Shown piece after piece: positions 1 to 64,000 of a DNA stretch of 64,000 nt. The DNA lies in contig PABP01000009.1 of NCBI GenBank assembly GCA_002699585.1, forward strand, positions 545,750 to 609,749, in the 5' to 3' direction. Within the stretch, counting starts at the first letter, position 1, and every line of letters begins with the position of its first letter. Position numbers and translations under genes: made by a program. The DNA comes from Anaerolineaceae bacterium (GTDB lineage: Bacteria > Chloroflexota > Anaerolineae > Aggregatilineales > Phototrophicaceae). The notes beneath the pieces are model-generated. The model was given only the letters and a program-made list of their open reading frames with translations. It was not told where the DNA came from and ran no database searches.

Positions 1-1847
1 CCGCCATTATAAATGGATTTCATGCCGCTGGTGCCGCTGGCTTCTTTCGGACGACGTGGGTTGTTGAGCCAGACATCGGCCCCTTGTAGCATGTAGCGCG
101 CCACGTTCATATCGTAGTTCTCTAAGAAGACGATGGCATGGCGGAACTCCGGCATGCGCGATACAGAGACAATCTCACGAATGAGTTCTTTGCCGCCTTT
201 ATCGTGCGGATGGGCCTTGCCCGCGAAGATGAACTGCACCGGGTGCGTCGGGTGGTTGACCAACTCGCGCAGGCGGTCCAAATCACGGAAGAGCAGGGTC
301 GCGCGTTTGTAGGTAGCAAAGCGACGGGCAAAGCCAATCGTCAGCGCATCCGGGTTGAGGACCTCATCCGCATTGGCGATTTCTGACGGGCTGGCACCGC
401 GCCGGATAAGCTGCATCTTCAAACGACGGCGGGCAAAAGCGACCAAGCGCTCACGACGACGTTCGTGTGTGCGCCACAACTCGGCGTCTGGCACGCGGTC
501 AATCGCTGACCAGTTTTCCGGGTTGCTATCGTCGGTGCGCCAGGACGGGTCCAGGTAGCGATCCAGCAAGGTCGCCATCTCACGGCTGATCCACGTCTGG
601 ACGTGAATGCCGTTGGTGATGGCCCCAATCGGCACTTCCTGCACGGGGACGCCGGGGTACAGCCATTGCCACATGTCACGGCTGACAACGCCATGCAGTT
701 GGGCAACGCCGTTCGCGCCATAGGACATACGCAGTGCGAAGACAGACATGGAGAACAACTCATAATCGCCCATGTTTTCGCGGCCCAGGTCGATGAATTG
801 CTCGCGGCTCAGGCCCAGTTCGCGCATATAGTCAGTGAAGTGCTCATCAATCAGGTCGAAGCCGAAGCGCTCCAGGCCAGCCGGAACGGGCGTATGGACC
901 GTAAAGCATGTGCTGGCTGCAATGATTTCCTGTGCTTCCGGGAAGGTGATGTTCTGTTCGCGCATCAAATTACGGATGCGTTCCAGGCTCAGGAATGCCG
1001 AGTGGCCTTCGTTCATATGGCAGACATCGGCCCGTAAGCCCATCGCTTCCAACGCACGGATGCCACCGATACCCAGCACAATCTCCTGGCGGATGCGGGT
1101 GCGGCGGTCGCCACCATAAAGGCGGTCGGTCAGGCTGCGGTCCTCATCACGCGGATTTTCCGGGATATTGGTATCCAGCAAATACAGCGATATGCGCCCA
1201 ACTTTGACTTCCCAGATTTGGCAATAAAGCTTACGCCCAGGCAGCGGCACATCAATGAGAATCGGCTCGCCTTTGCTGTCGGTGACGACCTTCAGCGGCA
1301 GGTGAGAAAAGTCATTGATGGGGTACATCTCTTGTTGCCAGCCATCTGCATTGAGATACTGCTGGAAGTAACCCTCTTGATACAGCATCCCGACGCCTAC
1401 TAGCGGCAAGCCCAGGTCACTGGCACTCTTGAGATGGTCGCCTGAAAGAATACCCAGGCCGCCAGAATAATTCTGGAAGCACTCGGTGATGCCGAACTCC
1501 ATCGAGAAGTAAGCGACGAGTGGTTTCTTGGGCAGGTGGCCATATTTCTTGTTGTACCAGGTGTTTTTATCGCTCATATAAGCGTCGTACTGGGCCAGAG
1601 TACGTTCGAGGTTGGCCATGAAGGCTTGGTCGTTTTTGACTTCGTCCAGTCTGTTCTGGCTGATGTCGCCGAGCACACGCACCGGGTTGTGGTACGTGGC
1701 TTCCCACAGGTCGGGGTCTAGGCGGCGGAACAAGCTGATGGTGTCGTGATCCCACGCAAAACGCATGTTGTATGCGAGTTCTTCCAGGCGGGATAGCGAC
1801 TTTGGCAGCTTGGGCACGACATGGACAGTCGCCACAGGTTTCACCAT
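1..1847 (-). CDS. glgP: Alpha-glucan (glycogen) phosphorylase, 3' end beyond the window
   Basis: Catalyses phosphorolysis of glycogen/maltodextrin to glucose-1-phosphate in the cytoplasm. The frame is open from an ATG at 1847 down to base 1, giving about 615 residues; the C-terminus lies outside the window. Visible motifs are VAYFSMEFG, NYSGGLGILSGDHLKSASDLG and MNEGHSAF near the N-terminal third, TNGIHVQTW in the middle, and EASGTSGMK at the very edge, whose lysine matches the pyridoxal-phosphate lysine of the family. The short N-terminal region with HVVPKLPKSLSRLEELAYN fits the bacterial/archaeal alpha-glucan phosphorylase group rather than the animal-like group. A good ribosome site (AGGGAG, about 10 bases upstream) supports the start. 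It is divergent from the CBM48 gene and near glgC/glgA, consistent with a glycogen synthesis/breakdown cluster. Confidence 0.93.
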   Translation of the reverse strand, partial: MVKPVATVHVVPKLPKSLSRLEELAYNMRFAWDHDTISLFRRLDPDLWEATYHNPVRVLGDISQNRLDEVKNDQAFMANLERTLAQYDAYMSDKNTWYNKKYGHLPKKPLVAYFSMEFGITECFQNYSGGLGILSGDHLKSASDLGLPLVGVGMLYQEGYFQQYLNADGWQQEMYPINDFSHLPLKVVTDSKGEPILIDVPLPGRKLYCQIWEVKVGRISLYLLDTNIPENPRDEDRSLTDRLYGGDRRTRIRQEIVLGIGGIRALEAMGLRADVCHMNEGHSAFLSLERIRNLMREQNITFPEAQEIIAASTCFTVHTPVPAGLERFGFDLIDEHFTDYMRELGLSREQFIDLGRENMGDYELFSMSVFALRMSYGANGVAQLHGVVSRDMWQWLYPGVPVQEVPIGAITNGIHVQTWISREMATLLDRYLDPSWRTDDSNPENWSAIDRVPDAELWRTHERRRERLVAFARRRLKMQLIRRGASPSEIANADEVLNPDALTIGFARRFATYKRATLLFRDLDRLRELVNHPTHPVQFIFAGKAHPHDKGGKELIREIVSVSRMPEFRHAIVFLENYDMNVARYMLQGADVWLNNPRRPKEASGTSGMKSIYNG

Positions 1848-2183
1848 GATTTGAAAGGCTCCCTAAATCGATTTACAAGGTCAATGTGGATTGGCAGGTT
1901 GCGGCATTTTGCATATGCGGCTGCACAACCCTACGTCTAGAATAGCTTGGAATGACCCTTTGACAACAGGAGAAAGTTAAATTCGGTGTACATTTACCAA
2001 TAAGAACGGGGCCATTCTGTCAGATCATGACGAGAAATCGTTAACTTTGCAGCATATTCTCAAAATATAATCTATTCTGCACAAACATTTCGAGTACAAT
2101 CTCGTGTAGGCGTAACCCTCCGATGTGTTACAATGCAGCGCCACAAACCCTTGGAATGTTCACGCAGTTTGGAGCAAATGCAT
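1848..2183. other. Divergent intergenic region between glgP and the CBM48 gene
   Basis: There is no credible gene in this 336-base gap. It is AT-rich in its right half and must carry the promoters for both divergent genes. A strong -10-like element lies at 2066-2071 on the plus strand. A TTGACA at 1960-1965 has no properly spaced -10 on the plus strand. Confidence 0.5.
2041..2071 (+). promoter_or_regulatory. Possible promoter of the CBM48 gene
   Basis: A perfect TATAAT at 2066-2071 is preceded by a weak -35-like TTAACT at 2041-2046 with a 19-base spacer. It lies about 110 bases upstream of the chosen start at 2184. Only the -10 is convincing. Confidence 0.35.
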
Positions 2184-2480
2184 ATGCTCAAAAAGCAATT
2201 TCTGAAATCGAAAGACGTCTGTAAAGTTACGTTCTACACTCCTGCATCTATCGAAGCTGAAAATGTCTACCTGGTGGGCGACTTCAACGAATGGAGCGAG
2301 ACCTCCCACGCTATGGAACCTTTGAAGGATGGTCGCTTCAAAATCACGCTGGAGCTGGATAAAGGCAATACCTATCAGTTCCGGTATCTGGTCGATAAAT
2401 CCGAATGGCACAATGACTGGGAAGCGGATCGCTACGTAGCCAATCCCTTTAGCGGCGACAACTCCATTGTTGAAACCTAA
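2184..2480 (+). CDS. Stand-alone CBM48 / AMPK-beta-like glycogen-binding protein
   Basis: A 98-residue protein that is essentially one isoamylase-N/CBM48 (AMPK glycogen-binding) module. The core VYLVGDFNEW is the family signature, and TYQFRYLVD follows near residue 75. No catalytic domain is attached, so a glycogen-targeting or regulatory role is inferred from the family and from its place beside glgP and glgC. An in-frame ATG lies upstream at 2178 and the frame stays open further 5', but the GGAG at 2171-2174 is correctly spaced only for the ATG at 2184. A strong terminator follows directly. It is divergent from glgP, which suggests a shared regulatory region. Confidence 0.85.
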   Translation: MLKKQFLKSKDVCKVTFYTPASIEAENVYLVGDFNEWSETSHAMEPLKDGRFKITLELDKGNTYQFRYLVDKSEWHNDWEADRYVANPFSGDNSIVET

Positions 2481-2515
2481 GCTGCGGGTGTCAGCATCAT
2501 ACAATCTGATAAATC

Positions 2516-2550
2516 AAAAGGCCGACAATGTTGTTGTCGGCCTTTTTTCT
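2516..2550. terminator. Bidirectional rho-independent terminator
   Basis: A 13-base-pair stem (AAAAGGCCGACAA with TTGTCGGCCTTTT) with a short loop, followed by a T run on the plus strand and preceded by an A run. It sits between the convergent CBM48 gene (plus) and glgC (minus) and can serve both. Confidence 0.9.
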
Positions 2551-2584
2551 TTAGCGATTTCGTCAGTCTGGCTTGCAGGACGCC

Positions 2585-3850
2585 TTAGGTCCGTTTGGCA
2601 TAGCCGACACGCGTATTGGCTGGGACGCGCCGATCAGCCGCGTATTCCTGGAAATCCTCTGCCGATACATCCGTACCCAGGACACTCCCGGCACCAATCG
2701 TAAAACCTGCCGGAATACGTGTGTTTTTGCCAACGGCGGTAATCTGGAGATCACCAACGGACTGTGCTGAACCCACGACTGCATTCTGCCCAATCACGGC
2801 GATCTTATCGACAATGCAGCGCTCGACACGCGCCCCGGCTTCGACATAGGCATCATTGAGGATGACCGAATCCCGCACAACGGCGTTGGGGCCGATGTAG
2901 ACGCCTGGCGACAACACCGAGCGCTCAACAGTAGCGCCTTCGCACACGACAGAGCCATCCGTAATCAGGCTGTTGGCAATATGCGCGGTGGATTCCACAC
3001 GAACAGGTGGGCGCTCTTCACTACGGGTATGGATAACCCATGTGCGGTCGTTCATGTTCAATGACGGTGGAGATTCCAGTAAGTCCATGTGGGCTTCCCA
3101 GTAAGCTTCGATGGTACCGACGTCAATCCAGTAGCCGCCGTAAGGATAAGCGAAGACATCGTTGCTCTCTTCGATCAGCTTGGGCAGGATGGTTTTGCCG
3201 AAGTCGCTCTCAGTGCCATCTTTGCGCTGATCTTCCAGCAGCATGCGTTCCAGCGTAGCGAAGTTGAAGACATAGACGCCCATGCTTGCCAGGTTCCCCG
3301 GTGGGTTATCCGGCTTTTCGATGAAGCTCTTGACGCGGTAGTCGTCGTCTGTGTCGATAATGCCGAAGCGATTGGCTTCGTCCAGGGGCACCCGGATTGT
3401 GCAGACTGTGCAGGATGCACCTTTTTCGCGGTGATATTGCAGCAGGAGGTCATAATCCATCTCATAGATATGATCGCCGGAGAGGATCAGTACATACTCC
3501 GGTTGGCCACTGCGCACAAAGTTTAAATTTTGCGTGACGGCATCGGCTGTGCCCGCGTACCAGTCCGTATCGAAACTGCCCTTATACGGCTGCAACAGCT
3601 GCACACCACCCGTGAAGGTGCGGTCGAGATCCCAGGGGCGGCCTTTGCCAATATGGTCATTCAGGCTGTGTGGACGATACTGCGTCAGGATCAACACATC
3701 GAAAATATTGGAGTTAACGCAGTTGCTCAGGGTGAAGTCAATGATGCGATACTTACCGGCGAACGGCACGGCAGGTTTGGCGCGTTTGATCGTTAGCGGG
3801 CCGAGACGGGTGCCTTTACCACCAGCCAGGACGATAGCTTTTACTCTCAC
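2585..3850 (-). CDS. glgC: Glucose-1-phosphate adenylyltransferase (ADP-glucose pyrophosphorylase)
   Basis: Makes ADP-glucose from glucose-1-phosphate and ATP, the committed step of bacterial glycogen synthesis. The 421-residue length is normal. The N-terminal nucleotidyltransferase signature [11 protein letters not shown], then [15 protein letters not shown] and the substrate-binding region with [16 protein letters not shown] are present, followed by a left-handed beta-helix with hexapeptide-like repeats (for example [15 protein letters not shown]). The start is a GTG at 3850 that overlaps the glgA stop as GTGA. A GGGAGA ribosome site lies inside the end of glgA, so the two are translationally coupled. 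Confidence 0.95.
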
Positions 3851-5325
3851 TGTTGATCTCCCTTATGCTTACTAATGGCCTTATTGAATAAAGAAATATA
3901 TTGTTGGGCGCTCTGCTCCCAGCTAAAGTCTTGCTTCATCGCGCGGACTTGCATGCGCTTCCAGGCATCTGGTCGATTGTAGTAGGTGCGCAAGGCCCAG
4001 CGGATAGTATTCATCACAGCCTCTGGCTCTTCAAACTGGAAGACAAAGCCCGTGCCAATATCCGCATCGCGATTGTCATAGTTGATGACCGTATCGGCTA
4101 AACCGCCCGTCTCGCGCACAATCGGCAGCGATCCATAGCGCATGGCCAACATCTGGCCGATGCCGCATGGCTCGAAGTGGCTCGGCATCAGGAACATATC
4201 GGCACCCGCATAAATATGCTGTGACAACGCTGCATCGAACTCCAGGAAGGCTGCAGCTTTCCATGGGAAGTCCTGTGCCAGCCGCCAAAGTTGTTGTTCG
4301 GCGTCCGGGTCGCCTGTCCCCAGAATAACAAATTGCATCTCAGTGTCGATCAACAGACGGCGCAGGGCAGGCAGCGCCAGGTCGAGGCCCTTTTGCCACG
4401 CCAAGCGGGTCACCATACCAATGACGGGAATGCGGTCATTAATGGGTAAGCGTGCGTAGGATTGCAAATGACGTTTGTTGAGCAACCGCGCTTCTTGCAC
4501 ATTATCCGTATTATAGCGTTCGATCAAATGCTTATCGGTCGCTGGGTTCCAGCGATCCACGTCGATGCCGTTGAGGATGCCGATGAGTTCGCCCTCGTAA
4601 GCGCGCTCTTTCATCAATGGCGCCAGGTTGAACCCGGCATAGGAGTGCTTGATCTCGTTCGCATAGCGTGGGCTGACCGTAATCACATAATCTGAATAGG
4701 CTGACCCAATCGCTAGCAAGTTCTGGTCCAGGTCATCATGCTGTAGCGACGGATGGTCGCGCCCAGGGACGCCAGCATCCCATAAAAAGCCGCCGACGTT
4801 ATCGCCCTGATAAGCGATGTTGTGGATGGTTGTCGCTGTGGCGACCTGTTGCCATTCTTCTTGTTGATGCCCACTGACTTCGATCAGGAAGGGCAGCAAC
4901 GCCGTGTGCCAGTCACTGACGTTAATCAACTCCGGCATCCAATCCAGACGTAGATTAAGCTGCCAGATGAAGGCCATCACCATCTGGTTGAAGAAGATAA
5001 AACGCGGAATATCCCAGTCCCAGGTGGTGTAGACGCTACTATCCGTGCCGAAGTAGGGCCACGCTTGCAGAAAATAAACCGGGACGCCATCCTGCACGCA
5101 GGTGAAGACATCCACATGGCTGGTCCCGCCTCGGTGCGTAAATTCAAAAGAGAATAGCCGACTGATGTGGTATTTGTAGTGGTTGATGAAGCCGTAACCG
5201 GGCATCACCACACGCGCATCGGCACCCGCCTTGCGCAGGGCCGAGGGCAATGATCCAACAACATCTGCCAGCCCGCCCACTTTGGCGAATGGGGCTGCTT
5301 CTGCACTGGCAAGTAAAACCTTCAT
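3847..5325 (-). CDS. glgA: Glycogen synthase (GT5, ADP-glucose dependent)
   Basis: Extends alpha-1,4-glucan chains with ADP-glucose. The 492-residue product starts [19 protein letters not shown]; the KVGGL loop (Lys15) binds the ADP-glucose phosphate. The C-terminal GT-B motif [15 protein letters not shown] is intact. The frame runs open to 5427, but the ATG at 5325 has a clear AGGA ribosome site and gives the standard N-terminus. It lies downstream of the GH57 branching enzyme (about 190-base gap) and overlaps glgC by four bases, giving the order branching enzyme-glgA-glgC. Confidence 0.95.
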
Positions 5326-5514
5326 GGTATGTCCTTCATGGGTGATGGCATCTGCTGTCGGCAATACCAATTCATATGTATGTACAATCAGTGCCAAGTA
5401 TAACGACTGTGACCGGGGTCGCAACAAGTAGCGCTGCTAATAGCAATACGATTAGCGGCGCAAAGGTTCTGGCTGCTGCGGACGCCTGCAAATAACCTTC
5501 CGGGGGACCTGCTG

Positions 5515-7254
5515 TTACCCTCGGAACCAGGTGTAATCAATGTTTGGGAATACTTTATCGCGTTCCCATAGTTCTGTGGCATAACCGACATCCGGCGTGC
5601 CTTCTTCGAGAGACAGTGCCAGCTTATTAAAACGATCTACATGCTGGCTAAAACGCTGGATAGCATACTCGCGCGCTTGGCCTGTTGTCACCAGGAAGGG
5701 CCAATCGGAGCTTTGCAGCAGCAAGGCCTCGCGTGCAGCTTGGCTGAGCACTTCGCGCTCGCCGTCGCTGGGGTTCTCGAACTGGTTAGCCAGCTTTTGC
5801 ATGCGTTCTTCACACTCATGGATGGGGCCCCACATCCAATTGGTGTCGCCGTTATCCCAGGTGAAGTGATTGCCGCCCGCACCCCAGGAGCTTTCCGGCA
5901 GGTGCAGCACGCCCTGTGGCGGATGTTCCTCAATGAAATCAATCGCCGTAGTTAGCTCAACATCAGGATGATTGGCCAGATGCCGCAGTACTTTGCCAAT
6001 CCAGGTGATACCCTCAAACCACCAATGTCCGAACAGCTCCGTATCGTAATTTGAGGAAATCAGGCCGAATTCGCCAGTATCTTTATGATACGTGCGCAGC
6101 AAATCCCCGACCAGATGCGAAAAATGCTCAGCATGCTGGTCTACCTTCAGGCTAGCCCAGTCAGGATGGTAATAGTCTTTGTGCCCCAGGTCCACCTTAT
6201 CGCCAGTGACGCGCCAGTATTGCAGGCCGCTGGTTCCGGCCTTCTTGTGGAACTCGCGATAGTCAAAGTCGCCAGGATAGCCCCAGTCCGCGCTCCAGAC
6301 TTGCTGGCCCGTGCTGTTATTGCGACCAATCACAGCCACATCGGAGTGCTGTTCAGCACGAGCGCCCTCGACTGTTTCGCTGACGTAATACGGCTTATAG
6401 GTCGTGGCTTCGCGGGTGGGGATGTTCGGTGTTTTGGCGGCGGGGATCACATAGCGCCGCTTGATGTACCCGTAAGGGCCAATCACATCTCCGGCAGCAA
6501 TGCCAACGGGTTGCCCACCTGTAATGGTGTGCGTTTCCACGAAGAAAACTTTGATGCCTTCTTCCCGCAAAAAGGTTTCGATGCCGGGGCGGGTGTTGCC
6601 GTCGCTGTCGACATAGGCCGGGCGATAAGCACATTCTGGTAGCCAGATGCCTTTTGGACGCCGCCCGAACAAGCGCTCATAACTGGCGATGCCTGTCTTC
6701 AATTGTGAGCGAATGGCGCTGTCTGTGCTTAGCAGCGGCAAATAGCCGTGTGTCGCCGCACAGGTGGTGATTTCGATATAGCCTTCATCCTGCAATTGCT
6801 TAAACGCGCCGATGATGTCACGATTAAAGCGTGTCAGGAAGGTGTCTTTGATATTTTGATAGAAATCGACGTACCAGCCTGCCAGATAGTGAAGATGAGG
6901 CGCGTTTTCCGCCAGATTGCCATCCGCATCTAAGGGAGCGTCTTTGTCGTCGATGGCGGCTGCGTACAGCTCGACATCGCTTTTAGCAGCGGCGATCTTC
7001 GCGTCCAGGTATTCGACGAAATTGAACAGGACCGTATCATCAGCGAGTTGCTCCGCCAGGATCGGGGTGATGCCCAGCGTCACCTTAAATGGAACGCCTT
7101 CTTCTTTCAGGTCATAAAGCGTGGAAAGGAGCGGGATATAAGTCTCGCTTGCGGCTTCGTGTATCCATTCTTCGCCATGTGGCCAGCGGCCAGCCAGGCG
7201 TGCATAAGGCAAATGGCTATGCAAGACAAATGTAAACGCGCCGAGTGCAGTCAC
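5515..7254 (-). CDS. GH57 1,4-alpha-glucan branching enzyme
   Basis: Likely introduces alpha-1,6 branches into glycogen. The five GH57 regions can be followed: HSHLPY at residues 12-17, ITTCAATHGYLPLL, WLPECAY near residue 205 (the Glu is the expected nucleophile), NYDTELFGHWWFEG near 405 (the Asp is the expected acid/base), and a C-terminal region with SSWGAGGNHFTWDN. The length (579 residues) fits the branching-enzyme subgroup, not the much shorter or longer GH57 amylases. The start is a GTG with AGGAG eight bases upstream; the frame is open further 5' but without a ribosome site. Being next to glgA and glgC supports branching rather than amylase activity. Confidence 0.88.
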   Translation of the reverse strand: MTALGAFTFVLHSHLPYARLAGRWPHGEEWIHEAASETYIPLLSTLYDLKEEGVPFKVTLGITPILAEQLADDTVLFNFVEYLDAKIAAAKSDVELYAAAIDDKDAPLDADGNLAENAPHLHYLAGWYVDFYQNIKDTFLTRFNRDIIGAFKQLQDEGYIEITTCAATHGYLPLLSTDSAIRSQLKTGIASYERLFGRRPKGIWLPECAYRPAYVDSDGNTRPGIETFLREEGIKVFFVETHTITGGQPVGIAAGDVIGPYGYIKRRYVIPAAKTPNIPTREATTYKPYYVSETVEGARAEQHSDVAVIGRNNSTGQQVWSADWGYPGDFDYREFHKKAGTSGLQYWRVTGDKVDLGHKDYYHPDWASLKVDQHAEHFSHLVGDLLRTYHKDTGEFGLISSNYDTELFGHWWFEGITWIGKVLRHLANHPDVELTTAIDFIEEHPPQGVLHLPESSWGAGGNHFTWDNGDTNWMWGPIHECEERMQKLANQFENPSDGEREVLSQAAREALLLQSSDWPFLVTTGQAREYAIQRFSQHVDRFNKLALSLEEGTPDVGYATELWERDKVFPNIDYTWFRG

Positions 7255-7405
7255 AATCCTTGCTCCTATTCTGGGGGGACACTTCAATGAACAGATGGAT
7301 ACGTTAGATTGTATCTGCTGCGACCGATACTCTGCAACAATGCGCGCCAATCCAATGTCAAAGCACGACGTTATAGGTGATAAAAAACAGGTTGCTAATA
7401 GAGCC

Positions 7406-8707
7406 TTAAGCGGAACTGGCCAACACGGCTTGCGCTCGGTAGGGCAGCATAATCAGGAATTCCGAGCCTTGCCCTTGTTCGCTGGACATGCTCAGGCTGC
7501 CACCGTGCGCCTCAATGATCGTCTTGGCGATATAGAGGCCCTGGCCCAGTCCGCGTGGGTCGAGCCGTTTGCCGGAGCGTGTTACGGGTTCGCCCCGATA
7601 AAATAGCTCAAAGACGTTTGTCTGGTCTTCCCGACTGATGCCCACACCTGTGTCACGCACAGCCAGGAACACGAAGGCGCTGTCACCCTCGCCCTCGACA
7701 CCCGCCGTGATTTCGACCAGGCCGCCGCGCTCGTTATAGTCAATCGCGTTGCGCACCAGGTGCCCAATCGCCCATTCCAGGCGCTTGGCATCCCCGGTGA
7801 TGGTCAGATGATCCGCATTATCTACCATGACGCTGATATACAGGCTGGCACCTGCCGCTTGCGTCAAAAATGTCTCTTTGACGTCCCAAATGATCGGCGT
7901 TAGCAGCATCGGCTGCGCTTCAATGGAAAATGTGCCGCTGCTCATCATGGTGACGTCAATGAGTTCATCCACCATGCGATCCAGAATATCAATATTGCGG
8001 CTGAGCAATTCCAGCATACGCCGATTGGGCGGTTCATCCGGGTTTTGGTTCATCAGAATTTCGCTGGCAACCCGCATGACGTTCATGGGGGTATTTAGCT
8101 CGTGGGAAATGTGCGAGATGAAGCTGCTCTTGATGCGGTCTGCCAGGGAATCGCGGGTGATGTCGCGCAGGATGATGATTGTTCCCAGGCGATGGCCTGC
8201 TGTATCACCAACGCCTGTGAGCTGGACGTCCAGCACGCGGTCATTGATCTCCACCTGGGTCGGTTCGCCGAGCAGCACCAGTTCGCCATCTACGCGGTCC
8301 ACATCGCGATAATCATCGAATAACGTACCCAGGGCACTCTTCCAGAAGTTGCGCTCACTGCCGACCATATCGCGCGCAGCATCGTTAATCATCACCATGC
8401 GGCCATCTGTATCCTGCATGATGATGCCTTCGCTGATGCGTGACAGGATGCTATACAGGCGGTTGAGTTCTGACTGCTTATTCTGCACCATCAGGTTCAG
8501 ACGCTGTTCTTCCAGCTTTTGCCGTGCAGCCAGGTCTTGCGCACTGGCCAGCGCCTTCTTGAGCTTGCTGCGCCGTGTGAAATTATCATACAGTCGGCTG
8601 AAGAAGCTCTCTGTTGCTGTGCCCAGCTCATGAATTTGCTGGAAGGCCGCATCGACCTCTTGTTGGGAGGGCGGCTTCGGGGTATTCGCTGGAGTCAGAT
8701 CGGGCAT
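7406..8707 (-). CDS. Soluble PAS-domain sensor histidine kinase
   Basis: A 433-residue kinase with no membrane segment. The N-terminal 85 residues are helical/coiled-coil, followed by a PAS domain (about 85-185, with GIIMQDTDGRMVMIND), a HisKA dimerisation domain with phospho-acceptor His202 in SHELNTPMN, and an ATPase domain with HLVRNAIDYN (N box), RDTGVGIS and GLGQGLYIAK (G boxes). Asn replaces the usual Arg after the H-box Glu-Leu. A GAGAAG ribosome site supports the ATG at 8707. The gene follows a single-domain response regulator by about 50 bases and precedes the glycogen genes on the same strand; whether it controls them is unknown. Confidence 0.9.
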   Translation of the reverse strand: MPDLTPANTPKPPSQQEVDAAFQQIHELGTATESFFSRLYDNFTRRSKLKKALASAQDLAARQKLEEQRLNLMVQNKQSELNRLYSILSRISEGIIMQDTDGRMVMINDAARDMVGSERNFWKSALGTLFDDYRDVDRVDGELVLLGEPTQVEINDRVLDVQLTGVGDTAGHRLGTIIILRDITRDSLADRIKSSFISHISHELNTPMNVMRVASEILMNQNPDEPPNRRMLELLSRNIDILDRMVDELIDVTMMSSGTFSIEAQPMLLTPIIWDVKETFLTQAAGASLYISVMVDNADHLTITGDAKRLEWAIGHLVRNAIDYNERGGLVEITAGVEGEGDSAFVFLAVRDTGVGISREDQTNVFELFYRGEPVTRSGKRLDPRGLGQGLYIAKTIIEAHGGSLSMSSEQGQGSEFLIMLPYRAQAVLASSA

Positions 8708-8759
8708 CGTATTCTTCTCGCTGACTATTGATTAAGGGTGTCTTGTGGCTGGTGTCGGC

Positions 8760-9188
8760 TTAACTAGACGAATTACCTGTTTCGGCATGCTGCCGTTTAT
8801 CAATCACGTTGTCGATGATCGTCTTCAGATCGGTAAAATCCGGCAGCGGTTTATTGATGATTATATCAACACCTGCACTTTCCATCATCTCTTCGCGCTC
8901 TTCATCCGTCAAGACGAAGGCTGTCATCAGCATGATGGGAATATCTTTAAGCTTATCCATCTTGCGTATGCGCTGCGCGACCTGATCGCCGCGATAACCT
9001 GGCATACGGATGTCCATGATGGCGAACGCCGGTAGGGTATCGTCATAGTCATCCTTCTCAACCTTATCAAGCCAATCCCAGGCTTTCTGGCCGCTTTCAA
9101 ACGGCATCGGCTGATGTCCCCAGACCTGGCACATCATCGCAACCAAGTTTCTAATGTCTGCTTCGTCTTCTGCGATTAACCAGTGCAA
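8760..9188 (-). CDS. Single-domain (CheY-like) response regulator
   Basis: A 142-residue receiver with no output domain. The acidic pocket AEDEAD, the phospho-acceptor Asp in AIMDIRMPG, the Thr in LMTAF and the Lys in INKPLP are all present. No in-frame ATG or GTG lies near the start of the domain. A TTG at 9188 has a well-placed GGGAG six bases upstream and yields MHWLIAEDEAD, which closely resembles the start of the divergent regulator at 9652. It probably forms a two-component pair with the kinase immediately downstream. Confidence 0.87.
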   Translation of the reverse strand: MHWLIAEDEADIRNLVAMMCQVWGHQPMPFESGQKAWDWLDKVEKDDYDDTLPAFAIMDIRMPGYRGDQVAQRIRKMDKLKDIPIMLMTAFVLTDEEREEMMESAGVDIIINKPLPDFTDLKTIIDNVIDKRQHAETGNSSS

Positions 9189-9651
9189 ACGGATGCTCCC
9201 ATATGTCGATAGGTGATGATCTTTGTGCAGCGACAGCGTGTCTAAATCCTCACGAGCGGAAACACATGAGATCCTTAGCTGCATACTAGCATATTATAGC
9301 CAAGGGATGGTTGTTACAGCATAAATAAGCGGTATAAAGTCGCCTGAAGGCTTCATTTCTATATACCGGAGGGGTACTTTATTCGCATGGAACCCATGCC
9401 GTAGGATATGTTAACAAAATCGTAACGGGGCCTGAGGTATACTCTGGGTTATAGTTGTATTGTAAAAAGGTTGTACCAATAGAGTTGTCAAAAAATCCCC
9501 CTCTGTCATAATAAGTGTGGAGGCTACACAAAAAGCCCTCTACATATTGCCGTTGTGCAGGTCATTGACGATGGGTATGGGTCAGATTATTAGGATGGGT
9601 TTTACCGGGCGCTGGTAACCCGCAACAGGAAAGCGGAAAGGTTAAGCACCA
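9189..9651. other. Divergent intergenic region between two response regulators
   Basis: 463 bases with no convincing coding frame. It holds several AT-rich promoter-like stretches. One TATACT at 9438-9443 lacks a well-spaced -35, while the TTGTCA at 9485 has a suitable -10. Confidence 0.45.
9485..9514 (+). promoter_or_regulatory. Probable promoter for the response regulator at 9652
   Basis: TTGTCA at 9485-9490 is followed by CATAAT at 9507-9512 (16-base spacer) or TAATAA at 9509-9514 (18-base spacer). This implies a leader of about 130 bases. Confidence 0.4.
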
Positions 9652-10302
9652 TTGTCTACTTGGATGGTTGTTGAAGACGAACCGGATATTTATGAAGTTC
9701 TGCTTGCCATGTTTGAAATGTGGGGCATTGAAGGCGTTGCCTTTGTCGATGGCGAAGAAGCTGTCGCCTGGATTGAAGACGTAGATAATGGCCGCTTCAA
9801 AGGCGAACTGCCGGAATTAGCCTTGCTCGATATTCGCTTACCGGGCGAAATCAACGGCATTGAAGTCGGTCGCCGCCTGCGTGAAAGCAAAATCCTCGGC
9901 AAAATCGCTATTGTCCTGACAACTGGCTATGCTATGGAAGCCGAAAATAAAGAAGAGGCGATGAAAGTCACCCAGGCCGATCTATGGTTGCCCAAGCCAC
10001 TGCCCAAATTCAACGAGCTACAGGGCACGCTGGAATCCGTGATTGCCAAGCGTCGCCAGCAGAACGCCAAAGCCGTTTTTGTTACCCAGACTGCTGCGGA
10101 AGAAGAAACGGACGATAGCGAAACCATTCCATCGCGCAGTTCTGCTCTCAAAACTTCGTCGAACAACGCCAAGGCATCCACATCCAAGACGGATAAGCTG
10201 AAGCAGACTTCGAAGCAGACCTCTTCCGATAAGAAAAACAAAAACGCTAATAAGAAGAATAACTTGCCCAGCGAAAGTGATACATCGGTATCCAAATCGT
10301 AA
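9652..10302 (+). CDS. Response regulator receiver with Lys/Ser-rich tail
   Basis: A 216-residue protein with an N-terminal receiver domain (about residues 1-130) and a low-complexity basic tail rich in Lys, Ser, Thr and Asn. VVEDEPD supplies the acidic pocket, LLDIRLPG the phospho-acceptor Asp, LTTGY the Thr and LPKPLPKF the Lys. The first residues MSTWMVVEDEPD mirror those of the divergent regulator ending at 8760, so the two are probably paralogues. The start is a TTG at 9652 with an AAAGG about ten bases upstream; the ATG four codons later is an alternative. No known output domain is visible; the tail may bind nucleic acid or simply be disordered. Confidence 0.85.
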   Translation: MSTWMVVEDEPDIYEVLLAMFEMWGIEGVAFVDGEEAVAWIEDVDNGRFKGELPELALLDIRLPGEINGIEVGRRLRESKILGKIAIVLTTGYAMEAENKEEAMKVTQADLWLPKPLPKFNELQGTLESVIAKRRQQNAKAVFVTQTAAEEETDDSETIPSRSSALKTSSNNAKASTSKTDKLKQTSKQTSSDKKNKNANKKNNLPSESDTSVSKS

Positions 10303-10362
10303 GCGGATGTGGTACTCTCTAATTCACTATTAGCGTCACGACCGTACCCAAAGGCATGATCG

Positions 10363-11103
10363 ATGCGCAATGTCGTACCACGTCGGGCATTGGCACGGCG
10401 TTCACGTTCCTTTTTGACCTATGCATTTTTTCTGGCCCTCTTCGGCATTTTGATGCTGGTGATTGGTGTGGGCCTGTTTATCGTTCCCCTGGTCGTTACC
10501 AGCAACCCTAACTATGCTCTCTATGATCTGGCACGACAGGTATTAATCGCTGTTGGTGTCCTGTTTATCCTGCTGGCGATTGGCCTGGGTATCCGTGCTG
10601 TGACGTGGCGCACGGATAACGCCCTTGCGGAAAGCACGGGCGAGGCCCTGGCGGATTTCCTCGACGATGACTATTTGTTTGTACGCAACGTCAGCCGGAG
10701 GGCGCTCGGCTATATTGATGCCGTCCTGATTGGTCCTCCCGGTGCATTGATCTTCCGTATCGTCGATAAAGATGGCGTCTATTACAACCAGGGCCGTCAG
10801 TGGATGCAGCAGCGCGACAAAGGCGAATGGTTGCCTCTGCGCTGGAACCCCTCGGAAGAAGCTGTCGATGATGTGAAGAAGTTCCGACAGTTCCTTAAAC
10901 GTCACGACCTCGACTATATTCAAGTATGGGCCGTGGTTGTCTTCACCAAGTCGCCTCCGGCTGTACAGGTCACAACGGACGATCCAATGGTCGAAGTCAG
11001 CTATGTCGATGAATTGTCCTTTAAGCTCAGCGATACCTACTTCGCCAAAGATCGCGTTGAAGACCAGGATTTGGTGACTTTGGCTCGCTTGCTGGTGAAT
11101 TAA
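10363..11103 (+). CDS. NERD-domain membrane protein
   Basis: 246 residues. A basic N-terminus is followed by two membrane segments (about residues 18-45 and 61-82) and a soluble C-terminal domain resembling NERD (nuclease-related domain). The segment IDAVLIGPPGALIFRIVDKDGVYY near residue 118 corresponds to the NERD core, in which an acidic residue precedes a hydrophobic strand. It is the first gene of a plus-strand run and ends eight bases before the AddB-like gene, so the two are probably co-transcribed. Family membership is fairly clear; nuclease activity is not demonstrated by motifs I can verify. Confidence 0.7.
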   Translation: MRNVVPRRALARRSRSFLTYAFFLALFGILMLVIGVGLFIVPLVVTSNPNYALYDLARQVLIAVGVLFILLAIGLGIRAVTWRTDNALAESTGEALADFLDDDYLFVRNVSRRALGYIDAVLIGPPGALIFRIVDKDGVYYNQGRQWMQQRDKGEWLPLRWNPSEEAVDDVKKFRQFLKRHDLDYIQVWAVVVFTKSPPAVQVTTDDPMVEVSYVDELSFKLSDTYFAKDRVEDQDLVTLARLLVN

Positions 11104-11110
11104 TCGCCCC

Positions 11111-14100
11111 ATGACCACGACTGTGATCCAGGCGCAGATGGGTGGCGGCAAAACAGCCGCCGCTTTGCAGCGTTTACAGAATGTGATGACTTCCGGCACA
11201 TCCCGCATGCCGCGTGTCTGGGTATTGCTCGCCAGCCGCCGCCAGGAATTCGCCTTCCGTGAGCGCATGATTGCCGAGCTATCGCCAACGAATGCCGCTT
11301 TCTTCAATGTGGAATTTTTCAATTTCTACCAGCTCAATAACCGCCTGCTGAACCTGGCAGGGCAGCCGCCGTTCCGCATTAATGAAGCTGCTCGTATGGC
11401 GATTTTGCGGCGTGTCGTGGATGATTTGGTGCAGCAGAGTGATTTACGCATTTATGACCGCATCGCGACTACCGCCGGGTTTTTACGGGCGATTGCATCT
11501 CTGATTGATGAACTCAAGCAAAATCGCGTATTCCCGGAGCAATTTTCCCAGGCGGCCCAGACAGCTAAAGATCATGATTTGGCGCAGATCTATTCTGACT
11601 ATCAATTGGCGCTGCAAAGGCATCATCTGGCTGACCGCGAAGGCGAGGCATGGCTGGCCTTAGAAGCGGTTGAAAATGACCCTGAGCTGGTCAGCGATCT
11701 CGACCTGCTGCTGGTTGATGGCTACGATCAGTTTACGCCTGTACAGGCGGCGCTCATTGCCGAGCTATCTTCCCAGGCAGGCCAGACAGTCATCACCCTA
11801 ACGGCCTTGCCCGCGGATGCCCACCGTATCGGGTTGCGCTTCCAACGCGCTTTTGATCGGCTCCGACAGGCGCATGAGGCCCGCGACCTATCACTTATAG
11901 CCGAAAATCTGCCGACAAGTACGCCTGTTACCCGCGCCTCTGATCTTGAACATATTTCAAAAACGTTGTTCACAGCAGATGGTGGCATTCCCGCATCAGG
12001 CGCCATTCACCTGATTGAAGCCCCAGAACCCGCTGAAGAAACGGCGGCGGTGCTGCGCTCGGTCAAGGCGTTGCTGATTCAGCAGCAATCCATACCCGAT
12101 GACATTCTGGTCGTCGTTCGTGATTGGCCGCGCTATCAGACGCATATCAGCACCTATACCGAGCTATATGATCTGCCCATCCTGCGCGATCAAGGCCATG
12201 CTTTGCTGGAAAATCCAGCTATTGGGACGCTCATGCGCCTGCTGCAATTGGCCGATGGCCCTCTTGACCCCGATCAACCGGGCAAGGGGTTCCGGCGGCG
12301 TGACCTCATCGACCTGCTGCGCTCGCCCTATGTGCGCGTCCCCGGCTTTGAGGACGATGCCGCTATTGATCTGCTCGACCGTTTTAGCCGTATTAATCAC
12401 GTCATCGGTGGCCGTGATGAGTGGACCACAGCCACCGAGCCAGAACAGGTGACGCCCTTCGACCGCGATGAAGATGGCGACGACGAGCAAATCGAGCAGG
12501 ATTTTACACAGCTTGCCCGTATTTCCGTTGATCTTGAGACGTTTTTCGACGACATAACGCCGCCTGCAAGCGGAACCATCGCCGATTATGTGGACTGGAT
12601 AGAGGGTCTCATTGGCCCGGATAGCATTTCTGATCCTGATGCTGACGAAGCCTACAAAGATGGTGACCCTGAAGAACCGGGTTTCCAGATGCTTGCCTGT
12701 ATACGCGCTAATCAGGACGCCCATACTGTCCAGCGCGATATTGCTGCCATCAATGCCTTTAAGGGCATCCTGCGCGGATTTTTGGAAACGGATGCATTGC
12801 TCTATTCGCTGGGAAGCGCACAAACTGAGCAAACCTGGGCCGCTTTCTTCGCCGATGTGCAGCTTGCGGTCAAAAATGCAGTCCTCGAACGTGGCTCAAG
12901 CAGTCGCAATGGGCGGGTGCTCATCACCAGCGCGACCGATGCCCGTGGCCTGCCGCACAAGCATGTTTTCATCCTGGGCATGGCCGAGGGTGTTTTCCCG
13001 ATGCCCGTGCATGAAGATGTCTTCTATCTGGATAGCGAACGACTGGCCCTGCGTGATCGCGGCGTTCTGCTGCAAACCAGCAGTGAAAGCAGCGACGATG
13101 ATGGCCTGTTCTACGAACTTATCAATCTGGCACAGGCAACCTTGACGCTCTCGCGTCCCACTGTCCGCGAGGGCAAAAACTGGAACCCCAGCCATCTTTG
13201 GCGGCATGTGGTCGATGCCTTTGAAGCCGATACTGTGCCGCTGACGCGCTATGGCGTTGGCGAAGTCGTCGAGCCGCAGTGGGTTGCCTCCCATGATGAA
13301 GCGCTATTGGCAGGCATCACCCATGACGAAGCTGCTAGCTTACGTGCCTTCCTGCTAAACAATCAACCGGACCTATGGGCGCACGTGATGCACGCCATCG
13401 CGGTGGAACAAGGGCGCATGTCGCGTCAGCCGCATGATGCCTATACCGGGAAAATCACCCAGCCTGACCTTGTTGCCAACGTTCAGGACCAGTTAGGCTC
13501 GACGCGGCGCTGGTCGGCTAGCCAGCTTAACGAATATGGAACCTGTGCCTTTCGTTTCTTCGCCAGCCGCCTGCTGAAATTGGAAGCGCTGGAAGAAGAG
13601 GAAGAGGGCTTGGATGCCTTGCAATTGGGGTCGCTCAACCATGCCATTCTGGAAGGTACATATCGTCAGTTGATGCGTGATGGCATCGTCATCAGCCCCG
13701 ATGAAGCCGCCCTACACGAAGCACTCGACATTTTAGAAGAAATCGCCCAGGAAAAGTTTGTAACCGCACCCAGGGACTATAATTTCCGTCCGACGGCCCG
13801 TTGGACGCAGGAGCAGCAGGTGATTCTGCGCCGCCTGCGCCTGATGATCCAGCTTGATTTCAGCGAAAAAGCGCCGCTGTTCAGGGGTAGCATCGAGCGT
13901 ATGCCCTATGAAATGGAACTGCGCTTTGGCTTCCACGATACCGAAACGGTGACTATCCCCGTCGATGAAAACGAGTCGATCTATGTGCGCGGCGCAATTG
14001 ATCGCATCGACCGCATCGGCGACAAGCTGTATGTCATTGACTACAAAACGGGGTCAAAAGGCATCTCCACAACCGAAATGGAAGCAGGCCGCAACTTCCA

Positions 14101-14413
14101 GATGATGCTCTATCTATTGGCGCTGGATGCCATCCTCAAGCAGCGTGGCATTGAGGATTTACAGGTCGGCGGCGGCGTTTTCTGGCATATTCGCAACCAG
14201 AAGCCGAGCGGCAGTCTGGACATCGATGCAACGGTCATTGACCAGCCGGAGATCGCCAGCGCACAGCATCATTTGGTACGGCATCTATACAACGCCCGTC
14301 AGGCCGATTTCCGCGTAAAGCCATCTAAGCCGGAAAAGGGTCGCTGCACCAGCTACTGTGACTATTATCAGCTTTGCCGTTTGTCGGTCATCAACCAGCA
14401 TAAATACGATTAG
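11111..14413 (+). CDS. addB: AddB/RexB-like helicase-nuclease subunit
   Basis: An 1100-residue protein that with AddA should process double-strand DNA ends for homologous recombination. A Walker A-like AQMGGGKTAAA lies at residues 8-18. The C-terminal PD-(D/E)XK nuclease has GAIDRIDRIG, then VIDYKTG and FQMMLYLLAL (QxxxY). An iron-sulfur cluster is suggested by a Cys in YGTCAFRFF before the nuclease and three Cys in GRCTSYCDYYQLC at the end, the AddB arrangement. It starts with ATG seven bases after the NERD gene and is followed nine bases later by the AddA-like gene. The symbol is assigned by architecture and neighbour. Confidence 0.88.
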   Translation: MTTTVIQAQMGGGKTAAALQRLQNVMTSGTSRMPRVWVLLASRRQEFAFRERMIAELSPTNAAFFNVEFFNFYQLNNRLLNLAGQPPFRINEAARMAILRRVVDDLVQQSDLRIYDRIATTAGFLRAIASLIDELKQNRVFPEQFSQAAQTAKDHDLAQIYSDYQLALQRHHLADREGEAWLALEAVENDPELVSDLDLLLVDGYDQFTPVQAALIAELSSQAGQTVITLTALPADAHRIGLRFQRAFDRLRQAHEARDLSLIAENLPTSTPVTRASDLEHISKTLFTADGGIPASGAIHLIEAPEPAEETAAVLRSVKALLIQQQSIPDDILVVVRDWPRYQTHISTYTELYDLPILRDQGHALLENPAIGTLMRLLQLADGPLDPDQPGKGFRRRDLIDLLRSPYVRVPGFEDDAAIDLLDRFSRINHVIGGRDEWTTATEPEQVTPFDRDEDGDDEQIEQDFTQLARISVDLETFFDDITPPASGTIADYVDWIEGLIGPDSISDPDADEAYKDGDPEEPGFQMLACIRANQDAHTVQRDIAAINAFKGILRGFLETDALLYSLGSAQTEQTWAAFFADVQLAVKNAVLERGSSSRNGRVLITSATDARGLPHKHVFILGMAEGVFPMPVHEDVFYLDSERLALRDRGVLLQTSSESSDDDGLFYELINLAQATLTLSRPTVREGKNWNPSHLWRHVVDAFEADTVPLTRYGVGEVVEPQWVASHDEALLAGITHDEAASLRAFLLNNQPDLWAHVMHAIAVEQGRMSRQPHDAYTGKITQPDLVANVQDQLGSTRRWSASQLNEYGTCAFRFFASRLLKLEALEEEEEGLDALQLGSLNHAILEGTYRQLMRDGIVISPDEAALHEALDILEEIAQEKFVTAPRDYNFRPTARWTQEQQVILRRLRLMIQLDFSEKAPLFRGSIERMPYEMELRFGFHDTETVTIPVDENESIYVRGAIDRIDRIGDKLYVIDYKTGSKGISTTEMEAGRNFQMMLYLLALDAILKQRGIEDLQVGGGVFWHIRNQKPSGSLDIDATVIDQPEIASAQHHLVRHLYNARQADFRVKPSKPEKGRCTSYCDYYQLCRLSVINQHKYD

Positions 14414-14422
14414 GGGGACGCC

Positions 14423-17400
14423 ATGCAGTTCACACCAGAGCAAGCGGCAGCCGTCCATACCCATGACAAAAACCTGATCGTCGTCGCTGGGGCCGGGTCG
14501 GGTAAGACGCGCGTCCTGGTCGAGCGCTACTTAGCTATGCTGGATGCCAATGCAGATTGGCCGCTGTCGGCGCTGGTGGCGATTACCTTCACCAAAGAAG
14601 CTGCCCAGGAGATGACCAACCGCGTCCGTGAACGGCTGGAACAGCGCTTACATGATGTTGAATTATCCGCAAAACTGCGCTGGCAAAGTCTGCTCGCCCA
14701 GATGGATAGCGCCCGTATCAGCACGATTCACAGCCTGTGCGGTGATATTCTGCGGGCCAATGCCGCCGAAGCAGGCCTCGACCCTGGCTTTGAAGTCATG
14801 GACGAAACCCAGTCGGCCATGTTGCTGGAGCGTGTCATCAGCGACATGCTTGACGACATCGCTCGTTATGACCCCAATGGCTTGCTGCACCTGTTCACGC
14901 GCTATGACGAACGTGCCATCCGTGACATCGTGCGTGATATGGGCCTGCTCGCACAGGATTTTTCCCTGGCCGATGCTGACCCAGCGGATTTGGTGGCCAC
15001 CTGGCAGCAGCAATGGTCCGATGACTGCCATTTAGCGGCAAAATCCGCTTGCGACCTGATTGACGCTCATTATCACGAGCCGCCCGACACCACCGATAAG
15101 CTATCCGCACACTGGCTAACAGTAGCTACATCCCGTGATACGCTCGAAGAAGCTACTGACGGTGAGGCTATTTACAACGCCATCACCCAATTGACGACCG
15201 TTAAGCTCAATGTCGGCTCCAAAAAAGCGTGGGGTGACGGCATCGCCGATGTCAAAGCTGACCTGCGCACCATACGCGAACTCGCTGAGGAACAGGTCAA
15301 AACCTTAGGCGAGCCACCGACATCGGCTAGCGATTATGATGCGGCCCAGCTCATCATCCTGTGGGCCAAACTGCTGCGCCGTGTCGCTGAGGGCTATACC
15401 CGTGCCAAGCGCAGCGCGGGCGCACTCGATTTCAGCGACTTAGAAGTGCTAACGGCCCGTTTGCTGTCGAATTTCCCGGCAGTACGGGATCGTTACTGCA
15501 CAAATGAGTTCCGGCATGTGCTGGTCGATGAATTTCAGGATACTAATCAGGCCCAATGGGACATCGTGCAAGCCCTGACCGATTTGGAGCAGGGCGGCAG
15601 TTTGTTCGTGGTTGGCGACCCCAAGCAGAGCATTTATGGTTTCCGTGGCGCCGATGTCAGCGTATTCAACCATGTTAAACAACAAATCAGCAACCGCGAC
15701 TGTGGCCAGCAGATCGCGCTGTCTCAGTCGTTTCGTACCCATCATCTGCTGGTGCAGACCTTCAACACGCTCTTTGATCACATCCTGACTGCCGAAGCGG
15801 ATAGCCCCGTACACGCTTATCAGGTTGCTTTCGACGCGCCGATGACGACCTTCCGGCAGGAGTCGCCGGAGCAGCCCGCCCTGGAACTGCTGCTCCTGAA
15901 CGATCAAGCGCCAGAGGATTATCAGCGCGGCAAGAGGGTGCTTGCGGATGATCGCCGCCAGTGGGAAGCCTACGAAATCGGCCAGCGTTTGCAAAATATG
16001 GTCGAGCAGGCAACCCTGGTATTTGACAAATCGACCAGCGAGCAGCGCCCCATTCGCTATGGCGATATGGCCATCCTCATGCGCTCACTGACCAGCATCA
16101 CCACCTATGAAGACGTCTTTAAGGTGCTCGGCATTCCCTATGTGACGCTGGCCGGACGCGGTTACTATGCGCGTCAGGAAGTCTGGGACGTGCTCAATCT
16201 GCTGCGTGCGCTGCACAACCCGGCGGATAGCCTGTCGCTGGCATCTGCCTTGCGCTCACCGCTATTTGGCTTTAGCGATGATTTGCTGTTGACCCTGCGC
16301 CGTCTCAAATCCGACCCTGACGATTATCATCCCATGCGCCTGTGGGATGCAGTCATGTTAGCGGTTCAGGATGCGAGCATCGCCCCCCTGGATGCTGAAT
16401 CAAGGCGTGTGGTCACATTTGCTGAGCGCGTCCTGCTGGAGTTGCATGCGTTGGCGGGTCGTGTCACCATCGCCGAATTGATCCGGTTGGCGCTGGCCCG
16501 GACAGGGTATCTGGCGGTGTTGCAAGCCTTGAAGCCCGACGGTGTGCGTCGTCGGCGCAATGTGGAAAAACTGCTCAGTATTGCCGAAGCCAGCGGTATC
16601 GTCGCTCTCAGCGAATTTACCGTCTACATGGATGACCTCAGCGACCGGGATCTGCGCGAAGGTGAGGCTCTGCTTGATGCCAGCGATGCCGTGCGCCTCA
16701 TGTCGATCCACAAGAGCAAGGGCCTGGAATTCCCGGTGGTGGTACTGGCCGATGCTGGTGACGGTAGTGGCAATTTTGGCGGCGGTATCGTTACCTACGA
16801 CCGCGATCTGGGCCTGTCCTGCAAATTCCGCGATGAAAACGACGAGGACATCAAACCCTATCCCTATCGCAAAGCCGAAAATCTGCAAAAAGGGCGTGAT
16901 GATGCTGAAAGTCGCCGTTTGCTGTACGTGGCAGCTACCCGCGCCCAGGATTATTTGATCGTTAGCGGCAGCACCAGCATCAAAGAAGATGGTAGCTTGC
17001 GATCCAGGCATTGGCTGGGTTGGCTGCTGGATGCCTTGCAAATCACGGAACAAACCGAATCGCAATCGCTGGTCTGGCCTGTGCCCGATGCACCTGAATG
17101 CACCGTCCGTGTGACGACCTGCCAGTATGACACGCAGCTATCAGATCGGTTGATGGGTGGGGATGAAGCCGATGGACCACTCTCAGCGGCAGGCGACCCA
17201 CAGATGCCGCCGCTTTTACAAGCAGTTCCACAACGTCCCGATGCCATCCTGATGCACATGGCTGCGTCCCAACTAGAGAATGTGCTCGGCTCCGTGCGTG
17301 ATTCTCGCCATGACTTCTATAAGACGAATTTGCTATCAGAAGCTGCCGATGTCGCCCCTGCGCCTGTTCGCCGAGTAGCCCGTTCACGGTTACCGCGCGT

Positions 17401-17974
17401 GACGCGTCGTATCATCGGCCTGATTGTGCATGAAGCGCTGCGCTACTGGCGTATGCCGGATAACACGCTCGATATAGATGCTGTTTTACGCAGTTATGCT
17501 TGGCAGCAGGGCGTGACCGATCCGCAATTGATCGACCTGGCTGTTCAGGATGCGCGCCAACTGCTCGACCGTTTTATGCGCAGTGAACTCTACCAATGGT
17601 TAGCAGACGCCAAAGCAGCAGGGTTGCCCGTTTATCATGAACTGCCCTTCATCTACCAACTGAATGGTCGCTTGATACACGGCATGGTCGATCTGGTCTT
17701 CCAGCGGAGCGATGGCGTCTGGTGTATCGTGGATTACAAGACCAGCTATGTAGATGGCGCACCCCAGCCGGATGCTTTCCGGCGACATGCGGCGACTCAT
17801 TATCACTTGCAGATGGGTGCCTATGCGCAGGCGCTGGCGGGTCAGTTGGCCACCGATATACCGGAGGTGTATGTGCATTATGTGCGCTATGTCCACAGCG
17901 TCCACATCCCTCAGGAAGATTGGCGCGATACCCTCAGCGATCTGGAAACCATGATCCAGTCTTTGCTCGACTGA
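14423..17974 (+). CDS. addA: AddA-like UvrD-type helicase/exonuclease
   Basis: An 1183-residue SF1A helicase fused to a RecB-family nuclease. Helicase motifs in order are GAGSGKT (Walker A, near residue 24), AITFTKEAA (Ia), VDEFQDT (II), VGDPKQSIYGFRGAD (III), SIHKSKGLEFPVV (V) and YVAATRAQDYLIV (VI). The C-terminal nuclease carries HEALRYW, GMVDLVF, VDYKTS and LQMGAYAQAL. The overall layout and its place behind the AddB-like gene support a two-subunit AddAB enzyme rather than RecBCD. The ATG at 14423 has a GGGGGA ribosome site. Confidence 0.92.
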   Translation: MQFTPEQAAAVHTHDKNLIVVAGAGSGKTRVLVERYLAMLDANADWPLSALVAITFTKEAAQEMTNRVRERLEQRLHDVELSAKLRWQSLLAQMDSARISTIHSLCGDILRANAAEAGLDPGFEVMDETQSAMLLERVISDMLDDIARYDPNGLLHLFTRYDERAIRDIVRDMGLLAQDFSLADADPADLVATWQQQWSDDCHLAAKSACDLIDAHYHEPPDTTDKLSAHWLTVATSRDTLEEATDGEAIYNAITQLTTVKLNVGSKKAWGDGIADVKADLRTIRELAEEQVKTLGEPPTSASDYDAAQLIILWAKLLRRVAEGYTRAKRSAGALDFSDLEVLTARLLSNFPAVRDRYCTNEFRHVLVDEFQDTNQAQWDIVQALTDLEQGGSLFVVGDPKQSIYGFRGADVSVFNHVKQQISNRDCGQQIALSQSFRTHHLLVQTFNTLFDHILTAEADSPVHAYQVAFDAPMTTFRQESPEQPALELLLLNDQAPEDYQRGKRVLADDRRQWEAYEIGQRLQNMVEQATLVFDKSTSEQRPIRYGDMAILMRSLTSITTYEDVFKVLGIPYVTLAGRGYYARQEVWDVLNLLRALHNPADSLSLASALRSPLFGFSDDLLLTLRRLKSDPDDYHPMRLWDAVMLAVQDASIAPLDAESRRVVTFAERVLLELHALAGRVTIAELIRLALARTGYLAVLQALKPDGVRRRRNVEKLLSIAEASGIVALSEFTVYMDDLSDRDLREGEALLDASDAVRLMSIHKSKGLEFPVVVLADAGDGSGNFGGGIVTYDRDLGLSCKFRDENDEDIKPYPYRKAENLQKGRDDAESRRLLYVAATRAQDYLIVSGSTSIKEDGSLRSRHWLGWLLDALQITEQTESQSLVWPVPDAPECTVRVTTCQYDTQLSDRLMGGDEADGPLSAAGDPQMPPLLQAVPQRPDAILMHMAASQLENVLGSVRDSRHDFYKTNLLSEAADVAPAPVRRVARSRLPRVTRRIIGLIVHEALRYWRMPDNTLDIDAVLRSYAWQQGVTDPQLIDLAVQDARQLLDRFMRSELYQWLADAKAAGLPVYHELPFIYQLNGRLIHGMVDLVFQRSDGVWCIVDYKTSYVDGAPQPDAFRRHAATHYHLQMGAYAQALAGQLATDIPEVYVHYVRYVHSVHIPQEDWRDTLSDLETMIQSLLD

Positions 17975-17980
17975 CGCCCC

Positions 17981-18949
17981 ATGCTCAAGCGGATTTTTGG
18001 CCCATTGCCGCCGGGGCTCCAGCCCCAGCACCCTGTCCTGCGTTATGCGCTTCAGCCCTACGCGTCGGATGTCTCCCGCTGGGGACGGTTTTTGCGCATC
18101 GCCACTACAGTTGTCGTTTTATCCGCGCTGGTGATCCTCGGCTATACGGTCGCCAACCATGTCATGAACAACCCGCCTGCCGGGTTACACCTCGCCGAAG
18201 TGGCCTTCCGCATCGTGTACCTACCTCTGGTGAGCCTACAGGCCATTTCCTGGATACTGGCGCTCTCGATGAGCGTCAGCCTGCTGGACGACCAACGTCG
18301 TCGCCGCACCTGGGACAGCCTACGAGCGACATCCGATGGGGCGGGGCTGGCGGTCCAGGCTGGGTGGTTGAGCGTGTTGTATCGGCTGCGTGGCTTGCTG
18401 GTCGTGATAACGGCCGCGCGGTTAATTTTGCTGCTGGGTGTGTTCTATCGGCTAGCTTCGCATCGCGGCCAATACCTGGACTACCTCATGGCAACTGTTC
18501 AGCCGGACGTGCCACTGATCATCGCTTTGCTCTTGTTGGTCTTGCTGCTGACGGCGATCTTTATGTTGCCTTTTGTGCTGGTTGGCTTGGCAGCGGCCCT
18601 CGGTTTATGGCTGTCAGCCATCTTCAAGCAGCGGGCTGTAACCGGAATATTCCAATTTCTCCTGATCGCTGCGTATGTGGCTTTAGCATTGGGCTTGTTC
18701 TTAATTGTGCAGGGGCAAACCGCCGCGGACTGGCTCCCGCTACAGCGCTTTGGCCTACAGATAGGCTTTTCACTGGTATCTGATTGGGGCATCTCGTGGT
18801 TTGACCTGGGCCGCGGAGGGGATTTTTGGGCGCAGGTGCCTTACAGTGTGCTGATTGGCCCTGTCGTACTGCTGATCATGCTAGCTATAGCAGGGCTAAT
18901 TGACCGCTTGCTGAAAGCGGCCATTCACCACGCGGAAATCACAGATTGA
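17981..18949 (+). CDS. Polytopic membrane protein, ABC-2 permease-like
   Basis: 322 residues with about six hydrophobic segments (roughly residues 40-62, 75-100, 135-158, 178-215, 224-245 and 285-310). A cytoplasmic stretch with DDQRRRRTWDSLRATSDGAG after the second segment resembles the loop of ABC-2-type permeases, in which an acidic/basic cluster precedes a Leu-rich coupling helix. No ATPase is adjacent, so a transport role is only a suggestion. It begins six bases after addA and may share its transcript, though a functional link to DNA repair is not apparent. Confidence 0.65.
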   Translation: MLKRIFGPLPPGLQPQHPVLRYALQPYASDVSRWGRFLRIATTVVVLSALVILGYTVANHVMNNPPAGLHLAEVAFRIVYLPLVSLQAISWILALSMSVSLLDDQRRRRTWDSLRATSDGAGLAVQAGWLSVLYRLRGLLVVITAARLILLLGVFYRLASHRGQYLDYLMATVQPDVPLIIALLLLVLLLTAIFMLPFVLVGLAAALGLWLSAIFKQRAVTGIFQFLLIAAYVALALGLFLIVQGQTAADWLPLQRFGLQIGFSLVSDWGISWFDLGRGGDFWAQVPYSVLIGPVVLLIMLAIAGLIDRLLKAAIHHAEITD

Positions 18950-18970
18950 AGGTTACAGCGATGCGGCTTT

Positions 18971-19354
18971 TTATAGTGCAGCCGATGAAATGATGAATTC
19001 GGCGGTGGCGGTATTGCTAGCCAGGGCCACATTATGCACGTTACAGATGCGTAGCAGCGTCTGAATATCCGGGTCGTGGGGGTGCTTGCCCAGCGGGTCG
19101 ATCAGGAAGAAGACCGCTTCGATCTTGCCTTCAGCCACCATCGCCGCGATCTGGGCATCGCCGCCTTTAGGGCCGGAGAGCATGCAGGTTACAGGCAGTC
19201 CCGTTTTCTCTCGGATGAGTGTGCCGGTGGTATTGGTCGCAATTAAATCGTAGCGTGCCAATACATCCCGATGGTCCATCGCAAAGGCGATCATATCGGC
19301 CTTTTTGCCATCGTGGGAAATTAATGCCAGTGTTTTGCGTATCTCGTCCGTCAT
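18971..19354 (-). CDS. mgsA: Methylglyoxal synthase
   Basis: Converts dihydroxyacetone phosphate to methylglyoxal and phosphate, a bypass of lower glycolysis under sugar-phosphate stress. The 127-residue size is typical. ALISHDGKK near the N-terminus, ATNTTGTLI, and SGPKGGDAQI with the catalytic Asp are intact, as is FFLIDPLGKHPHDPDI. The start ATG overlaps the stop of the upstream glycosyltransferase (ATGA), so translation is coupled. Confidence 0.95.
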   Translation of the reverse strand: MTDEIRKTLALISHDGKKADMIAFAMDHRDVLARYDLIATNTTGTLIREKTGLPVTCMLSGPKGGDAQIAAMVAEGKIEAVFFLIDPLGKHPHDPDIQTLLRICNVHNVALASNTATAEFIISSAAL

Positions 19355-20721
19355 GAAGCTGTCCTCTGGTCGACGCTGGTCGTCTTGGCCAGCGCGGATG
19401 CGTCGCCTGCTTCCTTTAGCCGCGGGAAGTAACCCGTCAGCGTGATCGGATTGGCGAAATGTGAATACCCATAGCTGCGTTTGTAGCGTTCGCTCAATTC
19501 CTGAGCTTCCGCATAGTGTACCTCAAGCTGGTTCATAATCGCAGCCCAGGGACGCTCTCTTACCAGTTCATAGGCATTCTGGCCCATTTGACGCACCCAA
19601 TCACGATCAGCGACCATGCGCCGTGCCGCTTCAGCGAAGGAGGCCGCATTATGTTCACAGATGAGCCCTGTCTGTTCATGATCGACCAATGCGGAGACAG
19701 CCCCTTCATTGGTCACCACACACGGAACACCTGCTGCCATTGCTTCTTGCACTACCTGGCCAAAAGTCTCGTTTGGCCCAGGGAAGAAGAATGCATCTGA
19801 ACTGGCAAAGGCCTCGCTCAGCTCATCACCGACCAGATAGCCCGTGAAGTGTGTATCCGTTTCCGCGAACAAGTCTTCCAGTTCTTCGCGGGTGGCCCCA
19901 TCGCCGACAATCGTCAGCGCGACCTCAGGAATTTTGGCAACTTCCAGCAGCAAATCGACGCATTTTTCATAGGCCAGCCGCCCAACGTACAGCAGCAGCA
20001 AACGGGATGGATCGCGCCCATTTAGCAGCCGTTTGCGCATGGCCTCACTTTTGTATGTGGGGCTGAATCGCTCGATATTGACACCTCGGCCCCAGACTCG
20101 TAGTCGTTTAAAGCCGTTGGATTGCAGGTCGTCCTTCACCATCTGCGTCGGGACCAGGTTGATGTGGCAACCATTGTGCAGGTAGCGCAGCCAGCGCCGG
20201 ATAGGGTTGGATAGGAAGGGCGCGCCATAGCGCTGCGCGTAGCCGGGGAGGTCCGTCTGGTAATTGGCGACCACCGGGATATTCAGGTGGCGTCCTGCCG
20301 CCATGCCATTGACGGTCATCAGGGCGGGGCTGCACAGGTGGATCAAATCCGGCTGGAATTCTTCAATGCGTTTGGCGACATAAGGCGTGGGCAGTGCGAC
20401 CCGTGTCTCAGGGGCACGCGGCAGCGATACGCTCGGCAGCGCGATTACTTCGCTTTTGCCCACGTTCGGCACAGCCGTATCCGGCGCGAAGACGAGCACC
20501 TCGCGGCCTGTCTCCTGCAAATATCGGATTGTCAGATAGGTGGTTTTGCTGACGCCATCGACTTTGGGTAAAAAGGCTTCTGTCAGGACAGCAACGCGCT
20601 GGATATTCGCTTTTGGGTGCGGTGCATACCTGGGATTGACTAGTTCGTAATCGCCGTAGAGATCTGCGCCTTGCGCTGTGTATCGTGCCGCAAATAGTTG
20701 ACGTACTCGATGATCGGCCAT
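19351..20721 (-). CDS. GT4-family glycosyltransferase
   Basis: A 456-residue GT-B glycosyltransferase resembling the PimB/MgtA and UDP-sulfoquinovose:diacylglycerol transferase-like group. The N-terminal domain begins AVLTEAFLPKVDGVS, with a Gly-rich loop for acceptor/donor contact. The C-terminal domain has LYVGRLAYEKCVDLLL and PGPNETFGQVVQEAMAAGVP with the EX7E-type donor-binding Glu residues. Acceptor and product cannot be told from sequence; a membrane glycolipid is plausible. The only start with a proper ribosome site (GGAAGGGA) is the ATG at 20721, which makes an 82-base overlap with the upstream PHP gene. Confidence 0.88.
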   Translation of the reverse strand: MADHRVRQLFAARYTAQGADLYGDYELVNPRYAPHPKANIQRVAVLTEAFLPKVDGVSKTTYLTIRYLQETGREVLVFAPDTAVPNVGKSEVIALPSVSLPRAPETRVALPTPYVAKRIEEFQPDLIHLCSPALMTVNGMAAGRHLNIPVVANYQTDLPGYAQRYGAPFLSNPIRRWLRYLHNGCHINLVPTQMVKDDLQSNGFKRLRVWGRGVNIERFSPTYKSEAMRKRLLNGRDPSRLLLLYVGRLAYEKCVDLLLEVAKIPEVALTIVGDGATREELEDLFAETDTHFTGYLVGDELSEAFASSDAFFFPGPNETFGQVVQEAMAAGVPCVVTNEGAVSALVDHEQTGLICEHNAASFAEAARRMVADRDWVRQMGQNAYELVRERPWAAIMNQLEVHYAEAQELSERYKRSYGYSHFANPITLTGYFPRLKEAGDASALAKTTSVDQRTAS

Positions 20722-21356
20722 GTGTTCCCTTCCGCCACTGTTTGTTTGGCAGCTAATGCGATGCGTAGATCGTCGCTCGTACGGCCAGCGAATCGGGTGA
20801 CACCACTGCCAACAGCTCCAGGGGTGTGGGCGTCACTGCTGCCCGTCATGGCTAGACCTATTCTACGTGCGAAATGACGTGCAATCCAGTTGCTTCCTGG
20901 CGTGACGACACCCGCATTGTGGACTTCTACAGCGTCCAGCCCACAATTGATTAACACATCAGGTCGCTGCCAGTGACGTTTTGCGTTGTGGCGGCTGATG
21001 TCAATCTCGATATGGAAGGGGTGCGCCAGTACGGCCAAACCACCTGCCTCATGGATGGCTGCGACCGTATCGGCCAGGTCCATATCGCGCCGAATCGGTG
21101 TCGTGACCCATAGCGCCAGGATGTGCCCAGCACGGCTGCTGACTTCGACGCCCGGTACAATATCGAACGGATAATGTTGCCGATTTTCATAGGCGCGTAG
21201 GCTGGCATCCAGCGTATCATGGTCGGTGATGGCAATGACATCCAGGTTGGGACGATAGATGGCGATGTAATCCAACAGGTCATCAACGGGTGAAATGCCA
21301 TCGCTAGCAGTGGTGTGGACATGCAGGTCCGCAGTGCCGTGGTAGGGAATGTGCAT
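20640..21356 (-). CDS. PHP-domain metal-dependent phosphoesterase
   Basis: A 238-residue PHP domain. Metal-binding motifs are ADLHVHTTASDG near the N-terminus, ITDHDTLD, GVEVSS, LAHPFH and SSDAH near the C-terminus. The family includes the 3',5'-nucleotide phosphatase/RNase AM (YciV) type and histidinol phosphatases; the exact substrate cannot be read here. The ATG at 21356 has AGGA seven bases upstream; the frame also contains a TTG two codons earlier without better spacing. The 3' end overlaps the glycosyltransferase gene by 82 bases. Confidence 0.88.
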   Translation of the reverse strand: MHIPYHGTADLHVHTTASDGISPVDDLLDYIAIYRPNLDVIAITDHDTLDASLRAYENRQHYPFDIVPGVEVSSRAGHILALWVTTPIRRDMDLADTVAAIHEAGGLAVLAHPFHIEIDISRHNAKRHWQRPDVLINCGLDAVEVHNAGVVTPGSNWIARHFARRIGLAMTGSSDAHTPGAVGSGVTRFAGRTSDDLRIALAAKQTVAEGNTWPIIEYVNYLRHDTQRKAQISTAITN

Positions 21357-21499
21357 GAACAATCCTCACATGGGATGGATACCTTGTAAACATAGCCAAC
21401 CCATATGAAATCGTTGTTAAGTATTGTGCCGCCTTTTGATTATGAAATATGGAAAAATAGGCGCATCTTTTTAACAGTGCTGTGTGTGATTTAACGCAA

Positions 21500-21530
21500 A
21501 ACAGGGCCGTTATAGGCCCTGTTCATTTTT
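21500..21530 (-). terminator. Terminator-like hairpin after the cytochrome c gene
   Basis: Nine-base-pair stem AACAGGGCC/GGCCCTGTT with a six-base loop. On the minus strand it is followed by only a short T run, so it may be a weak terminator for the gene ending at 21551. Confidence 0.6.
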
Positions 21531-21550
21531 AAGCCAGTTGGGCTTTGTAT

Positions 21551-22258
21551 TTATTCGCTGGGTAACGTCTGCAAATAGGCGATCAAGTTATAAATTTGCT
21601 GATCGGTCAGTTCGCCCGTTTCGCCGTAAATCGGCATGTGCTGTGCCTGGTCAGCGAATTCCGGCACGAGATAAGCCTGCGAATTATAGATCGAGTTGTA
21701 CATATAGGTCAGCGGACCTTCACCCTCGACGCGGCTGCCAGCACGCTCGTTGATGCCGATCAAAGATGGCCCCACGCCTGCAACGTCTTCTTCTACATTG
21801 TGGCAGTTGGAGCAGGCCCAAACCTGGCCATCGCTCAATGCCAACGTTTCATGGAATAGGGTATCGCCTTCGCTAGCAGAGGCCAAGCTGACGAAGAATT
21901 CAATGTCAGCTTCACGGGCTTCATCGATGGGGCCTGCTGCTTGGCCACTGTCAGCCGCTTCAGCATCGGCTGTTTCTTCAGTTGGCTCTGCGGCTGGCTC
22001 ATCGGTCGGTTCTGCTGTGGGTTCTGCAGTCGGTTCTTCGGTGGGTGTCGCCGTTGGTGGGACAGGTGTTTCAGTCGGCGGGATGACCGTCGCTGTGGGC
22101 TGGGCCGCCACGCCACTGCTGTCGATGATGCTGGAGCTCGCATTAGACGGCGATGTGCTGGTAGGGAGGTAAGCAGGCGATGCTGGCGTGCCACATGCGG
22201 CCAGGGCCAGGGCGCTCACGCTTAATAACGCGAAGAGTCGGTTTATTCGTATCATCAT
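21551..22258 (-). CDS. Lipoprotein cytochrome c with Pro/Thr linker
   Basis: A 235-residue exported mono-haem cytochrome c. The N-terminus is a lipoprotein signal ending in ALAAC, followed by a long disordered linker of repeated PTAEPT-type units (about residues 45-110) that would hold the haem domain away from the membrane. The haem site is CSNCH, and the Met in QHMPIYGE is a likely sixth ligand. A role in surface electron transfer is inferred. The frame opens upstream, but tandem ATGs at 22258 and 22255 give the correct signal peptide. A minus-strand promoter lies just upstream. Confidence 0.9.
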   Translation of the reverse strand: MMIRINRLFALLSVSALALAACGTPASPAYLPTSTSPSNASSSIIDSSGVAAQPTATVIPPTETPVPPTATPTEEPTAEPTAEPTDEPAAEPTEETADAEAADSGQAAGPIDEAREADIEFFVSLASASEGDTLFHETLALSDGQVWACSNCHNVEEDVAGVGPSLIGINERAGSRVEGEGPLTYMYNSIYNSQAYLVPEFADQAQHMPIYGETGELTDQQIYNLIAYLQTLPSE

Positions 22259-22304
22259 TTGCTCTCGCACTCTTGGTATTGTGAACAACTTAACAATAAC
22301 GACG

Positions 22305-22333
22305 AGTATACCGTTGGCTTTCTGGCAGCACAA
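22305..22333 (-). promoter_or_regulatory. Probable promoter of the cytochrome c gene
   Basis: On the minus strand, TTGTGC at 22333-22328 and TATACT at 22310-22305 are separated by 17 bases. It lies about 47 bases upstream of the ATG. Confidence 0.45.
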
Positions 22334-22382
22334 CGGCGACTGTCTAAAAGTTATATGTGCAACTTGGCCATTTTATCGCCGA

Positions 22383-22411
22383 TTGACGCTATTTTTACGG
22401 TCCGATACAAT
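22383..22411 (+). promoter_or_regulatory. Promoter of miaB
   Basis: TTGACG at 22383-22388 and TACAAT at 22406-22411 with a 17-base spacer, about 40 bases upstream of the start codon. This is a near-consensus housekeeping sigma-factor promoter. Confidence 0.65.
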
Positions 22412-22451
22412 ACCTCTATTCCGTCAATAGGCGAAAGACCATAACAAAACC

Positions 22452-23828
22452 ATGCGCTACCATATCTACACGCTCGGTTGCCAGATGAACGTTGCAGATT
22501 CACAACGGCTTGCGTCGGAGATGGAACGCCTCGGCCATAGTGCCGCTAGCGATCCGGATGATGCCGAGATTTACGTTGTCAACACCTGTGTGGTGCGTCA
22601 GAGCGCCGAGGATAAAGCCTTTGGCCGCTTGAACATCCTTAAGGGACTTAAGGAAAAGAATCCTGATAAGATTATTGGCGTAATGGGATGCTTGGTTGGC
22701 GTCCGTGACCCGCTGTATTTGCGCAAACGTCTGCCTTATGTCGATGTCTTTATGTCACCGTCAGAGCCGCAGCCGATGGTCAGCTTCTTAGAAGATCGCT
22801 TTGCTGAATCCGAAGTGCTCGCTATAGAAGCCCAGGAACGTGAATCGCGGGATCGTGTGCAGGATGGAGAAATTATCCTGCCGCTGCACGAGCGCGACAG
22901 CCTGGTAACAGCCCATGTACCGGTGGTACTGGGTTGCTCCCATGCGTGCACCTTTTGCATTATTCCATATCGCCGGGGTGTCGAGCGCAGCCGCAGCGTG
23001 GGCGAAATTGTCGCCCATGTACGCAGCTTGGCTGCTCAGGGCGTCAAAGAAGTGACGCTGCTGGGCCAGATCGTAGATCGCTACGGCAAAGACATTCCCG
23101 ATGGTCCCGACTTGGCCGACCTGTTGCGCATTACGCATGACGTCGCTGAAGAAATGGGCATCGAACGCATTCGCTTCCTGACCAGTCATCCCAACTGGAT
23201 GACCGACAAGCTGCTGGATACCGTCGCTGAATTGCCGCGTGTGATGCCCGTCATCGAAGTGCCTGTCCAGGCAGGCGATGACCAGGTGCTGGCCAATATG
23301 CGTCGTGGTTATACGAATGCCCAGTATCGTCGTCTGGTCGCCAAGATCCGTAAACGGATTCCAAACGTCGCCGTTCACACGGACATTATTGTTGGCTTCC
23401 CTGGCGAAACAGAAGCCCAGTTCATGAAGACTTATGAACTGTTGGCCGACCTGAAGTTGGATAAGGCTCATCTGGCGCGTTATAGTCCACGTCCACATAC
23501 CGTTAGTGATCGCCGTATGGAGGATGACGTTCCGGCAGAAGAGAAAAAGCGTCGTCATGCCATGCTCGATGACCTGCAAGCTCAGGTCGTCGGTGAAATT
23601 AACCAGCAATTCCTGGGTCAGATCGTGCCCGTTTTGATCGAAGACAAGCATCGGGGTAAGTGGCGCGGTCGCACGCCGCAGAACAAGCTGGTGTTTATCG
23701 AGAGCGATCAGGTCAGCAAAGGGCAGGTGGTCGATGTCCAGATTACCTGGACCGGTCCCTATAGTATGCAGGGCCGTTTGCCGAGCGCCCAGCAGGCCGA
23801 TGAGCCGCTGGTTATCATGGCCGGATAG
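22452..23828 (+). CDS. miaB: tRNA-2-methylthio-N6-dimethylallyladenosine synthase
   Basis: A radical-SAM methylthiotransferase that methylthiolates i6A37 in tRNAs reading UNN codons. The UPF0004 N-terminal domain supplies three cluster cysteines in LGCQMN, VNTCVVR and VMGCLVG. The radical-SAM motif is CSHACTFC (C-x3-C-x2-C) near residue 160, and a TRAM domain closes the C-terminus. At 458 residues it has normal length. MiaB is preferred over RimO/MtaB because of the LGCQMN and EDKAFGRL signatures. Confidence 0.92.
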   Translation: MRYHIYTLGCQMNVADSQRLASEMERLGHSAASDPDDAEIYVVNTCVVRQSAEDKAFGRLNILKGLKEKNPDKIIGVMGCLVGVRDPLYLRKRLPYVDVFMSPSEPQPMVSFLEDRFAESEVLAIEAQERESRDRVQDGEIILPLHERDSLVTAHVPVVLGCSHACTFCIIPYRRGVERSRSVGEIVAHVRSLAAQGVKEVTLLGQIVDRYGKDIPDGPDLADLLRITHDVAEEMGIERIRFLTSHPNWMTDKLLDTVAELPRVMPVIEVPVQAGDDQVLANMRRGYTNAQYRRLVAKIRKRIPNVAVHTDIIVGFPGETEAQFMKTYELLADLKLDKAHLARYSPRPHTVSDRRMEDDVPAEEKKRRHAMLDDLQAQVVGEINQQFLGQIVPVLIEDKHRGKWRGRTPQNKLVFIESDQVSKGQVVDVQITWTGPYSMQGRLPSAQQADEPLVIMAG

Positions 23829-24011
23829 CCGCTTGGATAGATCCTTAATTTGCAGCGAAATAGGTGTGCGGCTAAAATTGCGTTAGAGCGCACGCTTGCA
23901 AGTGAGACAGGTGATACCGCTTGAAGTCGTTTCGTTGGGCATCTACCTGCACTTTTTATTGACTTCGCAGTCGTATGCGTGTTATTGAATGACCAATTGG
24001 AGGCCAGGCGT

Positions 24012-24650
24012 ATGCCACCTGAGCATAAAAAATCAGGATATTACTATCCAAACAAGTTCGCCCGCATTACGCTCGACGCGATGCAAGAAGTGATGGGCGA
24101 AAATGGCTTAAACGCGATCTTGAACCTGGCTGGCTTATCCGAGTACATCGGTAACTTTCCGCCAGATAATCTGGAAAAAGAATACGACTTTGCGGATTAT
24201 ACTGCCTTGAATATCGCGTTGGAAGAAATGTATGGTCCCCGTGGTGGGCGTGGCTTGGCGCTGCGTGCCGGTCGTGCGACCTTTGCCCAGGGCTTACGTG
24301 CCTTCGGTGCACTGGCGGGTGTGGGTGATCTTGCCTTTAAGGGATTGCCCCTGAATGCCAAACTCAAAATCGGCGTTCCGGCGATGGCCAACATCTTCTC
24401 GCAATTCTCAGACCAGATTTCCAACGTCTATGACGAAGGCAGTGACAAAATCATCTACACGTTGGAGCGCTGCCCCATGTGCTGGGATCGTAAATCCGAC
24501 CGGGCCGTATGCTTCGTTGGTCAGGGCTTGCTGCAAGAAGGCTTGCGTTGGGTATCCGGCGGCAGCGAATTCAAAGTAGATATGGAAACGTGCATCGCCA
24601 AGGGTGATGACATGGGCCGCTATGCCATCTACAAAGAACCGATCAGTTAG
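24012..24650 (+). CDS. V4R (4-vinyl reductase-like) domain protein
   Basis: A 212-residue soluble protein whose C-terminal half resembles the V4R hydrocarbon/small-molecule binding domain, with cysteines in RCPMCWDR, AVCFVGQGLLQEGLRW and METCIAKGDD. V4R domains occur in bacteriochlorophyll-related BchJ and in many sensor proteins; here no output domain is present. The ATG at 24012 follows an excellent GGAGG (eight-base spacing), so the frame upstream to 23979 is not used. It is a single-gene unit closed by a terminator. Function is unassigned. Confidence 0.72.
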   Translation: MPPEHKKSGYYYPNKFARITLDAMQEVMGENGLNAILNLAGLSEYIGNFPPDNLEKEYDFADYTALNIALEEMYGPRGGRGLALRAGRATFAQGLRAFGALAGVGDLAFKGLPLNAKLKIGVPAMANIFSQFSDQISNVYDEGSDKIIYTLERCPMCWDRKSDRAVCFVGQGLLQEGLRWVSGGSEFKVDMETCIAKGDDMGRYAIYKEPIS

Positions 24651-24706
24651 CTGCTTGCGCATGGACCCTGCACAGTCCGACTATCGGGCTTGAAAATGCT
24701 ATTGAT

Positions 24707-24737
24707 AACCCTGATGCTGTCGTATCGGGGTTTTTTA
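24707..24737 (+). terminator. Rho-independent terminator of the V4R gene
   Basis: Stem AACCCTGAT/ATCGGGGTT (one G-T pair) with an eight-base loop and a run of six T after the stem. Confidence 0.85.
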
Positions 24738-24974
24738 TTGCTACTTGCTTTACATAAGCGGCGTTTTTATGTGTTTTATATGATGTCAGGCGAACCTCAG
24801 GGCTAAAATGGTTGTCTTATAAGGTGAGGACATCACATAATGTGTGGCCCAACCACACTTGAAGCCGTTCGCTTTGTCGTGTGTGTCAAGGTAGTGATAG
24901 AATGGTAGATGGCAGGTTAGTGAACGTGACTGACGTTACCGATCATGCGTTACGCCAGAGAGGATACAGATCAT
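24738..24974. other. Intergenic region upstream of the CARDB lipoprotein gene
   Basis: No gene is seen in this stretch, which together with the terminator spans 324 bases. It contains a small hairpin TGTGTGG-CCCAA-CCACAC around 24841-24858 and a possible promoter, TTGTCG at 24874-24879 with TAGAAT at 24898-24903 (18-base spacer). Confidence 0.4.
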
Positions 24975-26150
24975 ATGCGCGGTGCGATTTATACAGGGAT
25001 TCTTGCGCTTTTTATAGCGGTTGCCTGTAACCTGGGTGGCAGTGCCACCCCAACCCCAACTCCAGAGCCGATTTTGACATCGGAGCCAACCGGCAAACCG
25101 CGTGTTTCGATTGTTTCGCCCAGTAGTGGAGCCGAGTTCACGGTCGATGAACCCGTTCTAGTGAGTGTCAATGCGACCGATTCCGTCGGTATTACGCGCA
25201 TCCAGCTCTTTGCTGAAGGTGCGGTTGTCAAAACCATTACGGCTGAAGATCCGGCGGGCGAACCGACGCTTTCCGCATTACTAGATTACACGCCGCGTGC
25301 TGCCGGGGAAGTCAACCTCCAGGTCCTGGCGTTCCGTAATTCCACACCCAGCGACCCTGTCGAAATTGCCATCGTCATCATGGACGAAGATACCTCGTCT
25401 GGTAGTGGAAATTCCGGCAGCGGCAACTCTGGTAGTGGCAGTTCGGGCAGTGGTAGCTCTGGTAGTGGCGGTACAGGCATCCAGATTCCGAATGATGGCA
25501 TCTGCCGTGCGTTGACCAACGTTGGCCTTAACTTCAGAAGCCAACCAACGACCGCCGTTGATAATATCATCACCACATTGCCAGCTGGGACGCTCGCGCC
25601 GATTATTGCGCGCCTGCCAGATAACAGTTGGTGGAAGCTGCAATTTGGCATCAACGTGGGTTGGGTGAGTGCCCAATTTACGACTGAGTACGGTATCTGT
25701 TCCAACGTTCCGGTCGAGGTCTTCAATCCGACAGCTACGCCAACGGCGACATCTGCGGCGACAAATACGCCGACACCCACGCCGACGCCGACCCATACCA
25801 GCATTCCGCAGAGGCCGGACTTGATTATTCCAACCATCGTTGTCGAAGATGATGCGGTGATTCCATCGGGCGAAACAGAAGTGACGGTTACGATTGCAGT
25901 CACAGTGACCAATATCGCCTTTGGCAGCAGTGGACCTTTTGCTGCGACCATGCGTATCGGTTCCGATACCTATGATCTGGCTAGTGTATCGGGGCTTGGC
26001 CAGGGGCAGAGCATCGTGTTGACGCAGGATGTCACTTTCGATGCTGTCGGCGAGTACGATGTGCGTGTCGATGTCGACCCGGATGATCTGGTTGATGAAG
26101 TCAGCGAAGTCAACAATCGCGGTGACATCACCATTGAAGTGACCAACTAG
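24975..26150 (+). CDS. Secreted lipoprotein with Ig-like, SH3-like and CARDB domains
   Basis: 391 residues. A lipoprotein signal ends in AVAC at about residue 18. It is followed by a short Pro/Thr stretch, an Ig-like module (about 40-130, with PRVSIVSPSSGAEF), a Gly/Ser repeat linker, an SH3-like module (LNFRSQPTTAVDNIITTLPAG with WWKLQ and GWVSAQF), a second Pro/Thr linker and a C-terminal CARDB-type adhesion module ending in VDEVSEVNNRGD. The design suggests a surface-anchored binding or structural protein. An ATG at 24945 is in frame, but the ATG at 24975 with AGAGGA upstream gives the proper signal peptide. Confidence 0.8.
   Translation: MRGAIYTGILALFIAVACNLGGSATPTPTPEPILTSEPTGKPRVSIVSPSSGAEFTVDEPVLVSVNATDSVGITRIQLFAEGAVVKTITAEDPAGEPTLSALLDYTPRAAGEVNLQVLAFRNSTPSDPVEIAIVIMDEDTSSGSGNSGSGNSGSGSSGSGSSGSGGTGIQIPNDGICRALTNVGLNFRSQPTTAVDNIITTLPAGTLAPIIARLPDNSWWKLQFGINVGWVSAQFTTEYGICSNVPVEVFNPTATPTATSAATNTPTPTPTPTHTSIPQRPDLIIPTIVVEDDAVIPSGETEVTVTIAVTVTNIAFGSSGPFAATMRIGSDTYDLASVSGLGQGQSIVLTQDVTFDAVGEYDVRVDVDPDDLVDEVSEVNNRGDITIEVTN
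25399..25470 (+). repeat. Short Gly-Ser coding repeat
   Basis: Imperfect tandem units encoding SGSGN/SGSGS in the linker of the lipoprotein. This is an in-frame coding microrepeat prone to length variation, not a regulatory array. Confidence 0.75.
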
Positions 26151-26374
26151 CCGCTGTGGCTGGCGTCGCCTGATAGTGACAAGGAATGGCGTGACCCTGC
26201 AAGCGCATGGCCACGCCCATCTTTGAGCGGACCAACGAAATTCATAGCATATTGTGGTTATCTGTTAATTGGATTGCTGCAATAGGTTTCTGTTAATCGA
26301 ATGGCCAAACTCGATGTGCGCTTGAATTAAGCCTGCGGACCGTTCAAAGACGTGTAGAATGTTATTGGGAAGTG

Positions 26375-26399
26375 CCTGTACCACGTAGTACCTGTACCA
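26375..26399 (+). repeat. Direct repeat upstream of the 889-residue mosaic gene
   Basis: CCTGTACCA occurs at 26375-26383 and again at 26391-26399, just before the GAGGG ribosome site at 26401. The spacing (16 bases start to start) and placement would suit an operator or a translational element, but no regulator is known. Confidence 0.4.
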
Positions 26400-26411
26400 A
26401 GAGGGAACACG

Positions 26412-29081
26412 GTGTTTGTTGCCAAAAAGTTCGTCGTCATTACCAAACATAACCAATTTGCGCTAGAAGTCAGCCAGCTTAACGCGCGCGGGACATATCA
26501 GGTCGAGACATTTTCCTCGGCGAATAACGCCCTACAATTTTTGCATCGCAACGCACAGGATGCGGTGATTATTGATTTTGATCGTCTGGATGTGGCTGGC
26601 GAACTGCTCATAGAGGCCATCCGTGCACGTCAGCCGGACATTGCCATTATCCTGGCCCCTGATGATGACGAGATGCAAGCGCTAGTCGATTTCTACAATA
26701 TTCAGGCGCTCATAAGAATTCCATTCCCCGTACGCCAACTGGTGAATGTGGTGCAATCTTCGATTCAGTCGATGTATGATGCCCAACCGGATACTGTAAC
26801 CATCCCGGCGACCGACGATCAGACCCCTGAGTCAACTGATGATGTCGTTGATACGATTGACGAAGACGAGGAATTTGACGAAAGCTACTCTGACGATTCG
26901 GTGGAAAAAGGCGACACGCCTGCCATTGAGGTGCGCGCTGTCGATACAGGCCCTTTGAGTGATACGCCGCCGCCGTTTGATCCCCTTGGTGACTTTACAC
27001 CCGTGCCACCTGTCATTCCCAAATACCGGGATGAAATCGATCCATCTGACGAAGTCGAGCAGCCCTCAGAAGAGGCCGAGCCGGACCCGCATGCGCGTTT
27101 TCGTCCGCCACCTTTGCATGAAGCAGCACAGCCCAACGCCCAACAAGATGCTCAGCATGAGATCCACGAGCAGGACGATGCAGAGCAGCAATACGCAGAA
27201 TGGGAATTTGAGGATTGGGAAGAAGACGAGCCAGACGGTCAGGAGCCGGAATCGTCTGATAACTCAGCCGTGTTTGAGCGGCTCCGCGCTGAGGAACCAC
27301 CACTGCCGTCATTTGAGCAAAGTGGCACAGTAAGGGATATTTTCGACACGGGTGCCCATGAATGGGAAGCGCCGCCCACAGATCCGCCGCAAGACACCAC
27401 CGAACGCTCGACAGCGGCAGCCATGCCCTTTGAGCCATCCGGCAAATCACAGAGCATTCCGGCGGCTATCATCCTGGACCGCGCGACGGATGATTCGACC
27501 CCGCTCGAGGGTTTTTCCATTACGCAGTTTATGCAGCGTATCAAAGAGGAATTCCCGCAAGGCGAGGCCCATATTTTGCCGCTGCCATCCTGGGTAGAAG
27601 AAGCCGAACGCTACATCAGTGAGCCGGACTTCCTCGATGAAGATATGCCGGAGCGTTCCGTCGATTACACATCGGCCACGACCGCGCCCAACGTCCCCGC
27701 CGATACAGCCAACATCGGCGAATGGGGCACGGAGCGCATCGAACCGATGAAGCGGTCGCGTGCGACGGATGAACCCACCGAGTCGACGGATTCACGTCCG
27801 CCGACCATGCCGGAAATGCCGCCTGTGCCATCCGAGCGTCCATCGACCATGCCCGAGATGCCGACCGCCGCATCCGATGAAGAGATCAAGGCTGCCAGCG
27901 AAGAAGTGACGCAGCCAGCTATATTTGATGAATATACAGACGAGTTGACATCGTCTGGCCCAACAAGCGCTGACCCGTCTGCTGAACTTGAAGAAGCTGA
28001 AGCAGCTTACGAAGATGAATCACAACTTGAGGAAGAAGTCAGCTACGACGACTTTGAGTTTGTCGTTGCTGATGAAGATGCCGCAGATGAAGACCTCGCT
28101 GAAGATGTTTCCGATGAATGGGACGATGAGGCAGTTGCTGAACCTGCTGCCCAGGCCCAACCACAGCCTGTTCCAGAACCCGTCTATGAAGAACCGGAAA
28201 TTACTGAAGACGAAGAGACATACTTCGCTCGTATCGCCCTGACGTTAACCCAGGTTTCGCTCGAACTGGCCGGGGATGCTACGATTCTGGCGCAAGATGG
28301 GGAACTCGTCGCCCATGCTGGCCCCATGCCGATTGGCGACATCGAAGAGATGCTTCCCATCCTCCAGCAAGATTGGGAAACGAAGCCGGAGCGTGGTCGC
28401 ATCCGTTTTGTGCATCAAGCCAGTACGGGCCAGGATTACATGCTGTATTCGCGCATGGCTGAGGGCGGCTTCGTGCTGTCGATGTTGTTCGCGGGTGCGC
28501 AGTCCATCGGCATGATCCGTGAGCAAGCCCAACGTATGCTGGATTCCCTGGCAAGCGTGCCCGAACGTGAGGTTGATGAACCCTCAACAGCCATGGAAGC
28601 CATCCTTGATGAGCCTGTCGAAGAAGTAGCTACTGAGGACATCGCTGAAGTCAGCGAAGAACCAGAAGTTCACGACGAAGACATCGGGTATGACGAAGAT
28701 CTCGAACTGGATGCATCCCTCGCTCGTGAACCCATCGCTTTCGTCTGGATCGTGCGCGATACGCGCATGACCTTGCCGCAAGAAGCGACCGATTTGCTAG
28801 CGAATACGCTTGGCGAATACCTGTTGCGTGCCCAGTGGGATGTCAAAGAACTACTGGTTGAAAGCGATTATGTCTACTTGTTCGCGGATGTTCCTGGCGA
28901 GAATCTGCTCGGTAATGCCGAGTTGGCTGATCTCATGCAGGCCAGCGCCCAGATTCTCGCAGAAAGTTACCCGGCTATGGAGCCAGACACGCTCTGGGCC
29001 GATAGCTACATGGTGCTAACGCCCGGTCGGGCGCTTAATACGGAAGATATTCAGCGCTTCATCAACTTCGCCCGCCGCTAA
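26412..29081 (+). CDS. Mosaic protein: pseudo-receiver, acidic linker, roadblock-like and dead Y1-transposase-like domains
   Basis: 889 residues. Residues 1-115 look like a degenerate receiver: the fold pattern and an Asp in VIIDFD remain, but the acidic pocket is lost (VITKHN), the Thr/Ser is Ala and the Lys is Arg. Residues 120-600 form a very acidic, Pro-rich disordered linker. Residues 600-715 resemble a roadblock/LC7 module (GDATILAQDGELVAHAG). After another acidic stretch, residues 773-889 match the IS200-type Y1 transposase pattern: WDVKELLVESDYVYLFADVP aligns with the strand that normally carries the HUH motif, but Tyr820 and Tyr822 replace both histidines and Phe883 sits where the catalytic Tyr should be. 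The start is a GTG with GAGGG six bases upstream. A regulatory or scaffold role is inferred. Confidence 0.72.
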   Translation: MFVAKKFVVITKHNQFALEVSQLNARGTYQVETFSSANNALQFLHRNAQDAVIIDFDRLDVAGELLIEAIRARQPDIAIILAPDDDEMQALVDFYNIQALIRIPFPVRQLVNVVQSSIQSMYDAQPDTVTIPATDDQTPESTDDVVDTIDEDEEFDESYSDDSVEKGDTPAIEVRAVDTGPLSDTPPPFDPLGDFTPVPPVIPKYRDEIDPSDEVEQPSEEAEPDPHARFRPPPLHEAAQPNAQQDAQHEIHEQDDAEQQYAEWEFEDWEEDEPDGQEPESSDNSAVFERLRAEEPPLPSFEQSGTVRDIFDTGAHEWEAPPTDPPQDTTERSTAAAMPFEPSGKSQSIPAAIILDRATDDSTPLEGFSITQFMQRIKEEFPQGEAHILPLPSWVEEAERYISEPDFLDEDMPERSVDYTSATTAPNVPADTANIGEWGTERIEPMKRSRATDEPTESTDSRPPTMPEMPPVPSERPSTMPEMPTAASDEEIKAASEEVTQPAIFDEYTDELTSSGPTSADPSAELEEAEAAYEDESQLEEEVSYDDFEFVVADEDAADEDLAEDVSDEWDDEAVAEPAAQAQPQPVPEPVYEEPEITEDEETYFARIALTLTQVSLELAGDATILAQDGELVAHAGPMPIGDIEEMLPILQQDWETKPERGRIRFVHQASTGQDYMLYSRMAEGGFVLSMLFAGAQSIGMIREQAQRMLDSLASVPEREVDEPSTAMEAILDEPVEEVATEDIAEVSEEPEVHDEDIGYDEDLELDASLAREPIAFVWIVRDTRMTLPQEATDLLANTLGEYLLRAQWDVKELLVESDYVYLFADVPGENLLGNAELADLMQASAQILAESYPAMEPDTLWADSYMVLTPGRALNTEDIQRFINFARR

Positions 29082-29116
29082 TTAACCGTTTTCTTCCTCA
29101 ATCGACAAACAGACTG

Positions 29117-29148
29117 GAATGACAGGTGCAGCGACCTGTCATTCTTGC
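29117..29148 (+). terminator. Terminator-like hairpin before polA
   Basis: Eleven-base-pair stem GAATGACAGGT/ACCTGTCATTC with a six-base loop, followed by a short T-rich stretch. It should end the mosaic-protein transcript. Confidence 0.65.
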
Positions 29149-29154
29149 TATAAT
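29146..29154 (+). promoter_or_regulatory. Extended -10 promoter element of polA
   Basis: TGCTATAAT is a perfect extended -10 (TGn plus TATAAT), about 38 bases upstream of the polA ATG. The -35 region lies inside the preceding hairpin and is not recognisable. Confidence 0.5.
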
Positions 29155-29192
29155 CGCCCATATGTTCGCATATTGAATCAGAAAGTAGCCCT

Positions 29193-31934
29193 ATGTCAGA
29201 GCGCCCGATTCTGTACCTCATTGATGGCCATGCCGTCGCCTATCGCCAGTTTTTCGCGCTCCAGCGCGTGCCGATGAGCACCCAAACTGGCGAACCCACG
29301 GCAGCAGTATTTGGATTCACACGTATTCTGCTGGATATCCTGTCCAATGTGAAACCTAAGTACCTGGCTGTCAGCTTTGACATGGGCCTCAGCGCGCGTG
29401 ATGAGTGGTTCCCGGAGTACAAGGGGACACGCGAAAAAATGCCGGACGATTTGGCGACGCAGTTGCCGCGTATCCAGCAGGTAGTGGAAACGCTCAACAT
29501 CCCCGTGCTGACGATGGAAAACACGGAAGCTGACGATGTCATCGGGACCATCGCCAAGCAGGCCCAGGAACAGGGTGTCGATATCCATATCGTCACGGGC
29601 GACCGGGACATTCTGCAACTGCTGACGCCGCATGTGCGTGTGCAGTTGCCCTCACGCAAGGGGCCGGATAAAGTTTACGATGTAGATGCTTTTGTCGAGC
29701 GCTATGCCTTGCAACCCGACCAGCTCATCGACCTCAAAGCACTGATGGGCGATAGCAGCGATAATATCCCCGGCGTCAAAGGCGTTGGCGAAAAGACCGC
29801 TACCAAATTGTTGACCGAATACGGCACACTTGATGGCATTTACGAGCATATCGACGACATTAAAGGCAGCACGCAGACCAAGCTGATCGACGGCAAAGAG
29901 ATGGCTTACCTCAGCCAGAAGTTAGCCACGATCATTCAGGATCTGGACATCGCCCTCGATCTGGATGCCTGTGTCGCCCAGGACTACGACCCGCTGGCGG
30001 TTGATGCGCTCTTTGGCGAACTGGAATTCAACTCGGTCCGTCAGGATTTCCGCGAGATGCACGAAAAGGTCGAATTCGACCCCTCGCCGGACATTACGAC
30101 GGTCATCGTCGATACCGAAGATAAACTGGCTGACATGGTCAAGGTGCTGGCATCTGCTGAAACAATTGTCTGGGATGTGGAAACCACCAGTATTGACCAG
30201 ATGTCGGCTGATCTGGTGGGCATCGCGTTAGCGGTCGATAGTGTCACCGGATATTATGTGCCGGTTGGCCACAAAAATTCCAACGCGGGCACACTTTTTG
30301 AAGAAGAAGTTCAGCAGCAGTTGCCCATGCAGACCGTTATCGATGCCCTGCGTGGCCCCCTTACGGATCCGAATATTGGTAAAGTGGCCCACAACGCAGC
30401 TTATGACATCATCGTCATGCGCCGCTACGGTATCGATGTCACGCCTGTCACCTTCGATACCATGATCGCTGAGTGGATGCGCGACCCGATCAGCAACAAC
30501 CTGAGCCTTAAGCGTTTCGCCCTCAGTGAGCTGGGCGTCACCATGACCGAGATCAAAGAGCTAATTGGCACAGGCAAGAAGCAAATTCCCATGTCGCAAG
30601 TGGCCATTGAAGACGCCGCCCCCTATGCTGCCGCTGATGCCACCGTTACCTTCCGCGCAGCCGAGTTCCTTCAACCCAAGCTGGCCGAACTCAGTGTAGA
30701 GCAGCTTTATCACGATATGGAGATGCCGCTGGTCCCGGTGATTTGTGATATGCAGCAGGCCGGTGCACTGCTTGATGTGGCGTTCCTGGGAGAAATGAGC
30801 GCCCATCTGGCTGAAAATATCACCAGCCTGGAAGAGCAAATCAGGGGCTATGCCGAAGATGAAACCTTCAATCCGAGCAGTCCCAAGCAGCTCAACGAAG
30901 TGCTCTTTGATAAACTCAAGCTGCCGACCGAGGGACTCAAAAAGACCAAACAGGGCTTCTCGACTGACATTAACACGCTGGAAGCCTTGAAAGATGCCCA
31001 TCCCATCGTCCCCTGCATTGTCGAATACCGTGAATTGACCAAGCTCAAGGGGACTTATGTCGATGCCTTGCCGCAATTGGTCAACGCAGAAACAGGTCGC
31101 CTCCATACCAGCTATAACCAGACGGGGACATCGACTGGCCGCTTCAGCAGCAGCAATCCTAACTTGCAGAATATCCCCATTCGCACTGAATTGGGTCGCG
31201 AAGTCCGTAAGGCGTTCATCGCGCCGGAGGGCATGCACCTGCTGGCCGTTGACTACAGTCAGATTGAGTTGCGCGTCATGGCCCATATGAGTGGTGACGA
31301 AGGCTTAAAAGAGGCCTTCCAGCAAGGGCAGGACATTCACCGGGCGACAGCCGCCGCCGTCAATGGCATTGATCCTGATGATGTCACTTACGAACAGCGC
31401 AGCTTTGCCAAGCGCGTCAACTTCGGCTTGATGTACGGTATGGGCGCGTTCCGCTTGGCCCGCGATAGCAACCTGACCCTGGCCGAGGCCGAAGGCTTCA
31501 TCAAAACCTATTTCGAGCGGTTCCCTGGCGTCCAGAAGTACATGGATAGTGTCGAACGTTCCGCCCGTGATGAGGGCTATGTCCAGACGTTGTTGGGTCG
31601 CAAACGCTTCTTCCCGAACCTGGCAGCAGGCAATCGTGGTCAGCGTGCCCAAGGTGAACTCCGTGCAGCCATCAATATGCCCATCCAGGGCACAGCCGCC
31701 GACATTCTCAAGATTGCCATGCTCAAATTACACGATGCACTAAATCAGCGCACAGATAGCGCCCGCATGATTCTACAGGTGCATGATGAACTGGTGCTGG
31801 AAGTCGAGGATGAGCAGCTCGACGACGTGACGCGTCTGGTCGTCGATACAATGGAAGCCGCCTATCCGCTGGATGTGCCGCTGGTGGCTAATGCCAGTAT
31901 TGGCCGCAACTGGCTGGACATGACCGATCTTTAG
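29193..31934 (+). CDS. polA: DNA polymerase I
   Basis: A 913-residue family A polymerase for Okazaki fragment processing and repair. The N-terminal 5' nuclease has LIDGHAVAYRQFF, TMENTEADDVIG, VTGDRDILQLL and GDSSDNIPGVKGVGEKTA. The 3'-5' proofreading domain keeps its acidic residues (WDVETTS, AHNAAYDI, YAAADAT), so it is probably active. The polymerase domain has the motif A sequence DYSQIELRVMAH, the O-helix RSFAKRVNFGLMYGMG and motif C HDELVLEV. The ATG at 29193 follows an extended -10 promoter. All catalytic positions I can check are intact. Confidence 0.97.
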   Translation: MSERPILYLIDGHAVAYRQFFALQRVPMSTQTGEPTAAVFGFTRILLDILSNVKPKYLAVSFDMGLSARDEWFPEYKGTREKMPDDLATQLPRIQQVVETLNIPVLTMENTEADDVIGTIAKQAQEQGVDIHIVTGDRDILQLLTPHVRVQLPSRKGPDKVYDVDAFVERYALQPDQLIDLKALMGDSSDNIPGVKGVGEKTATKLLTEYGTLDGIYEHIDDIKGSTQTKLIDGKEMAYLSQKLATIIQDLDIALDLDACVAQDYDPLAVDALFGELEFNSVRQDFREMHEKVEFDPSPDITTVIVDTEDKLADMVKVLASAETIVWDVETTSIDQMSADLVGIALAVDSVTGYYVPVGHKNSNAGTLFEEEVQQQLPMQTVIDALRGPLTDPNIGKVAHNAAYDIIVMRRYGIDVTPVTFDTMIAEWMRDPISNNLSLKRFALSELGVTMTEIKELIGTGKKQIPMSQVAIEDAAPYAAADATVTFRAAEFLQPKLAELSVEQLYHDMEMPLVPVICDMQQAGALLDVAFLGEMSAHLAENITSLEEQIRGYAEDETFNPSSPKQLNEVLFDKLKLPTEGLKKTKQGFSTDINTLEALKDAHPIVPCIVEYRELTKLKGTYVDALPQLVNAETGRLHTSYNQTGTSTGRFSSSNPNLQNIPIRTELGREVRKAFIAPEGMHLLAVDYSQIELRVMAHMSGDEGLKEAFQQGQDIHRATAAAVNGIDPDDVTYEQRSFAKRVNFGLMYGMGAFRLARDSNLTLAEAEGFIKTYFERFPGVQKYMDSVERSARDEGYVQTLLGRKRFFPNLAAGNRGQRAQGELRAAINMPIQGTAADILKIAMLKLHDALNQRTDSARMILQVHDELVLEVEDEQLDDVTRLVVDTMEAAYPLDVPLVANASIGRNWLDMTDL

Positions 31935-31995
31935 GTCGTTCCATTGCAATAAGCACACTTTCTCGGAAAGATAGTGTTATATCCAATTGAAAAAG

Positions 31996-32029
31996 TAGGG
32001 CTTCCTGATTTCTAAATCACAAAGCCCTA
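31996..32029. terminator. Stem-loop between polA and argF
   Basis: Eight-base-pair stem TAGGGCTT/AAGCCCTA with an 18-base loop that itself can pair (GATTT/AAATC). There is no T run, so it could be a weak terminator or a leader structure. A TATACT at 32033-32038 directly after it may be the argF -10. Confidence 0.45.
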
Positions 32030-32095
32030 TGCTATACTTTGCGTATTAGCACCCATTTGATTCGCCTTTGCCCTCAAAAAGGTTAACTAACAATC

Positions 32096-33016
32096 GTGAA
32101 GCACTTTCTGGACCTTGCAAGCTTATCCACAAGCGAAATTGAGCACCTCCTGCAACTGGCTGTCCACCTCAAACTAGAGTGGGAATCCGGCGGCAACCGA
32201 CCCGTGCTGAAGAATCAGATTCTGGGCATGGTGTTCCAGAAGCCATCCTTGCGCACCCGCGTCTCGTTTGAAGTCGGCATGAAGCACCTCGGTGGCGATG
32301 CTATCATGCTTGGCCCGCAAGAAATTGGCCTGGGTAAGCGCGAGAGCATCGGCGATGTGGCCCGGGTATTGTCGGGGTACGTTAATGGCATCATGGCCCG
32401 TGTCTTTGCCCATCAGCATGTGACCGAATTGGCCAAGTATGCCAGTGTGCCAGTGATTAACGGCCTCAGTGATGACAGCCACCCCTGTCAGGCAATGGCC
32501 GATGTGCTGACGATCAAAGAGCGTTTTGGCAGTCTGCGCGGCCTCAAAGTGGCTTATATTGGCGATGGGAACAACGTGGCGACCTCGCTGCTGTATGCGG
32601 CGGCCCACCTGGGTATGGATTTTTCAATTGCCACGCCGGAAGGCTACGAAATGCCATCCCGTGTGCGTGAACGTGGCGCAGGGATAGCGGCTCATTCCGG
32701 TACAGACGTCATCTGGACCACGCATCCCGAACAGGCAGTTGAAGGCGCGCATGTCATCTATACGGATACCTGGGTGAGCATGGGCCAGGAAGAAGAAACT
32801 GCTGCCCGTCGCGCGACTTTCGCGCCGTATCAGGTCAACAGTGATCTGATCAGTCAGGCGCATGCCGACGCCATCGTGCTGCATTGTTTGCCAGCCCATC
32901 GCGGTGATGAAATCACGGACGATGTGGCTGATGGCCCGCATTCGATGATCTTTGATCAAGCAGAAAATCGCCTGCACGCGCAAAAGGCGATTCTGGTGAA
33001 GTTGATGGCCCCTTAG
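32096..33016 (+). CDS. argF: Ornithine carbamoyltransferase
   Basis: Forms citrulline from carbamoyl phosphate and ornithine in arginine synthesis. 306 residues. The carbamoyl-phosphate loop is [11 protein letters not shown] (Leu in place of the usual Thr of STRTR, as in many OTCases). It also has [13 protein letters not shown], the ornithine-binding DTWVSMGQE, and the catalytic [15 protein letters not shown]. The start is GTG at 32096; an AAAAAGG lies about 13 bases upstream, a little far. No other arginine gene is adjacent. Confidence 0.95.
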
Positions 33017-33032
33017 TCAGTGAGTCTATTTG

Positions 33033-33068
33033 ATGCCCCGGCATCCGCGATTGTCATTGCGGGGGCAT
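33033..33068. terminator. GC-rich hairpin after argF
   Basis: ATGCCCC pairs with GGGGCAT, and inside it CCGC pairs with GCGG, forming an interrupted stem. It has no T run. It is a possible terminator or mRNA 3'-end stabiliser between argF and the TPR gene. Confidence 0.45.
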
Positions 33069-33103
33069 AATAAGAGACGATTAGTATTGAGTTGGTTGAG
33101 CCT

Positions 33104-35452
33104 ATGGCAAATAATCCGAACGATCCCAGGACCAACGATCCCATGATGGATGATGACGCTTTTGCGAATGCAATGGCCGATGACCTCTTTGGCGATATGG
33201 ATATGAACGCTGACGTTGACCAGTTCACCCATTATCTTGAAGATGGCAATATCGCGGCCTGGGATTTGAATTGGCCAGCGGCGATTGAAGCGTTTACGCG
33301 CGCTGTGCAGTTGCGTCCCGATGACGCGGAAGGGCACATCAACCTCGGTTTGGCGCTCTTGCAGAACGGCCAACTGCCCCAAGCCCTTAAGGTCTACAAA
33401 CGTGCCCATCAACTCAGCTCGGATGATCCACTGCCACTGGAACGCAGCGCGGATGTGCTGGAACGCATGGGCCAACTCAGGGAAGCCGCTCAACAATATG
33501 TCAAAGTGTCCGAGCTTTACATCGCTCAGCGTGACCTCGACAAAGCGATTGCCAACTGGGAACGTGCCACGCAATTGACGCCCGGTTTGGTGAGTGTGCA
33601 TGCGCGGCTGGCACAGGCTTATGAACGCATCGGCGATAAGGAACGCGCCATCCGTGAATATTTGACGCTGGCCTTTAACTTCCAGCGTTTGAATGATGTC
33701 GATAAGGCCATCCGTGCCGTCGAACGTGCCCTGCGCCTGAATCGCAATAATCCCCAGGCGCTGAACACCTTGCGTGCGTTACGCTCTGGTGGGGAAGTCA
33801 TCCTGCCGGAAGAATACGTTCAACGAGAAGCGCCGCAGATCATTCACGATACCGGCACATTGTCGCCCTTGTCGTTGGATTTTGAGGAAGACGAGGAAGA
33901 AGAAGCCAACCCGCTTGGTCCTATGGGCGAAGCGCTCGACGACGCAATGGAACTCTTGGCGGAGCATGTCGTGGAGAGTGGCCTCTCACCTTATGTCGCC
34001 CCAGCACTGCAGGCGATGGAATTACAGCGCCAGGGCGAAAGTCAGGCTGCAATTGCTGCCTACGAAGAAGCCCTCAGTCATGGCCTTCGCAATCCTGCCC
34101 TCAAGATGAACCTGGGCGGCCTCTATGTCCTTATGGACGAACCGAAAGAAGCACTTAAGCACCTGGGCGATGCCATAGAAGTGGAACGCTTGAAGCCCGG
34201 GGCACTACATGCGGTTGGTCGTGCTTATTATTCCCTGGGTGACCAGACCCAGGCAGCGACCTATCTCATTGATGGCCTGCGCACCGTCGATGTTAACTTG
34301 GCCTATAGTACCGATGAAATCGAAGCCCTCGACAAGGTCTATGATGGCTTACGAGTAGCGCTTGATGGTCGCTCACGCGAGGTACTTTCAAATGTCAACG
34401 AGCGCTTCCTGAACCTGTTAACGGGCACCGATTGGAAGCGGCGCATCAGCGATACCCGCCGCCACCTGGAAGAAACGCTGCGTGATGAAGGCGGCGAGGG
34501 CATGGTTGACTTGCTTGTCGCTAAAGGTGGCCATCAACTGGCAGAAGCTGTGGCGTCGATTGATCGCTACATTCGCCAGGGATTATATACGCTGGCCATT
34601 GATGAAGCGCATTACACCATCGAAAAATCCCCTCTTTATCTGCCTGTTCACGTCCGCATGGCAGAGGTGATGATGAAAGAAGGCCGTATCCGTCAGGCCA
34701 TCAATAAGTACAACACGGTCGCCCGCGCCTATCTTGTACGCGAGGAACACGACCGCGCTGCCGCGATCCTCGGCATGGTCCTGGAAATGGCGCCGTTGGA
34801 TGTCGATGTGCGTATGAATCTGATTGAACTACTTGAAAGCCAGAATCGGATGAACGAAGCGCTCGATCAATACATTGCGCTGGCAGAAACCTATCAGCAG
34901 TTAGGTGACTTCGACCGGGCCAACCAGACCTATGTTGCCAGTGAACGTTTGGCGCGCCGTGTGGATGCCCCTGTCGAGCGTCTTGTCCAGATCAAGCAGT
35001 ATATTGCTGATATCAGCCAGATGCGCCTGAATACCCGTCAGGCACAGCGCGTATTCGAAGAAATTCTGGAAATCCAACCCCAGAACGAACGCGCACTCCG
35101 GTCAATTATCGACATTTACTATGCCCAGGGCAACAATGTGGAAGCCATCAAACGCCTGGATATGCTCCTGAGCGTCTACGCGCGCCAACGCAAGATCAGA
35201 GAGATTGCCACCTTGTTAGAAGGGCTGGTGCGCAGCAATCCCCAGGATACCGCTTTGCGCGCCCGTATGGCCTCGATTTACCGCAAAATGGGCCAGAAAG
35301 ACCGCGCTATTGAACAACTGGATGCCCTCGGTGAACTGCAACTGGATGCTGGCCTGACGCGTGATGCAGCCAATACCATTCGCCAGATTATTGGCATGAA
35401 CCCCGACCGGGTTGAAGATTACAAACGGCTGTTGTCGCAACTCAACGGCTAA
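33104..35452 (+). CDS. Large tetratricopeptide-repeat protein
   Basis: 782 residues, soluble, with an acidic N-terminal tail (about 45 residues) and then many TPR units across the length. Clear examples are the unit with GHINLGLALLQNGQLPQALK near residue 85, the one with AHARLAQAYERIGDKERAI-like spacing near 170, and several in the C-terminal third (DNA 34600-35400). An acidic spacer with EEDEEEEANPLGPMGE sits near residue 265. It is probably a scaffold for protein assembly; partners are unknown. The ATG at 33104 is chosen over an in-frame TTG at 33092 because it is the stronger codon, though neither has a strong ribosome site. Confidence 0.85.
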   Translation: MANNPNDPRTNDPMMDDDAFANAMADDLFGDMDMNADVDQFTHYLEDGNIAAWDLNWPAAIEAFTRAVQLRPDDAEGHINLGLALLQNGQLPQALKVYKRAHQLSSDDPLPLERSADVLERMGQLREAAQQYVKVSELYIAQRDLDKAIANWERATQLTPGLVSVHARLAQAYERIGDKERAIREYLTLAFNFQRLNDVDKAIRAVERALRLNRNNPQALNTLRALRSGGEVILPEEYVQREAPQIIHDTGTLSPLSLDFEEDEEEEANPLGPMGEALDDAMELLAEHVVESGLSPYVAPALQAMELQRQGESQAAIAAYEEALSHGLRNPALKMNLGGLYVLMDEPKEALKHLGDAIEVERLKPGALHAVGRAYYSLGDQTQAATYLIDGLRTVDVNLAYSTDEIEALDKVYDGLRVALDGRSREVLSNVNERFLNLLTGTDWKRRISDTRRHLEETLRDEGGEGMVDLLVAKGGHQLAEAVASIDRYIRQGLYTLAIDEAHYTIEKSPLYLPVHVRMAEVMMKEGRIRQAINKYNTVARAYLVREEHDRAAAILGMVLEMAPLDVDVRMNLIELLESQNRMNEALDQYIALAETYQQLGDFDRANQTYVASERLARRVDAPVERLVQIKQYIADISQMRLNTRQAQRVFEEILEIQPQNERALRSIIDIYYAQGNNVEAIKRLDMLLSVYARQRKIREIATLLEGLVRSNPQDTALRARMASIYRKMGQKDRAIEQLDALGELQLDAGLTRDAANTIRQIIGMNPDRVEDYKRLLSQLNG

Positions 35453-35498
35453 GCTCAGCGATTGACCACCGTCACGCCCGCGCTGTACCAATTTCTGA

Positions 35499-35528
35499 CC
35501 AAATCAGCCTCCTCAAGGGCCGATTTGG
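35499..35528 (+). terminator. Hairpin downstream of the TPR gene
   Basis: CCAAATC-A-GCC pairs with GGC-C-GATTTGG around an eight-base loop. There is no T run. TATACT at 35531-35536 immediately after it may be the -10 for cdaA. Confidence 0.45.
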
Positions 35529-35610
35529 GTTATACTTGATATATGAAATGTTTCTGAAACAGTTTCCCGCTGTTTGCACATTCAGTACACAACTTTATGA
35601 GTAAATCGCC

Positions 35611-36471
35611 TTGGACCAACTAGTTGCCATTGTCAATACCCTGACCGCCACAGATTTGCTGGATATCCTCTTCGTTGCGCTTCTCTTCTATGGCGCAAGT
35701 TTTTTATTCAGGGGGACCCAGGCCGTCGTCTTGCTGCGCGGTATTGTGATTGTTGTGCTCGTCTTGATTGTTGTGGCTGGTATTTTCCAGCTTCGGGCAC
35801 TCTCATGGATGTTGACCAATGGCCTGGCCGTTTTTGCTGTGGCGATCCCCGTTATTTTCCAACCGGAGCTGCGGCGTGGCTTAGAGCAAATTGGCCGGGG
35901 TAGTACGCTTTTCAGGCGGACATCGCCCCTGGGCGTCCGTGATGAGATCATTCATCAGATCGTCCGCGCCTGCGAAAAGCTCTCAGATCGGCGGCATGGC
36001 GCGCTGATCGTTTTGCAAAAAAATGGCCAGCTTGATGATTACATCCGCACCGGTACCGAGATTGATAGCAGTGTCAAAGCCGACCTGTTGTTGACGATCT
36101 TCTGGCCCAAGACTGAATTGCACGATGGGGCGGTCATCGTGGATTATCGCGGCCGCATTGCTTCCGCTGCGGCGGTATTGCCATTGACCGCCAGCCGTAA
36201 CTTGCCCAATCCCAAAATGGGTATGCGTCACCGCGCCGCGCTGGGCATTTCCGAAGTCAGCGATGCCATCTGCATCGTCGTTTCTGAAGAAACAGGCCGC
36301 GTTGCTATTATGCATAACGGTCGTATGATCCCGCGCCTGGACCCGGAACGCTTGCGCACCGTCCTGAGCGCGCTTTACGGAGATAGTGATTCGCCACGTA
36401 CGACCCTACGCAGTTGGCTGCGTGACCGCATTGACAATTTGACCCAACAGCTACAAGAGAGCCGGACCTGA
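35611..36471 (+). CDS. cdaA: Membrane diadenylate cyclase
   Basis: Synthesises cyclic di-AMP from two ATP. The 286-residue product has three N-terminal membrane segments (about residues 15-33, 38-60 and 65-85) followed by the DAC domain. The two hallmark motifs are intact: DGA in LHDGAVIV and RHR in GMRHRAALG. It is followed one base later by the YbbR-domain regulator, the classic cdaA-cdaR pair; the usual third partner glmM is not next to it. The start is a TTG at 35611, the only codon that gives the normal N-terminus. Confidence 0.94.
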   Translation: MDQLVAIVNTLTATDLLDILFVALLFYGASFLFRGTQAVVLLRGIVIVVLVLIVVAGIFQLRALSWMLTNGLAVFAVAIPVIFQPELRRGLEQIGRGSTLFRRTSPLGVRDEIIHQIVRACEKLSDRRHGALIVLQKNGQLDDYIRTGTEIDSSVKADLLLTIFWPKTELHDGAVIVDYRGRIASAAAVLPLTASRNLPNPKMGMRHRAALGISEVSDAICIVVSEETGRVAIMHNGRMIPRLDPERLRTVLSALYGDSDSPRTTLRSWLRDRIDNLTQQLQESRT

Positions 36472-36472
36472 C

Positions 36473-37750
36473 ATGTCGAGGCGTTGGCAAAAAATCCTGA
36501 ACGAAAATCTAGCATGGTTTTTTGGGGCGCTGATACTGGCGTTCTTTGTGTGGTATGTCGCCACTCTCCAGGCTGATCCCTTCACGACACGCACGTTTAG
36601 CATTCCCATTCGGTTGGACGTCAGCGAGGGGCTAATCGTCACCAACACGCCGCCGGAAAGTGCAAATATAACCATTACGGGCCAGCAGTCGGTGATGAGT
36701 CGTATCAGTCGGGAAGATATTGTCATTCGGGCGGATTTGACGGATGCCAGCCCCGGTGTGCAGACCGTTCAACTGGTTGGCGAGGTCAACCGGATAGCCA
36801 GCATCGACGATACCCGTCCGACCCAGATTACCGTGGAGTTGGAACGCATCGAATCCGGTCAGAAGCCGGTCGTCATTGAAACGACCGAGCCGCCTGCGGA
36901 TATCACCGCCGAGCAGCCTTTGGTTTCGCCGCTGGATGTGAACGTCAGTGGGGCCAGTAGTGATGTTCAAAGCGTTGTCGATGTCTATGGCGAGGTTGAT
37001 CTGAGCGAATCGCGTTCTGCGCTGGAAACGCAGGTGACACTCATCCCACGCGATGAAAATGGCCGTCGTGTGGAGAATGTCACACTCGACCCAACTACCG
37101 CGCGTGTCAGCGTCAACATGTACCGTCGTGACGATGTGCTGCGCCTGGCTGTTCGTCCTAATTTACAACTGGAAACGACCGAAGATGGTTACACGCTCAC
37201 GACCATCCGCTCGGACCCCACGGAGGTTTTTGTGCGGGGGACCGGTACGGCTCTAGCAGATTTGGGTGATACGGTTTACACCGAACCCATCAGCCTGACG
37301 GGCCGCACGGCAGACTTCCAGGTGACAGTCCCGCTGGACTTACCTGCCGATGTGGTTGTGCTCCCGGCTAATGACCGCAATGTATCGGTTGAGGTTGGCA
37401 TTGAAGCGCAAATGAGTGTTGTGCAATTTGATTCCGTGCCTGTTGATTTCATCGGCTTGGGCGAGGGCCTGTCATTGGATACCACCGCGTCGACCATCTC
37501 AGTCGTCATCAACGCCCCGCGCATCCTGCTCGATGACCTGACAGCAGACGATGTCCATGCCGTTGTTGATGTCAGCGGATTGGGCGCAGGTGAATACGAA
37601 ATCGCACCACAGGTGAACCTGATGCGCGGTCAGGCTCAGGCCGAGAGTATCATCTCGCTGCCGAACTTGATGAACGTAGTGATTACGGCGCCGGAATCAG
37701 CAGAGGCTACACCCACTGCAACGTCTGATGCAGGCACGACAGACGACTGA
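36473..37750 (+). CDS. cdaR: YbbR-domain regulator of diadenylate cyclase
   Basis: 425 residues with one N-terminal membrane anchor (about 14-32, WFFGALILAFFVWYV) and an extracytoplasmic region built of repeated YbbR domains (four can be counted from recurring patterns such as VSGASSDVQSV and VRGTGTALADL). CdaR-type proteins bind CdaA and modulate c-di-AMP synthesis. It starts one base after the cdaA stop, so the two are translationally linked. The C-terminus ends in a short Thr/Ala-rich tail. Confidence 0.9.
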   Translation: MSRRWQKILNENLAWFFGALILAFFVWYVATLQADPFTTRTFSIPIRLDVSEGLIVTNTPPESANITITGQQSVMSRISREDIVIRADLTDASPGVQTVQLVGEVNRIASIDDTRPTQITVELERIESGQKPVVIETTEPPADITAEQPLVSPLDVNVSGASSDVQSVVDVYGEVDLSESRSALETQVTLIPRDENGRRVENVTLDPTTARVSVNMYRRDDVLRLAVRPNLQLETTEDGYTLTTIRSDPTEVFVRGTGTALADLGDTVYTEPISLTGRTADFQVTVPLDLPADVVVLPANDRNVSVEVGIEAQMSVVQFDSVPVDFIGLGEGLSLDTTASTISVVINAPRILLDDLTADDVHAVVDVSGLGAGEYEIAPQVNLMRGQAQAESIISLPNLMNVVITAPESAEATPTATSDAGTTDD

Positions 37751-37783
37751 TCTCCGCTACTTTAATACATCTCTTGCAAACAT

Positions 37784-37815
37784 GGCTACATCCACCGCGA
37801 TGTAGCCTGTATAAT
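37784..37815 (+). promoter_or_regulatory. Hairpin and -10 element upstream of der
   Basis: GGCTACATC pairs with GATGTAGCC (37784-37792 with 37799-37807), directly followed by TATAAT at 37810-37815, about 33 bases upstream of the der start. The stem occupies the -35 to -10 spacer, so it could influence promoter access or end the cdaAR transcript. Confidence 0.4.
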
Positions 37816-37847
37816 ATAGCGTCAAGCATTGTGAGAGATAAACCAAC

Positions 37848-39242
37848 ATGGCACGTAAACCCATTGTCGCGCTCGTTGGGCGTCCCAACGTCGGCAAAAG
37901 TTCATTATTCAACCGCCTGGTGGGCGAACGCATGGCCGTGATCCATGATATTCCTGGCACGACGCGCGACCGCCTACAAAGCGAATCCTTCTGGAATGGC
38001 ATTACCTTCCACGTTATTGATACGGGCGGCATCGAAGTCTACCAACCGAAAGGCACCCGTGACGAGTCACCATTGGCCGAGGGCAGCAAGGATTTTGTCC
38101 CTCAGATCGAAGCCCAGGCCCGCGCCGCCATCACCGAAGCGGACGTGATTATTATGGTGGTGGATATTCAGCAGGGTGTTACTGCGGCTGATGAAACCAT
38201 CGCCGAGATTTTGCGCCGCTCCGATAAGCCGGTCGTCGTCGCTGCCAACAAAGCCGATGATCGTAAATACGAAAACGAAGCCTTTGACTTCTACTCGCTC
38301 GGCCTGGGGCAGGTGATTGCGATTAGCTCCATTCATGGGCTGGGTGTCGGTGATATGCTCGATGTCGTTGCTGAGGAACTCAAAACCATTTCTGCGGATT
38401 GGCCGCACGAAGGCGAGGGCGAAGAAGACGACAGCCTGCGCATCGCCATTGTCGGTCGCCCGAATGCCGGTAAGAGTACCTTGCTCAACAAATTGATCGG
38501 CCAGGAGCGTGCGATTGTCAGTCCCATTGCCGGGACCACGCGCGATGCCATCGACACGACCCTGCGCTGGCACGGCGAAGACATCACCATCATTGATACG
38601 GCGGGGATGCGTCGTAAGGGCCGTATTGACCCCGGCGTGGAGCGCTTTAGCGTCGTCCGCGCCTTCGAGGCTATCGAGCGCGCCCATGTGGCTGTTCTGG
38701 TCATTGATGCCGAAATAGGCGTCACCGAGCAGGATGAGCACATTGCAGGCTACGTCATCGAGAAATACAAGGGCCTGGTGATCGTCGTCAATAAGTGGGA
38801 TGCCGTCGAAAAAGACGCCCATACCATGCATAGCTTTTTGGAAGTCGTACGCGAGCGGCTGCACTTTGTGCCCTATGCTCCGGTGATCTTCATTAGCGCT
38901 CTGTCAGGCCAGCGCATTCACCTGGTTCTTGAAACAGCGTATCGTGTCTTTGAGAATCGTTTCATCCGTGTACCGACTTCGGAATTGAACCAGATTCTGC
39001 GGGATGCGCTGGAGCGCCACGCACCGCCGGATAAGGGGGCCAAACGTCTCAAGATTTTCTATGGGTCGCAGGTACGCACAGATCCACCGTTGTTCCTATT
39101 CCATATCAACGAAAAGCGGCTGCTGCACTTTACCTATGAGCGTTATCTGGAAAATCGTATTCGGGAGGCATACCCGTTTGAAGGAACTCCCATTCGGCTC
39201 AGCTTCCGTGAGCGCAAACGGGACGAAGAACAACAGAAATAG
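37848..39242 (+). CDS. der: Ribosome-associated GTPase Der (EngA)
   Basis: An essential double GTPase acting in 50S ribosome assembly. 464 residues with two G domains: GRPNVGKSS, DTGGIE and NKADD in the first; GRPNAGKST, DTAGMRRKG and NKWDA in the second. A KH-like C-terminal domain ends in FEGTPIRLSFRERK. It is convergent with the adenylate cyclase gene, only 11 bases apart, and no terminator is visible between them. Confidence 0.97.
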   Translation: MARKPIVALVGRPNVGKSSLFNRLVGERMAVIHDIPGTTRDRLQSESFWNGITFHVIDTGGIEVYQPKGTRDESPLAEGSKDFVPQIEAQARAAITEADVIIMVVDIQQGVTAADETIAEILRRSDKPVVVAANKADDRKYENEAFDFYSLGLGQVIAISSIHGLGVGDMLDVVAEELKTISADWPHEGEGEEDDSLRIAIVGRPNAGKSTLLNKLIGQERAIVSPIAGTTRDAIDTTLRWHGEDITIIDTAGMRRKGRIDPGVERFSVVRAFEAIERAHVAVLVIDAEIGVTEQDEHIAGYVIEKYKGLVIVVNKWDAVEKDAHTMHSFLEVVRERLHFVPYAPVIFISALSGQRIHLVLETAYRVFENRFIRVPTSELNQILRDALERHAPPDKGAKRLKIFYGSQVRTDPPLFLFHINEKRLLHFTYERYLENRIREAYPFEGTPIRLSFRERKRDEEQQK

Positions 39243-39253
39243 ATCGTTCGGCG

Positions 39254-40849
39254 CTAGCGCAGGGGTTTGAGGTCAACCAGTTCGTAGGCAATCGTCGGCT
39301 GCTGACGGCCTTTGACTCGTAGCTTGCCCAAGGGGTTAGCCACAACCAGATCGCCCAACCGCTTGACGACCGATTCATCCACCAAAATCTGACCAGGCTT
39401 CGCCAGTTCTTGTAGACGCTTGGTCAGGTTGACGGTATCGCCAATCGCCGTGTAGTTCATGGCATTTTCATTGCCGATATAACCCACAACCGCGTCACCC
39501 ACATTGACACCAATACTGTATGACAGCTTGTATCCGTGCTGCACGTTGACTTCATGTGCGGCATGCATCATGGCCAGGGCGGCTTCAGTCGCGCGATGGA
39601 CGTGATCTTGCATGGAGTTTGGCGCATTGAAAATGGCCATCAGGCCATCGCCCATGAACTTATCGAGTGTCCCATCCCAACCAATGATGACCCCCGCTGC
39701 CAGGTTCAGATAATGGTTGAGTGTCTCCATGACCTGTTCGGGGGCGGCATTTTCACTCCACGACGTATAGCCGCGAATGTCAGCGAACACGACGCTGATT
39801 TCCTGGCGATGCCCACCGAGTTCGACACCTTCTGGCCGGGATAGCGCTTGCTGCACCACCGATGGTGGCACAAAGCGCTCAAACGTGTTCTGGACCTTTT
39901 CTTTGCTGGCTTCCAGTTCTTTATACAGGCGGCTGTTCTGGATGGCGACGGCGGCGTAGTCACTTAGGGCTTCGAGTAGCTCCCGGTCGCCCGCATGGAA
40001 CTCGCGCGAGCTAGCTGTATAGTTGGCGACGCTTAAAATGCCGACAATCTGCCCCTGAATGCTCAAGGGCGCATAGGCCATTGCAATCGGTTTGTTGGGA
40101 TGTTTGCGCAATTGTTCTGGCCCGAACAGCATGGCGGCTTCCGTCTGGATGACGTGACGCGCAATTGGGTCGTCAATTTGTCGTGAACAGGGGCGGGCAT
40201 GAGTCAATGTCTGGTTGATCTCTGCCCGGCAAACCAGGTTACCGTCTTCAATTAGCGACAGTTGGCCTTCTTCAGCGACACAGATGCGGGATGCTGCCTG
40301 TACGATGCGCGGTAGCAAATCCGCCATATCGCTGATGGACGTCACATTTTTGCCGACTTCATACAACGTGTTAAGCTGTTGCACCCGATGCTGCAATTCC
40401 TGATTGGCTTTGAGAACACGTTGGGTGAGGGCTTCTTTCTCCCGCCGCAGCCGGGTTTCCGCCAGGGCATATTCGATGGCTTCCAGCATTTCTTCAGGAT
40501 AGAAGGGCTTGCGTACATAATCTTTGACGCCCAGACGATAGACCTCAATCGCGATGTCTTCCGAGCCTTTGGAGGTCATCAAGATCACCGGGATATCCAG
40601 ATTGTGGCGATTGAGCTGTTCCAGCAGTTGGGCGCCGTTCATGCGCGGCATATGGAAGTCAAGCAGAATCAGGTCAGGTTGATGCTGCACGGCCATCTTG
40701 AGGCCCTCACGTCCATCGTGGGCCAGGACATGGCTGTAGCCTGCGGGTGTCAGGACGTGCTCGACAACAAAGTCAAGCATATCTTGACCGTCATCTACGA
40801 CCAGGATCTTTTCTTGCACTGCGACGTCTTGCAGTTTGGTGACCTGCAT
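39254..40849 (-). CDS. Receiver-GAF-class III adenylate cyclase
   Basis: 531 residues. The N-terminal receiver (about 12-130) has VVDDGQD, the phospho-acceptor in LLDFHMPRM, the Thr in LMTSKG and the Lys in VRKPF. A coiled-coil and a GAF domain follow (about 165-320, with APLSIQGQIVGILSVANY). The class III cyclase domain (about 345-531) keeps both metal Asp residues (FADIRGYTSW and MGDGLMAIF), the Lys in DKFMGDG and the Asp in AIGDTVN that favour adenine, and the Asn/Arg of NLTKRL. It should therefore make cAMP in response to phosphorylation and a small ligand. The ATG at 40849 has an AGGTAGG upstream. Confidence 0.93.
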   Translation of the reverse strand: MQVTKLQDVAVQEKILVVDDGQDMLDFVVEHVLTPAGYSHVLAHDGREGLKMAVQHQPDLILLDFHMPRMNGAQLLEQLNRHNLDIPVILMTSKGSEDIAIEVYRLGVKDYVRKPFYPEEMLEAIEYALAETRLRREKEALTQRVLKANQELQHRVQQLNTLYEVGKNVTSISDMADLLPRIVQAASRICVAEEGQLSLIEDGNLVCRAEINQTLTHARPCSRQIDDPIARHVIQTEAAMLFGPEQLRKHPNKPIAMAYAPLSIQGQIVGILSVANYTASSREFHAGDRELLEALSDYAAVAIQNSRLYKELEASKEKVQNTFERFVPPSVVQQALSRPEGVELGGHRQEISVVFADIRGYTSWSENAAPEQVMETLNHYLNLAAGVIIGWDGTLDKFMGDGLMAIFNAPNSMQDHVHRATEAALAMMHAAHEVNVQHGYKLSYSIGVNVGDAVVGYIGNENAMNYTAIGDTVNLTKRLQELAKPGQILVDESVVKRLGDLVVANPLGKLRVKGRQQPTIAYELVDLKPLR

Positions 40850-40911
40850 AGCCTACCTGAATAATGTTGAATTTATGATTTTCATAACATAACTACATTA
40901 TAATGCAAAAT

Positions 40912-40954
40912 AATAATTAATTTCATGAAATATCTTGATGAAAAATTAATTATT
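40912..40954. repeat. AT-rich inverted repeat between the cyclase and signal peptidase genes
   Basis: AATAATTAATTTCAT (40912-40926) and its near complement at 40938-40954 (two-base bulge) flank a short spacer in a very AT-rich divergent promoter region. It could be an operator or simply promoter-region DNA structure. Confidence 0.5.
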
Positions 40955-40983
40955 CGATAATCGTATTATCTTAAGACTTGGCA

Positions 40984-41012
40984 TTGCACCCAGGAATTCA
41001 GCTTACTATAAT
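40984..41012 (+). promoter_or_regulatory. Promoter of the signal peptidase cluster
   Basis: TTGCAC at 40984-40989 and TATAAT at 41007-41012 with a 17-base spacer. A second, extended -10 (TGATACAAT, 41071-41079) lies nearer the gene. Confidence 0.6.
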
Positions 41013-41115
41013 GCGCATAATGCCGCAAACGTGCCATACAGCTAACCAAACGAGCAAACCTGCGAATTGATGATACAATGCGGATGTTAGCCCACAAGAG
41101 ACCGACTGTTTAATT

Positions 41116-41682
41116 GTGAAGCATGCGCCCTTGCCGCGCCCTAAAATGCGCGCACCCATCTTCTTACGAGAAGTACTCGACCGGATTATTCTCATCGTTG
41201 CTATCTACGCCTTGATTAACATGGCGAGTGTTCGTTATGTTGTCGATGGCATGAGCATGGAACCCAACTTCCACGATCAGGAATACTTGATTGTCAGTCG
41301 CATCAATTATTTGCTAGGCGAGCCGGAAATGGGCGATATCATTGTCTTTCATTTCCCAGATAATCCGCTGGAAGATTACATCAAGCGCGTGATTGGCGTC
41401 CCTGGCGATGTCGTGGAAATGAGAGATACCTATGTTTTTGTTAATGGCAATCTGATTGAAGAGGCGTACATTAATGAGCCATGCACTGTCAATAGTTGCA
41501 GCGACCGTGTGTGGCAGCTCGGCCCGGATGAGTTCTTTGTCATGGGCGATAATCGCAATCGCAGCAGCGATTCGCGGGCTTTTGGTCCCGTAGGCCGCGA
41601 GTTCATCATTGGCGAAGTGGTGTTTCGTTATTGGCCCTTGGAGAACATCGGCTTGATGCATCAGTATGCATTTACAGATTAA
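41116..41682 (+). CDS. lepB: Signal peptidase I, first of three
   Basis: A 188-residue membrane protease that removes signal peptides outside the membrane. One N-terminal membrane segment (about residues 20-38) is followed by the catalytic Ser in DGMSMEPNF, the Lys in YIKRVIGVPGD, and the conserved MGDNRNRSSDSR box. Between these, a pair of cysteines (CTVNSC) recurs in similar form in the two following paralogues. The start is GTG at 41116; no strong ribosome site is seen. The gap to the next copy is 76 bases. Confidence 0.93.
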   Translation: MKHAPLPRPKMRAPIFLREVLDRIILIVAIYALINMASVRYVVDGMSMEPNFHDQEYLIVSRINYLLGEPEMGDIIVFHFPDNPLEDYIKRVIGVPGDVVEMRDTYVFVNGNLIEEAYINEPCTVNSCSDRVWQLGPDEFFVMGDNRNRSSDSRAFGPVGREFIIGEVVFRYWPLENIGLMHQYAFTD

Positions 41683-41758
41683 CAACGACGCACGAGCAAG
41701 AAACTGACTACTGACTGAAAACAGACAATGGGGCGGTTCACCGCCGACGAGTGACTAC

Positions 41759-42439
41759 ATGATTGAATCAACACAGCCAACACAGCCCGACTCACAGCCG
41801 TCACCTGCTGAAGACACCCAACAAACTGACGTATTGCAGCCCGATGCACCTGAAGCTGCATCGCTCAATGTGTCACCACCATCGACAGAAGCGGAAACCC
41901 GTCGCCCGCGCCTGCGTGTTCCCAGCTTCTTAGGCGAACTGGTACGGACGGTGGTCTTCGTCGTGCTGGCAACGGCGCTCTTTGACCTGGCGATTCCGCG
42001 CTCAGTTGTTGAAGGCAGCAGCATGGTCCCCACCTTCCATGATGGCGACCGGCTGGTGATTAGCCGTGTGCATTTGCTGTTTGGCGATATTGACTACAAT
42101 AACATCATCGTCTTTAACTCGATGAATGTTAACGAGCCAAATACCATGATTATCAAGCGCGTGGTTGGTCTGCCGGGTGATACCATCGAATTCCGTGAGC
42201 AGCGCGTCTATCGCAATGGCGAAGAATTAGACGAAGACTATATCAACGAAGTCTGTACGGCCTATAAATGCCCGGACCAGATGACGACCCTCGGCCCGGA
42301 AGAATACTTCGTCATGGGCGACAATCGCAACCACAGCCTGGATTCCCGGCGTTATGGGGCTGTCACGCTCGATCATGTTGTGGGGCGCGTGGTGCTGCGC
42401 TACTGGCCCCTGGAAGGCATCGGACTGATCGACGAATAA
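41759..42439 (+). CDS. lepB: Signal peptidase I, second of three
   Basis: 226 residues. It differs from the first copy by an N-terminal extension of about 50 Pro/Ser/Glu/Gln-rich residues before the membrane segment (about 62-80). The catalytic Ser is in GSSMVPTFHDGDR and the Lys in IIKRVVGLPGD, with MGDNRNHSLDSR near the C-terminus. The cysteine pair appears as CTAYKC. An ATG at 41759 begins the frame. It lies 31 bases before the third copy and is probably co-transcribed. Confidence 0.93.
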   Translation: MIESTQPTQPDSQPSPAEDTQQTDVLQPDAPEAASLNVSPPSTEAETRRPRLRVPSFLGELVRTVVFVVLATALFDLAIPRSVVEGSSMVPTFHDGDRLVISRVHLLFGDIDYNNIIVFNSMNVNEPNTMIIKRVVGLPGDTIEFREQRVYRNGEELDEDYINEVCTAYKCPDQMTTLGPEEYFVMGDNRNHSLDSRRYGAVTLDHVVGRVVLRYWPLEGIGLIDE

Positions 42440-42470
42440 GCACAGGTACGCCTTATCGACTACCATCTGG

Positions 42471-43106
42471 ATGGCCCTATCTATGACCTTACCAAACCCA
42501 ACAAAGGATCTACCTGTACCCAGCAAGCGACCGCAACTGCGTGTCAGCGGTTTCTGGACGGAAACCTTGCGTACGGTGGTCCTGGTGTTTGTGGTGACTG
42601 TGTTGTTTGATATAGCCATTCCACGCTCATTGGTGGAAGGCCGCAGTATGCAGCCCACATTCCAGGATGGCAATCGACTGATTATCAGCCGCGTGCATTA
42701 CATGTTCGATGATCCCACTTATGGCGATGTCATCGTGTTCAACTCCATGCGTGAGCGCGAAGTTGGTGTGATGCTCATCAAGCGGGTGATTGGCCTGCCC
42801 GGTGACACTGTGGAAATTCGCAACCAGCAGGTTTACATCAATGGTGAACCGACCAGCACTGACTATACCTTTGAGGATTGCATGACCTGTTCAGATCGCA
42901 CGGTAACGCTCGGCCCGGATGAATTCTTCGTCATGGGTGATAATCGCAACCACAGTACCGACTCGCGTATCTTTGGTCCGGTAACGCGCGACCATATTGT
43001 GGGGCAGGTATTATTTCGGTACTGGCCCCCCAACGAATTTGGCATCATTCAATCCGTAGACCTTTTTGATAACCTTGATCCCACACCCACAGCCGTAAAT
43101 GAGTAA
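42471..43106 (+). CDS. lepB: Signal peptidase I, third of three
   Basis: 211 residues with one membrane segment (about 32-50), the catalytic Ser in GRSMQPTFQDGNR, the Lys in LIKRVIGLPGD and the MGDNRNHSTDSR box. The cysteine pair is CMTC, closer than in the other copies. It is most similar to the second copy, which points to a recent tandem duplication. Start ATG 42471; an ATG four codons later is an alternative. The stop overlaps the start of the zinc-ribbon gene. Confidence 0.93.
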   Translation: MALSMTLPNPTKDLPVPSKRPQLRVSGFWTETLRTVVLVFVVTVLFDIAIPRSLVEGRSMQPTFQDGNRLIISRVHYMFDDPTYGDVIVFNSMREREVGVMLIKRVIGLPGDTVEIRNQQVYINGEPTSTDYTFEDCMTCSDRTVTLGPDEFFVMGDNRNHSTDSRIFGPVTRDHIVGQVLFRYWPPNEFGIIQSVDLFDNLDPTPTAVNE

Positions 43107-43422
43107 CGCAATGCAAAAAAGCGCCATGCACAAACACGAATCTGCTCGTTGGTGCCCCAATTGCCAAATCGGCAAGCAAACAGCCAAAACCGTCACATTA
43201 ACTGCGCGTGTCAATGACACGCTGCTGCAAGTACCGGATGTAAGTTTGTATACCTGTGATATCTGCGGTTATGAAGAAATGGATGCCGACGTTAGCGAAA
43301 TGATCGACGAACTAAGCCATCTTGATGAGAATTCTGGCGAGGAAAAAACGGCCAATGGCGGCGAACATGCGACTCATCAGTCGCCTGCCGTATTCAATCA
43401 GAAAGACATTCACCTGAAGTAG
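43099..43422 (+). CDS. Small zinc-ribbon protein (YgiT/MqsA N-terminal type)
   Basis: 107 residues with two CxxC knuckles, WCPNC near residue 19 and TCDICGYEE near 53, enclosing a beta-rich stretch. This is the YgiT-type zinc-finger layout, found in MqsA antitoxins and in many stand-alone proteins. The helix-turn-helix half of MqsA is absent, and no toxin gene is adjacent. The C-terminal 35 residues are polar and disordered. It overlaps the third signal peptidase by eight bases, so translation is probably coupled. Confidence 0.75.
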   Translation: MSNAMQKSAMHKHESARWCPNCQIGKQTAKTVTLTARVNDTLLQVPDVSLYTCDICGYEEMDADVSEMIDELSHLDENSGEEKTANGGEHATHQSPAVFNQKDIHLK

Positions 43423-43476
43423 ATCATTTCACACGAGTATCTCATGTAATTCACTGTCATTTTCGGATTGCGACCC

Positions 43477-43505
43477 TTGACGCCACATCGGTCGTTTTAT
43501 ATACT
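43477..43505 (+). promoter_or_regulatory. Promoter of the tRNA-Glu gene
   Basis: TTGACG at 43477-43482 and TATACT at 43500-43505 with an ideal 17-base spacer, 14 bases before the tRNA. Confidence 0.75.
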
Positions 43506-43518
43506 GTTCCGAGCATAA

Positions 43519-43591
43519 GGCCCGTTCGTCTAGGGGACTAGGATGCCACCCTTTCAAGGTGGAGACAAGAGTTCGAATCTCTTACGGGCTA
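43519..43591 (+). tRNA. tRNA-Glu (anticodon TTC)
   Basis: A 73-base cloverleaf: the acceptor stem GGCCCGT pairs with ACGGGCT (one G-U at the first pair), the anticodon loop CTTTCAA contains TTC, and the T arm AAGAG-TTCGAAT-CTCTT is perfect. The discriminator is A, and CCA is not encoded. The last ten bases overlap the end of the serine recombinase remnant on the other strand, as expected for a tRNA used as an integration site. Confidence 0.93.
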
Positions 43592-44262
43592 CATACGGAG
43601 ACATACTCCGAACATTGAGAAGCAGTCGCCAAACGGCTGCTTTTTTTGTTCCTACCTACCACTGCTTGCATTTCCTTGGCCTTTACCTGGTCTGAAATAT
43701 GCTTCAAATAGGCAAAGGGTGGTAACAATACCATATTTACAATAGTTCCAAACCGAGCAGGGTCTAAATCCTCTATACGTGCTTTATGTTGGCGATATAA
43801 AGAGACAAGACTTATTTGATTGGATCGCCGTTTATCCTGCCATTCTTGCCAGAGTGAGTCCCAAACTTCATCTGTAATTTTACCAATGGTGTACAGGCGT
43901 GCTGTGCGTGTTTCTTCTTCGCTAATTGCTTTCAAAGCATCTTCTAATTGCTTTTCTTCACTGGGGCGTAGATGCCCAAGATTTTCAGCGACTTCTTTCG
44001 TATAGGCGTCTTGAATCGCAAGTATCTGATCAAGATTGATGTGGATTTGTTTTATCAATTGGGCGATTTGGTCATCAATGATTTCGCACTTAATATTGAT
44101 GTTGCTGCTCCAGACGCAGTAGTAAGCTGTGCCACCGCTTTTGCGACTGGAATTTGATGTAGAGACTGTAAGCTTAATTAAGTTGCAGGTATCCTCATTG
44201 TGAAGAAAAGCGAGTTCTTTTAGAAGATTGAAGTGCCGACGTTTAGCGATGCGGTGCCGCGA
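43582..44262 (-). pseudogene. 5'-truncated large serine recombinase (C-terminal remnant)
   Basis: The minus-strand frame is open for 227 codons after a TGA at 44265-44263. Its middle reads as the zinc-ribbon half of a large serine integrase (GGTAYYCVWSSNINIKCEI, then DDQIAQLIKQI), followed by the coiled-coil typical of that family (EEKQLEDALKAISEEETRTA, then LYTIGKITDEVWDSLWQEW). The resolvase catalytic domain with its active Ser and the recombinase domain are missing, and no upstream DNA encodes them. An internal TTG at 44058 would start a 158-residue product, but this is more likely relic DNA. The frame ends inside the 3' end of tRNA-Glu. Confidence 0.75.
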
Positions 44263-44327
44263 TCAGTAGATCTTCGAGAGTGTATTGACGGCTGGCTTTC
44301 TACGATCATTCTTAGTGGGAAGAAAAG

Positions 44328-44348
44328 ACCACTACCTAAGGTAGTGGT
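44328..44348. repeat. Perfect palindromic hairpin
   Basis: ACCACTACC and GGTAGTGGT around a TAA loop. Small subterminal hairpins of this kind are bound by IS200/IS605 transposases; whether this is such a relic is uncertain. Confidence 0.55.
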
Positions 44349-44372
44349 GTAAGCCAAGGTTAGACCAGAAAA

Positions 44373-44430
44373 GCGGGGTACGATAACCTCCCTGGAAGGT
44401 GCGAACTTCAAGGAGGGAAAAGTGTCCCGC
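44373..44430. ncRNA. Possible structured RNA or element end
   Basis: Nested stems GCGGG/CCCGC (outer), CCTCC/GGAGG (middle) and GAAG/CTTC (inner) make an elongated hairpin. It has no match to an RNA family I recognise; transcription is not shown. Confidence 0.3.
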
Positions 44431-44627
44431 CGATTCCACCAGTGTATTGAAACCCACAAGGTGTACACTTAATTGCAGCTTGCGCGCCCTACATACTGTC
44501 GTCGGGCATTATGCCACTAACAGTCAGTAGACAGAGCGGTCTCATCACTTATAATTTCAGTGATATGAGGTGATTTTGTTGGTTAATATCTTCTTCTTTA
44601 AGCAGAATCACTATTTTACAGAAGTTT

Positions 44628-45347
44628 ATGGATACTACCGAAAACATGTGTAAACTGTTGTTGGTTGAGGATGCAACTGATCTCGCAAATGTCCTCAAGC
44701 GGGATTTAGTCAGGGCCGGATTTGAAGTATTACACGCAACTGATGGATTGCATGCTTTACAACTCCATGCCAGCCATAACCCCGATCTCATCATCTTAGA
44801 TTGGATGCTGCCTAAGTTAGATGGCATCGGCGTCTTGCGGCAAATTCGCGAGCATTCTGCGACGCCAGTCATTATGTTAACGGCGCGTGTTGAAGAATTA
44901 GACCGTGTGATGGGCTTGGAAGTCGGCGCAGATGATTACATGACCAAACCCTTTAGCACCCTGGAATTGATCGCCCGCGTTAAAGCTATGTTACGTCGTG
45001 TGGACTTGATCGAACAAACCCTCAAGCAAGATCGTCAGCCTGATGCCACAGCAATGATTCAATACGGCAATTTGTGTTTAGACCCTACCAGTTACAATAC
45101 GCAGGTCAATGGCACACCATTGGACTTGACCCGCACAGAATTTGACTTGCTCCGACTATTTTTACTGAATCCGGGCCGGGCATTTAGCCGCGCTTATTTA
45201 TTAGAAACGATATGGGAAGTCGATTATATCGGCGGGGATAGGGCCGTTGATAACGCCGTAATGCGGTTACGTAAAAAACTGGGGCCCATGGGCGAAGCGA
45301 TAGAGACTGTCTGGGGGGTTGGGTACAGGCTACATGATGAACATTAA
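44628..45347 (+). CDS. OmpR-family response regulator
   Basis: 239 residues: a receiver (about 8-125) with VEDATD, the phospho-acceptor in LILDWMLPK, the Thr in MLTARV and the Lys in TKPFS, then an OmpR/PhoB winged helix (about 140-238, with LTRTEFDLLRLF and GGDRAVDNAVMRLRKKL). It partners with the overlapping histidine kinase and probably binds the 11-bp repeats upstream of the ABC transporter genes. The ATG at 44628 follows AGAAG; an ATG six codons later is possible. Confidence 0.93.
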   Translation: MDTTENMCKLLLVEDATDLANVLKRDLVRAGFEVLHATDGLHALQLHASHNPDLIILDWMLPKLDGIGVLRQIREHSATPVIMLTARVEELDRVMGLEVGADDYMTKPFSTLELIARVKAMLRRVDLIEQTLKQDRQPDATAMIQYGNLCLDPTSYNTQVNGTPLDLTRTEFDLLRLFLLNPGRAFSRAYLLETIWEVDYIGGDRAVDNAVMRLRKKLGPMGEAIETVWGVGYRLHDEH

Positions 45348-46965
45348 ACTATTGTGGCGCTTTTCCTTACCGGTTGCGTGGGTGCTATCGCTGGCCTTTG
45401 TAACGGGTTTAATTTTCATACTCGGATTACTGGGACAAACAACGGGCACAGGCATTGGCGCTTCTATGCTCATTACGGTAGCTTCTGTGCTGATGTTTGT
45501 GTTCCTCACCCAGTTACCTACGGGGCGGTGGTGGCAACGGATCCTCTATGAGCTACTGATGTCTGTCGGATCGGGCATGCTGGTCTACATCGGCCTGATG
45601 TGCATGGAAATGATAAAAATTGATAGCACGGAATATGTCAATAACCAGCTTTTTAATATTCTCATTCCCTTAGTGATCTTTTCTCATGTTGCAGTGCGGA
45701 TTTTTGCGCGGCCTTATGTGGTCTGGAGCCAGATGCGTAAGCGGCGGCTTGTCTGGGATATCACGCATGCCCAGTTGCGTCTCGTCATCCTGACGATGCT
45801 ACTTTTGTTTTCGTTATTGATAATCCTCCAATTAGCGAGCTTCAATCTTGATACGCAAACATCCGATTACATCACGACACTGATCACATTGTTTATTGCG
45901 ATTGCGGGATTTTTCGGCATCTTGACCGGGATCATGTTGTTTATAGTGATTATCCCAGCTAGCTTTATCTCCTATACTACCGCACGACGCATGACTCGCC
46001 GCCTGGATGAACTGGTTTCTGTCACACAGTCTATACGCAATGCGGATTATGATGCCCGCGTGGCTGTGGAAGGTATTGACGAAATTGCCCGATTACAGAC
46101 GAACTTCAACGCCATGATGGATGAACTCGATACCGCTCGCCAGCAGCTAGAAGCTGAACGCGATGCAGTACGGCAGCTATTGAACTCTCGGCGGCGCTTA
46201 TTTGCTGATGTATCGCACGAATTGCGTACCCCTGTTGCTACCATCCGCGGCTATTTAGATTCGCTCAATACTCAGGCCAACACCGCCGATGACATCGAGA
46301 TCATCACACGGGAGACATTGCGCTTACAACGTCTGATTGATGATGTGTTCACGCTTGCACGGGCCGATGTGGACCAGTTGCAATACAGTATCCAGACGAT
46401 GGATATCACGGGCGTCCTGGAACATACTAAGCAGGCTGTTCGTAAGCAAGCATGGCAATCGCACAAAGTGGATATTGTGCTGGACTATACGCCGCAGATC
46501 CCGCTTGTGATGGTTGATGAAGAACGGTTTGAGCAGGTGCTTTATAACCTCTTGCGGAATGCCGTCCGTCACACGCCCCCCGGCGGGTTCATTCGTGTGA
46601 TCGTCAGCACAACTGCGACACACGTAACCATTGATGTCCAAGATACGGGCGAGGGCATTGCAGCAGCAGATTTGCCCTATATTTGGGATCGCTTCTATCG
46701 CGCGGCGGAAACGCGTGCTCACGATTCTAGCGGGTCTGGCTTAGGCTTGGCGCTAGTCAAAGAGATGATAGAAGCCATGCATGGCACCGTCGGCGTTAAG
46801 AGCACAGTCGGGCGCGGTAGCTGCTTTACGATCAATCTATGTCGCGCCCAGCCCCTACTCAATGAAAGCACGCCGACCTTGAGCGAATACATCCCCGGCC
46901 ATTACAACTCAGACCATCATCTCCCAGGCGAGCAAATCTCTATGGCATCTGACGCGAATATGTAG
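45334..46965 (+). CDS. Membrane sensor histidine kinase (HAMP)
   Basis: 543 residues. Six hydrophobic segments fill the first 215 residues with only short external loops, so the sensor is intramembrane, as in kinases that monitor a partner transporter. A HAMP domain (TTARRMTRRLDELVSVTQS), HisKA with the acceptor His in FADVSHELRTPVATI, and the ATPase boxes LLRNAVRHTPPGG, DTGEGIA and GSGLGLALV follow. Tandem ATGs at 45334 and 45337 lie inside the end of the regulator gene (14-base overlap). Confidence 0.92.
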   Translation: MMNIKLLWRFSLPVAWVLSLAFVTGLIFILGLLGQTTGTGIGASMLITVASVLMFVFLTQLPTGRWWQRILYELLMSVGSGMLVYIGLMCMEMIKIDSTEYVNNQLFNILIPLVIFSHVAVRIFARPYVVWSQMRKRRLVWDITHAQLRLVILTMLLLFSLLIILQLASFNLDTQTSDYITTLITLFIAIAGFFGILTGIMLFIVIIPASFISYTTARRMTRRLDELVSVTQSIRNADYDARVAVEGIDEIARLQTNFNAMMDELDTARQQLEAERDAVRQLLNSRRRLFADVSHELRTPVATIRGYLDSLNTQANTADDIEIITRETLRLQRLIDDVFTLARADVDQLQYSIQTMDITGVLEHTKQAVRKQAWQSHKVDIVLDYTPQIPLVMVDEERFEQVLYNLLRNAVRHTPPGGFIRVIVSTTATHVTIDVQDTGEGIAAADLPYIWDRFYRAAETRAHDSSGSGLGLALVKEMIEAMHGTVGVKSTVGRGSCFTINLCRAQPLLNESTPTLSEYIPGHYNSDHHLPGEQISMASDANM

Positions 46966-46967
46966 TC

Positions 46968-47011
46968 TGCGACATTTTTGCGACACTTTTACGATAATTG
47001 TAAGACACCTC
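46968..47011 (+). promoter_or_regulatory. Four 11-bp direct repeats, probable response-regulator operator
   Basis: TGCGACATTTT, TGCGACACTTT, TACGATAATTG and TAAGACACCTC follow head to tail with a period of exactly 11 bases. They sit in the gap between the kinase stop and the ATPase gene. One-helical-turn direct repeats are the hallmark of OmpR/PhoB-type binding sites. Confidence 0.6.
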
Positions 47012-47060
47012 TTTTTTATCATCTTGAATGTATCCACTTCAACAAGCAAGGACATTCCAG

Positions 47061-47777
47061 ATGGTGAAAAACTCAATCTTGATTCAAGCAAGCCATCTAT
47101 CGCGCACGCTCACACTCGGCAATGAACCCTTACACGTCTTGAAGGACCTATCGTTTGAAATCCGGCGTGGGGAATGGGTGTCACTCACCGGCCCATCCGG
47201 GTCCGGTAAATCGACGCTGCTTGGTTTGTTGGCTGGCATCGATACGCCGACCAGCGGCAAGCTGGCTATCGACGGCGTTGATATTACTCACATGAGCGAG
47301 CATCAGTTAGCGCGCATCCGTAATGAGAAAATTGGCATTGTTTTTCAGTCATTCAACCTCATTCCGACTCTCACGGCGCAGGAAAATGTGGAAATACCAC
47401 TCTATATCCGTACCTCAGCCGGGGATGCACAAAAGCAGGCCCGGCTTATGCTGCAACAGGTCGGCTTAGGCGATCGACTGAAGCATCGCCCACACCAGTT
47501 ATCCGGTGGACAGCAACAACGTGTCGCGATCGCCCGTGCTCTGGTCACAAAACCGGCTGTTTTGTTGGCCGATGAGCCGACCGGCAACCTCGATACTGAA
47601 ACTGGCGATCAGGTGCTGGAACTATTTGCCGAACTACGTGCTCTCTTTGGTTTAACCATTGTCGTCGTCACCCACGATCAGCAGGTCGCGGAATACGCCG
47701 ATAGAACTCTACATCTTGTCGATGGTGAATTTGTGCGCGACATGGGCGAATCACTCAAATACAAGGCAGGGGCATAA
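47061..47777 (+). CDS. ABC transporter ATPase (LolD/MacB type)
   Basis: A 238-residue nucleotide-binding subunit with Walker [10 protein letters not shown], the Q loop FQSFN, the signature LSGGQQQR, Walker [13 protein letters not shown] and the H loop VTHD. The [15 protein letters not shown] and DEPTGNLDT sequences are typical of LolD/FtsE/BceA-like ATPases that drive FtsX-type permeases. The ATG at 47061 has AAGGA upstream; an earlier ATG at 47028 has none. The stop overlaps the permease start by one base (TAATG). Confidence 0.94.
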
Positions 47778-50269
47778 TGCAACGATATCTATTCTTCATC
47801 AAGTACGCCCTCAGAGGGTTACGGCGCGGTGGTCAGCGCGTATTGATTGCCATGCTGGCTGTAGGGTTCGGAGTGATGTCGCTGATTACAATGGGGACGA
47901 TTGCCCAGGCGATGCAAAATGCCATGGAAACTTCCCCAGAGCTGGTCGTTGGCGGCGATTTGCGCATCGCTAAAAGTGAGATGGTTTCCAACGAAGAAAT
48001 CAGTAATTTGCTGGCACCTCTGCAAGCTGAGGGGCTCATCACCAGCTATAGTCCGGTCAGCGAATTCTATGAATTCATGATGCGGACTGCCGATAGTAGT
48101 CGCATACGGTATATCTCGCGTTTGTTCGGCGTCGATCCGTCGGCCTATCCAATTGTGGGTGATGTAACGATTAAGGAGCCTGCCAACAGCACGCTAGCCG
48201 ATCTGACATCGGAACTGGGCACAACCGTCATCACGCGCGATATTGCCGATGAGTATGGCCTGGAAATGGGTGATACGATGCGACTGACCTCCCATGATGG
48301 GGAGATGTCGCTGGCAATGCCGCTGACAATCACAGGTATTGTCAACGATAATCCCTCTCATATGGGGCGGCGTATCTACTACAGCCTAGAAACAACAGAA
48401 GCACTCTTTAGTGAAACCGCTATCTATGATTACGTGGTTATACAAACCGATCAGCAAGAAGCAGCCGCAACTGCGATAAGTGAGGCTGGCTGGTTTGTTC
48501 AACGGGCAGATTTACAGGTGCTTGAACAAAGCCCAAATGATGAACTGTTTATATTCATGGTCCAGGGCGCGGGGGTTCTGGGGTTGCTGGTCGGTGGCAT
48601 CGGTATTGCCAACACGATGCAGGTACTATTGACCCAGCGTAAACAAGAAGTCGGTATCCTCAAAACCCTCGGATATTCACAGCGGGATATGATCTTTATC
48701 TTCGTGCTGGAAGCTGGTTTGCTGGGTGTGGTGGGCAGTATTTTGGGCGCATTGCTCTCAATGGTTGTCGCGAATGGCATCATGCAGATCTTCTCCAACA
48801 GTAGCTCCTTGCTCATGCAATGGAACCCGGACCCACTGTTGATGGGTGGCGGTATCCTCATCGGTATTGTTACAACGGTTATCTTTGCGATGTATGCTAT
48901 TGTCAGCGTGAGTAGTGCGCGGCCAACCGTCATCTTCCGGCGGGAATCCAAACAGGGCCGTAGCTGGCGTGGGATTTTTACCGCACTCGGATTTTATGTG
49001 CTGCTGGCGATCCCTTTCTCTGTCGTAACTAGCCTATTCCTGGGCTCTGTGGAAAAGGGCATTGGTATTCTACTGTTTGCGCTGGCGGGCCTTGTGGTCC
49101 TGGGTGTCGGACTCGGTATATTGACCTGGGTTATCCTGCGTATCATGCCGACCTTTAACTTCAATCTGTTGCGGATGGCACGCAACAATATGCGCAAACG
49201 CGCTTTCTCGATGATCTTCGCTATGATTGCGCTATTCGTGGGCGTATTCACACTGGGTTTCGCCATGACCATTATCCAGATTAGCTTGGGTCAATACGCT
49301 GAACGTAATCCTGAAATCGAAGGCTATAACCTTCAGGTGCTTACGGATACAGACACAGTACCGGAGATCGTATCCGCGTTAGAAACTGAGGGCGTGGAAG
49401 CGGTGAACGCTCGCTATAGCACGTCCGCTGGAAAAATAACTTTTGATGCCGTGGATAACTACTGGGATAATGGCGCACTGCAAATTCGCAGCATTCCCTG
49501 GGATATAGATATCCTTGAAGGCCCTGAACTCGGTAGTGACATCGGCGTGTATGTTTATGGGCCTGATGAGATCGAACTCGAGGGCGAGATGAGCTATACC
49601 GCGCTAGATGGCACTGTTTATACATTGCCGATTCTGGGGCGATATGCGAGTTCTGGCGAAACCGTTCTGAATAACGTCTATCAGCCTGTAATCAGTTGGG
49701 AAACCTACGAGTCACTAGGCAGCCCAGCGCTCAATCATGTAGAAGTCTATGCTATTGCAGATAACGCACAGGTACAGGCGATCGCCAGTACGATCGGGCA
49801 AGCATTCCCGGATGTGATGACGACGAACAGTATCGACCTGATGGAAGAATTAAATGGTATGTTCCTCAACATATTCTACTTCGCACTGTCGATGTCTGGT
49901 TTGGCATTGCTGGCGGGTGTGATGTTGATTGCGAATGTAGTCAGCTTGGCTATGATGGAACGCCGTTACGAAATCGGCGTGATGAAGGCCGTTGGTTATA
50001 CACAATCTAATGTATTGCTGACGATTGTGTTGGAGTATGGGCTCGTCGGGTTTGTGGCAAGTATCGTTGCTATCCTGGGGATACAAGCCATGATCACCTT
50101 CATCACGCTCACCCAATCTGCCGCTGAAGGGATGCTGTTCATTGAACCTATCACAGCCATTGTCATCCTAATCATAGGATTGGCACTAACCCAGGCTACA
50201 GCGCTAACAGCTGCGTGGGCACCTGCTAAAATCCGCCCCTTAGCAATTCTCAACGAACGAGCGTCATAA
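47777..50269 (+). CDS. FtsX/MacB-type ABC permease, two-module
   Basis: An 830-residue permease with an N-terminal membrane segment, a large extracytoplasmic region (about 45-255), an FtsX domain with VGILKTLGYSQRDM as coupling helix, further membrane segments, a second external region (about 510-690) and a second FtsX domain with IGVMKAVGYTQSNV. The fused double FtsX arrangement suggests it functions with a dimer of the upstream ATPase without a second permease. Together with the upstream kinase/regulator it resembles Bce-like resistance or lipoprotein-handling modules; the substrate is unknown. Confidence 0.9.
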   Translation: MQRYLFFIKYALRGLRRGGQRVLIAMLAVGFGVMSLITMGTIAQAMQNAMETSPELVVGGDLRIAKSEMVSNEEISNLLAPLQAEGLITSYSPVSEFYEFMMRTADSSRIRYISRLFGVDPSAYPIVGDVTIKEPANSTLADLTSELGTTVITRDIADEYGLEMGDTMRLTSHDGEMSLAMPLTITGIVNDNPSHMGRRIYYSLETTEALFSETAIYDYVVIQTDQQEAAATAISEAGWFVQRADLQVLEQSPNDELFIFMVQGAGVLGLLVGGIGIANTMQVLLTQRKQEVGILKTLGYSQRDMIFIFVLEAGLLGVVGSILGALLSMVVANGIMQIFSNSSSLLMQWNPDPLLMGGGILIGIVTTVIFAMYAIVSVSSARPTVIFRRESKQGRSWRGIFTALGFYVLLAIPFSVVTSLFLGSVEKGIGILLFALAGLVVLGVGLGILTWVILRIMPTFNFNLLRMARNNMRKRAFSMIFAMIALFVGVFTLGFAMTIIQISLGQYAERNPEIEGYNLQVLTDTDTVPEIVSALETEGVEAVNARYSTSAGKITFDAVDNYWDNGALQIRSIPWDIDILEGPELGSDIGVYVYGPDEIELEGEMSYTALDGTVYTLPILGRYASSGETVLNNVYQPVISWETYESLGSPALNHVEVYAIADNAQVQAIASTIGQAFPDVMTTNSIDLMEELNGMFLNIFYFALSMSGLALLAGVMLIANVVSLAMMERRYEIGVMKAVGYTQSNVLLTIVLEYGLVGFVASIVAILGIQAMITFITLTQSAAEGMLFIEPITAIVILIIGLALTQATALTAAWAPAKIRPLAILNERAS

Positions 50270-50334
50270 CTTATATCGCCCCCTGGTACATAATCCTGGG
50301 ACTGGAAATAAGTTGAGTCCTTCCGAAATCAGAA

Positions 50335-50366
50335 ATAATAAAGCGCTCATTCCGGGCGCTTTATTA
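50335..50366. terminator. Bidirectional terminator between convergent operons
   Basis: ATAAAGCGC pairs with GCGCTTTAT around a nine-base loop, with A/T-rich flanks on both sides. It separates the FtsX permease (plus) from the LysM gene (minus). Confidence 0.75.
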
Positions 50367-50428
50367 GGCATTTTAGTGAGTTGAGAACTGGAGGCTGGAA
50401 ATAGAACACTACTCGCTCTACGTGTTAC

Positions 50429-51379
50429 TTAGCTACCAAAGCCAAGTCCTTCACCGGAAGGATCATATTCATCCTTATTGAATGACCACATCGGACTGCC
50501 AGGGCATACCTGCACGAAGTTTTCGTCCAATGGACGTACTTCCCAATGCCACAGGCCGCCATCGGGAATATCAGTCAGGTCGATGCTGTCGTTCTGGCGT
50601 AGATCAAAGGTGTAGTCGATCCATTCATCTGGGTTTTCCGTGATGAAGTCATAATCCGGTGGGTAAAGGCGCAGTAGATAACGCGGCGCGCGCGGCCCCT
50701 GCCAATTAAAGACAATCGTGCCAGTTGAAGGGATGCCGGCGGCATTGTTGATTGGCTGTAGCAACGTGTACCCCTCACAGACGATAGCAGGCTCTACCGG
50801 GATGCTGTCGCCAGGAACGAGGAGAGTTTGTCCGGCACGGATTACGTTCACATCCGCAATACAGTTACCTTCTGCCAGGGTTTGCGCCCAAGTGTCGAAC
50901 TTATCGGCGATACTGGTCAGGGTGTCGTTATCCTGCACAGTATATTCCAGTGACCAGTCATTACGTGGTTCGCAGGTAGCTTCCTCTGGAAGCAGTGTCG
51001 CTGTGGGCAAACCCTGAATACCCTCAACGGTCACACTGACGAAAATGGACTGCGTCGGTGTTGCGGTCGACGTCCCTGACGGAAACGGTGTTGCGGTTGG
51101 TGGCTCGATAGTGGGTGGTGGCAGCAGCGTGTGGGTCGCTGTCGTACTGGCAACGGTCGCATTGGCCACCTGGGCGACTTCCATCGGCGTTGCCGAGGTC
51201 TGCTGCGTGGGATACGGCGTTACTGTGATGGCATCCGTTTGCGAGACAGCCGGATTGTTCTGTGAAGAATTATTAATAAAGCTGGGGACAAGCATGCCGA
51301 TCCCCAGAGCGAACAGACTGAAAACGAGCGTCCAGTACCAACCAGGAAGTAATTTTCTCATGCCGGAAACCAGTTTCAT
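50429..51379 (-). CDS. Membrane-anchored LysM protein
   Basis: 316 residues: one N-terminal membrane segment (about 13-34), a Ser/Thr/Pro-rich linker to about residue 125, a LysM module (EYTVQDNDTLTSIADKF with IRAGQTLLVPG, about 145-190) and a C-terminal beta-rich domain with four cysteines counted over the external part. LysM binds peptidoglycan or related glycans, so this protein may tether the ABC complex to the cell wall. It is the last gene of the minus-strand ABC operon, its ATG overlapping the ATPase stop (ATGA). Confidence 0.85.
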   Translation of the reverse strand: MKLVSGMRKLLPGWYWTLVFSLFALGIGMLVPSFINNSSQNNPAVSQTDAITVTPYPTQQTSATPMEVAQVANATVASTTATHTLLPPPTIEPPTATPFPSGTSTATPTQSIFVSVTVEGIQGLPTATLLPEEATCEPRNDWSLEYTVQDNDTLTSIADKFDTWAQTLAEGNCIADVNVIRAGQTLLVPGDSIPVEPAIVCEGYTLLQPINNAAGIPSTGTIVFNWQGPRAPRYLLRLYPPDYDFITENPDEWIDYTFDLRQNDSIDLTDIPDGGLWHWEVRPLDENFVQVCPGSPMWSFNKDEYDPSGEGLGFGS

Positions 51380-52107
51380 TGTGGTTGCTGCTCCTTGTAG
51401 GAAGATAAGTCCTGGGCAACAAGCTGCCCGTTCTGTAATTCAAAAGCGCGATCCACATACGTGCGGACGGTCACATCATGCGAGACAATCAGGAAAGCGG
51501 TTCCCTTGGAAGCAGCGAAGCTCCGCAGCAGGCGCAGAGTACGATGTGCCGTGCGCGTATCAAGGCCGCTGGTAGGTTCATCGGCGAGCACAATTGCCGG
51601 ATGGAGCGCCAGGGCGCGGGCAATGGCGACGCGCTGCTGTTGCCCACCAGATAGCTGACCAGGCAAATGGTCCGACCAGGCAGTGAGGCCAACGGCTTCA
51701 AGGGCGGCACGCGCACGCTGCCGCCGCTCGAAGATCTGCACACCCGGCAGACGCAGCACTAAGTCGATGTTCTCTAGGGCGGTATAGGTCGGAACGAGCG
51801 TGTAGTTCTGGAAGATAAAGCCAAAATTGTGACGGCGAAGGTGGGCCTTGCGGCCCTCTGACAGGCGGTTTACATCGGTATCCTGGAAGTGAACCGTGCC
51901 ACTCGTGGGTGTGTCGAGTGTACCAATCAGGTTGAGTAAGGTTGTCTTGCCACTACCGGATGGGCCAAAGAGCGCTACCAGCTCACCAGCTTCCACACTC
52001 AGGTCGATGCCCTGGAGCACGTTGACCATTGCCTTGCCGGAGCCAAAACTGCGCGTGACATCTTCTACACTGACAAGCTGGCCCTCATAGCGTTTCGTAT
52101 CGCTCAT
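51376..52107 (-). CDS. ABC transporter ATPase (LolD/MacB type)
   Basis: 243 residues with Walker A GPSGSGKTT, Q loop FQNYT, signature LSGGQQQR, Walker B IVLADEPTSGLD and the H loop VSHD. It is of the FtsX-partner type. The ATG at 52107 has an AGGAG eight bases upstream and overlaps the stop of the preceding ATPase gene (ATGA). The two adjacent ATPases probably form a heterodimer for the 916-residue permease upstream. Confidence 0.94.
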   Translation of the reverse strand: MSDTKRYEGQLVSVEDVTRSFGSGKAMVNVLQGIDLSVEAGELVALFGPSGSGKTTLLNLIGTLDTPTSGTVHFQDTDVNRLSEGRKAHLRRHNFGFIFQNYTLVPTYTALENIDLVLRLPGVQIFERRQRARAALEAVGLTAWSDHLPGQLSGGQQQRVAIARALALHPAIVLADEPTSGLDTRTAHRTLRLLRSFAASKGTAFLIVSHDVTVRTYVDRAFELQNGQLVAQDLSSYKEQQPQ

Positions 52108-53084
52108 GATGCTTTCTCCTTGCGGCCAGTTAGGCGTCGCAGCCAATGGAACAGGCCTTTACGATCCGGTGCTGCATCCTGGGGCAACATGTCACTGAGG
52201 ATGGCATCGCCATAGACCTCGTCCTCTTGTTCCGGACGCAGCAGCACCCCCTCTGGCCGAATTTCGACTGCGATGTTGGGCGCCTGACGCAGCACCGACT
52301 GCACATTCTGTGGCAGATGGATGCGGCCCTCGTTATCCAGTTCGGGCTGTTCCTGCGCTGACTGGCCCAGAGCGCCATCGCGCAGCGTCAGCACACGGTC
52401 AGCATATTGGGCGATCTTCATATCGTGTGTGACCATCAAAATCGTCAGGCCGTATTGCTCGCGCAGTTCCATCAACAAATCCATGACCGCCACAGCCGTT
52501 TTACCGTCGAGTGCTCCGGTGGGTTCATCTGCCAGCAGCAGGCGCGGCTGATTGGCAATGGCAACAGCGATGGCAACACGCTGCTGTTGACCACCAGAGA
52601 GTTGATGTGGCTTCTTGTGCAAATGCTCGATCAAACCCACCGCGTCCAGCAGTTCGCGGGCTTGTTTGTTTCGCTGGAAAGGCGACACGCCAGCGAGCAT
52701 CATCGGTAGGGTGACGTTGCCGAGCGCGTCACGGTGAAATAGTAGATTTTTGTCTACCTCTTGCCATACAAACCCCACCTGTCGCAGGCGATAGGCTGCC
52801 AGGGCACGGCCTTTCAATGCCAGCAGCGACTGTCCATCGACAGTCAACTGACCAGCGGTGGGCTTATCCAGCCCGCCGAGCAGGTTCAGTAGCGAGCTTT
52901 TACCCGCGCCACTGGGGCCAATGATGGCGACCATCTCACCCTGTGTCATAGTAAAGTCAATGCCACGCAGGGCCACAATCTCATGACCGTCGACCTTATA
53001 AGCGCGGACGACCTGTTTGCAGTCGATGAAGAGCGGGTTGGCGGTTGTGTTGGGGCCAGATGAACTATTGCTGGACAATGACAT
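52104..53084 (-). CDS. ABC transporter ATPase with AbrB-like C-terminal extension
   Basis: 326 residues. The ATPase core (about 15-235) has Walker A GPSGAGKSS, Q loop WQEVD, signature LSGGQQQR, Walker [13 protein letters not shown] and H loop VTHD. The C-terminal 80 residues are extra: residues 248-286 (LDNEGRIHLPQNV, then IAVEIRPEGVLLRPE) look like a swapped-hairpin AbrB/SpoVT module, and a basic tail follows. Ser after Lys in Walker A is acceptable. The ATG at 53084 is preceded by GGAGG; it overlaps the adaptor gene by 20 bases. Confidence 0.9.
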   Translation of the reverse strand: MSLSSNSSSGPNTTANPLFIDCKQVVRAYKVDGHEIVALRGIDFTMTQGEMVAIIGPSGAGKSSLLNLLGGLDKPTAGQLTVDGQSLLALKGRALAAYRLRQVGFVWQEVDKNLLFHRDALGNVTLPMMLAGVSPFQRNKQARELLDAVGLIEHLHKKPHQLSGGQQQRVAIAVAIANQPRLLLADEPTGALDGKTAVAVMDLLMELREQYGLTILMVTHDMKIAQYADRVLTLRDGALGQSAQEQPELDNEGRIHLPQNVQSVLRQAPNIAVEIRPEGVLLRPEQEDEVYGDAILSDMLPQDAAPDRKGLFHWLRRLTGRKEKAS

Positions 53085-54402
53085 CGCCTTCCTCCACACC
53101 GCTGAGAATTTCCACGCGGTCATCTGTTTCCAGGCCAACCACCACATCCTGTACACGTTCGCCTTCTGGCGTCTGGATCACGACAAAGGTGCGGTTGCCG
53201 AAGGTGTTTAGGGCCTGCGGCGGCAGCCAGAGCGTATCCTCGCTTTCGCTAAGTGTCATGGTGATATTGACCAGTGCGCCACTTTGTAGTTCTGGCAGGG
53301 ATGCTGCCACGCGCACAGTTTGATCCACTTCTCGGTTGCTGATGGGCAATTGGCGAATCACGCACTGCACGCGCGTTTCCGGGCGATTGGCTTCCTCACA
53401 GATTCCGACCTGACCAACTTGTAATTGCTGGATGTCGGTGTAGGCGATGCTGGCGATGGCTTCCAGCGGCTGCGGTAGCGCCAGTGTGATAACCGTTGTA
53501 TAGGCCGATACGCTGTCGCCCGGTTGGATCGTGACTTCCAGCACGACGCCTTCTATCGGCGCAGTGAGGGTGGAACTGGCGATCTGCTCGCGCGTACGAT
53601 CCAGCGCCAGTTGTGCCTCGATAACCGCATCCACTAGGTCAGGATCGCCGCCGGAGGTTTGTGCTTCTTCCAGCGCGATCTGGGCTTGCAGCACCCGATT
53701 TTCCTGCTGCTGGAGTGATAGTTCCGACTGACGATAGCTGGCGGAAGCCGAATAATAGCTGCGCTGGGCACGCGCCAGCGCTTCCTGGGCGCTGATGAGC
53801 GCTTCCAGTCGCGAATTCACTGTCGCGGCAGGCGTGTCGGGGTAGCTGACTGCGTCATCGTAATCGCGCTGGGCATTTTCGAGAGCACGCTGGGCCGATT
53901 CCACACTGGCCCAGGCGTCATTGACCGAGGCCCAGGGCAGGCTCAGACGCTGACTATCCAGCGACATCTGTTCGCTGGCCAGGTTGAACTGGGAATCGGT
54001 CACGCTGTCGCCGCTGGTGGCACTGCCATCGACCAGACGCCGCTGGGCTGCCGCCAGATTCAGTTCCTGGGTTTGCAGCGTGGATTCCAGGTCGTCAATT
54101 TGCAAGTCTGCCAAAATCTGGCCTACGCTGACGGTATCGCCACGCCGCACATTGACGCTGCGGACGCTGCCATTGACCTCGAACGCCAGTTGCATCTGGT
54201 CACGTGGCAGCCATCTACCAGAAAATTCATAGACATCGCTGACCGTGCCGCGCTCGACGGTGTAGGTCGTTCGCTGTGCCGCTGGTGCCGTCGGGATCGG
54301 CGTAGCGGTAGCGATTTGCTCCTGGGCAAAGCTCTGTTCACCATTAGGCTGACAGGCGGCAACCAGAAAGATGAGAATGATTAGGATGAGCGGTTTTTTC
54401 AT
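53065..54402 (-). CDS. MacA/HlyD-like membrane-fusion adaptor lipoprotein
   Basis: 445 residues. A lipoprotein signal ends in FLVAAC, and a Pro/Thr stretch leads into a lipoyl half (GRWLPRDQMQLAFEVNGSV), a long alpha-helical coiled-coil (about 105-265, Gln/Ala-rich), the second lipoyl half (STLTAPIEGVVLEVTIQPGD) and beta-barrel/membrane-proximal domains. In tripartite exporters this part links permease to outer structures; in monoderms it contacts the permease externally. The ATG at 54402 gives the signal peptide; earlier in-frame starts (ATG 54414, TTG 54426) lack a better ribosome site. Confidence 0.9.
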   Translation of the reverse strand: MKKPLILIILIFLVAACQPNGEQSFAQEQIATATPIPTAPAAQRTTYTVERGTVSDVYEFSGRWLPRDQMQLAFEVNGSVRSVNVRRGDTVSVGQILADLQIDDLESTLQTQELNLAAAQRRLVDGSATSGDSVTDSQFNLASEQMSLDSQRLSLPWASVNDAWASVESAQRALENAQRDYDDAVSYPDTPAATVNSRLEALISAQEALARAQRSYYSASASYRQSELSLQQQENRVLQAQIALEEAQTSGGDPDLVDAVIEAQLALDRTREQIASSTLTAPIEGVVLEVTIQPGDSVSAYTTVITLALPQPLEAIASIAYTDIQQLQVGQVGICEEANRPETRVQCVIRQLPISNREVDQTVRVAASLPELQSGALVNITMTLSESEDTLWLPPQALNTFGNRTFVVIQTPEGERVQDVVVGLETDDRVEILSGVEEGDVIVQQ

Positions 54403-54472
54403 GGACAGAACCATTCCTTGTGTCAATACAATGCGTTTAGCTTCTGGTGATAGCTAACGGCTCTTGGTTGGC

Positions 54473-57223
54473 TTAAATACTGCCGAGCTTAACAGCCCGT
54501 GAAAGCTGTTGGCGCGTCAGGACGAGCGCCATAATGAGTGCAACGATCAGCAGCACGGCCCCAAACAGGCCATACACCAGCAGAATCTCATCCCATGCCA
54601 GACGAAGTTGGTAGGGTGGCAGACCACCACTGAAGTCGAACATGGGCAGGAACAGGATGGTCGTCCCCAGGCCAATGAGCGTGCCGCTGCCCACACCGCT
54701 GAAAGCGATCAGCGATTGCAACAGGAGCACATATAACCTCACCGAGAAACTGCTCATACCCATTGCCCGCAGGGACCCCAGTTGGGCGGCCTGTGCCTGG
54801 AGCGAAGCCGTACTCTGGATAATGGCGCTGATGAGCGTCAGCACGATAGCGGCGACGAAGCCTACCGACAGGAAGCCGAGTACCCCCCGGCGGCCCGGTT
54901 CGGCTTGTGCCAGGGCGAGCTGTGTACCTGGGTCGGTATAGCGCAGCACAGGGAAGTTGAGCGCGGTAATGGCTTGTTCTGCCTGATCGACCGTGTAGCC
55001 CTCGGCGACATTGATCCATACATCGAAGGGCAGTGGCGTTCCAGCAATTTCAAACAGCGGCTGTAAGCTGGTGATGAGGTAAAACCCTTGGGCAGACGGA
55101 TCGACTGTCGGGAAGTAGTCAATCAGGCCGACCACCACCGCGCGGATTTCGCTCTGCCACTCACCCAGTACCGTGATCTGGTAGTTGACTTCATCGCCTA
55201 CCGTGATGTGGTATTGATCGGCGACCTGTTTGCTGAGGATGACGCCCGTCCGGTTGAGCGCCAGTTCGTTGAGCAGGTTGCCCAGCGGTACATCGCTGTA
55301 GTCATCCCGCATGAAGGTGACACCGCCCAGTCCTTCCCGGTCCACACCGATGACCGTGCCTTCCAATCGCTGCCCACCGACCGTTAGACGCCCATTGTAT
55401 TTGCCCACCCGTGACAAGTAAGCTACTTCCGGCAAATTGAGCACGTCAATGACAGGCGGGGCGTTGTAGCCTGTGATCTCGCTGTCGCCCTCGTCGCTGG
55501 TTTCGGTCTGCGTGTCCGTAATCGTCGTAATCTGTAGTTCACTGCCAACGCGATACCGGATGACATCCAGCAAGCTCTGGTCGAGCGTATTCGCCATTGA
55601 GGCGGTGTATCCCGCTAGACTGAGGGTGAAAGCGGTCATCAGCAGCGTGCCGCGATAGCGCCCCATGCCGCGTGTGATCTCTCGCAAGGCCATGAGCAGC
55701 GGCATGTCACTCGTTACTGCCAGAATCCGCGCCAGGACACCTAGTATCAGCGGTAGCAACCGCAAAAACAGCAGCGTCAAACCGAGTGCGAACAGTGTCG
55801 GGCCTATGAAGGTCAGTGGGTCAGCAAAGGGGCTGTCTGCGCTGGCATCAATGCCCTGACGTTGGACCAGGGTATAGAGCGTGTAACCTGCCAGGGCAAT
55901 CGCTGCCACATCCAGGTAGGTTCGTTGCCACCAGGCTTTAGCAGGCTGGCGACTGACGCGCTTTAGGCTGTTGATGTTTTGTATGGTAATGCGCCACGCC
56001 AATAACAGGCCACTGCTGGCTGCCACGATACCGGCTCCGATGGCCAGCAGCAGCGCTTCGGCAGACAGTTGAATATCTTTTACCGAGGCCTGTCCGGTGA
56101 AGTCGAGGAAGGATTGCGTGCGTCCGATGAGCTGCACCAACAGCGGGCTGAAAATCAGCGCTGCGAACAGCGAGACGCCGACAATGATCGCCCACATGAT
56201 AATATGGATTCTCAATACGCCGGATCGGCTCATGCCGCGGCTGCGCAGCGTGACATCCTCGGCTTGCTGACGGGTTACCAATAGGCCGGATACCACCGCA
56301 ATAAAGTAGAGCACGAGGCCACCTACAGGCAGAATGATAATGAACAATTGCTGCGTCAGGGCGTCGGCTTCCGCATTGAAGGCCCGCAGCCCTTCTTCAG
56401 GTGATTCGCTCTCGGTGATACCGGGGAGTGTCCGCTCAAGCTGGAGGTTGGTCGCTTCACTGCTGGCAAGCAGGGCGTCGATCTCTGATGTTCGCAGGTC
56501 GACCCCATCGAAGATCAGATACCAGGCGACCTCATCCACCGGGTTATCCACGCCCGCGATCAGGTCCGGCAGCACATCATCGGGAACCAGCAGCACCTGC
56601 TCGAAGAAGCGCGTCGGGAACAGCCAGGTCGGGTCGTTTTCGTTGATCGGTCGCCACATAGCGGCGACATAAGCTTCTATCGCCTGTCCACCACTGCGCA
56701 GAATGGTTAGTTCATCACCGACCTGCACACCATTCGTGAACAGCATGTTTTCCGGTAGCAGCAGCGGAACCAGCTCACCGCCCTCTGGTGGTGGCCATTG
56801 TCCGGCAGTGATCTCCATCAAGGAATCGGCTCCGGTGAGGCTGGCGACGGCGAAGGTGCCGATTGCCTGACGCGATTCGGTTAGGCTGGCATTGTAGCGC
56901 CCGCTGCTGAGGTAGCGCATCGACTGTGTCACAGGCAGACCGATGGCGTCCGCAAACTGCCCGTTGATGGCCGCATCCGCCGAGGTGACATCTGCCAGCG
57001 AGATATTGCCTTCCCAAGCGCCCAGATAGCGATACAACCAGGCGTAGGGTGGGTCATCCAGGCGAGAAGAGAGAATGTCGCTGTAGACAGCATCTACATA
57101 CAGCGGCAGGCTCAATGCCAGCGTCACGGCAACGGTGATCCCCACCAGCACCCACAGCACCAGAACCATATGCTGCCGGAGGCGATCCAGGGTAAATGCG
57201 ATGATGTCGATGAGCTTGAACAT
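54473..57223 (-). CDS. FtsX/MacB-type ABC permease (large)
   Basis: 916 residues. A first membrane segment (about 20-45) is followed by a large external region, a central block of membrane segments (about 290-520), a second external region and three C-terminal segments with an FtsX-type coupling stretch (AAQLGSLRAMGMSSFSVRLY). The central part has a matching DVTLRSRGMSRSGVL. It pairs with the two ATPases and the adaptor in the same operon. The start ATG has AGAAAG upstream. It is separated from the solute-binding gene by a hairpin. The substrate is unknown. Confidence 0.87.
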   Translation of the reverse strand: MFKLIDIIAFTLDRLRQHMVLVLWVLVGITVAVTLALSLPLYVDAVYSDILSSRLDDPPYAWLYRYLGAWEGNISLADVTSADAAINGQFADAIGLPVTQSMRYLSSGRYNASLTESRQAIGTFAVASLTGADSLMEITAGQWPPPEGGELVPLLLPENMLFTNGVQVGDELTILRSGGQAIEAYVAAMWRPINENDPTWLFPTRFFEQVLLVPDDVLPDLIAGVDNPVDEVAWYLIFDGVDLRTSEIDALLASSEATNLQLERTLPGITESESPEEGLRAFNAEADALTQQLFIIILPVGGLVLYFIAVVSGLLVTRQQAEDVTLRSRGMSRSGVLRIHIIMWAIIVGVSLFAALIFSPLLVQLIGRTQSFLDFTGQASVKDIQLSAEALLLAIGAGIVAASSGLLLAWRITIQNINSLKRVSRQPAKAWWQRTYLDVAAIALAGYTLYTLVQRQGIDASADSPFADPLTFIGPTLFALGLTLLFLRLLPLILGVLARILAVTSDMPLLMALREITRGMGRYRGTLLMTAFTLSLAGYTASMANTLDQSLLDVIRYRVGSELQITTITDTQTETSDEGDSEITGYNAPPVIDVLNLPEVAYLSRVGKYNGRLTVGGQRLEGTVIGVDREGLGGVTFMRDDYSDVPLGNLLNELALNRTGVILSKQVADQYHITVGDEVNYQITVLGEWQSEIRAVVVGLIDYFPTVDPSAQGFYLITSLQPLFEIAGTPLPFDVWINVAEGYTVDQAEQAITALNFPVLRYTDPGTQLALAQAEPGRRGVLGFLSVGFVAAIVLTLISAIIQSTASLQAQAAQLGSLRAMGMSSFSVRLYVLLLQSLIAFSGVGSGTLIGLGTTILFLPMFDFSGGLPPYQLRLAWDEILLVYGLFGAVLLIVALIMALVLTRQQLSRAVKLGSI

Positions 57224-57273
57224 GGTGACTTTCTGGATACCTGCCGAACAGCAATCACGTAATTCAACAATGG

Positions 57274-57296
57274 GGGGCAGGTTGTATACCTGCCCC
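57274..57296 (-). terminator. Intercistronic hairpin after the solute-binding gene
   Basis: GGGGCAGGT and ACCTGCCCC form a strong nine-base-pair stem with a five-base loop. No T run follows, so it is more likely an attenuator or mRNA 3'-end stabiliser between the solute-binding gene and the permease. Confidence 0.55.
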
Positions 57297-57309
57297 GATG
57301 GAATGGTTT

Positions 57310-60006
57310 CTATGCGTTGGCTGCTACCTGACAGGCCTGAACGTCTTCAAAGTACTGCTGGAAGCTCCCATCTTCTACTTGATTGCGGGTTGGCTCCTCC
57401 AGGTTGGCAACACAGGCCATATAATCCTGGGTCTTTTGCTGCGCGATTTGCAATTCGGTCGCCAGATCAGCCACCTCGTCGGCGGTGTAGCGATCAAACA
57501 CATCCAGCAACCAACTTGTCATGCCCAAACCGGAAATGCTGACATCCGAGGGCAAGAGGATCGTGCCAGACTGTGACATGAGGGACGCCATTGTGTTGTA
57601 GAAGTCGGCTGTAGCATCGCCCTGGGTACTGCGCAGACGATCACTGTTGATGAGCGACATCCGGGCGGGCATGGAATCCAACATATCAGCAGCATTGGCG
57701 ATATAGGACATGAGGCGATAGCAGGCCTCTGGGTGCTGGCTGGTTGCACTCAGGTACAGCGCGCCGAGATCAAAAGCCACCGCATTGCGGTTTGTCCCTG
57801 TCGGGAACGGCGCAGTCAGGTTGCGGGCCAGCACCCCATCACCAGCGGCGTTGCTGCCACCACCAGGACCGCCGCCAAAGACGCCACGTCCGCCACCTAG
57901 GTTCAGAACACCCTGCCCAGCGACGATAGCCGCGTCACCCTGCGGACGGATACTGATTTCTAAATTTCCATCCGATGTATTGATGGCCGATGCGTAGGAA
58001 ATGTAGCCGTCCTTCACCAGATCGAGCACCTGCTGAATCGCGGCCATCGTGGCCGGATCGGTAAAGTTGACCGTAACTGGGTCGGTACGTGTGTCAAATG
58101 GCAGTCCACCATAGACCGCAATCAGATTCATGAGCGCGGTTGCGTTAATATCGTTGAACTGCAAGGGGGCTTCATCCGTATCCACGACATTGCGAAGCTG
58201 CCGTAGAGCATCCTCGAATTCACTGACGGACCAGCCATCAGTCGGAATCGGCACACCCGCTTCATTGAACAGTGCCGTGTTGATGGTCAGCACCAGGGGT
58301 GAAATCTGGATCGGGAGTGCCCAGGTTTGCCCGTTAAGCTGCACCTGCTCGAAGACGCCGGGGATATAGTCGTTGGGGTCGATGGCTGGGTCGGAGAAAA
58401 TCAACGGATCAAGGCCAAGCACGGTATCCAGGTCCAGACTGGGAATCAGGTTAGTGCCGGAATAGTAGCAATCGAAATTGTCTGTGTTGTTAGCACTTCC
58501 CAGTCCAGGCAGTTCTACATTTACGCGCCCGACTTCCGCATCCATCGCGGCAAATTCATCGCCAAGCGTTTCCCAGACATCATCGCCACCAATGGAGAAG
58601 CGTCCGCCAGCAGCAACACCGAAAGTTAACTCAATTTCACCGGGGGCTAGCACTTGCTCCGCTTCCGGTGGATTGACCGCAATCGGTATGGTGGCCCGTG
58701 CATCGGCAACAGCGAGGCGTTCATTGAAAGCGACAGCCGCTTCGTCGAGGGCGGTACGGGCATCTACGCCGTCACTGGACATGGTATCGAGTGCCGTAGT
58801 GATACCGCTGGCGAAGCGCATGTCGGCAGGCATTAGGCCCCCTGCAACGGCGGCTTCCAGCATGTCATCAGACAGGCCGCCAAAGGAAAAGATTTGTGGA
58901 CCATCACCATTACCGCCACCAAAGCCATCCTGGGTCGGAGTATTGACTAGGGCCGAATGGGTCGCACCGGAAAGTTGGATCACGTTAGGCTGCTCGATCA
59001 GGAACTTGATAAGTTCCCAGGCCGCTTGCGGATTACTTGTTCCGCTGCTGATGGCATAGCCATTGACACTCAGATCTGCGCGACCACCTGGCAGTAAGGC
59101 ATCGACTGTGCTGGATTCTTCCACTTCCTGCAATCCTGGTGGGGCATCATCGCCACCGCCAGCAGTGACAAAGATGGCCCGGCCACCAAAGCCACTACCA
59201 ATCCGCATGGGAATCTGTTCTATGTCCATGTCAGCGGGATAGCTTGTGTAGCCTTCTTCCTGGAAGGCGATCCACGCATCCAGCAAATCCGCTAGTGCTG
59301 GGTCGCTGTAATTGGGCACAGATGGCGATACCATGTCATCCGCAATGCTTTGCCCGTACAGGCTCATAATGAGTGACTGTATCAGGTTCCCGCTGCTGCC
59401 CCCCTGTATCCACAGTCCAGGCAGGGTCATGCTGCCACTGCTGTCAAACTGCGCCAACTGACGGGCTGCAAACAGTAGATCGTCTAGCGTCCAGCTTGCA
59501 TCTGGATAGGTCAGTCCGGCAGCATCGAAGGCTTCCGGCAGATAGGTCAGCACGGTAGCATCAACAGACAGCGGAACAGCCCATTGACCAAAATCCCAGC
59601 TAAAGGCATTTGCCAGTTCGCCCCGGAAATTGGCCGCACTGTAATCAGGATCGCTGCTGGCGAGGGGCGACAGATCCAGCAGATAGCCTGCGCGGGTGGC
59701 TTCCGAGGCGATGGTTTCATCTATCGGCAGCACATCTGCCATACGGAAGTATTCTGCCAGATCATCCTGATAGGCTTCAGCATCATCGTTATACTGCACC
59801 GGAGACCCAAACCCGTCATAGGTCACAAGCTGAACCTGAATACCGGGATGCGAAGCTTCAAATGTTTCTATTGCGGGCTCGATAATTTCCGAAGACAGCG
59901 TGGATACTGCCAATTGAATCACAACATCATTGTTCTGGGCACTGCTGACGCCTGCGCTCAGAGTTAACAACATAAGCAAAATCAGGGTAAAGTGTCTAGT
60001 GGTCAT
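57310..60006 (-). CDS. Double extracellular solute-binding protein
   Basis: 898 residues with a Sec signal peptide (cleavage near SAQNND, about residue 25) and two consecutive family 1 (sugar-type) solute-binding domains. The first runs to about residue 445 (IQLAVSTLSSEIIEPAIETF, then WAVPLSVDATVLTYLPEAFD) and the second starts near 455 (GEIELTFGVAAGGRFS, then WALPIQISPLVLTINTALFN). Both halves carry the VP-x-D/PIQ-x-SP strand expected at the hinge. The ATG at 60006 follows AAGGAG (nine bases). The gene heads an operon of FtsX-type components, not of sugar permeases, so a sensing or presenting role is possible. Confidence 0.88.
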   Translation of the reverse strand: MTTRHFTLILLMLLTLSAGVSSAQNNDVVIQLAVSTLSSEIIEPAIETFEASHPGIQVQLVTYDGFGSPVQYNDDAEAYQDDLAEYFRMADVLPIDETIASEATRAGYLLDLSPLASSDPDYSAANFRGELANAFSWDFGQWAVPLSVDATVLTYLPEAFDAAGLTYPDASWTLDDLLFAARQLAQFDSSGSMTLPGLWIQGGSSGNLIQSLIMSLYGQSIADDMVSPSVPNYSDPALADLLDAWIAFQEEGYTSYPADMDIEQIPMRIGSGFGGRAIFVTAGGGDDAPPGLQEVEESSTVDALLPGGRADLSVNGYAISSGTSNPQAAWELIKFLIEQPNVIQLSGATHSALVNTPTQDGFGGGNGDGPQIFSFGGLSDDMLEAAVAGGLMPADMRFASGITTALDTMSSDGVDARTALDEAAVAFNERLAVADARATIPIAVNPPEAEQVLAPGEIELTFGVAAGGRFSIGGDDVWETLGDEFAAMDAEVGRVNVELPGLGSANNTDNFDCYYSGTNLIPSLDLDTVLGLDPLIFSDPAIDPNDYIPGVFEQVQLNGQTWALPIQISPLVLTINTALFNEAGVPIPTDGWSVSEFEDALRQLRNVVDTDEAPLQFNDINATALMNLIAVYGGLPFDTRTDPVTVNFTDPATMAAIQQVLDLVKDGYISYASAINTSDGNLEISIRPQGDAAIVAGQGVLNLGGGRGVFGGGPGGGSNAAGDGVLARNLTAPFPTGTNRNAVAFDLGALYLSATSQHPEACYRLMSYIANAADMLDSMPARMSLINSDRLRSTQGDATADFYNTMASLMSQSGTILLPSDVSISGLGMTSWLLDVFDRYTADEVADLATELQIAQQKTQDYMACVANLEEPTRNQVEDGSFQQYFEDVQACQVAANA

Positions 60007-60112
60007 ACAGCGAGACTCCTTGAATGCAATGGGAAAAAGCAAACCGAATAGTTCCAGAGGGTGCTTACGTGTTTCAATCTATCGCTGTCATGCCTGTTAC
60101 GGGTTATCCTGG

Positions 60113-60140
60113 CCTTAAACTTCCTTAAATCTGCCTTAAA
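60113..60140. promoter_or_regulatory. Three CCTTAAA direct repeats, probable response-regulator operator
   Basis: CCTTAAA at 60113-60119, 60123-60129 and 60134-60140, i.e. spaced 10 and 11 bases. They sit four bases before a -35 element in the gap between the divergent two-component system and the ABC operon. This is the typical geometry of OmpR/PhoB-type activator sites. Confidence 0.65.
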
Positions 60141-60144
60141 TGGC

Positions 60145-60174
60145 TTGCGTGTTGTTTCATTCTTCTGGGATACT
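60145..60174 (+). promoter_or_regulatory. Promoter of the response regulator at 60208
   Basis: TTGCGT at 60145-60150 and GATACT at 60169-60174 with an 18-base spacer. The weak -35 next to the operator repeats suits an activated, autoregulated promoter. Confidence 0.5.
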
Positions 60175-60207
60175 GATTGTGACGATAACTTATGGGAACA
60201 GGCACAC

Positions 60208-60903
60208 ATGATCGACGTCATCATCATTGAAGATGACCTCCTTATTTCCGAACCGATCAGTCGCTCACTGGGCAATTGGGGGTATCGAGTGAATGTGGCC
60301 AGAGATGGCGTATCTGGGCTGGAGATAGTGCTGGATAACCAGCCGGACCTGGTAATCCTCGACATTATGCTGCCAAAAATGGATGGCTGGGCGGTGTGCA
60401 AGAGTATCCGCGAAAAAAGCGTTGTGCCCATCCTGATGCTGACGGCGCTGACTGAGGAAGTTGATCAGATCTTTGGCCTGGAAATTGGCGCAGATGATTA
60501 TCTGACCAAGCCCTTCAGCACGCGCGAACTGATTGCTCGTGTGAAGGCGCTGCTGCGCCGGGTGGAATTTGACCGCGCACATCTGACCCAGAATAACCAG
60601 ATCATCATCGACAACATCCGCTTGGACCTCAACCAGCGGCAGGTCTACAAGGACGATCATGCGCTCGAGCTGCGCTACAAGGAATTTGAACTCCTCAGTT
60701 TGCTGGCCTCCCACGCCGGAGAAGTGGTCACCCGCTCAGAAATATTCGACAAAGTATGGGGCACGGACTGGCTTGGTGACATGCGGACGCTCGATGTCCA
60801 TATTCGTTGGTTGAGGGAAAAATTAGAAGATGACCCTGGTAAGCCGCGTTACATCCAGACCATGCGCGGCGTTGGTTATTTATTTACGGCAGGTGGCGAA
60901 TGA
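60208..60903 (+). CDS. OmpR-family response regulator
   Basis: 231 residues: a receiver with IIEDDLLI, the phospho-acceptor in VILDIMLPKM, the Thr in MLTALT and the Lys in TKPFS, then a PhoB-type winged helix (YKEFELLSLLASH, then DVHIRWLREKLEDDP). Close in type to the regulator at 44628. The frame is open to 60061, but the ATG at 60208, with AGG upstream, gives the exact receiver start. It overlaps the kinase gene by ATGA and probably controls the divergent ABC operon and itself. Confidence 0.93.
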   Translation: MIDVIIIEDDLLISEPISRSLGNWGYRVNVARDGVSGLEIVLDNQPDLVILDIMLPKMDGWAVCKSIREKSVVPILMLTALTEEVDQIFGLEIGADDYLTKPFSTRELIARVKALLRRVEFDRAHLTQNNQIIIDNIRLDLNQRQVYKDDHALELRYKEFELLSLLASHAGEVVTRSEIFDKVWGTDWLGDMRTLDVHIRWLREKLEDDPGKPRYIQTMRGVGYLFTAGGE

Positions 60904-62666
60904 AAAAGGCAATCCGTTCGCGTGTGTCTAGCGAATCTTTCTTCAGGAAGCTGACCTTTGGCAGCCTGACCATCCAGGCACGGCTGCTGTTGGCCTATAG
61001 CAGCATCCTTCTGGTCGGATTCATGGTGATTACTGTGATGGCGGGCAACCAGCTTGCCACAGCCACTCGCTCTGATTATGAACGCAGCCTGCGTAATGAA
61101 GCGCACCTAATTGCACGCGGCGTGGATATTCTAGCCTCGGATCAGTTTGTCGATGCTCTGCCCACGGCTCCTACTGTGAATGACTGGTTTGTTGGGCAAG
61201 CGTCACACAACAATTTCACAACGACGCCAGTCGACGCCGAGATCATGTCGCTGTCACCCTCCGCGACCATAACATCGACCGAATCTGGCAGGGGCGTGGT
61301 CGAACTGATATCCCCGGATGGCGGCACAGTGACCGTCTCCGAGGAAGCTATCGCTGCCGCAGGTGGCTTCAGTCTGTGGATGCAGTCGCTGAATGACGAC
61401 ATACGCGACAATCTCGACAACTACACCTTAATGCCAGATACGCGCTTTTCCTTCATCAATCTTGATGGGGATCAGGAATCGTTGGCGGATGCGGTTCAGC
61501 GGATGCCAGAATTGAATGGTGCACTCACGGGTAACAGCGTCGTGGTGGAGCGCCGCGACGATACAGGCCAAATGGCATTTTTTGTCGCAGCTCCGATACG
61601 GTTAGCAGGACAATTCCCGCCTCAGGGATTGCAGATAAACCAGGATAACCAGGGTAACTTTGAACTGGCCGGCAACCTCAACAATCTGACGTTGCCTACT
61701 TTCGTTCAGGTCAGTGTCCCGAGTGCACGCTTGCAAACGATCATCATGGAGCGCTGGGCTGAATTGCTGGTCATCTTTGGCCTGTTAGCAGTCGCAGCAC
61801 TGATTGCAACCTTATGGGTCTCGCGCAGCATTACCCGGCCCCTGTATGCTCTGCGGGAATCGGCACTCCAGCTATCTCAGGGTGATTTTTCCCATCGGGT
61901 GAAGCCCTTCCGCCATGATGAGATTGGTGAGGTCGCGATGGCCTTCAACGAGATGGCGCACCAGGTGGAAAGCATGATTGAGGAACAACGCGCCTTCGCC
62001 AGCAATACATCTCACGAACTAAGAACGCCGTTGACGACCATCCGCTTGCGATCCGAGGCACTGCGCTACGATATGCTCGATGTGGGTACCAGCAAACAGT
62101 ATGTCGCCGAGATTGACGACGAAGTGCGGCGGCTGGGTTCGTTAGTAGAGGATCTAACGCTGCTGTCACGCTTTGATGCCGGACGTGGACAGCCAGGTCA
62201 GGATAAAATTGACATGCGGCGTTTTGCCAGCAGTCTGATCCGCCAGGTACAGCCTCAGGCTGAAACACGACAGATCACGCTTGAACTGAACAGCCCTGAC
62301 GAAGCAGGTCCAGTCTACGTCAGCCTCAACCACCTAACCGTCGTCTTCCGCAACATCTTGGATAACGCGATCAAATACTCGTCAGAAGGTGGCAGCATCT
62401 ATTGGGAAATCAGCCAGATGGACGAGGGGGTGCGCTGCACAATCATTGATAATGGACAAGGCATCGAGGCCGAACAGCTTGACTATGTCTTTGAGCGTTT
62501 CTACCGCGCGGATAAGTCCCATTCGCGGGAGGTACCCGGTACAGGCCTCGGATTGGCACTTTGTCGCTCGATTGTGACGGCCTACGGCGGTGATATTCAT
62601 GTAGCGAGCGACGGCCTCAACCAGGGAACGAGCGTTACTATCTTCTGGCCTTTCCGTACATCGTAA
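60900..62666 (+). CDS. Membrane sensor histidine kinase with extracellular domain
   Basis: 588 residues. Two membrane segments (about 28-50 and 285-307) enclose a roughly 235-residue external sensor domain. A HAMP domain, HisKA with acceptor His in SNTSHELRTPLTTI and the ATPase boxes ILDNAIKYSSEGG, DNGQGIE and GTGLGLALC follow. The large external domain contrasts with the intramembrane kinase of the other module and could read an extracellular ligand, perhaps delivered by the double solute-binding protein (inference). Confidence 0.92.
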   Translation: MKKAIRSRVSSESFFRKLTFGSLTIQARLLLAYSSILLVGFMVITVMAGNQLATATRSDYERSLRNEAHLIARGVDILASDQFVDALPTAPTVNDWFVGQASHNNFTTTPVDAEIMSLSPSATITSTESGRGVVELISPDGGTVTVSEEAIAAAGGFSLWMQSLNDDIRDNLDNYTLMPDTRFSFINLDGDQESLADAVQRMPELNGALTGNSVVVERRDDTGQMAFFVAAPIRLAGQFPPQGLQINQDNQGNFELAGNLNNLTLPTFVQVSVPSARLQTIIMERWAELLVIFGLLAVAALIATLWVSRSITRPLYALRESALQLSQGDFSHRVKPFRHDEIGEVAMAFNEMAHQVESMIEEQRAFASNTSHELRTPLTTIRLRSEALRYDMLDVGTSKQYVAEIDDEVRRLGSLVEDLTLLSRFDAGRGQPGQDKIDMRRFASSLIRQVQPQAETRQITLELNSPDEAGPVYVSLNHLTVVFRNILDNAIKYSSEGGSIYWEISQMDEGVRCTIIDNGQGIEAEQLDYVFERFYRADKSHSREVPGTGLGLALCRSIVTAYGGDIHVASDGLNQGTSVTIFWPFRTS

Positions 62667-62688
62667 TCGGCTAGTAACTCCGTTCGGA

Positions 62689-63015
62689 TTGACGGAAGAC
62701 AGCATTAAGCGGCTGAAACTGCTGACGACGGCTATCATCGAACGCAACAGACGCATCAGTGTGGAAGAGTGGGCCGATGTCATTAGGCGCGATGTAAATC
62801 CTGAGAAACACTTCCGCGACCTGTTTTGGGTCGGAGATGAGTACCTGTATCCAATGATTCAGGGCGGTGTGCTAGCAACCTACACCGGTATTTTCTTCCC
62901 CTGGCCGGATGTACACGCTTATACGCGCGGTTGCCATTCTATCGGCATCATCAACGCCCGTAATCCAGCAGAGGCAGTCCCCGTCGATGTGGGTATACTC
63001 ATGTATCCGCGTTAG
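62689..63015 (+). CDS. Hypothetical small protein
   Basis: 108 residues from a TTG at 62689, 22 bases after the kinase stop. The N-terminal half is helical (IKRLKLLTTAIIERNRR); the C-terminal half is rich in aromatic residues and Gly (FFPWPDVHAYTRGCHSIGI). I recognise no family. No strong ribosome site is visible, so both reality and start are uncertain, though the composition looks protein-like. Confidence 0.45.
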   Translation: MTEDSIKRLKLLTTAIIERNRRISVEEWADVIRRDVNPEKHFRDLFWVGDEYLYPMIQGGVLATYTGIFFPWPDVHAYTRGCHSIGIINARNPAEAVPVDVGILMYPR

Positions 63016-63121
63016 GGCTCCTGATGGTTATTCGCCGACCTATGTGGAGATGAGCACGGTAACAGATCTATCGCCTGAGTAAAACCATAAAACACTCTAT
63101 CTCCTAGGAAGCCATGGACGC

Positions 63122-63541
63122 TTGCTGCGCTCGCGTTTTGGCTGGCGACCCACGTCGCAGACATCCTCACATCCACTGGAAGCGATCTATGCCTATCTCA
63201 TGATTTATCGGCGCATATATGACCTGGTACCTACAGTAGATGAAATTGCCACTGCAATAAGTCTGTCGCGTTCCATGCTGCAAATCCATTTACAGCAGCT
63301 AGAAACCACGGGTCACATCCACCGACGGGGCAGTCACCAACTCGGCAGTCGCGGAGACCACATTCAACTCCAATATCCGGATGCCATCATCCGACAGGTG
63401 CTTGGTAAAGAGGTGAAGCAGTTTTTCGCATACGAATCCCTTGAGAATCCACCCGCTGACGTGGGGTTTCCTGGCGCTAGATCAACACAATTGGAATACG
63501 CTGAATTCTCCTCACGCCAGGAGCGTGTGGCATATGGCTAA
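63122..63541 (+). CDS. Small winged-helix regulator, LexA N-terminal type
   Basis: 139 residues. Residues 20-68 (AIYAYLMIYRRIYDLVPTVDEIATAI) match the first helices of LexA-type DNA-binding domains and are followed by a recognition helix and a short wing. No LexA protease half (Ser-Lys) is present. The start appears to be a TTG at 63122 with AGGAAG about 11 bases upstream. The stop overlaps the next gene by eight bases, suggesting a pair of related regulators. Confidence 0.6.
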   Translation: MLRSRFGWRPTSQTSSHPLEAIYAYLMIYRRIYDLVPTVDEIATAISLSRSMLQIHLQQLETTGHIHRRGSHQLGSRGDHIQLQYPDAIIRQVLGKEVKQFFAYESLENPPADVGFPGARSTQLEYAEFSSRQERVAYG

Positions 63542-63764
63542 TCCAGAAACGCTCGACACGATCTATACCTTCATCGCTGAATACATAACCCGAAAAGGTG
63601 TCTCGCCCAGCCAACGCGAAATCGCCGAAGGTTGCTATATCGCGCTCTCGACCGTCTCCCGCTATCTGGACCTGCTTGAAATGCAGGAACGTATCCAGCG
63701 CGAACCGGGCATGGCACGCAGCATCCACCTGGTAGAAGTTGACAGACAAATCGACTCCCGTTAA
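63534..63764 (+). CDS. Small LexA-type winged-helix protein
   Basis: 76 residues consisting of a LexA-like DNA-binding domain only: TIYTFIAEYITRKGVSPSQREIAEGC, then ALSTVSRYLDLLEMQERIQR. A good AGGAG lies ten bases before the ATG at 63534. It overlaps the preceding related gene. Lone LexA-type domains of this kind occur in mobile elements and as local repressors; the target is unknown. Confidence 0.72.
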   Translation: MANPETLDTIYTFIAEYITRKGVSPSQREIAEGCYIALSTVSRYLDLLEMQERIQREPGMARSIHLVEVDRQIDSR

Positions 63765-64000
63765 GGCTCATCAAAAAAGGAATAGATGTTCGAGCAAATG
63801 TTTCACTCAACAAGAACATTCGTGCTACTCTGAGATCAACAGGTCAAATGACGATGAATCAAATGATGAGTGAGATGTTATGACGTCAAACGCGAGTGAG
63901 TCAAGCCTGATGGGCAAGCGAACTCATAGGTTCAAATCAGATGACCTTCGAAAAGGCATAAGGGGTTGAGGCTCTAGTTGGAACAGGTTGCGATCTCCTA
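63765..64000. other. 3' edge of the window, no clear gene
   Basis: 236 bases. A 29-codon frame (ATG 63880, stop 63967-63969) has a weak ribosome site and is too short to judge. GAT- and TCAAATGA-rich short repeats occur at 63841-63875. Nothing else is seen. Confidence 0.4.

Follow-up and report, generated by a model that had tools for sequence, protein, structure and literature searches.

Bacterial domestication of IS200/IS605 proteins has, to our knowledge, yielded mainly active enzymes (RAYT) or RNA-guided nucleases. The transposase TnpA of these elements (PF01797; structures 2f4f, 2ec2, 2xma and 2a6o) functions as a dimer with a catalytic set of HUH motif, Tyr and Q131, and sequences without the core motifs are taken as non-functional in the available part of PMC6006769. 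The TnpA-REP (RAYT) and TnpAY1 subclasses of that paper likewise comprise Y1 domains not borne by insertion sequences, in some cases accompanied by additional domains, but the set differs from ours in that its sequences were chosen to have HUH and Tyr; within the accessible text, the terms 'response regulator' and 'fused' are absent. A Y1 transposase gene near a nitrite reductase gene appears in an extract of PMC8756737. In roadblock systems, response regulators and proteins of the roadblock and PATAN types are linked to MglA-type GTPases, and the polarity adaptors FrzS, RomR and AglZ, like the protein described here, have a receiver, theirs within a network that includes MglA and MglB (PMC4316618, in part). 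No description of a Y1–receiver or Y1–roadblock fusion was found among the matches listed in open-access full text, a coverage outside which most subscription journals lie. We know of no Y1 domain in FrzS, RomR or AglZ.

Such a fusion is encoded in the window, by which we mean the whole 64,000-nucleotide stretch of DNA that was analysed. A frame of 889 codons with a GTG start and a stop (Table 1) specifies a pseudo-receiver, an acidic linker, a roadblock-like module and a terminal segment with the Y1 pattern, the parts named by the original prediction, in an order found also in relatives; it is the single such fusion frame in the window's genome. The likeness to IS200/IS605 TnpA lies in fold, domain length, core Trp/Tyr/Gly positions and profile score. 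The window's protein differs in having no HUH pair, Phe for Tyr and no Gln ligand and, whereas TnpA is the product of a small stand-alone mobile gene, its Y1 domain is fused behind a 770-residue host protein in a single copy. With MglB and other roadblock proteins (6izw, 3leq; conservon CvnB) it shares the roadblock fold, the element order and a Ras-like GTPase in the same genome; here, however, the module is part of a fusion with a receiver and with a Y1 domain, has no Pfam roadblock match and has no relative of that GTPase in the neighbourhoods examined.

Table 1 Coordinates of the fusion gene, its parts and its neighbours within the window
Feature	Position	Strand	Basis or remark
Whole gene: pseudo-receiver / acidic linker / roadblock-like / dead Y1 transposase domain	26412..29081	+	889 aa
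Pseudo-receiver, residues 1-125	26412..26786	+	AlphaFold model, Foldseek, alignments
Acidic linker, residues 126-590	26787..28181	+	28% D+E, net charge -107
Short linker motif EEPPxPxxExSGTVxDL, partly conserved, residues 285-312	27264..27347	+	36-protein alignment, one member (L109) truncated
Second linker stretch FSLxxLxxxI...PSWxxExExxIxEPDFL, partly conserved, residues 361-412	27492..27647	+	Same 36-protein alignment
Roadblock/LC7 (MglB-like) module, residues 599-714	28206..28553	+	Predicted fold
Dead IS200/IS605 Y1 transposase domain, residues 772-889	28725..29078	+	Pfam, fold, relatives
Y820-V-Y822 replacing the HUH motif	28869..28877	+	Alignment to TnpA and residue tallies
F883 replacing the nucleophilic Tyr; A887 at Y+4 replacing the Gln metal ligand	29058..29072	+	Sequence alignment
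11-bp hairpin then TATAAT, between fusion gene and polA	29117..29154	+	Hairpin listed on - strand only by scan
polA (DNA polymerase I), commonest downstream neighbour	29193..31934	+	NCBIfam
CARDB + Ig-like domain protein, upstream	24945..26150	+	Family in 28/36 loci
Upstream neighbour, weak MetOD1 match (18.9 bits, cut-off 23.8)	23979-24650		Several Cys near end; family in 8/36 loci

A receiver fold is present in the predicted model of the N-terminal part. The Pfam receiver match is sub-threshold (24.1 bits at residues 22–99 in one scan, 28.3 bits in another, cut-off 30.2); the AlphaFold model of residues 1–145 has a pLDDT of 88.4, and the Foldseek matches listed for it are receivers or receiver-bearing proteins (best E 5.7e-7). 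The original prediction described this receiver as degenerate, and alignment agrees: the acidic pair is missing, Ala replaces Thr/Ser and Arg replaces Lys, though the phospho-acceptor Asp55 is kept and is invariant in 28 of 28 aligned sequences, the window's included. The roadblock-like module likewise predicted is borne out by its fold in the model, with element order a-b-b-a-b-b-b-a and VIA-align Z scores of 12.5 against MglB (6izw) and 11.9 against the roadblock protein 3leq; Pfam gives no sequence support, the isolated stretch having no match at E up to 10. Three other roadblock proteins are encoded in the window's genome, as is a Ras-like GTPase with an adjoining DUF4388 protein (L218:402-1911, the DUF4388 protein preceding the GTPase), a pair of candidate partners. 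The Arf profile has an above-cut-off match in this genome and the Roc profile nothing above cut-off.

At the carboxy terminus, PF01797 (Y1_Tnp) matches residues 777–885 with 28.8 bits against a cut-off of 23 (E 1.4e-6). Some relatives score 52–66 bits, and 26 long-frame proteins across 41 family genomes, counted manually from the rows and including the window's own, exceed the cut-off. The best solved structure by sequence alone is the IS200 transposase 2f4f (E 3.1e-5), in whose alignment Y820 and Y822 pair with the two histidines of HUH, and F883 with the catalytic Tyr. An AlphaFold model of residues 591–889, built on an alignment of 36 sequences (the window's plus 35 from a DNA-pattern scan), contains two folded parts and a low-confidence linker (mean pLDDT 79.4, pTM 0.55). 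Its Y1 part runs strand-helix-strand-strand-helix-strand-helix and superimposes in VIA-align on 2ec2 (Z 13.3, rmsd 2.1, 100 residues), 2f4f (Z 13.1, rmsd 3.0, 107 residues) and 2xma (Z 12.8), and Foldseek is concordant on both folded parts. The 50 structural matches listed are TnpA structures or roadblock-/longin-type proteins, and the absence of other folds among them is uninformative. Because the structural alignments to TnpA end at model residues 281–287, no later than the beginning of the last helix, the equivalence of F883 with the catalytic Tyr rests on sequence. The Y1 fold placed here by the original prediction is thus upheld by two of the checks it had named, a profile search of this domain and structure prediction compared with TnpA. 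A chance profile match was considered and ruled out by the Pfam score, the relatives' scores, the 26 long-frame proteins and the predicted fold. Against the NCBIfam IS200 equivalog the window's protein scores 26.5 bits, below the cut-off of 55; among four fusions scanned, L073 (70.9) and L074 (61.8) pass, and L104 (35.8) fails together with the window's.

The three substituted residues, Y820, Y822 and F883, stand in the sequence as originally predicted. Their counterparts were tallied in 56 fused domains (the window's included) obtained by whole-protein or profile searches with no residue-specific pattern; a further 22, bringing the total to 78, were excluded as they had been found through a DNA pattern itself demanding [DE][YF][VI]Y. 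Both HUH histidines occur in 0 of the 56, against 19 of 21 well-scoring stand-alone Y1 proteins from the same class. The first His position is occupied by Y (41), F (8), W (3), L (2), H (1) or V (1), hence Tyr or Phe in 49/56; the second by Y (25), Q (18), H (3), N (3), S (2), L (2), T (1), C (1) or M (1), Tyr or Gln in 43/56; and the catalytic Tyr position by F (36), Y (19) or L (1). The stand-alone controls keep the first His in 21/21, the second in 19/21 (two Arg) and the Tyr in 20/21 (one is truncated there). Gln at Y+4 is found in 7/56 fused domains and 18/21 controls; in the window's protein this third metal-ligand position is A887, and a Gln/Asn ligand is absent. The core residues W779, W862 and Y866 are common to fused domains and stand-alone proteins. 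Both histidines, the Tyr nucleophile and the third metal ligand are gone, and the chemistry of the Y1 domain is lost in the window's protein; the segment is almost certainly a dead, domesticated Y1 domain.

Decay of the motif varies by lineage (Y-x-Y, Y-x-Q, x-x-H), and family f34 has Y-x-Q in 15/15 domains with the Tyr kept in 14/15. Five f42 fusions (L086, L090, L202, L208 and L212, the last three read by eye after the tally) retain the second His alone, a different route of decay. Two stand-alone proteins, L159 and L161, have H-x-R in place of HUH with Tyr and Gln kept, and may be inactive or altered transposases.

Whole-protein searching gave matches in 51 of 61 genomes, the window's own included. 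A combined roadblock and Y1 profile matches 131 of 141 genomes of at least 80% completeness in the window's order. Manual reading of the rows places both modules in one frame in 126 of the 141, five of these as two pieces of one frame; five genomes have weak matches alone (E 3.6e-5 to 2.8e-17, with the rows of one of the five shown), and in family f2 (7 genomes) four have weak matches and three have none. Across a sample of the class, 76 of 249 genomes match, and both modules are present in at least 31 by manual reading (families f1, f3, f4, f8, f34, f41, f42 and f58); in f17, f23, f48, f52 and f55 there are receiver–roadblock proteins in which no Y1 domain was detected. For the phylum, the sample gives 79 matches out of 301, and all rows outside the class start at profile position 128 or later, which corresponds to Y1 alone. 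Coverage beyond the phylum consists of one DNA-pattern scan, which returned 35 loci, 34 of them titled Chloroflexi, Chloroflexota, Anaerolineae, Anaerolineaceae or Aggregatilineales. The other, L125, lies in a record titled Pleurocapsa minor (a cyanobacterium), a title that is probably wrong for the contig. Extending the original prediction, the fusion is common to several families of the class and often sits beside polA.

In a maximum-likelihood tree of 76 domains, stand-alone Y1 proteins fall on one side of a branch (support 98/92), and fused together with stand-alone dead domains on the other; the tree has 134 columns and a bootstrap that had not settled, with L071 and two f42 rows on long branches. 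Two changes are required for the fused domains as a group, since L152–L154, three dead domains that stand alone, fall among the f34 and f58 fusions. These three are proteins of 182–194 aa with Y-x-Q, from f34 genomes that also hold the fusion, and were perhaps duplicated off it. A roadblock-domain tree, made by a quick method from few columns and with long branches, unites 20 proteins that lack Y1 (99) and sets L158 apart among f34 rows. The two changes of Y1 label that it needs would fit one gain and one loss, and it settles nothing. A single domestication of the Y1 domain in Anaerolineae fits the data, which do not prove it. The Y1 domain is under purifying selection and widely conserved in the order: over 18 pairs chosen by their roadblock module, its dN/dS has a median of 0.08 and a maximum of 0.34, and the roadblock module a median of 0.19. 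Another set gave 0.03–0.15 for Y1, with pairs picked by Y1 identity, which biases it low, and one genome pair counted twice.

These data bear on whether the fusion arose recently by accident, or by read-through from a decaying insertion sequence into a host gene. Intact IS200-type genes do occur in the same genomes, but the fusion is common to the order and to other families, with a constant domain order, low dN/dS and a clear split from stand-alone relatives; given the 76-domain tree, the order-wide presence and the dN/dS values, we reject this origin, whose probability we regard as negligible. The nearest genome, G001, itself carries eleven equal-scoring Y1 genes, an insertion sequence that is expanding alongside the dead domain. 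It is also very improbable that Tyr or Phe in place of the metal ligands supports a new chemistry: the choice of replacements is narrow at both histidine positions (49/56 and 43/56), but the second varies among lineages through Y, Q, H, N, S, L, T, C and M.

Of 36 loci (the window's and 35 others), 29 have polA downstream in the same orientation, at 21–211 nt in 27 and farther in two; among the seven loci without it, the stored sequence runs on past the gene for no more than 117 nt in L099 and 661 nt in L101. The adjacency is also present in f34 (L126, L127, L164), f58 (L132, L155) and f4 (L134), and in f61 polA adjoins L158, which has no Y1 domain; it was not seen at L129, L130, L131, L133, L135 or L136. 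In L198–L217, 20 loci that are mostly receiver–roadblock without Y1, polA occurs at L208 alone, an f42 fusion, about 1.6 kb downstream on the same strand. Co-transcription of the fusion gene and polA is doubtful because the hairpin and TATAAT lie between them, a region that may give polA its own promoter; terminator-like sites in the region number 10 against 8.1 in shuffles (about equal), and promoter-like sites 5 against 6.9, no excess. Further neighbours are MiaB and ornithine carbamoyltransferase, with CdaA in L108 and its like; the carbamoyltransferase after polA, read by eye as PyrB, is by NCBIfam the ornithine enzyme. A search at E up to 0.01 through the 396 frames in 50 neighbourhoods found no relative of the genome's Ras-like GTPase.

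The net charge of the Y1 domain averages −7.1 in the window's order (range −19 to −1, n = 58), +2.9 in f34 (1 to 4, n = 15), +0.4 in other fusions (n = 5) and +6.0 in the stand-alone controls (−1 to 12, n = 21); residues 772–889 of the window's protein carry −10. The acidity within the order speaks against DNA binding. Among 32 own-order domains, the positions that have one residue in 75% or more and at which the controls' commonest residue differs include, in a list that is not exhaustive, D783, W809, Y822, A825, D826, A863, D864, P871, R873, E/D879, F883, F886 and R888. Many of these map to or directly flank the former HUH strand, the WxxxY strand and the final helix, and ADVP, WAD, PGR and E-I..F..F.R are new residues common in fused domains. 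Such clustering at the former catalytic motifs suggests that the old catalytic face has been rebuilt.

The surface data help to weigh what the dead domain does. It might still bind single-stranded or hairpin nucleic acid and so bring a signalling protein to DNA, for example to replication or repair intermediates handled together with polA. TnpA recognises secondary structures in single-stranded DNA (PMC6006769, available part), polA lies downstream in most of the 36 loci and next door in f34, f58, f4 and f61 loci, and this proximity may instead hint at a DNA-related role; binding of DNA or RNA may also persist in f34, whose domains are slightly basic and keep the Tyr in 14/15. Set against this are the acidic domains of the window's order and the polA adjacency at L158, where Y1 is absent, and we consider nucleic-acid binding unlikely, if worth keeping in mind. 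A domain that simply dimerises or stabilises the protein, with no partner of its own, would agree with the dimeric state of TnpA and with the core W779, W862 and Y866 shared with stand-alone proteins, but the fusion-specific residues in and beside the old catalytic motifs are more than a pure dimer seems to need; such a role is improbable. Within the window's order, a module for protein–protein rather than nucleic-acid contacts is the probable function.

We favour a putative non-enzymatic dimerisation or docking module within an adaptor, with which the binding or scaffold role guessed in the original prediction is compatible. Like MglB, the roadblock module would dimerise and perhaps contact a Ras-like GTPase; partners could dock, independently of phosphorylation, on the pseudo-receiver and on both linker motifs; and the dead Y1 domain, whose fold is dimeric in TnpA, may offer a second dimerisation or docking surface through its old active-site face. 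On balance we read the whole as a host signalling adaptor of Anaerolineae with a fused, catalysis-free IS200/IS605-type Y1 domain, probably from one fusion. A GTPase link of the adaptor is tentative, and we lowered our estimate of it slightly because no such GTPase is found among the neighbours. A fuller scheme, in which a once-domesticated single-stranded DNA transposase domain sits in a phosphorylation-independent, GTPase-linked adaptor, uses its active-site face as the docking surface and couples it to PolA or DNA intermediates, is speculative and has a low probability.

The class offers a comparative series of receiver–roadblock proteins without Y1, with a dead Y1 domain, and of stand-alone dead Y1 proteins. 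Two of the four fusions scanned pass the IS200 equivalog without an HUH motif, and annotation pipelines may name some fusions transposases. Here an enzyme of mobile DNA seems to have acquired a structural or binding role, and the retention of a dead HUH transposase fold across most of an order, as a constant component of a signalling-type protein, points to a wider use of such folds.
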